Positions 1 to 39,258 of a stretch of 39,258 bases of DNA are shown piece by piece. Made by a program: the position numbers and the translations under genes. Source of the stretch: Bacteroidales bacterium (GTDB taxonomy: Bacteria > Bacteroidota > Bacteroidia > Bacteroidales > WCHB1-69). The DNA is taken from positions 1 through 39,258 of the forward strand of contig JAGCXN010000008.1 in NCBI GenBank assembly GCA_017961265.1, given 5' to 3'. How positions within the stretch are numbered: position 1 is the stretch's first letter; the number at the start of each line of letters is the position of its first letter. Below the pieces are notes generated by a model. That model was not told where the DNA came from. It searched no databases and saw only the letters and a program-made list of their open reading frames with translations.

Positions 1-2363
1 AATGGACCCAATGGGTGTTCATCCGCCTCTTCAACCATTATTACGACCAAGAGCTTGACAAAGCACGTCCCATCAGCGAGTTAGTGGCAAAGTTCGCCGC
101 CAACGGCACCGACGGTGTCCGCGCCGCCGAGACGAAACCGCTGGAGTTCACCGCCGCCGAATGGAACGCGATGAGCGAAAAGGAACAGCAGGAGACACTG
201 CTCAACTATCGTCTTGCCTATATCGCCGACACGTGGGTGAACTGGTGCCCGAAACTCGGTACCGTGCTCGCCAACGATGAGGTGGTGAACGGTCTTTCCG
301 AACGCGGCGGCTTCCCCGTGGAACGCAAACTGATGAAACAGTGGATTCTGCGCGTGTCGGCCTACGCCGAACGCCTCCTCAAAGGCCTCGAAACCCTTGA
401 ATGGAGCGACTCCATCAAGGAGATCCAGCGCAACTGGATCGGCCGCAGCGAAGGCGCCTTCGTCCGCTTCCCCATCGAAAACAACGAAAATACCCTTGAC
501 ATCTTCACCACCCGCCCCGACACCATTTTCGGCGTCTCCTTTATGGTGATGTGTCCGGAACACGCTCTCATCGAACAGATTACCACCCCCGACCAGAAAG
601 CGGAGGTGGATAAATATGTGACGTGGGCCCGTAACCGCTCCGAAACCGAACGTCAGACCGACGTGAAGAAGGTGAGCGGCGTCTTCACCGGCGCTTACGC
701 AATCAATCCGTTCACGAAGGAGCGCATCCCGATCTGGGTGGCCGAATACGTGCTGGCCGGCTACGGCACCGGCGGCATCATGGCCGTGCCCGCGCACGAC
801 AGCCGCGACTACGCCTTCGCCAAGCACTTCAACCTGCCCATCCGCGAGGTCATCGCCGGCGGCGACATCGAAAAAGAGGCCTTCGAAACCAAGGACGGCA
901 TCGTCGTCAACTCCGACTTCATCAACGGGATGAAGGTGAAGGAAGCCGGCAAGTGCATCATTGAGAAAGTGAAAGAGATGGGAATCGGCTATGGCACTGT
1001 GAATTACAGACTGCGCGACGCCATCTTCAGCCGCCAGCGCTACTGGGGTGAGCCGTTCCCCGTCTATTACAAGGACGGTGTGCCCTACATGCTTCCCGAA
1101 GAGGAGCTTCCCTTGCTGCTTCCCGAAATTGACGAATACAAGCCGACCGAGACTGGCGAACCGCCGCTCGCCCGCGCCGCCAACTGGACCTACAAGGGCT
1201 ACCCGCTGGAATACAGCACCATGCCCGGCTTTGCAGGCTCCAGCGGCTACTACCTCCGCTATATGGATCCGCACAACGATAACGAATTCATTTCCAAAGA
1301 TAAAAACGAATACTGGCAGGATGTGGATCTCTATGTCGGCGGGTCCGAACACGCCACCGGTCACCTCATCTACTCCCGCTTCTGGAACAAGTTCCTGTAT
1401 GACCTCGGCATTGTCTGCAAGGACGAACCCTACAAGAAACTGATCAATCAGGGGATGATTCAGGGACGAACCAACTTTGTCTATCGTATCAACAGCACCA
1501 ACAAGTTTGTATCGCTCAATCTGAGAGAAGGTTACGAAGTTACGCCCATCCGTGTGGACGTCAACATCGTCCACAACGACGTGCTCGACATTGACGCGTT
1601 CAAGGCTTGGCGGCCCGAATACGCCGATGCGGAGTTCATTTTTGAGGACGGCAAATACGTCTGCAGCTGGGAAATCGAGAAGATGTCAAAGTCGAAATAC
1701 AACGTCCAAAACCCGGACGACCTGGTGGAACGGTACGGTGCGGACACGCTCCGTCTGTACGAGATGTTCCTCGGCCCCATCGAACTTTCGAAGCCGTGGG
1801 ACACCAACGGTATCGAAGGTGTCTTCCGTTTCATGAAGAAGTTCTGGAAGCTGTTCCACGACGGCAGCAACGAGTTTTGCGTCACCGACGACGAGCCGAC
1901 CCGCGACGAGTACAAGGCCCTGCACAAGGCCATCAAGAAGGTGGAAGAGGACAACGAACGCTTCTCGTTCAACACGGCCGTCAGCGCATTCATGATTGCG
2001 GTGAACGAGCTGACCGACCTCAAGTGCCACAAACGCAAGATTGTGGAACCATTGGCCGTCCTGCTGTCGGCCTACGCGCCGCACGTGGCTGAAGAGCTGT
2101 GGCACCTGTTAGGCAACACCGGCAGCGTGGTGGATGCCGCTTTCCCAAAGTTTGATGAAAGCTACCTCGTGGAAAGCAGCGCCAACTACCCCGTCTCCTT
2201 CAACGGCAAGGTGCGTCTCCAGCGCGTCTTCCCCGCCGATATGCAGCCGAAGGAGATTGAGGCAGTTCTTCTCGCCGACCCCGACGTGCAGAAGTACCTC
2301 GACGGCAAGGCTCCGAAGAAGGTCATCATTGTGCCGAAGAAGATTGTGAACATCGTCTGCTAA
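1..2363 (+). CDS. leuS: Leucyl-tRNA synthetase, 5' end outside window
   Basis: Cytosolic class I enzyme that charges tRNA-Leu. The reading frame is open from base 3 and the first codons ([11 protein letters not shown]) match the internal part of LeuRS, so the real start and the HIGH motif lie upstream; about 787 codons of an expected 900 or more are present. Seen: the CP1 editing domain with TTRPDTIFG and [13 protein letters not shown], the KMSKS signature at bases 1680-1694, and a C-terminal anticodon-binding domain ending in a short basic tail. GTG at 15 is only the first in-frame start-like codon in the window, not the gene start. parE follows 34 bp downstream on the same strand. Identification is secure from motifs; completeness cannot be judged. 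Confidence 0.97.
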
Positions 2364-2397
2364 CAAGTTGCAAGTTTAAAACCATTAACCTAACCCA

Positions 2398-4251
2398 ATG
2401 AGTGACAATTACAACGATTCTAATATTATCACGTTAGAGTGGTATGAGCATATCCGTCTGCGCCCCGGTATGTACATCGGCAAGCTGGGGGACGGCAGCT
2501 CGCACGACGACGGCATCTATGTACTTCTGAAAGAGGTTATTGACAATTCCATTGATGAGTTCATGCAGGGTTATGGAAGAAGCATTGATGTGACCATCAA
2601 GGATAATGTGGTGAGCGTGCGCGACTACGGCCGCGGCATCCCGCTCAACAAGATGGTGGACTGCGTGTCGAAGATCAACACCGGTGGAAAATTCAACAGC
2701 GAGGCTTTCACCAACTCCATTGGCCAGAACGGCGTGGGTGTCAAGGCGGTGAACGCCCTCTCCACCCACTTCAAGGTGCAGAGTTTCCGCGACGGACAGA
2801 CGAAAGCCGCCGAATTTTCGTGTGGCAAGCTTATCTCCGAAACGCCCATTGAACTCTCCGACCAGCGGTCTGGCACCTTCACCTCCTTCACTATCGACGA
2901 CAGCATCTTCGTCAACTACCGCTGGGTCTCCCAGTACATCGTGAAGATGATGTGGAATTACGCTTACCTCAATAAGGGGCTTACTATCAACTTCAACGGT
3001 CAGAAGTTCCTGTCGAAGAACGGCTTGTACGACCTTCTTTGCAACAACGTAAACCAAGAGGAGATGCTGTACGAGCCTATCCACCTTCAGGACGAGAAGT
3101 TTGAGTTCGTGCTCACCCACACCACCCGTCACTACGGTGAGGAGTACTACTCGTTCGTCAACAGCCAGAACACGACACAGGGCGGCACGCACCAGAACGC
3201 CTTCCGCGAAGCGCTGGTCAAGACGTTCCGTACCTACTTCGGCAAGGAGTTCGACCCCGCCGACATCCGTAACGCCGTCGCAGCGGCCATCTCCATTAAG
3301 GTGCAGGAACCGGTGTTCGAGTCGCAGACCAAGATCCGCCTTGGCTCCACCATGATGCAGCCCGACGGCCAGACCATCCGCAACTACGTCAATGACGTGG
3401 TGGGCCGTCTGCTCGACAACTACCTCCACATGCACACCGATGTGGGAGAAATCATCAAAAAGAAAATCCTCGAATCGGAGGCCGAGCGCAAGGCTATCGC
3501 CAACATCAAGAAGGGGAACAAAGAAATCCAGAAGAAAGTAAGCCTAAACAACAGCAAGTTGCGCGACTGCAAGTACCATTACAACACCGACCGCAACGAC
3601 AAAGGTCTCAACTCTACCATCTTCATCACCGAAGGTCTGTCCGCTTCCGGCTCCATCACACAGTCGCGCGACAGTCAGACGCAGGCCGTTTTCAGCATGC
3701 GAGGCAAGACTCTCAACGTCATGAAGAGTTCGGAAGTGTATAAGAACGAAGAACTTAGTCTGCTCAATGCGGCTCTCAACATAGAGGACGGTCTGGAAGG
3801 ACTTCGTTATAATAATATTGTCATTGCCACTGATGCCGATGTGGATGGAATGCACATCCGTCTGCTGCTGCTCACCTACTTCCTCAACTATTTCCCGGAT
3901 GTGGTGCGCAACGGGCACGTCTATATTTTGCAAACCCCGCTGTTCCGTGTCCGCAACAAGACCAAGACCTTCTACTGCTATTCGGAGCAGGAGAAGCAGG
4001 ATGCCATCAAGCAGGTCGGTGCGAAGCCGGAAATCACCCGATTCAAAGGTTTGGGTGAAATCTCCCCAAAAGAATTTGTCAACTTCATCGGCAAGACGAT
4101 ACGTCTGGAGCCGGTCGTCCTTGAACCCAATACCAACATTAACAAGCTGTTGGAGTACTATATGGGTGGCAATAACAAGGAACGCCAGCAGTTTATCATC
4201 GACAACCTCCGTGAGGAAATCGACGAGGTGAATCCGGAAGAGTGGAATTAG
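2398..4251 (+). CDS. parE: DNA topoisomerase IV subunit B (GyrB/ParE family)
   Basis: ATPase subunit of a type IIA topoisomerase that works with ParC to decatenate chromosomes. The 617-aa length fits Bacteroidota ParE. Seen: GHKL ATPase motifs (VIDNSIDE near residue 48, RDYGRGIP near 76, GQNGVGVKAVN near 107), a TOPRIM domain with EGLSASGS at residues 412-419 and DADVDG at 479-484, and a C-terminal FKGLGEIS motif. Oddity: as I recall relatives, the TOPRIM glutamate is followed by Gly-Asp; here it is Gly-Leu (codon CTG at 3637-3639). The site corresponds to E. coli GyrB Asp426. The stop codon lies in a 7-bp tandem array. ParE rather than GyrB is inferred from length and the Bacteroidota-type SASGSIT sequence. 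Confidence 0.93.
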   Translation: MSDNYNDSNIITLEWYEHIRLRPGMYIGKLGDGSSHDDGIYVLLKEVIDNSIDEFMQGYGRSIDVTIKDNVVSVRDYGRGIPLNKMVDCVSKINTGGKFNSEAFTNSIGQNGVGVKAVNALSTHFKVQSFRDGQTKAAEFSCGKLISETPIELSDQRSGTFTSFTIDDSIFVNYRWVSQYIVKMMWNYAYLNKGLTINFNGQKFLSKNGLYDLLCNNVNQEEMLYEPIHLQDEKFEFVLTHTTRHYGEEYYSFVNSQNTTQGGTHQNAFREALVKTFRTYFGKEFDPADIRNAVAAAISIKVQEPVFESQTKIRLGSTMMQPDGQTIRNYVNDVVGRLLDNYLHMHTDVGEIIKKKILESEAERKAIANIKKGNKEIQKKVSLNNSKLRDCKYHYNTDRNDKGLNSTIFITEGLSASGSITQSRDSQTQAVFSMRGKTLNVMKSSEVYKNEELSLLNAALNIEDGLEGLRYNNIVIATDADVDGMHIRLLLLTYFLNYFPDVVRNGHVYILQTPLFRVRNKTKTFYCYSEQEKQDAIKQVGAKPEITRFKGLGEISPKEFVNFIGKTIRLEPVVLEPNTNINKLLEYYMGGNNKERQQFIIDNLREEIDEVNPEEWN

Positions 4252-4279
4252 GAGTTAGGAGTTAGGAGTTAGGGTATGA
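4245..4279 (+). repeat. 7-bp tandem array (TTAGGAG)
   Basis: The unit TTAGGAG occurs three times in exact tandem from 4248 to 4268, with degenerate units on both sides. The parE stop codon TAG (4249-4251) is the first copy of the motif, so the array starts inside the gene. Because 7 is not a multiple of 3, TAG recurs in all three frames. Confidence 0.85.
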
Positions 4280-4302
4280 TATATTTGGAACGACCTTACT
4301 TG

Positions 4303-4335
4303 ATAAACTTTATGAACTTGACAAACTTGTAACTA
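4303..4335. repeat. AACTT array, 9/9/7-bp spacing
   Basis: AAC cores begin at 4306, 4315, 4324 and 4331 (spacing 9, 9, 7), with units such as AACTTTATG and AACTTGACA. Same family as the arrays at 5957, 23474, 23956 and 25657. It lies just upstream of, and overlaps, the region of the kamD promoter. Confidence 0.8.
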
Positions 4336-4350
4336 ATTATTGTACCTTTG
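4318..4350 (+). promoter_or_regulatory. Promoter for kamD
   Basis: TACCTTTG at 4343-4350 matches the Bacteroidota -7 consensus TAnnTTTG. Candidate -33 TTG triplets lie at 4318-4320 (22 bp away) and 4327-4329 (13 bp away), both inside the AACTT array; neither spacing is ideal. kamD starts about 50 bp downstream. Confidence 0.65.
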
Positions 4351-4400
4351 CACCCGTTTTTTGAAAAATAACAGAACAATAACCGATATAACAGAACAGA

Positions 4401-5957
4401 ATGGAAAAGAGCAAATTAGGCCTTGATTTTCAAAAAGTTAAACGCGCAAAAGAGTTGGCAAGAACCATAGCCGACGATGTGCAGAATTTCGTTGACCAGT
4501 ACACGACAGTGACAGTGGAGCGCACCCTCTGCCGCCTGATCGGCATTGACGGAGTAGATGCCAACGATGTGCCGCTGCCAAATGTGGTGGTGAACCAGCT
4601 TCAGGAAAAAGGTGTCCTGAAGGAGGGTGTCCTCTTTTACATCGGCAATGCCATCCTTGAGACGGGCAAGAAACCGCAGGAGATTGCCGAAGCCATCGCT
4701 GCTGGCACGCTCGACATTACCCAGCTCAAACTCCATACGCCCGCAGACATCCAAAAAGCCTTGCAGCCCTACATCGACGCATGTATGGAACGCATCAAAG
4801 GGAATGTGGCCAAGCGAAACGAGTATCTGAAGACCATCGGCGAGGGCCCGAAACCATACCTTTATATTATTGTGGCTACCGGCAACATCTACGAGGATGT
4901 GGTGCAGGCGCAAGCTGGTGCCCGCCAGGGCGCTGACGTCATCGCCGTCATCCGCACCACTGGTCAGAGCCTGCTCGACTATGTGCCCTACGGCGCTACT
5001 ACTGAGGGCTTCGGCGGTACCTTCGCCACACAGGAGAACTTCCGCATCATGCGTAAGGCCCTCGACGAAGTGGGTGAAGAGCAAGGCCGCTACATCCGCC
5101 TTTGCAATTACTGTTCAGGACTTTGTATGCCGGAAATCGCCGCAATGGGCGCTCTGGAACGCCTCGACGTGATGCTCAACGACGCACTTTACGGCATCCT
5201 CTTCCGCGACATCAACCCACAAAGAACCCTCATCGACCAGTACTTCTCCCGCGTCATCAACGGTTTCGCCGGCGTCATCATCAACACCGGTGAGGACAAC
5301 TACCTCACCACCGCCGACGCTGTGGAAGCCGCCCACACCGTGCTCGCTTCCGACCTTATCAACGAGCAGTTAGCGCTGTTGGCCGGTCTTCCCGAAGAGC
5401 AGATGGGCCTCGGCCACGCCTTCGAGATGGACCCGATGCTGGAAAACGGCTTCCTCCTCGAATTGTCTCAGGCACAGATGACCCGCGAAAACTTCCCGAA
5501 AGCCACCCTCAAGTACATGCCGCCCACCAAGTTCATGACCGGCAATATTTTCCGCGGCCACATTCAGGATGCATTGTTCAACATCATCGGTATCTGGACG
5601 CACCAGGGAATCCAGCTGCTCGGTATGCCCACCGAAGCCATCCACACCCCCTTCATGAGCGACCGCTACCTCTCCATCGAAAATGCCCGCTACATCTTCA
5701 ACAACATGCGCAGCATCGGCGAAGAGATGGAGTTCCGCGAAGGTGGTATCTGCCGCGAACGCGCCAAGACCGTGTTGGACAATGCTATCGAACTGCTCCA
5801 GCAGATGGTCCACGAAGGTCTCTTCACGGCTCTTGAAAAGGGTATTTTCGGCGATGTGAAACGTCCGAAGACCGGCGGTAAGGGCCTCTCCGGCGTCACG
5901 CTGAAGGGCGAAAATTACTTCAATCCCTTCATCGAACGCATGAAAGCAAGGAAATAG
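4401..5957 (+). CDS. kamD: Lysine 5,6-aminomutase alpha subunit
   Basis: Large subunit of the adenosylcobalamin- and PLP-dependent D-lysine/beta-lysine 5,6-aminomutase of anaerobic lysine fermentation. 518 aa is the normal family length. Conserved blocks that I recognise from clostridial KamD include VTVERTLCRLIGIDG near the N-terminus, IVATGNIYEDV, VIRTTGQSLLDYVPYGATTE, LCNYCSGLCMPEIAAMGA, and MPPTKFMTGNIF. The family alpha subunit forms the TIM barrel that holds substrate and PLP; the B12-binding domain (DxHxxG) and the lysine that forms the PLP imine are in the beta subunit KamE, which is not in this window. The usual neighbours (kamE, kdd, kce, kal) are also absent: parE lies upstream and an ABC permease downstream. 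It has its own promoter, so it appears to be a single-gene unit. ATG start follows an AT-rich leader. Confidence 0.95.
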   Translation: MEKSKLGLDFQKVKRAKELARTIADDVQNFVDQYTTVTVERTLCRLIGIDGVDANDVPLPNVVVNQLQEKGVLKEGVLFYIGNAILETGKKPQEIAEAIAAGTLDITQLKLHTPADIQKALQPYIDACMERIKGNVAKRNEYLKTIGEGPKPYLYIIVATGNIYEDVVQAQAGARQGADVIAVIRTTGQSLLDYVPYGATTEGFGGTFATQENFRIMRKALDEVGEEQGRYIRLCNYCSGLCMPEIAAMGALERLDVMLNDALYGILFRDINPQRTLIDQYFSRVINGFAGVIINTGEDNYLTTADAVEAAHTVLASDLINEQLALLAGLPEEQMGLGHAFEMDPMLENGFLLELSQAQMTRENFPKATLKYMPPTKFMTGNIFRGHIQDALFNIIGIWTHQGIQLLGMPTEAIHTPFMSDRYLSIENARYIFNNMRSIGEEMEFREGGICRERAKTVLDNAIELLQQMVHEGLFTALEKGIFGDVKRPKTGGKGLSGVTLKGENYFNPFIERMKARK

Positions 5958-5991
5958 TTTCAAGTTCATAAAGTTCATAAAGTTGAAAGTT
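5957..5991. repeat. AACTT array (reverse), 7/9/9/7-bp spacing
   Basis: On the + strand GTT cores start at 5957, 5964, 5973, 5982 and 5989, a 7, 9, 9, 7 pattern. The array begins at the last base of the kamD stop codon. Same family as at 4303 but inverted. Confidence 0.8.
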
Positions 5992-6020
5992 AACAAATTT
6001 GATTCATAAGATCATGAGTG

Positions 6021-6046
6021 TAGAGACGTGGGGTACCGCGTCTCTA
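6021..6046. repeat. 11-bp stem hairpin between kamD and permease
   Basis: TAGAGACGTGG and CCGCGTCTCTA form an inverted repeat with one G.T wobble around the 4-nt loop GGTA. No strong T tract follows, so it is a weak terminator candidate for kamD or a dispersed hairpin element. It also argues against the GTG start at 6028 for the next gene, which would lie inside the hairpin. Confidence 0.7.
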
Positions 6047-6093
6047 TTTGTGATTTGATACCGGACCTAACGGGGAAGAAAAAAAGTAATTCC

Positions 6094-7197
6094 ATGTTCA
6101 AATGGCGGAAAAAAAAGGAGTATCGTGCGGTTTCGTTGTCGGAACTGACGTGGAAGCGTTTCCGCAAGGAACCTGAAGGGGTCATTTCATTGGTTTTCAT
6201 CCTGTTAGTTATCGCTATAGCCATTCTTGGCTACCTCATCACCCCTGACCATACGCCCTATTGCAACCACCAGCAGTTGGAGATTGCCATCCGTCCGCCT
6301 GGCTTTACGGTGCAGCTGTTGCAGGTGAAGCCGGAACAGACCGTGCCCGAATGCGGCTTTTTCCGCCGTATGCTATACGGCCAACCGTCGCAATTCCGCA
6401 CTATCCCCATTGAGGGTTGGCGTGAAACGGCAGATTCGGTGTTTGTACGGATGTTTGAGGCGGGTGACGAAGATGAGGTCGGGTACGCCAAGTCCGAACT
6501 TTGCGACGAAGCGCCCGTCATCACAAAGAAGTTTCTATTGGGCACCGACCGTTATGGCCGTGATGTACTGAGCCAGCTGCTCATCGGCAGTCGCATCAGT
6601 CTGGCCGTGGGCGGAATTTCCGTTTTTATTGCCTTGGTCATCGGTATCTTGATTGGCTCCATTGCGGGTTACTTCCGCGGAAAAGTGGATGACGTGCTGA
6701 TGTGGTTCATCAACGTAGTGTGGTCCATCCCGACGCTGCTGCTGGTCATCGCCATCAGTTTTGCCTTGGGCAAAGGGTTCTGGCAGATTTTTATGGCTAT
6801 CGGCCTCACCATGTGGGTGGATGTGGCGAGAGTGGTCCGGGGTCAGATAATTAGTTTGCGCGAAAAAGAGTTTGTTGAAGCTGGAAAAGCATTAGGCTAC
6901 AGCAGTTTGCATATTATTTGGAAACACCTCCTTCCGAATGTATCTGGCACGGTGATTGTCATCGCAGCCTCCAATTTCTCGTCGGCCATCCTGATGGAGG
7001 CGGGGTTGAGTTTCTTGGGTATCGGCGTGCAGCCGCCCACTCCGTCGTGGGGCATGATGATGAAGGAAAACTACGCCTACATTGTCCTCGACAACGCCTA
7101 TCTCGCTATCATACCTGGCATCGCCATTATGCTCTTAGTGCTCTCTTTCATGCTGATAGGCAACACGATACAGAACGCCATTCGAGTGAAGAACTGA
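6094..7197 (+). CDS. ABC transporter permease, OppC/DppC type
   Basis: Inner-membrane permease subunit of a peptide/nickel-type (OppC) ABC importer family. ATG at 6094 is preferred over the in-frame GTG at 6028, which lies in a hairpin; this gives 367 aa. Seen: a basic N-terminus, a first membrane segment (SLVFILLVIAIAILGYLI), an unusually long extracytoplasmic stretch of roughly 100 residues, the sequence LLGTDRYGRDVLSQLLIGSR that opens the permease core, several more membrane segments, and an EAA coupling loop (EAGKALGYSSLHIIWKHLLP). No partner permease (OppB), ATPase (OppD/F) or binding protein is in the window. The gene's last codons lead into a 7-bp array. Substrate unknown; peptide is a family guess only. 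Confidence 0.88.
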   Translation: MFKWRKKKEYRAVSLSELTWKRFRKEPEGVISLVFILLVIAIAILGYLITPDHTPYCNHQQLEIAIRPPGFTVQLLQVKPEQTVPECGFFRRMLYGQPSQFRTIPIEGWRETADSVFVRMFEAGDEDEVGYAKSELCDEAPVITKKFLLGTDRYGRDVLSQLLIGSRISLAVGGISVFIALVIGILIGSIAGYFRGKVDDVLMWFINVVWSIPTLLLVIAISFALGKGFWQIFMAIGLTMWVDVARVVRGQIISLREKEFVEAGKALGYSSLHIIWKHLLPNVSGTVIVIAASNFSSAILMEAGLSFLGIGVQPPTPSWGMMMKENYAYIVLDNAYLAIIPGIAIMLLVLSFMLIGNTIQNAIRVKN

Positions 7198-7276
7198 AAA
7201 TTGAAAACTGAGAATTGAAACTAAGAAACTAAAAACGAACGATACTATACCCTATACCCTATACCCTGAACCCTTG
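7193..7276 (+). repeat. Twelve-unit degenerate 7-bp array
   Basis: Reading in 7s from 7193 gives ACTGAAA, ATTGAAA, ACTGAGA, ATTGAAA, CTAAGAA, ACTAAAA, ACGAACG, ATACTAT, ACCCTAT, ACCCTAT, ACCCTGA, ACCCTTG with no slip in phase. It starts in the last codons of the permease and ends on the TTG start codon of ribF. The motif shifts from ACTGAAA-like to ACCCTAT-like while the period stays at 7. Confidence 0.9.
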
Positions 7277-7861
7277 AAAATTTACAAAGACATAGAGAAC
7301 TTGCCGGTATTCCGGAACGCGGTGGTGGCCGTTGGGTCGTTTGATGGTGTGCATTTGGGACATCGGCGTATTTTCGAATACATGCGGGCGGCGGCGGAAC
7401 GGTTGGATGGTGAGACGGTGGTCATTACGTTCGACCCGCATCCGCAGTGTGTATTGCATCCGGAGAGGAAATTCTTTACTATCAATACGTTGGAGGAAAA
7501 TGCAGAACGGATTGCGGACGAGGGTATTGGCAATATGGTAGTAATGCCGTTTACGAAGGAATTTTCGCAACTTTCTTTTCAGGAATTTTTGAATTTTTTA
7601 ATAAAAAAAATGGGTATGAAAGCCATTGTGATGGGTGCGGATCACAATTTCGGCAAAGGTCGGGAGGGAAATAAGGAGACTATGCGGGAAATTTGTGCCA
7701 AAAATTCCATTGAAATTATCATCATTCCCGAACTGGTGATGGAAGAGAACAAGGTCCGTTCTTCAAGAATACGACAATATATTGAGAATGAAGATTTTGC
7801 AAAGGCTGAACAGCTATTGGGGCACCCGTGGAAAAAAAACAAAAGACCTGTCGCGAACTGA
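7274..7861 (+). CDS. ribF: FAD synthetase (FMN adenylyltransferase domain only)
   Basis: Transfers AMP from ATP to FMN to make FAD. Seen: nucleotidyltransferase motif GSFDGVHLGH at residues 21-30, ITFDPHP, and RSSRIRQYI near the end of the domain. Family RibF proteins are about 300-320 aa with a C-terminal riboflavin kinase domain. This one stops after LLGHPWKKNKRPVAN (195 aa), where the kinase domain would begin, and the next gene starts 78 bp later, so the kinase sequence is missing rather than frameshifted. The start appears to be TTG at 7274, the last bases of the 7-bp array; no in-frame ATG precedes the conserved region. It could be a monofunctional enzyme or a truncated gene. Confidence 0.88.
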   Translation: MKIYKDIENLPVFRNAVVAVGSFDGVHLGHRRIFEYMRAAAERLDGETVVITFDPHPQCVLHPERKFFTINTLEENAERIADEGIGNMVVMPFTKEFSQLSFQEFLNFLIKKMGMKAIVMGADHNFGKGREGNKETMREICAKNSIEIIIIPELVMEENKVRSSRIRQYIENEDFAKAEQLLGHPWKKNKRPVAN

Positions 7862-7872
7862 AAAAAAAATCG

Positions 7873-7880
7873 TACTTTTG
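7873..7880 (+). promoter_or_regulatory. -7 element for the PpiD-like gene
   Basis: TACTTTTG matches TAnnTTTG exactly, followed by CGCC. It sits just after the ribF stop and about 60 bp before the ATG at 7940. I see no convincing -33 TTTG at the expected distance. Confidence 0.7.
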
Positions 7881-7939
7881 CGCCCTAAATTTTGCAAAAT
7901 AAAAATATAGTAATTAATAAGTAAAAGTAAAGAAAGAAA

Positions 7940-10288
7940 ATGGCAGCAATTGGCAAAATCCGTAAGCACGGAGTAGCATTAATGATCATCATCGGTATCG
8001 CACTTCTCGCCTTCATCGTCGGCGACTTGACGCGTATCATACCTTCCATCACTAACCGTAATTTGTTGGGAAAAGTCGGTAACAAAACGATCCGAATGGA
8101 CGGACGTGAAAATATCTATACCTCTTATTTTGAACAAAATAGAGCCCTCTTCACGTATGTAAACAACCTTTCCAGCACGGATGATGAATTTGACCAAAGC
8201 CTCCATGATTTCACATGGGAGCAGATCAAGCAGGAGGCTATTCTCGACAAGCAACTCAGCAAGATGGGGATCACCTTCCATGATGAGATGGTGGAGAATA
8301 TCAGCTCCGAACTTATCAGCAGCCTCACCAGCCAGAAGGCCATGAGAAGCAACGCCCAGCAGTATCTTATTGTGATGTGCCAGCGTCTTCTCCAGAATAG
8401 CGGCACCAGCTTCGATGTCTTGATGGAGGCTCTCAACAATATCAATGACTATAGAGGTACCGATATATATAATATGTATAAGGCTATTGAAAGAATGGCT
8501 GTCCTTGAAGCCAAGAACAGCGCCTATTTCAGCCTTGTGGGTGGTTCCACCTATTTTTCGACGTCTCTGCTCAAACAGGTGGGCACTGAAAAAACTGTGA
8601 TGATGCAACTTGCACAGGTGAATCCTAATGCACCTGCTTTCAACGATATTCAGGTCAATGTTGACGAAAAAGAGGCAAAGAATTTCTTCAAGAATCATAC
8701 CGACCGCTATATTGCTAAGGAAGATAGCCGCGACATCGATTTCGCCATCTTCCCCATTGTAGCTACGGCGCAGGACCGTCAGGACATTGAAGATACGGTC
8801 AAAGCCATCTATAGCCGCTTTGCGGAGGCTTCCTCTATCGACGAATTCGTGAAAGCTGAACGCAAAATCGAAAAGAACCGCAAATTCACTGCGGGTGAAG
8901 CCTATTTCTGGTCTTATAATGATCAAACAGCCAGACATTTGCAACTTGATACCCTGATGTATTTGAAGCATGGCGAATCCGCTCTGCAGCAATATGGTGT
9001 GGAAGACAAGGAGGCTACCTACTCCCTGCCGAGCAAGCTCGACACTGCCATCTACCATTCTCCGGCTGGCACTATGATTGCTCCCTATCTTGATGGTAAT
9101 TTCTGGTATTTCGGCAAGGTGCGTGATGTGGCACAACGTCCCGACTCCATTCAGACCACCTTCCTGACCATCCCCTTCAAGTATGGTCAGAACACCGTGA
9201 CAATGGAGAAAGAGGAAGCTAAAGCTTTGGCTGACAGCCTTGCACATGAGGTGATGACCACAACTTCCATCTTCACCCTTCTCCCGCAATACAAGAATGA
9301 CCGTATCTTTGCCGCCGACAGCACTTTCTGGTTTGAAGATATGCCCGATACTCTCTATAACAAGCTCATCAAGACCGGCATCGGTCAGGTTTATGTGCAC
9401 GAAGCTATGGACTGCTACCTTGTAATGCAGGTTCTTGCCAAGACGCAAGCAAATGAAAAGAGACAGTTCGTCCTCTATCCTGTTCCGATTGAAGCATCCA
9501 AAGCCACTGTCGAATCCCTCCGTATGGCTGCCAATGAATTGGCTGCTGCCAGCGACAATGTGGAGAAATTGGAAGAATTGGCTCAGACCAAAGGGGCTTA
9601 CCTTATTCCTCAGACTGATGTGAAGAATATGCAGGGTGTCATCAGCACTGGCATGCAGCAGGGTGTGATGTGCCGTGAGGCCATCAGCTGGGCCTTTGAC
9701 AAGGAGACCGAAGTGAACTCTGTATCCCGTACCGCTTTCGATGGCCGTGTTATCATCAGTGGCTATAACCAACCCAAACAACTTGCAGAGCATGTTTTCA
9801 TCGTCGCTGGCTTGAAGCGCGTGAAAGAGGCAGGTAAGGCTAACTTCGAAAATGTGAAGGAGATCATCATTGACGAACTTACGACGGAAAAGAAGATTGC
9901 CGCAATCAGTGAGAAACTTACCGCCGAATTGTCCAATAGCAATATTCAGGATTTGGCTAACAAATATGGCTTCCAGCTCCGCGATAGTCTGAAAGTCTCC
10001 CTGGCTCAGAATATGCCTTATGGTATTGACAATGCCATCGTTGGTAAAATCTCCACGATGGATGCCAATGGCAAACCTGCAGTCGTGAGTAGCAACCGCG
10101 CCATCTGTATCGCTACTGTTTACAGCATGGAAGACGGTCAGCCTACCGAAGCTCTTGGACTGGAGAGAAATATCCTGCGTGATGTTACCATCGGCCGTGG
10201 CACCAATGAACAGAGTCTTGCAATGGACGACCTTCAGAAAGGTGTCAAGATTGTGGATAGAAGACACAATTTCTACAGAGCCAACTAA
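7940..10288 (+). CDS. PpiD/SurA-like periplasmic foldase, SurA_N family
   Basis: Membrane-anchored envelope chaperone of the PpiD type. 782 aa with a short cytoplasmic start (MAAIGKIRKHG), one membrane segment at about residues 12-31, then a large helical periplasmic region, the usual Bacteroidota PpiD layout. The segment STFWFEDMPDTLYNKLIKTG followed by QVYVHEAMDCYLVMQVL resembles the end of a parvulin (rotamase) domain, but I cannot find its usual GDLGWF and GYHI/GFHI signatures, so isomerase activity is doubtful and a chaperone role is more likely. Codon use is strongly biased: between 7979 and 10267 there is no TTA, CTA or TCA codon, which leaves the opposite strand open over the same stretch. 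High expression is inferred from this. Confidence 0.85.
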   Translation: MAAIGKIRKHGVALMIIIGIALLAFIVGDLTRIIPSITNRNLLGKVGNKTIRMDGRENIYTSYFEQNRALFTYVNNLSSTDDEFDQSLHDFTWEQIKQEAILDKQLSKMGITFHDEMVENISSELISSLTSQKAMRSNAQQYLIVMCQRLLQNSGTSFDVLMEALNNINDYRGTDIYNMYKAIERMAVLEAKNSAYFSLVGGSTYFSTSLLKQVGTEKTVMMQLAQVNPNAPAFNDIQVNVDEKEAKNFFKNHTDRYIAKEDSRDIDFAIFPIVATAQDRQDIEDTVKAIYSRFAEASSIDEFVKAERKIEKNRKFTAGEAYFWSYNDQTARHLQLDTLMYLKHGESALQQYGVEDKEATYSLPSKLDTAIYHSPAGTMIAPYLDGNFWYFGKVRDVAQRPDSIQTTFLTIPFKYGQNTVTMEKEEAKALADSLAHEVMTTTSIFTLLPQYKNDRIFAADSTFWFEDMPDTLYNKLIKTGIGQVYVHEAMDCYLVMQVLAKTQANEKRQFVLYPVPIEASKATVESLRMAANELAAASDNVEKLEELAQTKGAYLIPQTDVKNMQGVISTGMQQGVMCREAISWAFDKETEVNSVSRTAFDGRVIISGYNQPKQLAEHVFIVAGLKRVKEAGKANFENVKEIIIDELTTEKKIAAISEKLTAELSNSNIQDLANKYGFQLRDSLKVSLAQNMPYGIDNAIVGKISTMDANGKPAVVSSNRAICIATVYSMEDGQPTEALGLERNILRDVTIGRGTNEQSLAMDDLQKGVKIVDRRHNFYRAN

Positions 10289-10306
10289 TTAGTTGACCAG
10301 TTCTTT

Positions 10307-11206
10307 ATGAGTAGATCAAAGTTATTTATTACAATAAAATGGGGAGCCTTGCTTGGAGCAGGGCTTTCTCTCATTAAGTTGGCGACATATTATGCTGGCA
10401 CATTGGATGCCGAATATCCATTCGGTCCTATTTCGGACTTTCTGATGGTTGCTGCTTTTGTTGCTGCCATTTATATGGCTATCAAGGAAATACGGGATAA
10501 GAAGCAGGATGGGGTTATCCGTTTTGCTCCCGCCTTCGGCTATGGTATCATGGTTGTTTTCATTGCCTACGCCTTGATGGTATGCTACCTTTTGTGCCAC
10601 TACAAGTTCATTGAAACCGACGGCGTTGAGAAAAACAATCGCCGGAATATGGAATTGGCTTACCAGCGTCTTCAGAAAGAGCAGGTGACCGATACCGAGG
10701 TCAGTCAATACTATGAGAGTGTGGCTGCCATCATTCGCGAGGAGCGCAAGAGTATTGAAACTGACACCGTCTGCGCTGCGAAACTTGACAGTGCCCTCCA
10801 AATTCTGATGACTGCCTACGAAAGGCAGTTAGTGGAAAAATCACATGCAGCCGACGATCCTGCCTACCGACTCGACTCGTTCCAAACCAAGTCAACTGAA
10901 CTGTTGTACCGCTGCACGGGGGCTGTACTCGCCAACGCCAATGAAAGCGACCGTGAGTGTCTCGCCAACCTACCCGCCATCATTGATGCCAGTAGCTGCA
11001 AAATGCGGGCGGAAGATCCGCTGAATATCCGTTTTGAGGCAGTGAAACCCTCTATCCCCCAAAGCGATAGTCCTGTGATGGCCGCTTTTGCCTACTCATT
11101 GTCTATCCTCCTTTACGGCTTGCTACTCAATATCTTTGTCGCCCTTTTTCTTTATAGGAATGAAAAACGCAAATGTAGCCTCGACACCGACGAAACTGAA
11201 AACTGA
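10307..11206 (+). CDS. DUF4199 family membrane protein
   Basis: A 299-aa Bacteroidota protein of unknown function. Seen: membrane segments near residues 10-28, 43-60, 75-97 and 255-287, and between the last two a long acidic, probably helical, soluble region (about 100-250) rich in Glu, Arg and Ala. The membrane pattern and its place directly before a GT2 glycosyltransferase fit DUF4199, which I know commonly sits beside such enzymes in Bacteroidota. It follows the PpiD-like gene by 18 bp. The last codons (DETEN) are already part of the 7-bp array that fills the spacer. No function can be assigned. Confidence 0.75.
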   Translation: MSRSKLFITIKWGALLGAGLSLIKLATYYAGTLDAEYPFGPISDFLMVAAFVAAIYMAIKEIRDKKQDGVIRFAPAFGYGIMVVFIAYALMVCYLLCHYKFIETDGVEKNNRRNMELAYQRLQKEQVTDTEVSQYYESVAAIIREERKSIETDTVCAAKLDSALQILMTAYERQLVEKSHAADDPAYRLDSFQTKSTELLYRCTGAVLANANESDRECLANLPAIIDASSCKMRAEDPLNIRFEAVKPSIPQSDSPVMAAFAYSLSILLYGLLLNIFVALFLYRNEKRKCSLDTDETEN

Positions 11207-11264
11207 GAATTGAAAACTATACCCTATTCACTGAACCCTGAACCCTGACCCCTGTAAACTGAAT
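11195..11264 (+). repeat. Ten-unit degenerate 7-bp array
   Basis: In 7s from 11195: ACTGAAA, ACTGAGA, ATTGAAA, ACTATAC, CCTATTC, ACTGAAC, CCTGAAC, CCTGACC, CCTGTAA, ACTGAAT. It begins inside the DUF4199 gene, includes its TGA stop and runs into the ATG of the glycosyltransferase gene. The opening units are nearly the same as those at 7193. Confidence 0.9.
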
Positions 11265-12222
11265 GAATATGAACCTTTCGATTATTGTTCCTCTTTACAA
11301 TGAAGAAGAGTCGCTGCCCGAATTGGCGGCGTGGATTGAACGTGTGACTACCGCCCACTCACTCACCTATGAGGTCATTATGGTGGATGACGGCTCTACC
11401 GACCGTTCGTGGGAGGTCGTTGAAAGTCTGCACGCCCAGAATCCAAACATCAAGGGAATTAAGTTCCGTCGCAACTATGGCAAGTCGGCGGCACTAAACA
11501 CCGCCTTTCAGGCCTGTCAGGGCGATGTTGTCATTACGATGGATGCCGATCTTCAGGACAGTCCCGACGAAATTCCGGAACTTTACCGCATGATTATGGA
11601 AGAGAAGTATGATGTGGTTTCCGGTTGGAAGAAAAAGAGATACGATAATGTGCTTCTGAAGAACATTCCGTCGAAGTTGTTCAACCGCACCACACAACGC
11701 GTGTCGGGCATCAAGTTGCATGATTTCAATTGCGGTTTGAAAGCCTATCGCAAGGAGGTAGTCAAAAACATTGAGATATATAGTGAGATGCATCGCTATA
11801 TTCCGGTGATTGCCAAATGGGCAGGTTTCAGAAGGATAGGGGAGAAGGTGGTTATACACCAGAAACGGAAGTACGGTACTTCCAAGTTCGGATGGAATCG
11901 CTTTGTGAACGGCTATCTTGACCTGATGACGCTTACTTTCACCAACCGTTTTAAAAAACAGCCGATGCACTTCTTTGGCTTGTGGGGAAGCGTTTCCTTT
12001 TTTATAGGTATAGTTATTACTATTGTATTGATAATAAAGAAATTATACCTTCAATCACATGGAGAGGTGTTCCGTCAGGTTACGGAGCAACCGCTGTTCT
12101 ACCTTGCCCTGCTTGCCGTTGTTATCGGCTGCCAGCTTTTCTTGGCAGGATTTCTCGGTGAATTGATTTCGAGTATTGATCCGAAAAGGGACAAGTATTT
12201 GATTGAAAAAACATTAGAATAA
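11263..12222 (+). CDS. Family 2 glycosyltransferase (DPM1/GtrB-like)
   Basis: Polyprenyl-phosphate sugar transferase, membrane-associated. 319 aa: GT-A fold N-terminus with [29 protein letters not shown], the metal-binding region [15 protein letters not shown], and [16 protein letters not shown], then two C-terminal membrane helices (about 237-262 and 279-304). The double-helix C-terminus is typical of GtrB/ArnC-like enzymes that load a sugar on undecaprenyl phosphate. Upstream DUF4199 is the usual partner in Bacteroidota; panB follows by 8 bp. Sugar specificity cannot be read from sequence. Confidence 0.92.
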
Positions 12223-12230
12223 ACTCCGCT

Positions 12231-13052
12231 ATGTCTGATTACCTGTATCGGGATGTGAACAAGGTGACGACCAACATCCTCCAGAAAATGCGCAACGAGG
12301 GGGAGAAAATCGCGATGCTGACGGCATACGATTACTCTCTTGCCACGTTGTTGGACTTGGCCAAAATTGATGTTGTTTTGGTCGGCGATTCTGCTGCCAA
12401 TGTGATGGCGGGCTATAAGACCACCCTTCCTATTACGTTGGATGCGATGATTTACCACGCATCTTCGGTGGTGCGAGCCGTTAATCGTGCCTTAGTGGTG
12501 GTGGATCTCCCGTTCGGCACCTATCAGGGCAACTCAAAAGAGGCGTTGCACTCGGCCATCCGTATTATGAAGGAATCGGGTGCGGATGCAGTGAAGCTCG
12601 AAGGCGGCGAGGAAATCCGCGAGTCCATTGAGCGTATCATTTGTGCCGGTATCCCGGTAATGGGACATTTGGGTCTTACTCCGCAATCTATCAACAAATT
12701 TGGAACCTACGCCGTGCGTGCTACTGAGGAGGCGGAAGCGGAAAAGCTCCTCTATGATGCCAAGCAGCTTGAAAAATACGGCTGTTTTGCCATCGTTCTT
12801 GAAAAGATTCCCGCAGAAGTCGCCAAGCGTGTGACTGAGGCAGTGCACATCCCCACTATTGGCATCGGGGCGGGCAACGCCACCAGCGGACAGGTGTTGG
12901 TGCTGCATGATATGCTCGGCATCACACAGGCCTTCTCGCCACGATTCCTACGCCGTTACCACAACCTCAGCGAGGAAATCGTGCGTGCTGTGGGCAACTA
13001 TATCGAGGATGTCAAGAATATGGACTTCCCCAACGAAAAAGAGCAGTACTGA
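12231..13052 (+). CDS. panB: 3-methyl-2-oxobutanoate hydroxymethyltransferase
   Basis: First committed enzyme of pantothenate (coenzyme A) synthesis; adds a hydroxymethyl group from methylene-THF to alpha-ketoisovalerate. 273 aa is the normal length. Seen: [25 protein letters not shown] with metal-ligand Asp53, [28 protein letters not shown] and [20 protein letters not shown], all family signatures. Its TGA stop overlaps the ATG of the following synthase by one base (TGATG), implying translational coupling. panC and panD are not in the window. Confidence 0.97.
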
Positions 13053-13744
13053 TGCAGCTCGACGACCGCATCCTATATGAGGACAATCATCTGATCATTG
13101 TCAACAAGTTGGCTGGTGAAATCGTTCAAGGCGACAAGACAGGCGACATTCCGTTGGTTGAATCCGTAAAAGAGTACCTTAAAACGAAATACAACAAGCC
13201 GGGAAATGTGTTTTGCGGCTTGGTTCACCGGATTGACCGGCCGGTAAGCGGTGCGGTCATTTTTGCCAAAACGTCGAAGGCGCTGGCCCGTATGAACGAA
13301 TTGGTGAAGAACAGGGAAATTACTAAAATTTATCTGGCAGTTGTAGAAACTGCGCCACAGATTTCTGAGCAGCGTCTTACCGATTGGCTTTTCCGAAACG
13401 AAAAGGCAAACAAGACAGTTGTATCACACACAGAAAAAGCTGGTTACGTAAAAGCCGAATTAGCATATAAGGTTGTAAGGCAGCTGACAAACTATACGTT
13501 GTTGGAAGTCGAGTTATATACGGGCCGTCACCACCAGATTCGTGCGCAGCTGTCGGCCAACGGCACAATCATCAAGGGTGATTTGAAATACGGCGCCCGT
13601 CGTTCCAACCGCGACGGTTCCATTTCATTACATTCGTATAAAGTGGCGTTCGAGCATCCAGTCTCCCATCGTCTCGTCACCGTTATCGCGCCGCTCTCAG
13701 GTGAGATGGCGAAAATGCTGGGCGGTGACTTTCCAATCCTTTAG
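13052..13744 (+). CDS. RluA-family RNA pseudouridine synthase
   Basis: Converts uridine to pseudouridine in rRNA or tRNA. 230 aa, short for the family and without an N-terminal S4 domain. Seen: the catalytic motif HRIDRPVSG at residues 59-67 (Asp62 nucleophile), KIYLAVVE, and LLEVELYTGRHHQIRAQL. Start overlaps the panB stop by one base. Target site cannot be determined. An inverted repeat follows in the spacer before the next gene. Confidence 0.93.
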   Translation: MQLDDRILYEDNHLIIVNKLAGEIVQGDKTGDIPLVESVKEYLKTKYNKPGNVFCGLVHRIDRPVSGAVIFAKTSKALARMNELVKNREITKIYLAVVETAPQISEQRLTDWLFRNEKANKTVVSHTEKAGYVKAELAYKVVRQLTNYTLLEVELYTGRHHQIRAQLSANGTIIKGDLKYGARRSNRDGSISLHSYKVAFEHPVSHRLVTVIAPLSGEMAKMLGGDFPIL

Positions 13745-13753
13745 GGGAATTTT

Positions 13754-13804
13754 ACCAGACGATTTAAGGTTTTTTACAATAAAAAAAGAAATTCCTCGTT
13801 TGGT
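13754..13804. repeat. Inverted repeat in the leader of the Wzz-like gene
   Basis: ACCAGACGA (13754-13762) pairs with TCGTTTGGT (13796-13804) with one G.T wobble, around about 33 nt of AT-rich sequence that contains T and A runs. It is in the spacer between the pseudouridine synthase and the polysaccharide gene; a structured leader or a weak terminator are both possible. Confidence 0.5.
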
Positions 13805-13839
13805 GAAAGATTTAACTAATAACTCATCGTCAGAAAATT

Positions 13840-14877
13840 ATGAGAGAGAATCCCCGAAACGAGTATAACTCGTTCAGTCTCCTTCGCTTTGTGTTCAGCA
13901 AGTGGAAAATCTTTTTAATTGTAATGGTAGCGGCTGCGGTGCTTTCGTTTATTTGCGCCTCACTCATACGCCCGCATTATCGCGCAACTGCTGTCGTTTT
14001 CGCTCCGCGCACCAATGCCATCTCCAAAGTCCTCTTGGCTGATGAAACCAATAACGAGCGTCTTGACATCAAAGCGTACGCCATTGAAGAGGAGACGGAA
14101 CAGATGATGGAAATCCTCGGTTCCCGCGACATCAAGGATGCTATCATTAAGAAGTATAATATGTTGGAACACTACGATTTGGATACCAATCAAAAATATT
14201 GGCAGACCAAATTGTACAAATATATGACCCAGAATCTGGTCATCAAACGGACCAAATATGGAGCCATCTCCATCACTTTCGAAGATTATGACCCTGTGTT
14301 GGCGTGCAATGTAGCCAATGATGTGCTCGACCTGTTGGATTCGGTCAAACGCCGTATGGAGAACGAGCGTGCTGCCGCTGCTTATGCTGTTATGGAGAAA
14401 CAGCTTATGGATGTGAATGCGGAAATTGCCCGCATTGATGACACCCTTAAGATGATTATGGAGCATGGCGTGTTTGAATTTGAAGGACAGTCAGAGCGTG
14501 TGATGCAACAGTATGCCATCGCTGTGGCTCAGGGTAATAATGCTGCAGTTCAGCGATTGGAGGCCGAGCTGGAGAAGCTCGCCACATGGGGCCCCAGAGC
14601 GCATGCCCTTGCTGAAGTGCAGTTCAATTTCCGTAAATACCAGTCCTTGGTCAAGCAGAAAATGATGGACGCCAAGGTCGATATGGAGAATGAAATTCCG
14701 ACCAAATTCGTGGTGGAGCGTGCCATTGTTCCGGACAAGAAATCGTATCCCAAAAAATCCATCGTGATGACGCTTTCCATCGTGGGATCGCTCATTGTCA
14801 CCCTTTTCATCCTTCTGATGGTTGAAAATCTGAAAGGCATGCCATCTCGCCGTGAGGAGGAAACCGCTAACGCATAA
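13840..14877 (+). CDS. Wzz-type polysaccharide chain-length protein
   Basis: Inner-membrane polysaccharide co-polymerase thought to set chain length of O-antigen or capsule. 345 aa: membrane segment at about 24-46 followed by RPHYRATAVVFAP, a long periplasmic helical region with predicted coiled coil (about 150-275), and a second membrane segment near 306-326 preceded by a Pro/Lys-rich motif (VPDKKSYPKKS). No C-terminal tyrosine kinase domain, so it is the Wzz class rather than Wzc. The ligase/polymerase gene follows by 21 bp. The absence of other glycan genes here means it may act with a locus elsewhere. Confidence 0.85.
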   Translation: MRENPRNEYNSFSLLRFVFSKWKIFLIVMVAAAVLSFICASLIRPHYRATAVVFAPRTNAISKVLLADETNNERLDIKAYAIEEETEQMMEILGSRDIKDAIIKKYNMLEHYDLDTNQKYWQTKLYKYMTQNLVIKRTKYGAISITFEDYDPVLACNVANDVLDLLDSVKRRMENERAAAAYAVMEKQLMDVNAEIARIDDTLKMIMEHGVFEFEGQSERVMQQYAIAVAQGNNAAVQRLEAELEKLATWGPRAHALAEVQFNFRKYQSLVKQKMMDAKVDMENEIPTKFVVERAIVPDKKSYPKKSIVMTLSIVGSLIVTLFILLMVENLKGMPSRREEETANA

Positions 14878-14898
14878 ATTCCGAGGTTGCCCAACTTC

Positions 14899-16338
14899 AT
14901 GAAAAACAGGAACCTCATCGTCATCATCGGGAGCTTGCTGTTCGTGCTGGCCAATTCGTATGCCATCACGCGCGAGTTCTTCTATGTGCCGCTGTTGTCC
15001 GCCGTGGCTATCGTCATTTATCTGATGATCTGGCATGTGGACTGGCTGATGTACCTGACGGCATTGAGTGTCCCGTTCTCCATCGTTTTAGAAAGTGACA
15101 AGATTCATCTGGGCATCTCGCTTCCGTCGGAAGCGCTGATGGTGAGCCTAACCCTGCTGTTTTTTTGCCGAATCTGTTACGACCTTTCCATCCGACGGGA
15201 ATTGTTGCGGCATCCCATTACAATAGCTGTTTTTGTCTATCTCACATGGATGCTTGTCTGCTGTATCACATCGGAGTATCCATTGGTTTCCATAAAGTTC
15301 CTTTTGTCAAAAATCTGGTTCATCGTTTCCTCCTATTTTATGGTCATCCATCTGATGGAGAAAGATATACGGAAGTGGGTTGCCTTTTTCGACTGCTACA
15401 CTTTTTCACTTATGTGTGTGGTGTTGATCACGATGGTGAAGTATAGTGCGTATGGTTTTCAAGGGCACATTGCCCACTGGATTATGAAGCCGTTCTACAA
15501 TGACCATACAGCATACGGTGCTATTCTGGCCATGTTTCTGCCCATTGTCATCGGACTGATGTTCCTGCCTGATATCCCTAAGTGGAAACGTCTGTTTTAT
15601 GCAGTAGCGGCCGTCTTTTTTGCAGTAGCATTATACTTCTCTTATTGTCGTGCCGCATGGTTGAGTGTAATGGGTGCTGCGGGAATCTGGCTTGTGGTGA
15701 AGTTGCGCATCAAGTTCCAGTGGTTTGCCGCCGCTGTGCTGCTTTTGGGTGGACTTTTTCTCACTTTTTCTAACGATATTCTTTATACGATGTCGCGCAA
15801 CAGCCAAGATTCATCGGGTAATCTTGCAGAACATTTGCAATCCATCACTAATATCAGTACGGATGCCTCCAATGTAGAGCGACTCAACCGTTGGAATTCT
15901 GCCTTCCGCATGATTGAAGAACGTCCTATAATGGGTTGGGGACCGGGATGTTACCAATTCTGTTATGCCCCATACCAGGATTACCGTTATCATACCATTA
16001 TCTCCACCAATTTAGGTGATGGTGGCAATGCTCATAGTGAGTACATCGGTCCCACGGCGGAGACTGGTTTTATAGGACTTGCCACCGTAGTCGCACTGGT
16101 GGTGCTATGTCTTTACTATGGGATTATCACGGCCACACGTGCTCGAAGTGCTACGGTACGGCGTCTCAGCCTCACTGCCACTCTTGCCCTCATCACTTAC
16201 TTCATCCATGGTGCTCTCAACAACTTTCTGGACACCGATAAACTGGCATTGCCCTACTGGGGACTTTTTGCAATCATCGTGGTGCTCAATACGTGCTATA
16301 TGGAGACGGAAAATGGAGAATTGAAAACTGAAAATTGA
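14899..16338 (+). CDS. O-antigen ligase/polymerase (Wzy_C/WaaL family)
   Basis: Polytopic membrane protein of 479 aa with about 12 hydrophobic segments. ATG at 14899 is preferred to the in-frame TTG at 14887. Seen: SYCRAAWLSVMG within the central membrane region, a long periplasmic loop with RWNSAFRMIEERPIMGWGPG, and NAHSEYIGPTAETGFIGL, which resembles the conserved periplasmic His motif of ligases. Ligase and polymerase cannot be told apart by sequence. The last 11 residues (ETENGELKTEN) are encoded by the start of a 7-bp array, so the natural C-terminus may once have been shorter. Confidence 0.88.
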   Translation: MKNRNLIVIIGSLLFVLANSYAITREFFYVPLLSAVAIVIYLMIWHVDWLMYLTALSVPFSIVLESDKIHLGISLPSEALMVSLTLLFFCRICYDLSIRRELLRHPITIAVFVYLTWMLVCCITSEYPLVSIKFLLSKIWFIVSSYFMVIHLMEKDIRKWVAFFDCYTFSLMCVVLITMVKYSAYGFQGHIAHWIMKPFYNDHTAYGAILAMFLPIVIGLMFLPDIPKWKRLFYAVAAVFFAVALYFSYCRAAWLSVMGAAGIWLVVKLRIKFQWFAAAVLLLGGLFLTFSNDILYTMSRNSQDSSGNLAEHLQSITNISTDASNVERLNRWNSAFRMIEERPIMGWGPGCYQFCYAPYQDYRYHTIISTNLGDGGNAHSEYIGPTAETGFIGLATVVALVVLCLYYGIITATRARSATVRRLSLTATLALITYFIHGALNNFLDTDKLALPYWGLFAIIVVLNTCYMETENGELKTEN

Positions 16339-16340
16339 AA
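16306..16340 (+). repeat. 7-bp array at the ligase stop codon
   Basis: Five 7-bp units in phase: ACGGAAA, ATGGAGA, ATTGAAA, ACTGAAA, ATTGAAA. Same family as the arrays at 7193 and 11195. It covers the last codons and the TGA stop (16336-16338). Confidence 0.88.
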
Positions 16341-16349
16341 AATTTGTTG

Positions 16350-16397
16350 ATGCGAGGATAGGGGGATGCGATTTTACGGTTATACGATGAAGAGGTG
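16350..16397 (+). repeat. 8-bp array, copy A (left of dtd)
   Basis: 8-bp units ATGCGAGG, ATAGGGGG, ATGCGATT, TTACGGTT, ATACGATG, AAGAGGTG. A related array lies at 16990 on the other side of dtd; both share ATGCGAGG at the left end and ATGCGATT plus TACGGTT at the right. Between 16398 and 16462 the sequence stays AT-rich with loose 7-bp periodicity. Confidence 0.75.
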
Positions 16398-16462
16398 AAA
16401 AGATGAAAAATAACGTAAAAAGTAAAAGGTGTGAAGTAGAAGCTTGACACCGCACAATCCCT

Positions 16463-16539
16463 CCTTAACCCCATCTCCTATTACTTATTACTTATTACCT
16501 ATTACCTATCACTTTTAATTTTTAACTTTTAACTAAAAT
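16463..16539 (+). repeat. Eleven-unit 7-bp array before dtd
   Basis: In 7s: CCTTAAC, CCCATCT, CCTATTA, CTTATTA, CTTATTA, CCTATTA, CCTATCA, CTTTTAA, TTTTTAA, CTTTTAA, CTAAAAT. Phase is unbroken and ends in the ATG of dtd. The motif differs from the ACTGAAA family, but the period and placement are the same. Confidence 0.9.
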
Positions 16540-16978
16540 GAGGATTGTCGTACAACGATGCAGCCGAGCGGAGGTTCGGATTGATGGGGAGGCGGTTGGA
16601 AAGATTGGGCTTGGTTTTGTGCTTTTGGTGGGAATTACGCACGAAGACACGGAAAAGGAGGTGGAATGGATGGCGAAGAAGGTGGCCTCGTTGCGTGTAT
16701 TTGGGGATGATGAAGGGAAGATGAACCGTGCTGTCACGGAGGTGGGTGGAGCTATCTTGAGTATTTCGCAGTTTACGTTGTACGGCGATGCCCGCAAAGG
16801 CAACCGTCCCAGTTTTGTACAAGCCGCCCGTCCAGAGTTGGCGGAGCCGCTCTACAACCGTTTCAACACTCTCCTGCGAGACCTGTATGGACTGAGGGTG
16901 GAGACGGGCCGGTTCGGTGCCGATATGCAGGTGGACTTCGTCAACGACGGTCCGGTGACGATACTATTGGAGGCATGA
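16538..16978 (+). CDS. dtd: D-aminoacyl-tRNA deacylase
   Basis: Removes D-amino acids (and glycine from tRNA-Ala) mischarged onto tRNA; cytosolic homodimer. 146 aa, the normal length. Seen: N-terminal [17 protein letters not shown], the catalytic-site motif SQFTLYGD, and the C-terminal [11 protein letters not shown] with the cross-subunit Gly-Pro motif (G-P in DGPVT). Flanked by short tandem arrays on both sides, including two related 8-bp arrays. No operon partner is evident. Confidence 0.97.
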
Positions 16979-16989
16979 GAATTTGGGAT

Positions 16990-17029
16990 ATGCGAGGATG
17001 CGGGGATGCGGGAATGCGATTATACGGTT
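16990..17029 (+). repeat. 8-bp array, copy B (right of dtd)
   Basis: ATGCG recurs at 16990, 16998, 17006 and 17014, exactly every 8 bp (ATGCGAGG, ATGCGGGG, ATGCGGGA, ATGCGATT), followed by ATACGGTT. Related to copy A at 16350 and in the same orientation. Confidence 0.85.
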
Positions 17030-17033
17030 CACT

Positions 17034-17068
17034 TATTACCTTTTACATTTAAACTCTCAACTGAAATG
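17034..17068 (+). repeat. 7-bp array ending on a start codon
   Basis: TATTACC, TTTTACA, TTTAAAC, TCTCAAC, TGAAATG: five 7-bp units, the last of which contains the ATG at 17066. Same placement rule as the arrays before ribF, the GT2 gene and dtd. Confidence 0.75.
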
Positions 17069-17686
17069 AAGTATCCTTTGTTCCGTGAGCGCTTTTTGGA
17101 GGCGGGCTGTGTGAGCACGGCAGAAATTGCTGCTGCGTACGACTGTTTTGACAAAAACAACCTTACCCGTTGGTGTGGTCAGGGATTGCTGGTGCAGTTG
17201 CGCAACGGTTTCTATGCCTTTCCCGACCTTTTGCGAAATGAGGAGTTTGTTTATCATATTGCCAACAGGATGTATGCTCCTTCGTATGTGAGTCTGCATT
17301 CGGCATTAAGTTACCACGGATACGTGCGGGCGTCGGCGGGAATGCCAGTGAGCAGCGTTTCGGGCCGCAAGACGCAGAGCTTCCGCAACGCCTTCGGGAA
17401 GTTCGACTACCAAAAGATGAAGTCGGAACTGCATTTCGGCTTCGGACGGCATACCGTGGATGGATTCTCCTTCGAGATGGCATATCCTGAAAAGGCGCTG
17501 CTGGATTTGCTCTACCTGTATCCTACACTTTATGGCACAGAGCAGGGACTTCGTAATTTCGCCATTGAGGAACAGATGCTTTATGAGAATCTGGACATAG
17601 AAAAGCTCTATGATTACACAGAGCGATTCGGTAGCCATGCCCTGAGCCAGCGCGTCGATCTTTTCGTGCGTGTGTTCGGACTGTAA
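17066..17686 (+). CDS. AbiEi-like antitoxin/transcriptional regulator
   Basis: A 206-aa protein of the type IV toxin-antitoxin AbiEi family (winged-helix N-terminus plus a C-terminal domain). ATG at 17066 is preferred to GTG-type starts upstream because those would translate the repeat arrays. Seen: a helix-turn-helix-like start (STAEIAAAYDCFDKNNLTRW), the wing GLLVQLRNGFYAFPD, then YVSLHSALSYHGY and MAYPEKALLDLLYLYP, all typical of AbiEi proteins. The usual partner, an AbiEii-type nucleotidyltransferase toxin, is not adjacent: the next gene is corA. Whether it has a partner elsewhere or regulates on its own is unknown. Confidence 0.8.
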   Translation: MKYPLFRERFLEAGCVSTAEIAAAYDCFDKNNLTRWCGQGLLVQLRNGFYAFPDLLRNEEFVYHIANRMYAPSYVSLHSALSYHGYVRASAGMPVSSVSGRKTQSFRNAFGKFDYQKMKSELHFGFGRHTVDGFSFEMAYPEKALLDLLYLYPTLYGTEQGLRNFAIEEQMLYENLDIEKLYDYTERFGSHALSQRVDLFVRVFGL

Positions 17687-17726
17687 AAAAATGCCGTAAA
17701 AACAGCATTCTTTTGAAAAAAAATCG

Positions 17727-17734
17727 TACTTTTG
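17727..17734 (+). promoter_or_regulatory. -7 element for corA
   Basis: TACTTTTG followed by CCGCC, an exact TAnnTTTG match, about 70 bp before the corA ATG. A TTTG at 17712-17715 is too close (11 bp) for a standard -33. Confidence 0.65.
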
Positions 17735-17790
17735 CCGCCCTAAAACCAACAGATAACCGGAATGTAGAATTTAGCAGTAATCCATTAAGG

Positions 17791-17800
17791 AAAGGAGGTG
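17791..17800 (+). promoter_or_regulatory. Strong Shine-Dalgarno site of corA
   Basis: AAAGGAGGTG, with AGGAGG ending 6 nt before the ATG at 17805. This is a full match to the 16S rRNA 3' tail, and it fixes the corA start. Such sites are rare in Bacteroidota, and most genes in this window lack one. Confidence 0.85.
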
Positions 17801-17804
17801 AAAA

Positions 17805-18719
17805 ATGGTTGACACCATTAGCTTTGGCGTGCTGAAATGGCATCATATTACGAATCCGACCGTGGAAGACATGGACTTCCTGAAGAACAACTTCCAGTTT
17901 CACCCCTTGGATATAGAAGACTGCTACAGTTTCGTCCAACGTCCGAAAATTGACGAATATGATGACTACTACTTTCTGGTATTGCATTTCCCTCTGTTAG
18001 ATACCCGTTCCAACCTCATCCGTACCGAAGAGACCAAGATCTTCTGGGGGCATGACTTCCTCATCACCGTGGGCAATTCGCACTATGTGGTGCAGGATTT
18101 GTTCAACCTTACCAAGATGAACCCTGAGGAGATGGAAGAGGACGAGCATATCGGCGGCACCAGCGACGGTATCCTTTACCATGTGCTCAACCGAATGTTG
18201 AAGGAGACCTTCCTTTTGGTCGAACGACTCGGTACCCAGCTCGATGCCATCAACCGCGACCTTTTCAGCCGAAAGTCGGAGGCCACCATCGAACATATCT
18301 CCGTTTTCCGCAAAAACATCATCCAGCTCAATACCATGTTCAAGCCGCAAATCAAGCTTTTCAACCAATTTGAAAATGGTGACATCAAGGGCTATGTGGA
18401 AGATATGGAGGACTACTGGGGTAATATCCTCGACTTTTACCAGAAAATGTGGGATATGGTCGATGACTATGGCGAATTGGTGGAGGGCCTTTCCCGTACC
18501 TTCGACTCGTTGCAGGCGAACCGCACCAACGAAATTATGCGCGTGCTCACCATCATTTCCACCATCGTGCTCCCGCTGACTTTCTTCACAGGTCTTTATG
18601 GCATGAATGTGGGTCTTCCCTTTGCCAACCAGTCATGGGCTTTCTGGGGGCTGATTGGGGTATGCGTATTTACGATTGTATTCCTGCTTTTCTTCTTCAA
18701 GAGGAAACGCTGGATGTGA
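17805..18719 (+). CDS. corA: CorA-type magnesium/cobalt channel
   Basis: Inner-membrane homopentameric divalent-cation channel. 304 aa: soluble alpha/beta N-terminus, long stalk helices (about 120-240), then two C-terminal membrane helices. The selectivity motif Gly-Met-Asn is at residues 266-268 (YGMNVGLPF), and a basic KRKRWM tail follows the second helix, as in the family. It has its own promoter and an unusually strong ribosome-binding site. Mg2+ is the likely ion; Co2+ or Ni2+ transport cannot be excluded. Confidence 0.95.
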   Translation: MVDTISFGVLKWHHITNPTVEDMDFLKNNFQFHPLDIEDCYSFVQRPKIDEYDDYYFLVLHFPLLDTRSNLIRTEETKIFWGHDFLITVGNSHYVVQDLFNLTKMNPEEMEEDEHIGGTSDGILYHVLNRMLKETFLLVERLGTQLDAINRDLFSRKSEATIEHISVFRKNIIQLNTMFKPQIKLFNQFENGDIKGYVEDMEDYWGNILDFYQKMWDMVDDYGELVEGLSRTFDSLQANRTNEIMRVLTIISTIVLPLTFFTGLYGMNVGLPFANQSWAFWGLIGVCVFTIVFLLFFFKRKRWM

Positions 18720-18779
18720 TGGGCACCTGAATATCAGGTTCAAAAGTTATCAATCTATTTTTTTTTGTTTTAATACTCA

Positions 18780-19463
18780 ATGAAGCTGACCGAACGAACG
18801 CCGCTGATGGAGCGGCCCTTTCCAGACTATACTCCGACCGAGGAAAAACTGAATTCAGCCAGTCACCTTTTTGGGGCACTGTGCTCTGTGGTGATGATGG
18901 CGCTGGCTGTCAATGCCACTGTCGGGAAACCTTCCGTCTATCTGATCTGTAGTATTGTCTATGTTGCTTCTGTAATGCTGACCATGCTGGTGTCGGGCAT
19001 TTACCATGGACTGCCAAAAGGACGAGCCAAGCAGGTGATGCGTGTGGTGGATCACTGCGATATCTTTGTCACCATTGCAGGTACATATACCCCCATCACG
19101 CTTCTCGGTATCTGTTCCGTAAATCCGGTGATGGGGAAGGTCATTTTTGCTATTGAATGGGGGCTTGCACTGGTTGGTGTTGTTCTCAACGCAATTGACC
19201 TCAAAAGGTATGCCGCATTTTCCATGACTTGCTATCTTGGAATGGGGTGGTGTGTCATCATCGGTATATGGCCTACCATTCAGGCCATGACGCTTAGTGG
19301 CTTTCTCTGGATTATCGGTGGGGGAGTGGCGTTCACCATTGGAGCCGTCCTCTATCTGATTGGGAAAAAGAAGCGGTACCGTCATTTTTTGTTCCATGTT
19401 TTCGTTCTATTAGGCTTGCTTATCCAATTTGTCGGCGTGTATGCCTATCTTCTTCTTGGTTGA
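18780..19463 (+). CDS. TrhA/hemolysin III family (PAQR) membrane protein
   Basis: A 227-aa seven-helix membrane protein of the hemolysin III/PAQR family, linked in other bacteria to membrane fluidity control. Seen: EEKLNSASHLFGAL at the start of helix 1, MLVSGIYHG with the conserved Ser and His, HCDIFVTIAGTYTP, and a final HFLFHVFVLLG with the conserved His pair. These Ser/His/Asp residues form the metal site of the family. The hemolysin name is historical. Start ATG at 18780 follows an AT-rich stretch; no Shine-Dalgarno site is visible. Confidence 0.92.
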   Translation: MKLTERTPLMERPFPDYTPTEEKLNSASHLFGALCSVVMMALAVNATVGKPSVYLICSIVYVASVMLTMLVSGIYHGLPKGRAKQVMRVVDHCDIFVTIAGTYTPITLLGICSVNPVMGKVIFAIEWGLALVGVVLNAIDLKRYAAFSMTCYLGMGWCVIIGIWPTIQAMTLSGFLWIIGGGVAFTIGAVLYLIGKKKRYRHFLFHVFVLLGLLIQFVGVYAYLLLG

Positions 19464-19580
19464 TATCGGGCTGAATTATTTCTCTTTATGTATATCATAT
19501 TGATTTATAATCACATATAACAAATTTTCATCTAATAAAAAATAGTAAAGAAATAATGCTGATATTTCGGAAAAAAGTTG

Positions 19581-19588
19581 TACTTTTG
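19581..19588 (+). promoter_or_regulatory. -7 element for tRNA-Val
   Basis: TACTTTTG followed by CCGCC, ending 11 bp before the first base of the tRNA, so transcription would begin very close to the mature 5' end. Confidence 0.7.
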
Positions 19589-19599
19589 CCGCCGCTTTC

Positions 19600-19674
19600 G
19601 GGTCGTTAGCTCAGTTGGTTCAGAGCGCTGCTTTCACACGGCAGAGGTCACTGGTTCAAATCCAGTACGTCCCA
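19600..19674 (+). tRNA. tRNA-Val (anticodon CAC)
   Basis: Full cloverleaf of 75 nt with no encoded CCA. D stem GCTC/GAGC (19609-19612 and 19623-19626), anticodon stem CTGCT/GGCAG with loop TTCACAC and anticodon CAC at 19635-19637, T stem ACTGG/CCAGT with loop TTCAAAT, discriminator A at 19674. The acceptor stem GGGTCGT/ACGTCCC has one mismatch, T4:T69. Reads GUG valine codons. It has its own promoter and terminator. Confidence 0.93.
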
Positions 19675-19679
19675 CGGAG

Positions 19680-19709
19680 GAGGGTCACCAAGTGGCCCTC
19701 TTTTTTTTT
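19680..19709 (+). terminator. Rho-independent terminator after tRNA-Val
   Basis: Stem GAGGGTCAC / GTGGCCCTC (one G.T pair), loop CAA, followed by nine T residues. Starts 6 bp after the tRNA. Confidence 0.9.
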
Positions 19710-19768
19710 GTATTATTCCAGTGTGCAGATGTTTACGTCTTCCATATTCAATTGAGTGGGGTGCAATG

Positions 19769-19801
19769 AAAAAAGCGACTGCCTTGAGGGTAGCCGCTTT
19801 T
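19769..19801 (-). terminator. Terminator of the rplC-rpsS operon
   Basis: On the - strand AAAAGCGGCT pairs with AGTCGCTTTT (one G.T) around an 11-nt loop and runs into a T tract. It lies about 35 bp beyond the rpsS stop, so the ribosomal transcript ends after S19. The space between it and the tRNA terminator holds nothing else that I can see. Confidence 0.8.
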
Positions 19802-19834
19802 GATATGATTCGGTAGTGTGGAATCGAAGAAAAA

Positions 19835-20113
19835 TTATTTCTTGCCTTTGTCCTTCTGACCTGCGTGTCCGCGGAAGATACGGGTAGGAGCAAATTCGCC
19901 GAGTTTGTGACCGATCATGTTTTCGGTGACATAGACGGGGATGAACTTGTTGCCGTTGTGGACAGCGATGGTGAGACCGACAAAATCGGGAGAGATCATA
20001 GAAGCGCGTGACCATGTCTTAATGGTGCTTTTCTTGCCAGAAGCTTGAGCTTCGAGTACGCGTTTTTCCAGTTTATAATGAATAAACGGTCCTTTTTTTA
20101 ATGAACGACTCAT
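19835..20113 (-). CDS. rpsS: 30S ribosomal protein S19
   Basis: Small-subunit head protein that contacts S13 and the A site. 92 aa. Seen: [37 protein letters not shown], the binding motif [19 protein letters not shown] and a basic C-terminus. Last gene of the five-gene piece; 17 bp after rplB. In most bacteria rplV (L22) and rpsC (S3) follow, but here a terminator does. Confidence 0.98.
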
Positions 20114-20130
20114 AGTGTTATCTCTTTAAA

Positions 20131-20955
20131 TTATTTTTTTCTTCTTTCAATGATGAACTTGCTTGAATTCTTCTTCGGAGCTCTGGTCTTGTAGCCCTTA
20201 GCCGGGAGACCCTTGCGAGAACGCGGGTGTCCGCCGGAAGCACGACCTTCACCACCGCCCATCGGGTGATCGACCGGGTTCATGACAACGCCACGGACGC
20301 GCGGACGGCGACCGAGCCAGCGGCTTCTACCAGCCTTACCGGAGACTTCGAGGCTGTGGTCGATGTTGGAGACGGTACCGATGGTGGCGCGGCAGGCGCA
20401 GAGAATCATTCTCGTTTCACCGGAAGGCATTCTGATAACAGCATACTTGCCGTCACGGGACATCAGCTGTGCGTAGGCACCGGCGCTGCGGACCATCTTG
20501 GCACCCTGGCCGGGACGGAGCTCGATGTTGTGGATGATGGAGCCGAAGGGGATTTCGCCGAGCGGCAGGCAGTTGCCGAGGTCCGGAGCGACGCCGGAAC
20601 CGGAAACGATGACCTGACCGACCTTCAGTCCGTGAGGAGCCACAATGTAGCGTTTCTCACCGTCAGCATAGAACAGCAAAGCAATACGGGCCGAACGGTT
20701 CGGGTCGTATTCAATGGTGTGCACGGTTGCCGGAATGCCGTCTTTGTCTCTACGGAAGTCAATAATACGATACATCTTCTTATGACCGCCACCGCGGTTA
20801 CGCATCGTCATCTTACCACTATTATTTCTACCACCCGTGCTGGGTCTGGGCATCAATAAACTTCTTTCCGGTTTATCAGTGGTAATGTCATCATAAGCGC
20901 TAATAACTTTAAAGCGCTGCCCAGGAGTTACTGGTTTAAATTTTCTTAATGCCAT
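20131..20955 (-). CDS. rplB: 50S ribosomal protein L2
   Basis: Core large-subunit protein near the peptidyl transferase centre. 274 aa, the normal length. Seen: [13 protein letters not shown] at the N-terminus, [19 protein letters not shown], and the C-terminal [19 protein letters not shown] with the conserved His of the peptidyl transferase region. 6 bp after rplW and 17 bp before rpsS. Confidence 0.98.
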
Positions 20956-20961
20956 CTCTTA

Positions 20962-21252
20962 CTAAATATTGCTATAAAAATCGATTTTGTCTTCGGGTCT
21001 GACGAACACGGTGGCCTTCTTGATGGTGGGCTTGCTGCCTTCGATCAGGCCGGCCTTGGTATAACGGGTGGTGTCCTTGCCGCGCTGGATGAGGGTGTTC
21101 ACGCGGATAACTTTCACACCGTAGAGTTCCTCGACCTCTTTCTTAATCTGAGGTTTGGTGGCCGTTCTCTCGACCACGAAGCCGTAACGGTTGAACTTCT
21201 CGGCGTCAGCCGTACGCTTCTCACTGATGATAGGTTTTATGATTACGCTCAT
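20962..21252 (-). CDS. rplW: 50S ribosomal protein L23
   Basis: Protein at the ribosome exit tunnel; docking site for trigger factor and SRP. 96 aa. Seen: IIKPIISEKRT at the start, YGFVVERTATKPQIKKEVEE, and VIRVNTLIQRGK. Lies 26 bp after rplD and 6 bp before rplB. Confidence 0.97.
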   Translation of the reverse strand: MSVIIKPIISEKRTADAEKFNRYGFVVERTATKPQIKKEVEELYGVKVIRVNTLIQRGKDTTRYTKAGLIEGSKPTIKKATVFVRPEDKIDFYSNI

Positions 21253-21278
21253 GGTTTCAGTTTTTAAGTGTTTGACAA

Positions 21279-21908
21279 TTATTCGCCGAGCATCTTTTCG
21301 ATGTCCGCAACGCTCTTTTCGCAGATGATGATGTTCTGGGCATTCAGCACGTCATAGGTGTTGATGTCACAAGCTCTCATCACTTTGGAACGCTGAAGGT
21401 TACGGCTGGAAAGGAAGACGTTGGTGTTGCTCTCGTTGACGAGGGTCAGGGTCTTGGCATCCTGGAGGTTGAAGCTCTTGAGGATGTTGACGAAGGCCTT
21501 GGTCTTGGGGGCGTCGAAAGCGAAATCTTCCACAACCGTAATCTTGTTCTCCTTAGCCTTGTAGGTGAGGGCGGAGAAGCGGGCGAGGCGTTTCACCTTC
21601 TTGTTGAGTTTGAAACCGTAGTCTCTCGGATGGGGACCGAAAGCGGTCGCACCGTGACGGATGGTCGGAGACTTGATGCCGCCAGCACGAGCACCGCCGG
21701 TACCTTTCTGTCTCTTCAGCTTACGGGTGCTTCCGGAGACGGTGGCACGGTCGAGAGTGTTATGGGTTCCCTGTCTGCGGTTGGCGAGAATGTTCTTGAC
21801 ATCCAACCAGATTGCGTGATCATTCGGTTCAACATTAAAGATTCTGTCGTCTAATGTGACCGTCTTGGCAGTCTCACTGCCGTCAATTTTATAAACTCTT
21901 AACTCCAT
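21279..21908 (-). CDS. rplD: 50S ribosomal protein L4
   Basis: Lines the exit tunnel; in enterobacteria it also represses its own operon by binding the S10 leader. 209 aa. Seen: [17 protein letters not shown], the tunnel loop [32 protein letters not shown] and a C-terminal [17 protein letters not shown]. Its start overlaps the end of rplC by 10 nt, implying coupled translation. Confidence 0.97.
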
Positions 21909-22528
21909 CTTTCAATAATTAAATATGAACCATTGGGTCCCGGAACAGAACCTTTAACTACGATAATGTTTTTCTCCTGAACGATCTTGAGGATGCGGAG
22001 GTTGTTGATCTTAACCTTGGCGTGACCGGTCTGACCTGCCATACGCATGCCGGGGAGAACTCTTGACGGGTAGGAGGATGCACCCATTGAACCGGGGGCT
22101 CTCAAGCGGTTGTGCTGACCGTGGGTGGCATCGCCGACACCGCGGAAACCATGACGCTTGACAACGCCCTGGAAGCCCTTACCTTTGGAGATACCGCTCA
22201 CATCGACGAATTCGCCTTCTTCGAAAACGGTGACATCCAGCACCTCACCAAAGCTCTTCTTGTGACCTTCCTCAAAACGGGTGAACTCACGGAGAATCAT
22301 CTTCGGAGTGGTGCCCGCCTTGTCGAAGTGGCCCTTGAGGGGCTTCGGGGTGTTCTTTTCTTTTCTCTCGCCATACCCTAATTGGATAGCACTGTAACCG
22401 TCCTTTTCAACGGTCTTGACTTGCGTTACGACGCAAGGACCAGCCTCTATCACTGTGCACGGAACGCATTTTCCGGAGGCATCGTAGATGCTAGTCATTC
22501 CAATTTTTTTTCCTATTAATCCTGACAT
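21899..22528 (-). CDS. rplC: 50S ribosomal protein L3
   Basis: Early-assembly large-subunit protein. 209 aa. Seen: [56 protein letters not shown] with the conserved Gln methylated in some bacteria (in HGQHN), and [13 protein letters not shown]. It is the first gene of this unit, preceded by its own promoter. The gene that almost always stands before it, rpsJ (S10), is missing here. Confidence 0.98.
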
Positions 22529-22660
22529 TTTTAAATGGTTTTGGTAATAAATCTCTTACTTTTCACGCAAGTAGAGTATCCTCCTCTGATTCCTATAATC
22601 TTGACACAGAAAAGGTTATAGAAATTTTTAAAGCATACTTTCCCCACTTGAAAAAGCCCG

Positions 22661-22690
22661 CAAATATACAAAAATCTATTTATGACACAA
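22661..22690 (-). promoter_or_regulatory. Promoter of the rplC-rpsS operon
   Basis: On the - strand TATATTTG (22668-22661) matches TAnnTTTG, and TTG (22690-22688) stands 19 bp upstream, the expected -33/-7 spacing for Bacteroidota sigma-ABfr promoters. It leaves a leader of about 125 nt before rplC, long enough to hold a regulatory structure, though I identified none. Confidence 0.8.
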
Positions 22691-22691
22691 C

Positions 22692-22716
22692 ATCTTGCGA
22701 TTTTTTTTTGCAAGAT
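22692..22716. repeat. Inverted repeat abutting the rplC promoter
   Basis: ATCTTGC and GCAAGAT around an 11-nt T-rich loop, directly upstream of the -33 element of the ribosomal promoter. T8 follows on the + strand, but no + gene would use it as a terminator. May be an operator or a terminator remnant. Confidence 0.55.
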
Positions 22717-22741
22717 TTTTTTTCAACAACAGAAAAGAATC

Positions 22742-23479
22742 CTACCGGCACGCCTCGTACAGCACGATGGCCGCGGCGATGGAGGCATTGAGCGACTCCG
22801 CCCGTTCGCCACTGTGCACACCCGCCGGGATGGAGACCTTGCGCGTCACCCGCGCCGCCACCTCTGGCGAGATCCCTTTCCCTTCACTCCCGATGACCAG
22901 CACGTCGCCCGCACGGAAAGCGGCCTCCTTCAACGGCTCACCCTCCATAAAGGTGCCGTAAACCTCCCCCGTCACCCGCCCCGAGGCGAGCAGTTCGGGC
23001 AGGTCCGTATAGACCACCTTCACCCGTGCGAACGACCCCATCGTGGCCTGCACCACCTTCGGGTTGGTCAGCTCCACGCAGTCGGGCGAGCAGACCACCT
23101 GCCGGATGCCGAACCAGTCGGCGGTGCGCACCATCGTGCCGAGGTTGCCGGGGTCGCGGATGCCGTCGAGCATCAGGAGGGTGCGGCCGAAGTCGAGGTC
23201 GTGGAGAGAAGGTTCGGGGCGGGCCGCCACTGCCAGCACCTGCTGCGGGGTGGTGAGGCAGCTGATCCGCGCCAGTTCGCTTTCAGAGACGCTTTCGCTA
23301 GCCACACCGCGCAGCTCGTCCGCGTGCGTCTCCAACCACTGGGGCATCGCGAACACCGCGGTCACTTTCAGTTCCGAATGGAGCAGGTCGAGCACCGACT
23401 TGGTGCCCTCCACAATGAAAAGCCCCGTCTCTTCACGGAACTTCTTCTGGGATAGCGAACGGACTTGTTTGAGGTTCAT
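22742..23479 (-). CDS. TrmH/SpoU-family rRNA 2'-O-methyltransferase
   Basis: SAM-dependent methyltransferase of the trefoil-knot SPOUT class. 245 aa. Seen: an N-terminal substrate-binding domain (KFREETGLFIVEGTKSV), motif 1 DGIRDPGNLGTMVRTADWFG with the conserved Asn and Arg, motif 2 VIGSEGKGISPEV, and motif 3 ESLNASIAAAIVLYE. The overall form is that of TrmH-family 23S rRNA methyltransferases; the exact target base cannot be assigned. Its start codon is the edge of an AACTT array. Codon use is very GC-rich compared with the four-helix gene next to it. Confidence 0.93.
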   Translation of the reverse strand: MNLKQVRSLSQKKFREETGLFIVEGTKSVLDLLHSELKVTAVFAMPQWLETHADELRGVASESVSESELARISCLTTPQQVLAVAARPEPSLHDLDFGRTLLMLDGIRDPGNLGTMVRTADWFGIRQVVCSPDCVELTNPKVVQATMGSFARVKVVYTDLPELLASGRVTGEVYGTFMEGEPLKEAAFRAGDVLVIGSEGKGISPEVAARVTRKVSIPAGVHSGERAESLNASIAAAIVLYEACR

Positions 23480-23517
23480 AAAGTTACAGGTTTATCAAGT
23501 TACAAGTTTATCAGGTT
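23474..23517. repeat. AACTT array (reverse), strict 9/7/9/7/9 spacing
   Basis: GTT cores at 23474, 23483, 23490, 23499, 23506 and 23515 on the + strand. It overlaps the first codons of the methyltransferase gene and lies between two divergent genes. Confidence 0.85.
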
Positions 23518-23592
23518 GGATTTTTTTTTTAATTGGTTTGAACAATTATAAAGAAATTTTGTTACATTAAAAATAACATAAAAAATAAAATT

Positions 23593-23937
23593 GTGACATT
23601 TAAGAAATTTGAAGATATACTGGCATGGCAAAAAGCAAAGTCGTTAGTAGTAACTGTTTACAGACTATTTCACACTAATAAGGATTTTGGATTTAAAGAT
23701 CAGATACAAAGGGCATCGGTTTCTATTATGAACAACATTGCAGAGGGTTATGAGCGGAGAAGTAATAATGAATTTAAACAGTTCTTATTTATTGCAAAAG
23801 GTTCTTGTGGTGAGGTTCGATCCATGCTGCATCTTGCCGAAGAATTGGAATATATCACTCTTGAACAAAAACAACTTCTTGTCAATGAATCTGAAGTCAT
23901 CTCCAAAATGTTATCCAACTTAATAAAAACATTATAA
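23593..23937 (+). CDS. Four-helix bundle protein (23S rRNA IVS type)
   Basis: A 114-aa protein of the four-helix bundle family first found inside 23S rRNA intervening sequences and often scattered singly in Bacteroidota chromosomes. Seen: FKKFEDILAWQKAKSLVVTVY, DFGFKDQIQRASVSIMNNIAEG, and a run of amphipathic helices ending in ISKMLSNLIKTL. GTG at 23593 is the start. Composition is much more AT-rich than both neighbours, and the gene is bracketed by two AACTT arrays, suggesting insertion between the methyltransferase gene and nadB. Function is unknown; oligomeric nucleic-acid binding has been proposed for the family. Confidence 0.9.
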   Translation: MTFKKFEDILAWQKAKSLVVTVYRLFHTNKDFGFKDQIQRASVSIMNNIAEGYERRSNNEFKQFLFIAKGSCGEVRSMLHLAEELEYITLEQKQLLVNESEVISKMLSNLIKTL

Positions 23938-23955
23938 CTCACTCCCTCTATCCAA

Positions 23956-24022
23956 TACTTGACAAACTTTACGAACCTGATGAACTTTATGAACCTTATA
24001 AACTTGATGAACTTTATAAACT
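23956..24022. repeat. AACTT array, perfect 9-bp spacing
   Basis: AAC cores at 23965, 23974, 23983, 23992, 24001, 24010 and 24019, seven units with no slip. It fills the gap between the convergent four-helix gene and nadB and runs into the nadB stop codon. Confidence 0.9.
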
Positions 24023-25616
24023 AATTCGCATCCTCGGTGATTTGGCTCACATCGCGGTGCTCGGGATAGTCGAGGGAGTAGTGGAGGCCGCGGCTTTCGT
24101 GGCGGGCCATCGCGTGGCGGATAATCAGGTATCCTACATTTATTATATTACGCAACTCACAGATTTCCGGGATGAGGATGGAGCGCTTGTACAGCTCTTC
24201 CGTTTCGCGGTAGAGGATTTCGAGGCGGTCGAAAGCGCGCTGCAGGCGCAGGTTGGAGCGCACGATGCCGACATAGCTCGACATGATGGTCTGCACCTCC
24301 TTCATCGACTGTGTGATCAGTACCATTTCCTCGTTCAAGACGGTGCCTTCGGTGTTCCAGTCGGGAACTTCGTCACAGATTTCGATACTGCCGATGGCTT
24401 CGACCGCGTTGAGGCATGCGCGGTGCGAGAAGACGAGTGCTTCCAGCAATGAGTTGGATGCCAGTCGGTTGGCACCGTGCAGACCGGTGGAGGCGCACTC
24501 GCCCGAGGCGTACAGATGGTTGATGGTGCTGCGTCCCCATTCGTCCACCAGAATGCCGCCGCAGGAGTAGTGGGCGGCGGGCACCACCGGAATCATCTCC
24601 TTGGTGGGGTCGATACCGATGCTGAGGCACTTGGCGTAAATATTCGGGAAATGGCTGAAGATTTCCTCTTTCTTGATGAGGGTGGTATCGAGATAAACGT
24701 GGTCCACACCTCTGATTTTCATTTCGTTATCAATGGCGCGGGCCACCACGTCGCGGGGTGCGAGCGAGCCACGTTCGTCGTACTTGCGCATGAACTCCTC
24801 GCCGTCCCTGGTCTTGAGGATGGCGCCCGCCCCACGCATCGCCTCCGTGATGAGGAACGAGGGACGCTCGCTGGGATTGTACAGGGAGGTGGGGTGGAAC
24901 TGCACGAACTCCATACCACGCACCGCACCCTTCGCACGATAGACCATCGCGATGCCGTCACCGGTGGCCACGGTCGGGTTGGTCGTATTGCCGTAAACGG
25001 TGCCGATGCCGCCAGTGGCCATCATCGTCACTTTCGACAAAACCGTGTCAACCTCCTTGGTCTGGGGGTTATAGATATAGGCACCGAAGCAGGTGATGCC
25101 GTCGGTGTGGCGGTTCACCTCGATGCCCAAATGGTGCTGCGTGATGATTTCCACCGCAAGGTGGTTTTCCAGAATCTCGATGTTGGGGTTCTGGCGGGCG
25201 GCCAAAATTAGCTTCTCCTCAATCTCGTAACCGGTGATATCCTTATGGTGCAGCACGCGGAATTCGGAGTGGCCGCCCTCTTTGGCCAATGAGAATTTGC
25301 CCGATTTGGTCTTGTCGAAATCGACGCCCCACTCCACAAGTTCCATCACACGGGCTGTGGACTCGCGGATGGTGATCTCCACGATGTGGCGGTCGGACAG
25401 TTCGTCGCCCGCAACCATCGTGTCGTGGATGTGCTTCTCGTAGGTGTCGGGGCTGTACATCACTGCGGCGATGCCGCCCTGCGCATATTTCGTGGAAGTG
25501 TCGTCCGTCCCGGATTTGGTGACCATACAAACCTTCCCGTAGTTGGCAGCTTTCAATGCAAAACATAGTCCCGCAACACCGGAACCGATGACCAAAAAAT
25601 CGACTTTTTTTCTCAT
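24021..25616 (-). CDS. nadB: L-aspartate oxidase
   Basis: FAD enzyme that oxidises L-aspartate to iminoaspartate, the first step of de novo NAD synthesis; in anaerobes fumarate serves as the electron acceptor. ATG at 25616 gives 531 aa and puts the FAD motif IGSGVAG at residues 10-16; the upstream in-frame start at 25652 would add a tail through the promoter. Also seen: STKYAQGGIAAVM, GGHSEFRVLH with active-site residues, MEFVQFHPTSLY, and a C-terminal ESRGLHYSLDYP. nadA and nadC are not adjacent. Its stop codon lies in a 9-bp array. Confidence 0.96.
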   Translation of the reverse strand: MRKKVDFLVIGSGVAGLCFALKAANYGKVCMVTKSGTDDTSTKYAQGGIAAVMYSPDTYEKHIHDTMVAGDELSDRHIVEITIRESTARVMELVEWGVDFDKTKSGKFSLAKEGGHSEFRVLHHKDITGYEIEEKLILAARQNPNIEILENHLAVEIITQHHLGIEVNRHTDGITCFGAYIYNPQTKEVDTVLSKVTMMATGGIGTVYGNTTNPTVATGDGIAMVYRAKGAVRGMEFVQFHPTSLYNPSERPSFLITEAMRGAGAILKTRDGEEFMRKYDERGSLAPRDVVARAIDNEMKIRGVDHVYLDTTLIKKEEIFSHFPNIYAKCLSIGIDPTKEMIPVVPAAHYSCGGILVDEWGRSTINHLYASGECASTGLHGANRLASNSLLEALVFSHRACLNAVEAIGSIEICDEVPDWNTEGTVLNEEMVLITQSMKEVQTIMSSYVGIVRSNLRLQRAFDRLEILYRETEELYKRSILIPEICELRNIINVGYLIIRHAMARHESRGLHYSLDYPEHRDVSQITEDAN

Positions 25617-25641
25617 AGTTTCATCATTTTGAAAACGGCTG

Positions 25642-25649
25642 CAAAAATA
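25642..25649 (-). promoter_or_regulatory. -7 element for nadB
   Basis: TATTTTTG on the - strand, followed by CAGCC, about 25 bp before the nadB ATG at 25616. Upstream sequence is the AACTT array. Confidence 0.65.
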
Positions 25650-25656
25650 CAACGAA

Positions 25657-25691
25657 GTTGCAAGTTTGTCAAGTTACAAGTTCATCAAGTT
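25657..25691. repeat. AACTT array (reverse), 7/9/7/9 spacing
   Basis: GTT cores on the + strand at 25657, 25664, 25673, 25680 and 25689. It sits immediately upstream of the nadB -7 element, where the -33 region should be. Confidence 0.85.
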
Positions 25692-25772
25692 GGATTCAGG
25701 TTTTGAGTACGCCAATGCCATCATTGACCGCTGCGCCCTGTTGTACCCCGGGAAACAGTGCGCGTGACCGTG

Positions 25773-26546
25773 TTAGTCCCAGTCGCTACCCACGGGAAAA
25801 GAGGCGCGGAATCCTGACAGTTTGGGGAGGGAGAGCGTGGCGGAGATCACCTGCGGCTGCAATTGGGTGGCGCGTACGATGACACGCCCCGTCGGCCCGA
25901 CCAGCTGCGATTCGCCGGAGTAACGATGCCCCAGCGTGTCGATGCCGACACAGTTGCAGCCCGCCACAAAGCACTGGTTCTCAATGGCCCGCGCCGCCAG
26001 AAGCGTATTCCACACCGCCACACGCGCCTCGGGCCAGTTGGCCACGTACAATAACAGGTCGTATTTGTATTCCCCGCCCACAACGCGGTTGCGGCACCAC
26101 ACGGGAAACCGCAGGTCGTAACAGATCTGGGGACAGATTTTCCAGCCCTCATACCGAAAAATCGGCAGTGTATCGCCCGGCTGGTACAGTCTCGGCTCCA
26201 GGCTCCGGCAGAAAAGGTGTCGTTTGTCATAGTGCGCCACCGCCCCGTCGGGGGTGACGAAAAACAGACGGTTGTAGCGAAGCCCGCCCTCATTCACCGT
26301 CACACTGCCCGCCACTGCGGCATCGTGACGTTCCGAAAGGTCGTGCATCCAGTCAAGGATGCCAGCCGTTTCGGCTTCGGGCGGAAGCGCGTCCGCCACA
26401 AAACCGGTGGCGAACATTTCCGGAAGTACAATCAAATCAGAGGGTTCAGCATCGGCCAGAAGGGACTCAATGGCGTCAAGGTTCTCCGGCACTTTGTTCC
26501 ATTGTATTTCGTTTTGGACAATACAGATATGAAGATGCTCTTTCAT
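25773..26546 (-). CDS. Nitrilase-family amidase (omega-amidase, YafV-like)
   Basis: Carbon-nitrogen hydrolase, likely an omega-amidase that clears 2-oxoglutaramate or similar. 257 aa. The catalytic triad is visible: Glu43 (VLPEMFATGF), Lys108 (HYDKRHLF) and Cys142 (PQICYDLRFP). PEMFATGF and CYDLRFPVW are typical of the YafV branch. ATG overlaps the stop of the upstream T9SS gene by one base (TAATG), so the two appear to be translated together although one product is exported. The 25692-25772 gap downstream holds nothing I can identify. Confidence 0.92.
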   Translation of the reverse strand: MKEHLHICIVQNEIQWNKVPENLDAIESLLADAEPSDLIVLPEMFATGFVADALPPEAETAGILDWMHDLSERHDAAVAGSVTVNEGGLRYNRLFFVTPDGAVAHYDKRHLFCRSLEPRLYQPGDTLPIFRYEGWKICPQICYDLRFPVWCRNRVVGGEYKYDLLLYVANWPEARVAVWNTLLAARAIENQCFVAGCNCVGIDTLGHRYSGESQLVGPTGRVIVRATQLQPQVISATLSLPKLSGFRASFPVGSDWD

Positions 26547-27526
26547 TACTTTTTCACAAACTTCTTGACCACCGTTTCGCCGCCCGTCAGCAGCTTCACG
26601 AAATAAACGCCGCTTTCAAGGTCACTCACAGAAAGCTGCAGCGTGCAATCCGCTGGGGCAACGGACATCACCCGACGGCCCGACAGGTCGAACACTTCAG
26701 CCAGTGCTATCGGCTGTGATGACGAAAGGACAATCTGGTCGGTGGCAGGATTAGGGGTGACAGAGATGGAACTTTCGGCAAACTCCGCTACTCCGTCCGG
26801 ATCCTCGTCCACCGCGTAGGTAACAAAGAACGTGTGGTCACTCGTTACATTATAAAATGTATAAGTGCCGTGAACATTGTCAGTGGTGACGAGGTTTGCG
26901 GAAGCGGTGACATCCACACCATCCGCATACACATTGGCAATATGACGCCCCGTCGGAGCCGTAATCGTAAATGCCTGATTATCGCCGTTGTTCACTGTCA
27001 CCATGCCGGATGGACTGACCGTTCCGTCGGTGTTGATGACCTGAATGGTACGAAGAACCGCCGGCGGGGCCTCAAACGTCACTGTGATGGAGGCGATATT
27101 GTCCTCCCAAGCGGCCTCCGTCCAGTAGGCCGACGGGCTTACCTTGTAGCCAAACGTGTGCGTCCCATAATAGTTATGGGAGGCGATATAGGAGGCAGGC
27201 ATCGCCAGAAGATTAAAAAAAACGCCGCTCTCCAACGGTATATTCTGGACATCCGAGCCGAACATCCCGATTAACTGCCCATCCATATAGGCATCGAAAT
27301 GCAGCGTGTCGTAAAAATTGACATAATCGTACCCCATATGAAAATTGTACACGGCAAAACAGGTGTTGAAATCACTGCCGTAAGGGACAGTCATAGAATA
27401 AATCTGATTCTGGCTTGTGCCGTTGTCAATGAACCAGATGCCAAGATCAATCGTACCATACGATTGTGCGGAAAGCTGAGGGAGAACCAGTAAAATTGCT
27501 AAGATAAGGGAATAGATTTTTTTCAT
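26546..27526 (-). CDS. T9SS-exported protein with C-terminal sorting domain
   Basis: A 326-aa secreted or surface protein. ATG at 27526 is preferred to one at 27538 because GGAGG stands 6 nt before it and the signal peptide (KKIYSLILAILLVLPQLSAQ) follows at once. Residues about 20-150 are an unrecognised beta-rich domain; about 150-235 resemble a surface repeat domain (VSPSGMVTVNNGDNQAFTIT, YTFYNVTSDHTFFV); the end is a type A T9SS sorting domain (TPNPATDQIVL, EVFDLSGRRV, ESGVYFVKLLTGG, basic end). It should cross the outer membrane by the type IX system and be trimmed there. Function of the N-terminal domain unknown. Confidence 0.88.
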   Translation of the reverse strand: MKKIYSLILAILLVLPQLSAQSYGTIDLGIWFIDNGTSQNQIYSMTVPYGSDFNTCFAVYNFHMGYDYVNFYDTLHFDAYMDGQLIGMFGSDVQNIPLESGVFFNLLAMPASYIASHNYYGTHTFGYKVSPSAYWTEAAWEDNIASITVTFEAPPAVLRTIQVINTDGTVSPSGMVTVNNGDNQAFTITAPTGRHIANVYADGVDVTASANLVTTDNVHGTYTFYNVTSDHTFFVTYAVDEDPDGVAEFAESSISVTPNPATDQIVLSSSQPIALAEVFDLSGRRVMSVAPADCTLQLSVSDLESGVYFVKLLTGGETVVKKFVKK

Positions 27527-27550
27527 AATTGCCTCCATTTTTTACGGTTG

Positions 27551-27558
27551 CAAAAATA
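27551..27558 (-). promoter_or_regulatory. -7 element for the T9SS-amidase pair
   Basis: TATTTTTG on the - strand, about 25 bp before the ATG at 27526, followed by CAACC. Confidence 0.65.
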
Positions 27559-27563
27559 CAACA

Positions 27564-27633
27564 AAGTAACAAGTAAAAGATATTAGGTAAGTGGTAAAAA
27601 ATCATTATTTCCTACCTCCTGCCTTCTGTATTC
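27564..27633. repeat. Degenerate 7-bp array
   Basis: In 7s: AAGTAAC, AAGTAAA, AGATATT, AGGTAAG, TGGTAAA, AAATCAT, TATTTCC, TACCTCC, TGCCTTC, TGTATTC. More degenerate than the arrays at 7193 and 16463. It fills the gap between the synthetase stop and the T9SS promoter. Confidence 0.6.
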
Positions 27634-27644
27634 ATTCGAAGTTG

Positions 27645-29357
27645 TTAACTCTCTATCTCTTCGTTATTTTCAGTCTCTTCAGTGCTTCCTTCAGTTGCCT
27701 CTCCATTGTACTTGAAGCGGCGAATTTTCTGGGTGGCACTCTTTTCGAACGGTTCCTTCATAGCCTCCACCTTGTTGATTTTGGAGTGTTTGCCGACTGT
27801 TTTGTTAACAAACTCCATCACCGATTTTTTCAGGCTATCTACTTTTTCAAAGAATTGGTCTTCAGATTCTTGGTTCCAGTTAAGCACATTGTCCTGAAAT
27901 TTTACGAGGGCGACCAATTCGCCGTTCTTTTCCATTACGAGCGATTCGTCCACGATGGGGATATTGTTGATGACCATTTCGATTTCCTCGGGGTAAATAT
28001 TCTCGCCAGAGGGTCCGAGAATGGTGTTGTTGAGACGGCCTTTGATGTAGTAGTAGCCATTTTTGTCCATCGTAGCGATGTCGCCGGTGCGGAACCAGCC
28101 GTACTCATCCAGCACACTGATGGTGCGTTCGGGATCCTTGTAGTAGCCGAGCATGACGTTGTCACCGCGGCACACGATTTCCCCCTCGCCCGTTTCGGGG
28201 TTTTGGTTGTCGAGCTTGATTTCCACGTTGTAAGATGCCAAACCGATGGAGCCCAGACGTTTGCGCTTGTTTACAATGACGTTGCAGACCAGTGGGGCTG
28301 TTTCGGTGAGGCCGTATCCGACAGCGTAAGGGAAGTTGCACTTGATCAGGAACTCTTCCACCTTTGTGTCGAGTTTGGAACCGCCGACCCCGAAGAAACG
28401 CAGCTTGCCACCGAACTTCTTGATGAGCTGCCGTCCGATGAACCAGTAAAGCAGCTTCGGCATATGCTCGTCCATCCATCGCAGCAGACGGCTTTTCTGG
28501 ATGGTGGGCACGACGCTTTGGTTGTAAACTTTCTCGATAATCAGCGGTACCGAAAGTACAACGGTGGGTTTCACCTTGTGCATCGCCGGAATAAGGACGG
28601 ACGGAGTCGGCGGCTTCGGCAGATAGTAGCAGCACGCCCCCACATACATCGAATAAAGGCTTGACACGCACATCTCATAAGCGTGCGCCATCGGCAGGAT
28701 AGAAAGGAAGCGGTCCTTTTTGTAGCAGGGCTGCGCCTTGAACGAGGCCACGAGGTTGTGGCAGATGTTTCGGTGGCTGAGCATCACACCCTTCGCCTTT
28801 CCTGTGGTGCCTGAGGTGTAGATGATGGTGGCAAGGTCTTCCGGTTGCGGATCCTTGACGACCCCGTTGCACTGGAAGTCCTCCTTCCGGCGCTTGATGA
28901 AGTCGAGGGTTTCGATGTCAATCACGAGTGTGAGACGGTCGAGGCTTTCCTGAGATAGTTTATACTTCAGCCGTTGGGAGATGAAGAGCACCTTGCTTTC
29001 GGAGTGGGCAAGGATGTTGTTCACCTCGTTTTCGGAACTGTCGGGCAGGATGGGGACGGCCACACGTCCGTAGGCGGTCGCTGCGAAGAATGCCAGCGTC
29101 CAGTTGGGCATGTTCTGTGACAGGATAGCGACCTTGTCGCCGGCACTGATGCCGAAACGCCACATTCTGGTTGACAGCATGTTACAGCGCTCACGGAAGT
29201 CAGCGTAGGTGTATTTCTGCCCGCCGTCCACAAACTGTGACATCGTGCGGTCGCTGTATTTGGAAGTGGTGTATTTGAAAACTTTGTTAAGGGTGGTACA
29301 ATAGGTTTCGCGGTATTTGTTACGGGTTTTATAGGGACTCTTAATTTTCTTAGTCAT
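27645..29357 (-). CDS. AMP-forming acyl-CoA (or acyl-ACP) synthetase
   Basis: Adenylate-forming enzyme that activates fatty acids. 570 aa. Seen: the P-loop-like TIIYTSGTTGKAKGVMLSH, GYGLTETAPLV, YGWFRTGDIATMDKNGYYY and KGRLNNTILGPSGENIYPEE, in family order, then a long C-terminal region ending in a Glu/Asn-rich tail (about 550-570). The start lies 6 bp after the plsC stop, so the pair likely activates exogenous or recycled fatty acids and attaches them to glycerophosphate or another acceptor. Chain length and CoA versus ACP cannot be told. Confidence 0.93.
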   Translation of the reverse strand: MTKKIKSPYKTRNKYRETYCTTLNKVFKYTTSKYSDRTMSQFVDGGQKYTYADFRERCNMLSTRMWRFGISAGDKVAILSQNMPNWTLAFFAATAYGRVAVPILPDSSENEVNNILAHSESKVLFISQRLKYKLSQESLDRLTLVIDIETLDFIKRRKEDFQCNGVVKDPQPEDLATIIYTSGTTGKAKGVMLSHRNICHNLVASFKAQPCYKKDRFLSILPMAHAYEMCVSSLYSMYVGACCYYLPKPPTPSVLIPAMHKVKPTVVLSVPLIIEKVYNQSVVPTIQKSRLLRWMDEHMPKLLYWFIGRQLIKKFGGKLRFFGVGGSKLDTKVEEFLIKCNFPYAVGYGLTETAPLVCNVIVNKRKRLGSIGLASYNVEIKLDNQNPETGEGEIVCRGDNVMLGYYKDPERTISVLDEYGWFRTGDIATMDKNGYYYIKGRLNNTILGPSGENIYPEEIEMVINNIPIVDESLVMEKNGELVALVKFQDNVLNWNQESEDQFFEKVDSLKKSVMEFVNKTVGKHSKINKVEAMKEPFEKSATQKIRRFKYNGEATEGSTEETENNEEIES

Positions 29358-29363
29358 AACGAT

Positions 29364-29945
29364 TTAATGAGTGATGTAATTTTCCTTGTGCCTTCCTTGG
29401 AGGCCGAGGGTTTCGTAGTGCTCTTGAATGTGGCGCAGGTCGGCGGTGGGGTCGTCGGTGAGGGGCCATTCCTGCCCGACGGTGATTTCCTTGCGCCCCC
29501 AGTCGTAGTAGCCGACATAGACGCGGGCGCCGGTTTCACGGGCGATGAGGTGGAAGCCGGTCTTCCATTTCTTCACGGGTTTGCGGGTGCCTTCCGGCGC
29601 AATGGCGAGATGGAAAACCTCCGCTTCGTTGAAGGCAGCGATGATGCTCTTGATGGAGGCGGCAGCGTTGCGGCGGTCAACCGGCACTGCACCGAAAGAG
29701 CGGAGAATCGGACCTAATGGCCAGAAAAACAGCTCCTTCTTCACCATAATATGCGCCACTTTCCCGAACTGTGCGTAGAAAAGGTAGCAGATGGGAAAAT
29801 CCATAAACGACGTATGAGGAACACCCAGCACAATGGCTTTGTCACCTTCCATAGGTCCTCCCACGCTAGTCCAACCCAACTTTTTGAGCAGAAAACCGCA
29901 GAATTTTGCCCACCGTTTTCCAACTTTTGTCTTGATTTTTGCCAT
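29364..29945 (-). CDS. PlsC-family glycerophosphate acyltransferase
   Basis: Membrane-associated acyltransferase, probably 1-acylglycerol-3-phosphate acyltransferase or a relative. 193 aa, short for the family. Seen: the catalytic HX4D motif HTSFMD at residues 44-49, FFWPLGPILRSFGAVPVDR, and IAPEGTRKPVKKWKTGF with EGTR. An N-terminal basic, weakly hydrophobic helix is the only likely membrane contact. First gene of a two-gene unit with the synthetase 6 bp downstream. Confidence 0.9.
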   Translation of the reverse strand: MAKIKTKVGKRWAKFCGFLLKKLGWTSVGGPMEGDKAIVLGVPHTSFMDFPICYLFYAQFGKVAHIMVKKELFFWPLGPILRSFGAVPVDRRNAAASIKSIIAAFNEAEVFHLAIAPEGTRKPVKKWKTGFHLIARETGARVYVGYYDWGRKEITVGQEWPLTDDPTADLRHIQEHYETLGLQGRHKENYITH

Positions 29946-30013
29946 TTGCTATATTTGTATATTTCTTATTGTCAATATGTTAGATTAAAAAGATACCCCT
30001 CAAAAAGGAGGGG

Positions 30014-30021
30014 CAAAAGTA
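30014..30021 (-). promoter_or_regulatory. -7 element for plsC-synthetase
   Basis: TACTTTTG on the - strand, followed by CCCC, about 70 bp before the plsC ATG at 29945. No clear -33 element. Confidence 0.6.
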
Positions 30022-30109
30022 CACAAATTTTATAACTTGTATAATTAAGGAGACTTTCTGAAAATTTTGACTCGGATGATTGGGAGATTCCGATGTAAAT
30101 GGAGTGCAA

Positions 30110-31075
30110 TTACGACAGTGCCTGATTCACCTTCTGTGAACTCTTCAGGATGGCGTCGTATTCTTCGGGGGTGATGTCATTGAAGAAGTAGTGGACGGGA
30201 TTCACCTTCTTGCCTCCTTTGATGACCTCGTAGTGGAGGTGTGAGCCCGTCGATATTCCGGTGCTGCCGACGTAGCCGATAACTTGTCCGCGCACCACCT
30301 TCTCACCAGGTTTTACGGCTTTTTTGGAAAGGTGGGCATAAAGCGTCTGGTACGAATAGCCGTGGTCGATAAGCACCGCGATGCCGTAGCCGCTGCCGGT
30401 CTTTTCGCGCGACACCACGCCGTCGGCGGTGGCATACACCGGCGTGCCTTTCTTGGCGGTGATGTCAATGCCGGTGTGCGGACGCAGCACCTTCAGGATG
30501 GGATGGTAGCGGTAGCCGAAACCGGACTGGATTTCATAGATGTTCGGCAGCGGTCGGATGGCCGGGATACAACGGAGCATGTCGCTTTTTTTGCTGACCA
30601 TGCCGGCGATGGTGTCGAAAGAGTAGGACTGCACCGACAGTTCCACACAAAGCCGGTCGGCTTTGTGGTTCGCATCGTTCAGCATCTTGATCACATCCGG
30701 AGATTTGATATTATCCAGAGGGACATTGTCTGCGAGGAAGGGATAACGCTCGCTCAAAGGTACCGGTTCACTCTCGAAGATGGAGCGGTAAATCTTGTCG
30801 TCGCGCTCCTGGATGTCCTTTGCCACTATAGTCAATTGGTCCACACGTTGATCGAGCGCTTTAAGCTGCTCCTTCAACTCCTCGTTCTCCTGCCTGAGCA
30901 TCAACTCTTTCGGGGAGTCGATGAGGTAGAAAGAAATCCAGATGATGATGACCGAGAAAGCCAAAGCGGTAGCCAAGAACCATGCCACCCTTTTGGCAAT
31001 GTCCTTGATGGAGAACTGCTTTTTCTCGAAAGTCAGTGTTTCCGGATTGAAATAGTAGAAGGTCTGCAGCTTCAT
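30110..31075 (-). CDS. M23 (LytM) peptidoglycan endopeptidase
   Basis: Zn metallopeptidase that cuts peptidoglycan cross-links, anchored in the inner membrane with its catalytic domain in the periplasm. 321 aa: cytoplasmic start, membrane helix at about 33-53, coiled coil (RQENEELKEQLKALDQRVDQ) at about 60-95, then the M23 domain with GFGYRYHPILKVLRPHTGID (first His and Asp ligands), YAHLSK and the HLHYEV motif. Both metal-binding motifs are intact, so it is probably active rather than a degenerate activator. Start is 6 bp after the glucosaminidase gene stop, so the two wall enzymes form one operon. Confidence 0.94.
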   Translation of the reverse strand: MKLQTFYYFNPETLTFEKKQFSIKDIAKRVAWFLATALAFSVIIIWISFYLIDSPKELMLRQENEELKEQLKALDQRVDQLTIVAKDIQERDDKIYRSIFESEPVPLSERYPFLADNVPLDNIKSPDVIKMLNDANHKADRLCVELSVQSYSFDTIAGMVSKKSDMLRCIPAIRPLPNIYEIQSGFGYRYHPILKVLRPHTGIDITAKKGTPVYATADGVVSREKTGSGYGIAVLIDHGYSYQTLYAHLSKKAVKPGEKVVRGQVIGYVGSTGISTGSHLHYEVIKGGKKVNPVHYFFNDITPEEYDAILKSSQKVNQALS

Positions 31076-31081
31076 CGGCAG

Positions 31082-32362
31082 CTATTTTTTCAGTTTGAGC
31101 ATTCGGTCTTTTTTTAACTTTTCTGTAGCGGGAATATTGTTGTATTTGCAGAGTTTTTTGAGGGAAACTGCGGTCTTTTGCGATATGTAAAGTAAGGATT
31201 CGGAGTTCACCACTTTATAATAAGGTTCTTTTCCCGAATTGTTTTTCTTTTCGATATAAACCACCTGACCCACTTTCAGTTTGGCATTGCCGGAGACATC
31301 GTTGAATTTCTTGAGACGCGCCTCTTTGTCCTGAACGTCGCGGGCGATTTTGGCGTAAGTGTCGCCTTTTTCAGCGATGACGAACAGGGTTCGATTGTTG
31401 ACATACACGTCACGGTCGGTGAAAGGGTAGTCGGCTTTGGGATACTCGCCTTCGAGGGCGGAAAAGACAGTGAGGGCGGTTGGTTTCTCGTCACGGACGG
31501 CCACTTCATCGGCGGCGTTTGCGTCGGGTTGTGCGGTTTCAGCAGGCTTCGGGGCGGGAGCGGGCGTTCGCGATGGGGTAGGGGCGATGGTTGGGGCCGG
31601 TTCTGCGGGCTTGGCCGGTTTGTTCGGGGTGGCGGGAGTCGGTTTGGTGGAGGCGGGTGGGGTGTTCTGCGGGTGCTGTTTTGCCGGTTTGTGCGTTTTG
31701 TGCGGCTTGGCCGGTACGGGCGTGATGCGGGAATCGTCGTTGGCGGGGGCGGGTTGCGCAACAGGTTTTGCGGGTTCCTTTTCGTTTACCGGAGGTTGGA
31801 CGTTGGGATAATTTTTGAAGTAGCCGCTGGCGAGCCGTTCCTGATAGAGGGTGTCGAGGCGGGCGATGTGGTAGGTCTCGATGAGGCGGATGAGGCGGTT
31901 GGCGTACTCGGGGTTGGTGGCGTACCCAGCGGCCTTCAGCCCTTTGGCCCAGCCTGCGTAGTCCATCACGTCAAGGTCGAAGAGGGCGCTGTAGCGGGGA
32001 CGGGTTTTCAGGAAGAGGGAGTGGTCGTTGAACGACTCCTCCACCGTGGTGTACTTGCGGAAGCACTCCTGCAGCTCGTCGTCGTCAATGAGGATGGTGT
32101 CACCTTCCCAGTCCTTGTGGCACTTGATGCCGAAATGGTTGTTGCCGTCCTTGGCGAGGTGGCTCATGCCGCACGCACTTTCAAAAATTCCCTGCGCGAT
32201 GGTGATGCTGGCGGGAATTTTGTACTCGTACATCTTGTTGATGGCGGGCTCTTTATAGCGCTCGATATAGGCGTAAATGTCATCTTCCGTATATTGTCCG
32301 AAAAGCGAAACGCAGCTGATGACGCCAATAAGTGTCAGAAGGGCGGCTTTTATATTTTTCAT
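31082..32362 (-). CDS. Glucosaminidase-LysM peptidoglycan hydrolase
   Basis: Secreted wall hydrolase of 426 aa. Order: signal peptide (about 1-22, ending SLFGQ), Nagase/FlgJ-like glucosaminidase domain (about 30-165) with IAQGIFESACGMSHLAKDGN containing the likely catalytic Glu and HFGIKC, a long Pro/Lys/Ala/Thr-rich linker (about 200-295), then two LysM domains (about 325-370 and 382-425) that bind glycan. The Pro-rich linker has a skewed base content that leaves long open frames on the other strand. Cotranscribed with the M23 peptidase downstream; together they could cut glycan and peptide bonds during growth or division. Confidence 0.93.
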   Translation of the reverse strand: MKNIKAALLTLIGVISCVSLFGQYTEDDIYAYIERYKEPAINKMYEYKIPASITIAQGIFESACGMSHLAKDGNNHFGIKCHKDWEGDTILIDDDELQECFRKYTTVEESFNDHSLFLKTRPRYSALFDLDVMDYAGWAKGLKAAGYATNPEYANRLIRLIETYHIARLDTLYQERLASGYFKNYPNVQPPVNEKEPAKPVAQPAPANDDSRITPVPAKPHKTHKPAKQHPQNTPPASTKPTPATPNKPAKPAEPAPTIAPTPSRTPAPAPKPAETAQPDANAADEVAVRDEKPTALTVFSALEGEYPKADYPFTDRDVYVNNRTLFVIAEKGDTYAKIARDVQDKEARLKKFNDVSGNAKLKVGQVVYIEKKNNSGKEPYYKVVNSESLLYISQKTAVSLKKLCKYNNIPATEKLKKDRMLKLKK

Positions 32363-32399
32363 TTTGCAAAACTTTAGTTCACACTTTGATACAAGTTTG

Positions 32400-32407
32400 C
32401 AAAGGTA
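32400..32407 (-). promoter_or_regulatory. -7 element for the wall-hydrolase operon
   Basis: TACCTTTG on the - strand, followed by CAAAC, 38 bp before the ATG at 32362. Confidence 0.65.
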
Positions 32408-32487
32408 TCATTTTCCTGCAAGAAGAAAAGTACCTGACAGAAAAAGAATTAAACAGCCGAATGTTGGTTAAACGAGGTGCATAATTT

Positions 32488-33615
32488 TCAGAAATTCTTC
32501 AGCCAAAGCATGAACAGTAGGTCGGTGGGACGCTTGACGCCATGATTGTCGTTGAGAATTCCTTTCTCAACCAGCGCTTTGACTGCAGTTTGCACGCTGC
32601 TGGCAGTTTTTAGATTGTATTTCGCAATAAAGTCCTGGCTGGTAAGAGGCGGGTCGCAAGGGTACACGGAAGCGATGGACATCAGGACAGTTTTCTGTTT
32701 TTCGGTGAGTGAGGCGTAGCGGTCCTCGAAAGTGAACCGCTTGGAGTCCACCAAATGATTCAGTATCGCTTCGTAAGCATCAATTTCCACATGTCCTCCC
32801 TGTTCTGTTAGTGTAAATGCTTCGTTCATTGATAGTTGTAGATACCATGTGATGCCTCGGAAACATTCGTAGAGCTGTTCCACCAGTTCTTTGGCGACGG
32901 TTTTCCCATAAAGAGAAAATAGATGCTGGCAGAATTGGGTGTATTCGTTCTTGTCAATAGGAAGTAATTGCATGAAAACCACACTATTGTAGAACGGGCG
33001 GTTCGGGTCGCTGAAAATTCCTTCCATCAGGTGTCGCTCGCTGCCAGCGAAGACAAACTGCGTGTTCTTCAGGTGTTGTATTTTGGTGCGTAGCAGTGCC
33101 TCAATGTTGCTTTCATCGAAACTTGCAATTTTTTGGAACTCGTCTATGGCCACAATACACACATTGTCAAATGTCTCGAGATAGTGCAGTATCTCGTCCA
33201 ATGTTGTTTCCGGCTGCTGGATTTCGCCCAGCCCCAACCCTAATTCGGGCAGTTCTGTGATTGGATTGTAGGAGAGGGTCATTTTCAGGGAACGGACGGT
33301 ATTCAACAAGCGTTCCACTAACGTTTGCTTTTTTGCAATTTTCCTGAAAACTTCGTTGGCCATCAGGTAAACCATTTCACGAAGATTCTTGCAAGTGTAG
33401 ATGTCTATGAGAAAAGTCTCGTATCCGTCGGGCAGGCAATTTGCAAAAACATGTTCAATCAAGCCTGTCTTGCCCAGTCGTCGTTCTGACATGATGGTCA
33501 CGTTTCGGCCGTTCACAATATGATGGACAAGCTGCTCCGATTCGCGCTTTCTGTCGCAAAAATACTCTTTTCCTACATATTTGCCTATCACGAATGGATT
33601 ATTTAACTTATTCAT
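32488..33615 (-). CDS. P-loop ATPase (archaeal-type ATPase family)
   Basis: A 375-aa AAA/STAND-type ATPase of a family that occurs in many scattered copies in Bacteroidota and archaea; role unknown. Seen: an N-terminal NPFVIGKYVGKEYFCDR, Walker A SERRLGKTGL at residues 43-52, Walker B VCIVAIDEFQKI near 150, the sensor FVFAGSERHLM, then a C-terminal winged-helix region (SLTEKQKTVLMSIASV onward). The winged helix and the inverted repeat across its promoter suggest self-regulation, which is inference. It has no operon partner. Confidence 0.85.
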   Translation of the reverse strand: MNKLNNPFVIGKYVGKEYFCDRKRESEQLVHHIVNGRNVTIMSERRLGKTGLIEHVFANCLPDGYETFLIDIYTCKNLREMVYLMANEVFRKIAKKQTLVERLLNTVRSLKMTLSYNPITELPELGLGLGEIQQPETTLDEILHYLETFDNVCIVAIDEFQKIASFDESNIEALLRTKIQHLKNTQFVFAGSERHLMEGIFSDPNRPFYNSVVFMQLLPIDKNEYTQFCQHLFSLYGKTVAKELVEQLYECFRGITWYLQLSMNEAFTLTEQGGHVEIDAYEAILNHLVDSKRFTFEDRYASLTEKQKTVLMSIASVYPCDPPLTSQDFIAKYNLKTASSVQTAVKALVEKGILNDNHGVKRPTDLLFMLWLKNF

Positions 33616-33633
33616 ATTCTGCTACTTATTTTG

Positions 33634-33677
33634 ATTATGTAAAATTGCATTATGTAAAAAACCATAATGCAAAAATA
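33634..33677 (-). promoter_or_regulatory. ATPase promoter with overlapping inverted repeat
   Basis: TATTTTTG on the - strand at 33677-33670 is a -7 element. A perfect 10-bp inverted repeat, TTGCATTATG (33645-33654) and CATAATGCAA (33663-33672), overlaps it. A direct repeat ATTATGTAAAA occurs at 33634-33644 and 33649-33659. This is the layout of a repressor operator. Confidence 0.65.
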
Positions 33678-33771
33678 TATATTTTATTTATTCTGACACA
33701 TTCTTTAAGTGAATAATCCTAAAAAAAGCTATCTGATTTGAAAACAATATCTGGTTGAAACAATATTTTTG

Positions 33772-33779
33772 TACTTTTG
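33772..33779 (+). promoter_or_regulatory. -7 element in the 33.6-34.2 kb gene-free stretch
   Basis: TACTTTTG followed by CCGGCG. The nearest + gene starts 385 bp later, so this promoter probably serves a noncoding transcript or a long leader. TTG at 33755-33757 is 14 bp upstream, short of the usual spacing. Confidence 0.6.
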
Positions 33780-33784
33780 CCGGC

Positions 33785-33968
33785 GCAATAATCCGTTTGT
33801 CTAGGACGCTGATACGGATTCATTCGTCAACAATCCTATTTACCTGACAAACTTGCATTTTTTAATTTTATAAATCAAAACTATCTGCCTATAGAAATGA
33901 CCAATAGATAAGTACAGACAACGCATGCGTTGTCTCAATATATTAGAAAGCGTTTTCGCTTTTCTTTT
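33785..33968 (+). ncRNA. Candidate structured small RNA (unrecognised)
   Basis: Between a good -7 element and a terminator-like hairpin there is about 180 nt without a convincing gene. Structures seen: AATCCGT/ACGGATT (33790-33796 and 33814-33820); a perfect 20-bp palindrome at 33916-33935 (AGACAACGCA and its complement); and GAAAGCG-TTTT-CGCTTTT at 33946-33963 followed by CTTTT. I do not recognise tmRNA, SRP RNA, RNase P RNA or 6S features. A 64-codon - strand frame (33840-34034) runs across it but lacks support. Alternatives are a long leader of the FISUMP gene or a dispersed repeat element. Confidence 0.35.
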
Positions 33969-34007
33969 GCCACTTGGAATCTCGACAATTTCAAATGTAT
34001 CACAGAA

Positions 34008-34048
34008 AAGAAAGACGAGAATGCTTGCGAGCAATCGTGAGCTTTCTT
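34008..34048. other. Multi-part hairpin upstream of the FISUMP gene
   Basis: Outer stem AAGAAAG/CTTTCTT (34008-34014 and 34042-34048), then ACGA/TCGT, then TGCT/AGCA closing on TGCG. No T tract follows. The rest of the stretch up to 34163 is AT-rich with nothing else that I can name. Confidence 0.4.
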
Positions 34049-34163
34049 ATTTGTGGTACAGGTAGTCGAGAACCTCAAGTGCGAATAAATGATGGTTCAC
34101 GATTTTTTTATGCTGAAATTTAATATACAACAACCCCATTTATTAATTTAACCCATTTTTATT

Positions 34164-34931
34164 ATGAAAAAGATCATTTTATTACTTTGCACCGTTTCTC
34201 TTATGACTGTAGCCTGTCATAAAGATGAGCAAGATTCTTCAGATTCCTCTCAAACGGAATATCCGTCAACGGCAAATGTGATTTCCAATGCAGTAACTGA
34301 TTATGACGGAAATAAATACGATGCGGTAAAAATTGGCAATCAAGTATGGATGGCTTCTAATCTTCGCACCACGCATTTTGCCAATGGCGATGAAATACCT
34401 GTAGGGGAGACTACTGCCACTGATCAGCCTTATCGTTATACGCCCAGTACGGATGTGGCTTCTTATGGGTATTTGTACAACTGGTCAGCGGTGATGCATG
34501 GAGCAACGTCTTCTACTGCTAACCCAAGTGGAGTGCAGGGCGTGTGTCCCAACGGATGGCACGTGCCTAGTGATGCAGAATGGACACAGCTTACCTCCTA
34601 TTGTGGAAGTCACAGCGAGTATGTGTGCAGTGAAACTGGTGAGAATATAGCGAAAGCTTTGGCAGCAGACCATAGCTGGAGGGCATCAACAAATACATGT
34701 GCAGTGGGCAATAATTTAAATGCCAACAATACCACAGGCTTTAGTGCGCTCCCTGCGGATATTTTTGCTGGTAGTTATAATAGTGTTGGCTCGGCAGCCT
34801 CTTTCTGGACGGCGACTGAGAAAAATGGTATTTCTGTGTATGTGAGAGATTTCGGATATTTATGGCCCGATGTGAAAAGTAATTCGTATCCCCGTGGGGT
34901 CGGATGTTCAGTGCGTTGCGTGAAGGATTGA
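34164..34931 (+). CDS. FISUMP-domain lipoprotein
   Basis: A 255-aa exported lipoprotein. The signal peptide ends in LMTVAC with lipid-acceptor Cys18. The mature part is a FISUMP (Fibrobacter major paralogous) domain: DYDGNKYDAVKIGNQVWMAS, YGYLYNWSAVM, CPNGWHVPSDAEWTQLTSY, GFSALPADIFAGSY, FWTATEK, and GCSVRCVKD at the end, all hallmark segments. The domain has a C-type-lectin-like fold in other proteins and is often found on cell surfaces; no ligand is known. Convergent with the MFS gene 29 bp away. Confidence 0.92.
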   Translation: MKKIILLLCTVSLMTVACHKDEQDSSDSSQTEYPSTANVISNAVTDYDGNKYDAVKIGNQVWMASNLRTTHFANGDEIPVGETTATDQPYRYTPSTDVASYGYLYNWSAVMHGATSSTANPSGVQGVCPNGWHVPSDAEWTQLTSYCGSHSEYVCSETGENIAKALAADHSWRASTNTCAVGNNLNANNTTGFSALPADIFAGSYNSVGSAASFWTATEKNGISVYVRDFGYLWPDVKSNSYPRGVGCSVRCVKD

Positions 34932-34960
34932 GAAAACGGGTAACTGCAAACGTAGTGCGC

Positions 34961-36319
34961 TTACTTTATTTGTAGCTTTCCCGCTTTCACTCCGAAGAAG
35001 ATGAGGTAGATGTAGGCGAGGACGGGGATGAAGAAGGAGAAGTGGTAGCCTCCCATTGCGTCGGCGACCGCCCCTTGCAGCAAAGGCAGCAATGCGCCAC
35101 CGATAATGGCCATCACAAGGAGGGACGACCCTTGCGCCTTGTACTTCCCGAGATTGGCGATGGAAGCGGCGAAGATGTTGGACCACATCACGGAGTTGAA
35201 AAGGCCGGTAGCAATTAGGAACCAGAGGGTGGAGTAGCCGCCGAGGTACATTGCAGCGGCGAGGAAGATGATGTTCACGCCGGCGAACACCGCAATCAGC
35301 CGTGTGGATTCGGAACGGCCCACCATAAAGGCGAAGATGTTGACCACGATGAAGATGAGGTATGGAAGCATCGCCTTTGGACTGAAGGTGTCGGGATGCA
35401 ACAGGTAGTTGATGCCGATGAGCACGCCGAAGGTGGCGAGGGCGACGAGGAGCATCGTTCCGTAGCGTTGCACTTCGCTCTTGAACGGGACGAGGGTGAG
35501 GGCTCCGAGGAAACGTCCGATCATCAGGCCGCCCCAGTAAAAGGCAAGGTAGTTGGCCGCACTCTGTTTGGGAAGGTCAGGAATGAGTTCCAGGGCGAAG
35601 TTGATGAAGCTGCTGCCGATGCATACCTCCGCACCCACATAGCAGAAGATGGCGAAGATGCCAAGCAGAAGGGTCTTGTCCTTCAATGCGGCCGCACCCG
35701 ACTCCAGTTTCTCGTCGTTTTGGAACGAAGGAAGCGGCACGATGGCAATCAGCAGGGCGATGAGCAGGAAGAGGCCGCTGAACAGGAGATAGGGGATGTG
35801 GATGTGGGCCGCATCGCCCAGCTTGGCCAGCAGGATGCCGCCCAGCATCGGCGCGAGCGTGGTGCCGAGCGAGTTGAGTGCTTGCGACAGGTTCAGCCGT
35901 CCCGACGCGCCCTCCGGTTCACCGAGCAAGGTGACGTACGGGTTGGCCGCAATCTGCAAGATGGTGACCCCCAGTCCGATGACGAACAGCCCCGTGAGGA
36001 AAAGTCCGTACAGGTTCATTGTGGAGGCGGGGTAGAAGAGGGCGCAACCTGCCGCTGAAATCAGCAGGCCAGCCAGAATCCCCTTCTTGTAACCGATCTT
36101 GTTGATGGGGTCCCCGGCGGTGACGGAGATGAGGAAGTAGATGAGCGACCCCACGAAGTAGGCGCCGAAAAAGCAGAACTGCACGAACATCGAAGCCGCG
36201 CGGCTCAGCTGGAACATCTCCTTCAGTTCGGGAATCAGGATGTCGTTCATGCAGGTGATGAATCCCCACATGAAGAAAAGGCAGACAATCGCTGCAAAAG
36301 AAAAGGAACTCTTTTTCAT
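34961..36319 (-). CDS. Sugar MFS transporter (FucP/GluP family)
   Basis: A 452-aa major facilitator with 12 predicted membrane helices, a proton-coupled sugar importer. Seen: FFMWGFITCMNDILIPELK at helix 1, GVTILQIAANPYVTLLGEPE and SGRLNLSQALNSLGTTLAP, typical of the FHS (fucose-glucose-galactose) branch. L-fucose or glucose/galactose are the likely substrates; which one cannot be told. No sugar-metabolism genes are nearby. Confidence 0.93.
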   Translation of the reverse strand: MKKSSFSFAAIVCLFFMWGFITCMNDILIPELKEMFQLSRAASMFVQFCFFGAYFVGSLIYFLISVTAGDPINKIGYKKGILAGLLISAAGCALFYPASTMNLYGLFLTGLFVIGLGVTILQIAANPYVTLLGEPEGASGRLNLSQALNSLGTTLAPMLGGILLAKLGDAAHIHIPYLLFSGLFLLIALLIAIVPLPSFQNDEKLESGAAALKDKTLLLGIFAIFCYVGAEVCIGSSFINFALELIPDLPKQSAANYLAFYWGGLMIGRFLGALTLVPFKSEVQRYGTMLLVALATFGVLIGINYLLHPDTFSPKAMLPYLIFIVVNIFAFMVGRSESTRLIAVFAGVNIIFLAAAMYLGGYSTLWFLIATGLFNSVMWSNIFAASIANLGKYKAQGSSLLVMAIIGGALLPLLQGAVADAMGGYHFSFFIPVLAYIYLIFFGVKAGKLQIK

Positions 36320-36367
36320 TAGTCTATAGATGATTGCTAAAAAAGAACAATAGGTTCAACAAGGCTG

Positions 36368-36375
36368 CAAAAATA
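36368..36375 (-). promoter_or_regulatory. -7 element for the MFS transporter
   Basis: TATTTTTG on the - strand, followed by CAGCC, about 50 bp before the ATG at 36319. Confidence 0.65.
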
Positions 36376-36396
36376 CGATAAAGTTTGTTTCGTTTG

Positions 36397-36438
36397 CCTT
36401 TTCGTTTTCCGTTTTCACTTTTCCATTTTCAATTTATT
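36397..36438. repeat. 7-bp array (reverse of the ACTGAAA family)
   Basis: In 7s: CCTTTTC, GTTTTCC, GTTTTCA, CTTTTCC, ATTTTCA, ATTTATT. Its complement reads TGAAAAT, GGAAAAG, TGAAAAC, GGAAAAC, matching the family at 7193, 11195 and 16306. It lies between two divergent -7 elements. Confidence 0.8.
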
Positions 36439-36440
36439 TG

Positions 36441-36448
36441 TATTTTTG
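36441..36448 (+). promoter_or_regulatory. -7 element before the RHS fragment
   Basis: TATTTTTG followed by CCGCG, 65 bp before the RHS ATG at 36513. It would let the truncated RHS gene be transcribed. Confidence 0.6.
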
Positions 36449-36512
36449 CCGCGTTGTTCGTTCCGAAGTCTGAGCGGGCGGAAATGAAGAAAACAGATTA
36501 CAAAAAGCAGAT

Positions 36513-37799
36513 ATGCCAGAAGCACATAAGTGCGCATACTATTTATATGACGCGGATGGGGAGCGATTTTATAAGAATGCCGGTTCTCGGACACTGGTTT
36601 ACCAAAACGGACACTCCTCCATATACAGGGAATATGATGATCCTGTTTTGTATGCATCTCCGTATGTGGTTGCAACACCTGAAGGTTATACCAAGCACTA
36701 CTTTGCCGAAAGTGAACGCATTGCTTCACATATAGGGGAAGGCAGTTTCGCAAATGTCACCACACATTCTGTCCCCGACTCACTTCTCGTTTCAAAACAA
36801 TCTCTTACAAATAATGTTGCACCCGACAGCATATTGCCGAACAAATTTTCCTATCTCCTTAATCTCCAATCAAATTGGAGTGCGCACCCTACAACATACT
36901 GGCAACACGCTGATCACTTGGGCAGTGCTTCATATATAACAGACACAAATGGGACAGGGTATCAGCAGTTGATGTATATGCCTTGGGGAGAACCGTTGCT
37001 TGACCGACATCTCTCCAACTACTCATATAGCACCCGCTACACCTTCTCCGGAAAGGAACGCGACGAGGAGACGGGCTACTCCTATTTCGGTTCCCGCTAC
37101 TACAACAGCAGCCTATCCATCTGGCTTTCGGTTGACCCGATGTCGGACAAGTACCCTTCGACCTCTCCGTACACGTATTGTGCCAACAATCCGGTGCGGT
37201 TGGTGGATCCGAACGGGGAAGATTGGTTTGAAAATGAAAATACAGGGGATGTTAAGTATGTACGTCACTATAGGATTAAAGATGCATCAAAGCTTGGAGA
37301 TGGATGGAAATGGATGGGAGGAAATGGTATGTTTGGGAAAAATGATAATGAGGTAATCCGCTCGAATTTAACAGAAGGTCAAGCATGCTTTGTTGATAAT
37401 TACAACGATATAATCAGCACCTCTTATTCAGGTACAAAGGCAGAATCTTTTATGAATAAGATGGGGTATGAAAAAAGACCGTTGCTGCAGGATGTAAAAT
37501 CTCGAGAGATCACTCAAATAATGCCAGATGCCATGGGCCCTGCTTCTTTTGCTTTTACTGAAAAAACAGAAACCATTGAGCGCACACACAGCTATACATA
37601 TGCTCCTAAAGGGGCTGTTGCTTTATACGAGATAAAAGAATATTACAAAAAAGGCATGTATGAACAACAACCGCTTCTCAATAGAAGAACAACCACATAT
37701 TTTGAGAGAAGGCAATATAGTTATGTTCGACCCACGTTAGGTAATACTATTCGCCCTATAATAGGTCCTCTTATACAGACCCTTGAGAAATTATTTTAA
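36513..37799 (+). CDS. RHS-family protein, N-terminally truncated, with variable tip
   Basis: A 428-aa piece of an RHS polymorphic protein. It opens in the middle of a YD-repeat region (YYLYDADGERFYK) and includes ASPYVVATPEGYTKHYFAESER, WQHADHLGSASYITD, and the RHS core KERDEETGYSYFGSRYY at about 180-196 ending with DPNGEDW at 232-238. Full RHS proteins are far longer, so the N-terminal shell is missing and there is no signal peptide. Residues 239-428 form a tip that I do not recognise; it is AT-rich, unlike the core, as expected of a swapped toxin cassette. ATG at 36513 is the first start; ATG at 36484 is out of frame. A small lipoprotein gene follows by 11 bp. It may be an orphan tip cassette or a decayed gene. 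Confidence 0.85.
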   Translation: MPEAHKCAYYLYDADGERFYKNAGSRTLVYQNGHSSIYREYDDPVLYASPYVVATPEGYTKHYFAESERIASHIGEGSFANVTTHSVPDSLLVSKQSLTNNVAPDSILPNKFSYLLNLQSNWSAHPTTYWQHADHLGSASYITDTNGTGYQQLMYMPWGEPLLDRHLSNYSYSTRYTFSGKERDEETGYSYFGSRYYNSSLSIWLSVDPMSDKYPSTSPYTYCANNPVRLVDPNGEDWFENENTGDVKYVRHYRIKDASKLGDGWKWMGGNGMFGKNDNEVIRSNLTEGQACFVDNYNDIISTSYSGTKAESFMNKMGYEKRPLLQDVKSREITQIMPDAMGPASFAFTEKTETIERTHSYTYAPKGAVALYEIKEYYKKGMYEQQPLLNRRTTTYFERRQYSYVRPTLGNTIRPIIGPLIQTLEKLF

Positions 37800-37810
37800 T
37801 ATGTTTTGTT

Positions 37811-38479
37811 ATGAAAAATAGTGTTTTATTGTTAGTTCTTGCTTTTGCCACCTTCCTGGTTACATCGTGTCAAGATGTCAATAGGTCCATAATGAGGAAG
37901 TCTTATATTCTTCCTGATAGCTTGTATGGCTTTTTCCCTCAAAATGAACCTTTGTATAGTGATTTAATCTTTAATACAATAATTGGAACACCAAGAAATG
38001 ATCGTAGTTTATCTTCACTTTGTATGTTCTCTCCTGATTACATGGGAGAATTGTATACTTGCTCTGATTCTCTAAAAAGAGACCAACTGTGTAGAATGTA
38101 CAAGAAAATTGCCATACGAGAATTCACGTCTAGCGATGACAACTATTTTGTCATTGGGCCCGAATATGGGCTGTCAATAAAATATGATTCCTCTTTTTTA
38201 GAAGAGGCCTATGTTAAAATACACGATTGTTCTTACTTACTCCCATACTTTCAAGAATTGTTTGATTTCAACGAGATTAGTTACGATACAGCAACACTAT
38301 GTACATTGCCTTCATCTTACAAGTTATTTGTGTTGAAAGCAGGAGAATGTCCAGTTCTCTCCAATATTAATTCCTATGAGTGGAATCTTTTACCACAGAA
38401 TGTACGGCATGGATATAATTGTGGAGTTGCAATTAATCCAAAATCTCCGTACATACTATACTGGGCTTTATTATGGTGA
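37811..38479 (+). CDS. Small lipoprotein, candidate immunity protein
   Basis: A 222-aa protein with a lipoprotein signal (LVTSC, lipid-acceptor Cys20) and no domain that I recognise. The mature part has several Cys residues, Tyr-rich segments (DDNYFVIGPEYGLSIKYDSS) and a C-terminal hydrophobic patch (YILYWALLW). It starts 11 bp after the RHS gene and shares its AT-rich composition, the usual arrangement of a polymorphic toxin and its immunity gene. If so, a periplasmic lipid-anchored inhibitor would imply that the tip acts in the periplasm. That is inference from position and signal alone. Confidence 0.7.
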   Translation: MKNSVLLLVLAFATFLVTSCQDVNRSIMRKSYILPDSLYGFFPQNEPLYSDLIFNTIIGTPRNDRSLSSLCMFSPDYMGELYTCSDSLKRDQLCRMYKKIAIREFTSSDDNYFVIGPEYGLSIKYDSSFLEEAYVKIHDCSYLLPYFQELFDFNEISYDTATLCTLPSSYKLFVLKAGECPVLSNINSYEWNLLPQNVRHGYNCGVAINPKSPYILYWALLW

Positions 38480-38866
38480 TTCATAATCTTGGATTTAATC
38501 AACGTTATAATCACTCCACAAATCCATAACTAGAAAAAACACCGTTGTCCCCGCGAAACCATCCTCCGCCCATGCCCCCTGTAACTTGCCCCCTCCCATG
38601 GCACACTACTACTACAACTCCGACCTCTTCATCTAGTTTATTTCAATGAGCGAAATGTGATTCATCATAGGTCAATTTTCTCTTTCCATTTCAGGGCGAC
38701 TGGGCACGCTTTACGCTCAAATTTCGCACTGCGTACTCATAACCGCTGCAATCGTTGTCGCGGACATCAAGGTAACAAAGGCGCAGCCAAAAACTACGGC
38801 CACGCCTTTCTTTCCCGTCCCATAACGTGACGTGCATTTGTGCCAACTTTGCCAAAACATCAAGTT
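38480..38866 (+). other. Gene-free stretch with phage-like fragments
   Basis: 387 bp with no intact gene. The first 60 bp is AT-rich and the rest is GC-richer like the phage gene that follows. No clear TAnnTTTG promoter was found; TGCATTTG at 38833-38840 is a near match. The small remnant frames are listed separately. Confidence 0.5.
38598..38742 (+). pseudogene. Possible remnant of a phage structural gene
   Basis: ATG at 38598 opens MAHYYYNSDLFI and stops at 38636; a second short frame (38671-38742) reads VNFLFPFQGDWARFTLKFR and on to a TAA. The first piece resembles the start of small Bacteroidota phage virion proteins beginning with YYNSDF, which I recall near tape-measure genes. Interrupted frames suggest decay. 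Evidence is slight. Confidence 0.3.
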
Positions 38867-39258
38867 ATGGCAACCAGCAGCACCCGAAGAGTGACACTCT
38901 TCATCAACGGCAAGGAGGTCGAAGCCTCCGTCAAGCAGATACGCGCCGAGATGAACAAGCTCGTGAACGAGCAGAACCGAATGATCGTCGGCTCCGACGA
39001 GTACATCGCCCACGCCAAGAAAATCCGCGAACTGCGCGAGTATCTCAAAGAACACGCCCGGAACATCGGCTCCGCCGCTTCCGCGTGGTCGGAGATGTAC
39101 AACAAGGTGCTGCAATTCGGCACGGGTGTAGGCGGTCTCACACAAATCCTTTCCTCACTTGACAACATCACGTCCACACTCAAACAGGTGGCCACCGACC
39201 TCGCCGCAATGGACGATGTCTATTCCGATGTCATCAAGACCACAGGCCTCACCCGTGA
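38867..39258 (+). CDS. Phage tail tape-measure protein, 3' end outside window
   Basis: Frame open from ATG at 38867 to the window end (130 codons). The N-terminus (RRVTLFINGKEVEASVKQIR, EMNKLVNEQNRM, SDEYIAHAKKIRELREYL) and the later ALDD-like segment LAAMDDVYSDVIKTTGLTR match the start of TP901-type tape-measure proteins in Bacteroidota prophages. Such proteins are normally 800 aa or more and set tail length. Base composition is GC-richer than the RHS tip and lipoprotein genes. No intact structural genes precede it, so the left part of the prophage seems lost, or this is a tailocin or prophage fragment. Confidence 0.72.
   Translation, partial: MATSSTRRVTLFINGKEVEASVKQIRAEMNKLVNEQNRMIVGSDEYIAHAKKIRELREYLKEHARNIGSAASAWSEMYNKVLQFGTGVGGLTQILSSLDNITSTLKQVATDLAAMDDVYSDVIKTTGLTR

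Follow-up and report, generated by a model that had tools for sequence, protein, structure and literature searches.

Intergenic heptanucleotide arrays with changing motifs and a constant 7-bp step in a Bacteroidales genome

Several spacers between genes in one stretch of Bacteroidales DNA are built of degenerate 7-bp units, and they raise the question of why the period should hold while the motif changes from site to site. The stretch, hereafter the window, comprises 39,258 nucleotides (contig 35, positions 1-39258, from a draft genome totalling 1.89 Mb over 47 contigs), and a search with one protein places rumen and gut Bacteroidales MAGs as the closest named relatives of its source. A preliminary description had picked seven such sites by eye and had argued for a process or function that sees a 7-bp step. 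The arrays in and around these sites are listed below, with the names OppC, FAD synthetase, DUF4199 and O-antigen ligase taken from Pfam.

4244..4273, plus strand: GGAGTTA array of 4.3 units, over the stop codon (4249-4251) of the gene at 2398-4251.
7192..7239, plus strand: purine-rich AACTGAA/AATTGAA array, beginning at the stop codon (7195-7197) of an OppC-type permease gene.
7245..7274, plus strand: pyrimidine-rich CTATACC/CTGAACC array, reaching the probable TTG start (7274) of a FAD synthetase (RibF-type) gene.
11193..11264, plus strand: array whose units switch from AAACTGA to ACCCTGA without loss of phase, detected to 11254; it covers the DUF4199 stop (gene at 10307-11206) and extends to the following start (11263).
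16306..16341, plus strand: ATTGAAA/ACTGAAA array over the end and stop of an O-antigen ligase-type gene (14887-16338).
16470..16534, plus strand: pyrimidine-rich CTTATTA/CCTATTA/CTTTTAA array, stopping 3 bp short of the start of the gene at 16538-16978.
17034..17068, plus strand: weak pyrimidine-rich 7-bp repeat, up to a probable ATG at 17066.
36399..36435, no strand assigned: TTTTCGT/TTTCCAT array between divergent genes with starts at 36319 (minus) and 36513 (plus).

Lag-7 identity at each site was compared with that of 2000 within-site shuffles. All seven sites that had been described beat their own shuffles, and at every one of them lag 7 scores highest among lags 5-12. Specifically, none of the 2000 shuffles reaches the identity observed at 4245-4279 (22/28), 7193-7276 (49/77), 11195-11264 (42/63), 16306-16340 (22/28), 16463-16539 (50/70) or 36397-36438 (24/35). 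The weakest site, 17034-17068 (16/28), is reached by three shuffles and lies under the array threshold. The 7-bp repeat at 7193-7276 is real, but the twelve units in unbroken phase described there do not hold, since TRF reports a 7-bp piece (7195-7220), an intervening 8-bp piece (7217-7236) and a further 7-bp piece (7245-7267). In other words, this spacer is a mosaic in which a 7-bp piece runs from the stop codon, an 8-bp piece follows, and CTATACC is present in three exact copies at 7245-7267. Two of the arrays also encode the C-terminal residues of the protein upstream (..ETENGELKTEN at 16303-16338 and ..ETEN at 11193-11206).

Because the seven sites were picked by eye, a sample-wide lag test carries more weight. 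The sample of 432.5 kb consists of the window and 20 other stretches of the same genome (393,286 bases, 21% of the genome), many of which were picked on contigs with pattern matches, so that array density may exceed the genome average somewhat. Genes were called with our own scripts using a hexamer model, and four window genes missed in this way were sought by hand. The calls miss some genes and leave start codons uncertain, and L015:9643-10064 and L015:13866-14800 probably contain uncalled ORFs. The resulting set holds 202 spacers of at least 20 bp.

In these spacers, runs of at least nine matches number 39 at lag 7, compared to 0.62 in shuffled spacers, with 34 at lag 14, 19 at lag 21 and at most seven at each remaining lag from 2 to 30. 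The preliminary description had proposed measuring lag 7 in spacers against shuffled controls, and the excess is indeed present: 50 segments score at least 14 at lag 7 against a shuffle mean of 0.0, while lags 14, 8, 16 and 9 yield 44, 12, 7 and 5 segments, respectively, and the rest of lags 4-16 yield at most two each. Lowering the threshold to 10 gives 64 lag-7 arrays in 46 of the 202 spacers (shuffle mean 1.9), and a threshold of 12 gives 58 arrays in 44 spacers. Coding DNA, with 30 bp cut from both ends, contains three segments scoring at least 12 in 353 kb. The heptamer arrays are thus confined to intergenic DNA and dispersed across the genome. Overall, the period profile peaks mainly at 7, flanked by smaller shoulders at 8 and 6.

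The 58 arrays scoring at least 12 represent 22 cyclic consensus units, which rules out one mobile repeat family. The commonest units are AAAATTG and AAAACTG (20 arrays together), AATAGGT (six) and AAAAAGT (five); many arrays are degenerate, and exact copies also occur. The earlier claim that the motif changes between sites therefore stands in that the units are varied, but the variation is not free, as a few families recur. For example, ACTGAAAACTGAAA has 95 genome matches with at most one mismatch, compared to one for its backward control, and AATTGAAAACT is present in 22 of the 202 sampled spacers, compared to a single shuffled set in which no 11-mer is found in more than five. With the own genome counted, AYTGAAA x3 is found in 21 of 295 genomes of the order and GGTRATA x3, allowing one mismatch, in five of 295, with 123 matches in the own genome. 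The backward control of the latter (ATARTGG x3) matched other genomes, with 51 matches in the Bacteroidales genome G081. The G081 matches appear to represent an independent heptamer family, and at least some other genomes thus use different heptamers.

The arrays follow a strand rule that depends on which end of a gene they adjoin. Read on the gene strand, G exceeds C in 28 of 29 own arrays within 30 bp of a stop (32 of 37 at all distances), and C exceeds G in 14 of 15 own arrays within 30 bp of a start (24 of 27 at all distances). Where an own spacer holds at least two arrays, the plus-strand order from first to last array is purine-rich (R) then pyrimidine-rich (Y) in 15 of 16 cases, the remaining one being 0Y. 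Among relatives, the 34 spacers with at least two arrays comprise 16 RY, six RR, six YY, three R0, two YR and one 0R. Within 30 bp, 64 of 80 stop-side arrays of relatives have G above C and 14 have C above G, and 19 of 33 start-side arrays have C above G and 13 the reverse; counted per locus, the rule is kept at 33, broken at eight and tied at four loci that share descent. The rule, purine-rich from the stop and pyrimidine-rich to the next start, is strict in the own genome and looser in relatives.

Arrays that overlap a stop codon are purine-rich partly because of ascertainment, since the stop codon itself ends the ORF. When only stop-side arrays that lie fully outside coding DNA are counted, G exceeds C in seven and C exceeds G in four in the own genome (not significant), and in 22 and 10, respectively, in relatives (p=0.05). 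When the coding overlap alone is trimmed, the corresponding counts are 30 versus 5 and 68 versus 16. On the start side, the last 20 bases ahead of starts are G-poor across this genome generally.

The Bacteroidetes promoter consensus is TAnnTTTG. A site of this kind is present in 5 of 27 array spacers compared to 36 of 55 array-less spacers (p=1e-4; codirectional spacers of 60-400 bp), so the arrays are mostly operon-internal, as far as the consensus can tell.

Orthologous spacers reveal that arrays stay in place while their content is replaced. A counterpart in at least one of the related genomes G317, G343 and G336 exists for 43 own spacers, 31 of which are array-less. The G317 ortholog of an array spacer also carries an array in 11 of 11 cases, the G343 ortholog in 9 of 12 and the G336 ortholog in 1 of 4; no ortholog of the 31 array-less spacers carries one in these three genomes. 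The motif at a retained location can differ entirely. For example, L016:2552-2673 reads GTAAAAG..ACCTATT in the own genome and GAATAGT..CTATACCCTAACTA in G343, and the G317 ortholog of L016:7906-8059 consists mostly of CCTGTAA repeats. Length changes as well. Among the own genome, G317 and G343 (G336 was left out), the median length difference between orthologs is 46 bp for the 34 pairs with any array and 3 bp for the 42 pairs without. A wider pool with flank identity of at least 92% gives 50.5 bp (38 pairs) and 2 bp (86 pairs), respectively. The gap between the oppC-type and ribF-type genes illustrates this turnover. It measures 76 bp in the own genome; the two nearest species have 39 and 150 bp, and a third species has 161 bp made up of other repeats. 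In five array-less congeners it ranges from -2 to 29 bp. The nearest sisters, then, retain arrays in the same spacers, with motif and length replaced.

This conservation of location is not universal. In the wider pool, with same-genome pairs left out, pairs with an array in both members and in one only number 38 and 26 at flank identity of at least 92%, 33 and 15 at 87-92%, 26 and 23 at 80-87%, and 2 and 15 at 70-80%. Some length changes are the size of whole units: L119, L120 and L121 differ by 14, 21 and 35 bp, L093 and L097 by 7, and L015:10512-10553 measures 42, 49 and 42 bp in the genomes compared. Multiples of 7 make up 5 of 33 ortholog length differences among the own genome, G317 and G343, and 5/32, 2/33, 2/26 and 2/2 in the falling identity bands of the wider pool, where chance predicts 1 in 7. 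The period itself can also shift: the AAGTATA array at L015:13866-14800 has a 7-bp step in the own genome and, as judged by eye, mostly an 8-bp step (AAGTATAA) in its G317 ortholog.

Composite dispersed modules, in which a core lies between two arrays, do seem to occur. A core of approximately TTCCxxCGCACAxCCCTCTTCAT, drawn by eye, is flanked by GTAAAAG and ACCTATT arrays in several places, namely L016:2552-2673, L015:14675-14800 and L023:16459-16652, together with orthologs in G317 and G343.

A survey of 80 loci from other Bacteroidales around a gene that we take to be panB (gyrB and the other gene labels are presumed likewise) provided 629 spacers, with a gene set covering 87% of bases. Lag 7 yields 144 arrays in 45 of the 80 loci, compared to 4-6 in shuffles at the same lag, and lags 6, 8, 9, 10, 11 and 16 yield 15, 40, 11, 5, 9 and 32. 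A poorer gene set (68% of bases) gives 138 lag-7 arrays in 41 loci. The families vary from locus to locus and include GTTTAAG, TAGTTAG, TTGGATA, AATGCTG, ATAACCC and AGTGATT, but they share the step and are placed similarly. This constancy across many motif families and 45 loci, together with the swapping of motifs while arrays stay put, supports the proposal that some process sees a 7-bp step.

These arrays are intergenic heptanucleotide tandem repeats of a known, minisatellite-like class termed LSSR or STRR, whose cyanobacterial members were reportedly the subject of work by Mazel in 1990. The preliminary description had named no described system that fits, which overlooked this class (PMC4692102, PMC4679880). 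These two papers describe heptamers in Xanthomonas, Nostoc, Beggiatoaceae and a few Bacteroidetes, and rank them as the most abundant long-unit repeat category in most surveyed genomes. The likeness lies in 7-bp tandem units that are intergenic and dispersed (PMC4679880, PMC4692102). The present arrays differ in their degenerate units, in having several intergrading families per genome, and in their rumen and gut Bacteroidales hosts. According to these papers, a preference for 7 bp among bacterial tandem repeats was recognised in 2007, and the hypothesis put forward for it, cited in PMC4692102, is slippage determined by polymerase contacts.

A parallel in placement is provided by the GGGAATC and GGGGA(C/T)T repeats of Rehm 2015, which are reported on the coding strand less than 50 bp past stops, overlapping them, and on the non-coding strand less than 50 bp ahead of starts, with inverted pairs occurring (PMC4692102). 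Between two Xanthomonas, 83% are said there to hold their locus while length and sequence vary (PMC4692102). Placement and strand rule are shared with the present arrays, but just 2 of the 58 own arrays have the four tracts of at least three G on one strand needed for a quadruplex, so G-quadruplex formation cannot be the general reason in this genome and was rejected. The TAACTGA repeats of MacGregor 2015 are likewise intergenic heptamers, often near start codons and mixed with other heptamers; their stated hosts are Beggiatoaceae, Cyanobacteria and five Bacteroidetes, and their indels between two Cyanothece strains are mostly 7-nt increments (PMC4679880). In the Guaymas genome (BOGUAY), TAACTGA is mostly forward and directly upstream of starts (PMC4679880), whereas in the present genome it is at stops that purine-rich arrays lie. 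The exact TAACTGA pair occurs zero times in the 432.5 kb sample.

Among the matches listed in a literature search, no study of heptamer arrays in Bacteroidales appeared beyond PMC4679880. What is new here is the coexistence of mostly non-quadruplex motif families and a strand rule that holds with them, the avoidance of spacers with promoter-like sites, and the retention of arrays in the same spacers of sister genomes with motif and length replaced. The presence of many heptamer families in the same conserved Bacteroidales spacers makes it possible to test the cause of the 7-bp step free of the G-quadruplex confound. Should the strand rule prove general to heptamers, G4 structure alone would be insufficient to account for the repeats of Xanthomonas and Nostoc.

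The explanation that we favour, and that we consider somewhat better than an even bet, is slippage together with array-to-array copying in tolerant operon-internal spacers, shaped by selection beside genes, in which the array as such would have no dedicated function. Presumably, arrays would begin as short duplications with a step of about 7 bp, arising from slippage in DNA synthesis. They would then gain and lose units. Units would also be swapped or copied between arrays at different places in the genome, and this could homogenise a few motif families. Because the array spacers hold no promoter, new sequence would mostly be tolerated there. At the edges of the spacer, selection would require that the reading frame stay unbroken, and since the leader ahead of a start codon stays G-poor, pyrimidine-rich units would be favoured at that end.

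The single main peak at 7 with its shoulders might fit a physical step during DNA synthesis. Motif replacement at fixed places, combined with recurring families, fits copying between arrays more than independent slippage, and the lack of any excess of multiples of 7 means that unit slippage alone fails to explain the turnover. Further observations stand against this account. Plain slippage predicts neither the purine bias on the stop side nor the R-then-Y order, the fact that the two nearest species have arrays in the same spacers could mean that they are kept for a function, and stop codons in the arrays of relatives exceed what composition predicts.

A function in mRNA is the alternative that survives best, although we regard it as rather unlikely. 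The arrays would be an intercistronic RNA element whose two arms, the purine one behind the stop and the pyrimidine one ahead of the next start, act through pairing, Rho access, translation coupling or termination, with the 7-nt step allowing register-tolerant pairing. The near-uniform R-then-Y order of own multi-array spacers (15/16), the preference for promoter-less spacers and the retention of location in the nearest species are all in its favour. The order is looser in relatives (RY 16/34), however, and the folding of array spacers (mean z -1.43, n=28) is no better than that of array-less ones (-1.79, n=65). Compared with swapped arms, own arms are no better partners (mean rank 0.60 of 15 spacers), and those of relatives do slightly better than chance (mean rank 0.35 of 16). 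For the window spacers at 7198-7273 and 11207-11262, the folding energies are 0.0 and -0.2 kcal/mol. In contrast, complementary arms at L119-L121 fold with z of -3.5, -4.8 and -4.5 despite changing unit numbers. A general two-arm hairpin was therefore rejected on the swapped-arm and folding tests and kept for loci such as these.

At L119:3910-4025, L120:9883-9983 and L121:9848-9983, complementary GTTTAAG and AAACCTT arrays are predicted to form a strong hairpin, which lies directly upstream of a promoter-like site.

The strand rule could instead reflect how the arrays are made. A sequence-tolerant process common to Bacteroidales, Xanthomonas and cyanobacteria might extend DNA from gene ends into spacers that lack promoters, adding it in 7-base steps such that the purine-rich strand points 5' to 3' away from the gene, and might repeatedly supply the same spacers with new motifs; in this reading, neither quadruplexes nor hairpins nor stop codons would explain the strand rule across all hosts. 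We judge this unlikely. It seems decidedly unlikely that the arrays grow outward from gene ends through a dedicated 7-bp writing process, with the purine strand running 5' to 3' in the outward direction; candidates would be an end-extension or template-switch enzyme, or the machinery moving the REP-like elements found beside arrays. The same outward strand rule is reported with other motifs in Xanthomonas and Nostoc (PMC4692102). REP-like hairpins lie in or beside TGAAAAY arrays at five of the eight element sites of the sample (read from nine BLAST matches), but the element has no BLAST match in the window. Y1 transposase genes, the sole marker family tried, are found in 14 of 14 genomes with lag-7 arrays at the panB locus, 11 of 14 without and 6 of 6 further genomes, and with a presence in 31 of 34 genomes they hardly discriminate. 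Unit identity shows no trend with distance from the gene (0.80 proximal, 0.77 distal; n=32), and outward terminal growth was rejected for this reason.

The REP-like element itself is a dispersed two-hairpin sequence of approximately 50 bp with a GTAG tag, ending in GGGGTAGTAG, as at L015:16008-16062. Other copies are at L011:7649, L021:15551, L026:206-334 and 6247-6377, and L013:134 and 19475, and sister genomes contain dozens of matches at approximately 88-100% identity. It resembles the GTAG-tagged REPs associated with RAYT transposases (Di Nocera 2013, PMC3733652), which are short dispersed GTAG palindromes; the copies here share spacers with the arrays, and some lie within them. The arrays differ from such REPs in being tandem units without a tagged palindrome.

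It had also been suggested that stop codons within the units close all three frames within 21 bp and so form a translation barrier between genes, an idea that gains weak support at best and that we hold to be highly unlikely. Own stop-side arrays close the three frames in 81% of cases compared to 64% for permuted units (n=37), a figure that follows partly from the definition of ORF ends, and on the start side 22% of own arrays have every sense frame closed. Per unit, the non-coding part of own arrays has no excess of stops, with 0.85 versus 0.80 permuted on the stop side (51/300 permutations reach the observed value) and 0.27 versus 0.21 on the start side (36/300). Relatives do have an excess at both ends in the non-coding part, with 0.83 versus 0.68 on the stop side (n=82; 0/300 reach) and 0.71 versus 0.48 on the start side (n=51; 0/300 reach), at loci that share descent. 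On the start side, this excess is restricted to the sense strand (antisense 0.54 versus 0.55), but on the stop side the antisense strand has one too (0.51 versus 0.41). A frame constraint would also favour periods 8, 10 and 11 over 6 and 9. Period 6 is rarer than 8, but 9 is not rarer than 10 or 11. Furthermore, the GGGAATC (Xanthomonas) and GGGGAYT (Nostoc) units contain no stop in any frame and obey the same placement rule.

Phase-variation (contingency) repeats controlling surface genes are scarcely credible, for although unit number differs between species and one neighbour is an O-antigen ligase-type gene, arrays also adjoin RibF-type FAD synthetase, OppC-type permease and DUF4199 genes, and they lie outside coding DNA, mostly without promoter-like sites in the same spacer.

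Two further repeat features are present in the window. A second repeat class, based on AAGTT/AACTT with periods of 9, 16 and 27 bp, occupies the spacers at 5962-6002, 23472-23517, 23957-24022 and 25655-25691. Finally, positions 16343-16385 and 16985-17030 have in common an 8-bp module resembling GATGCGGG, which is followed by GATTxTACGGTT.
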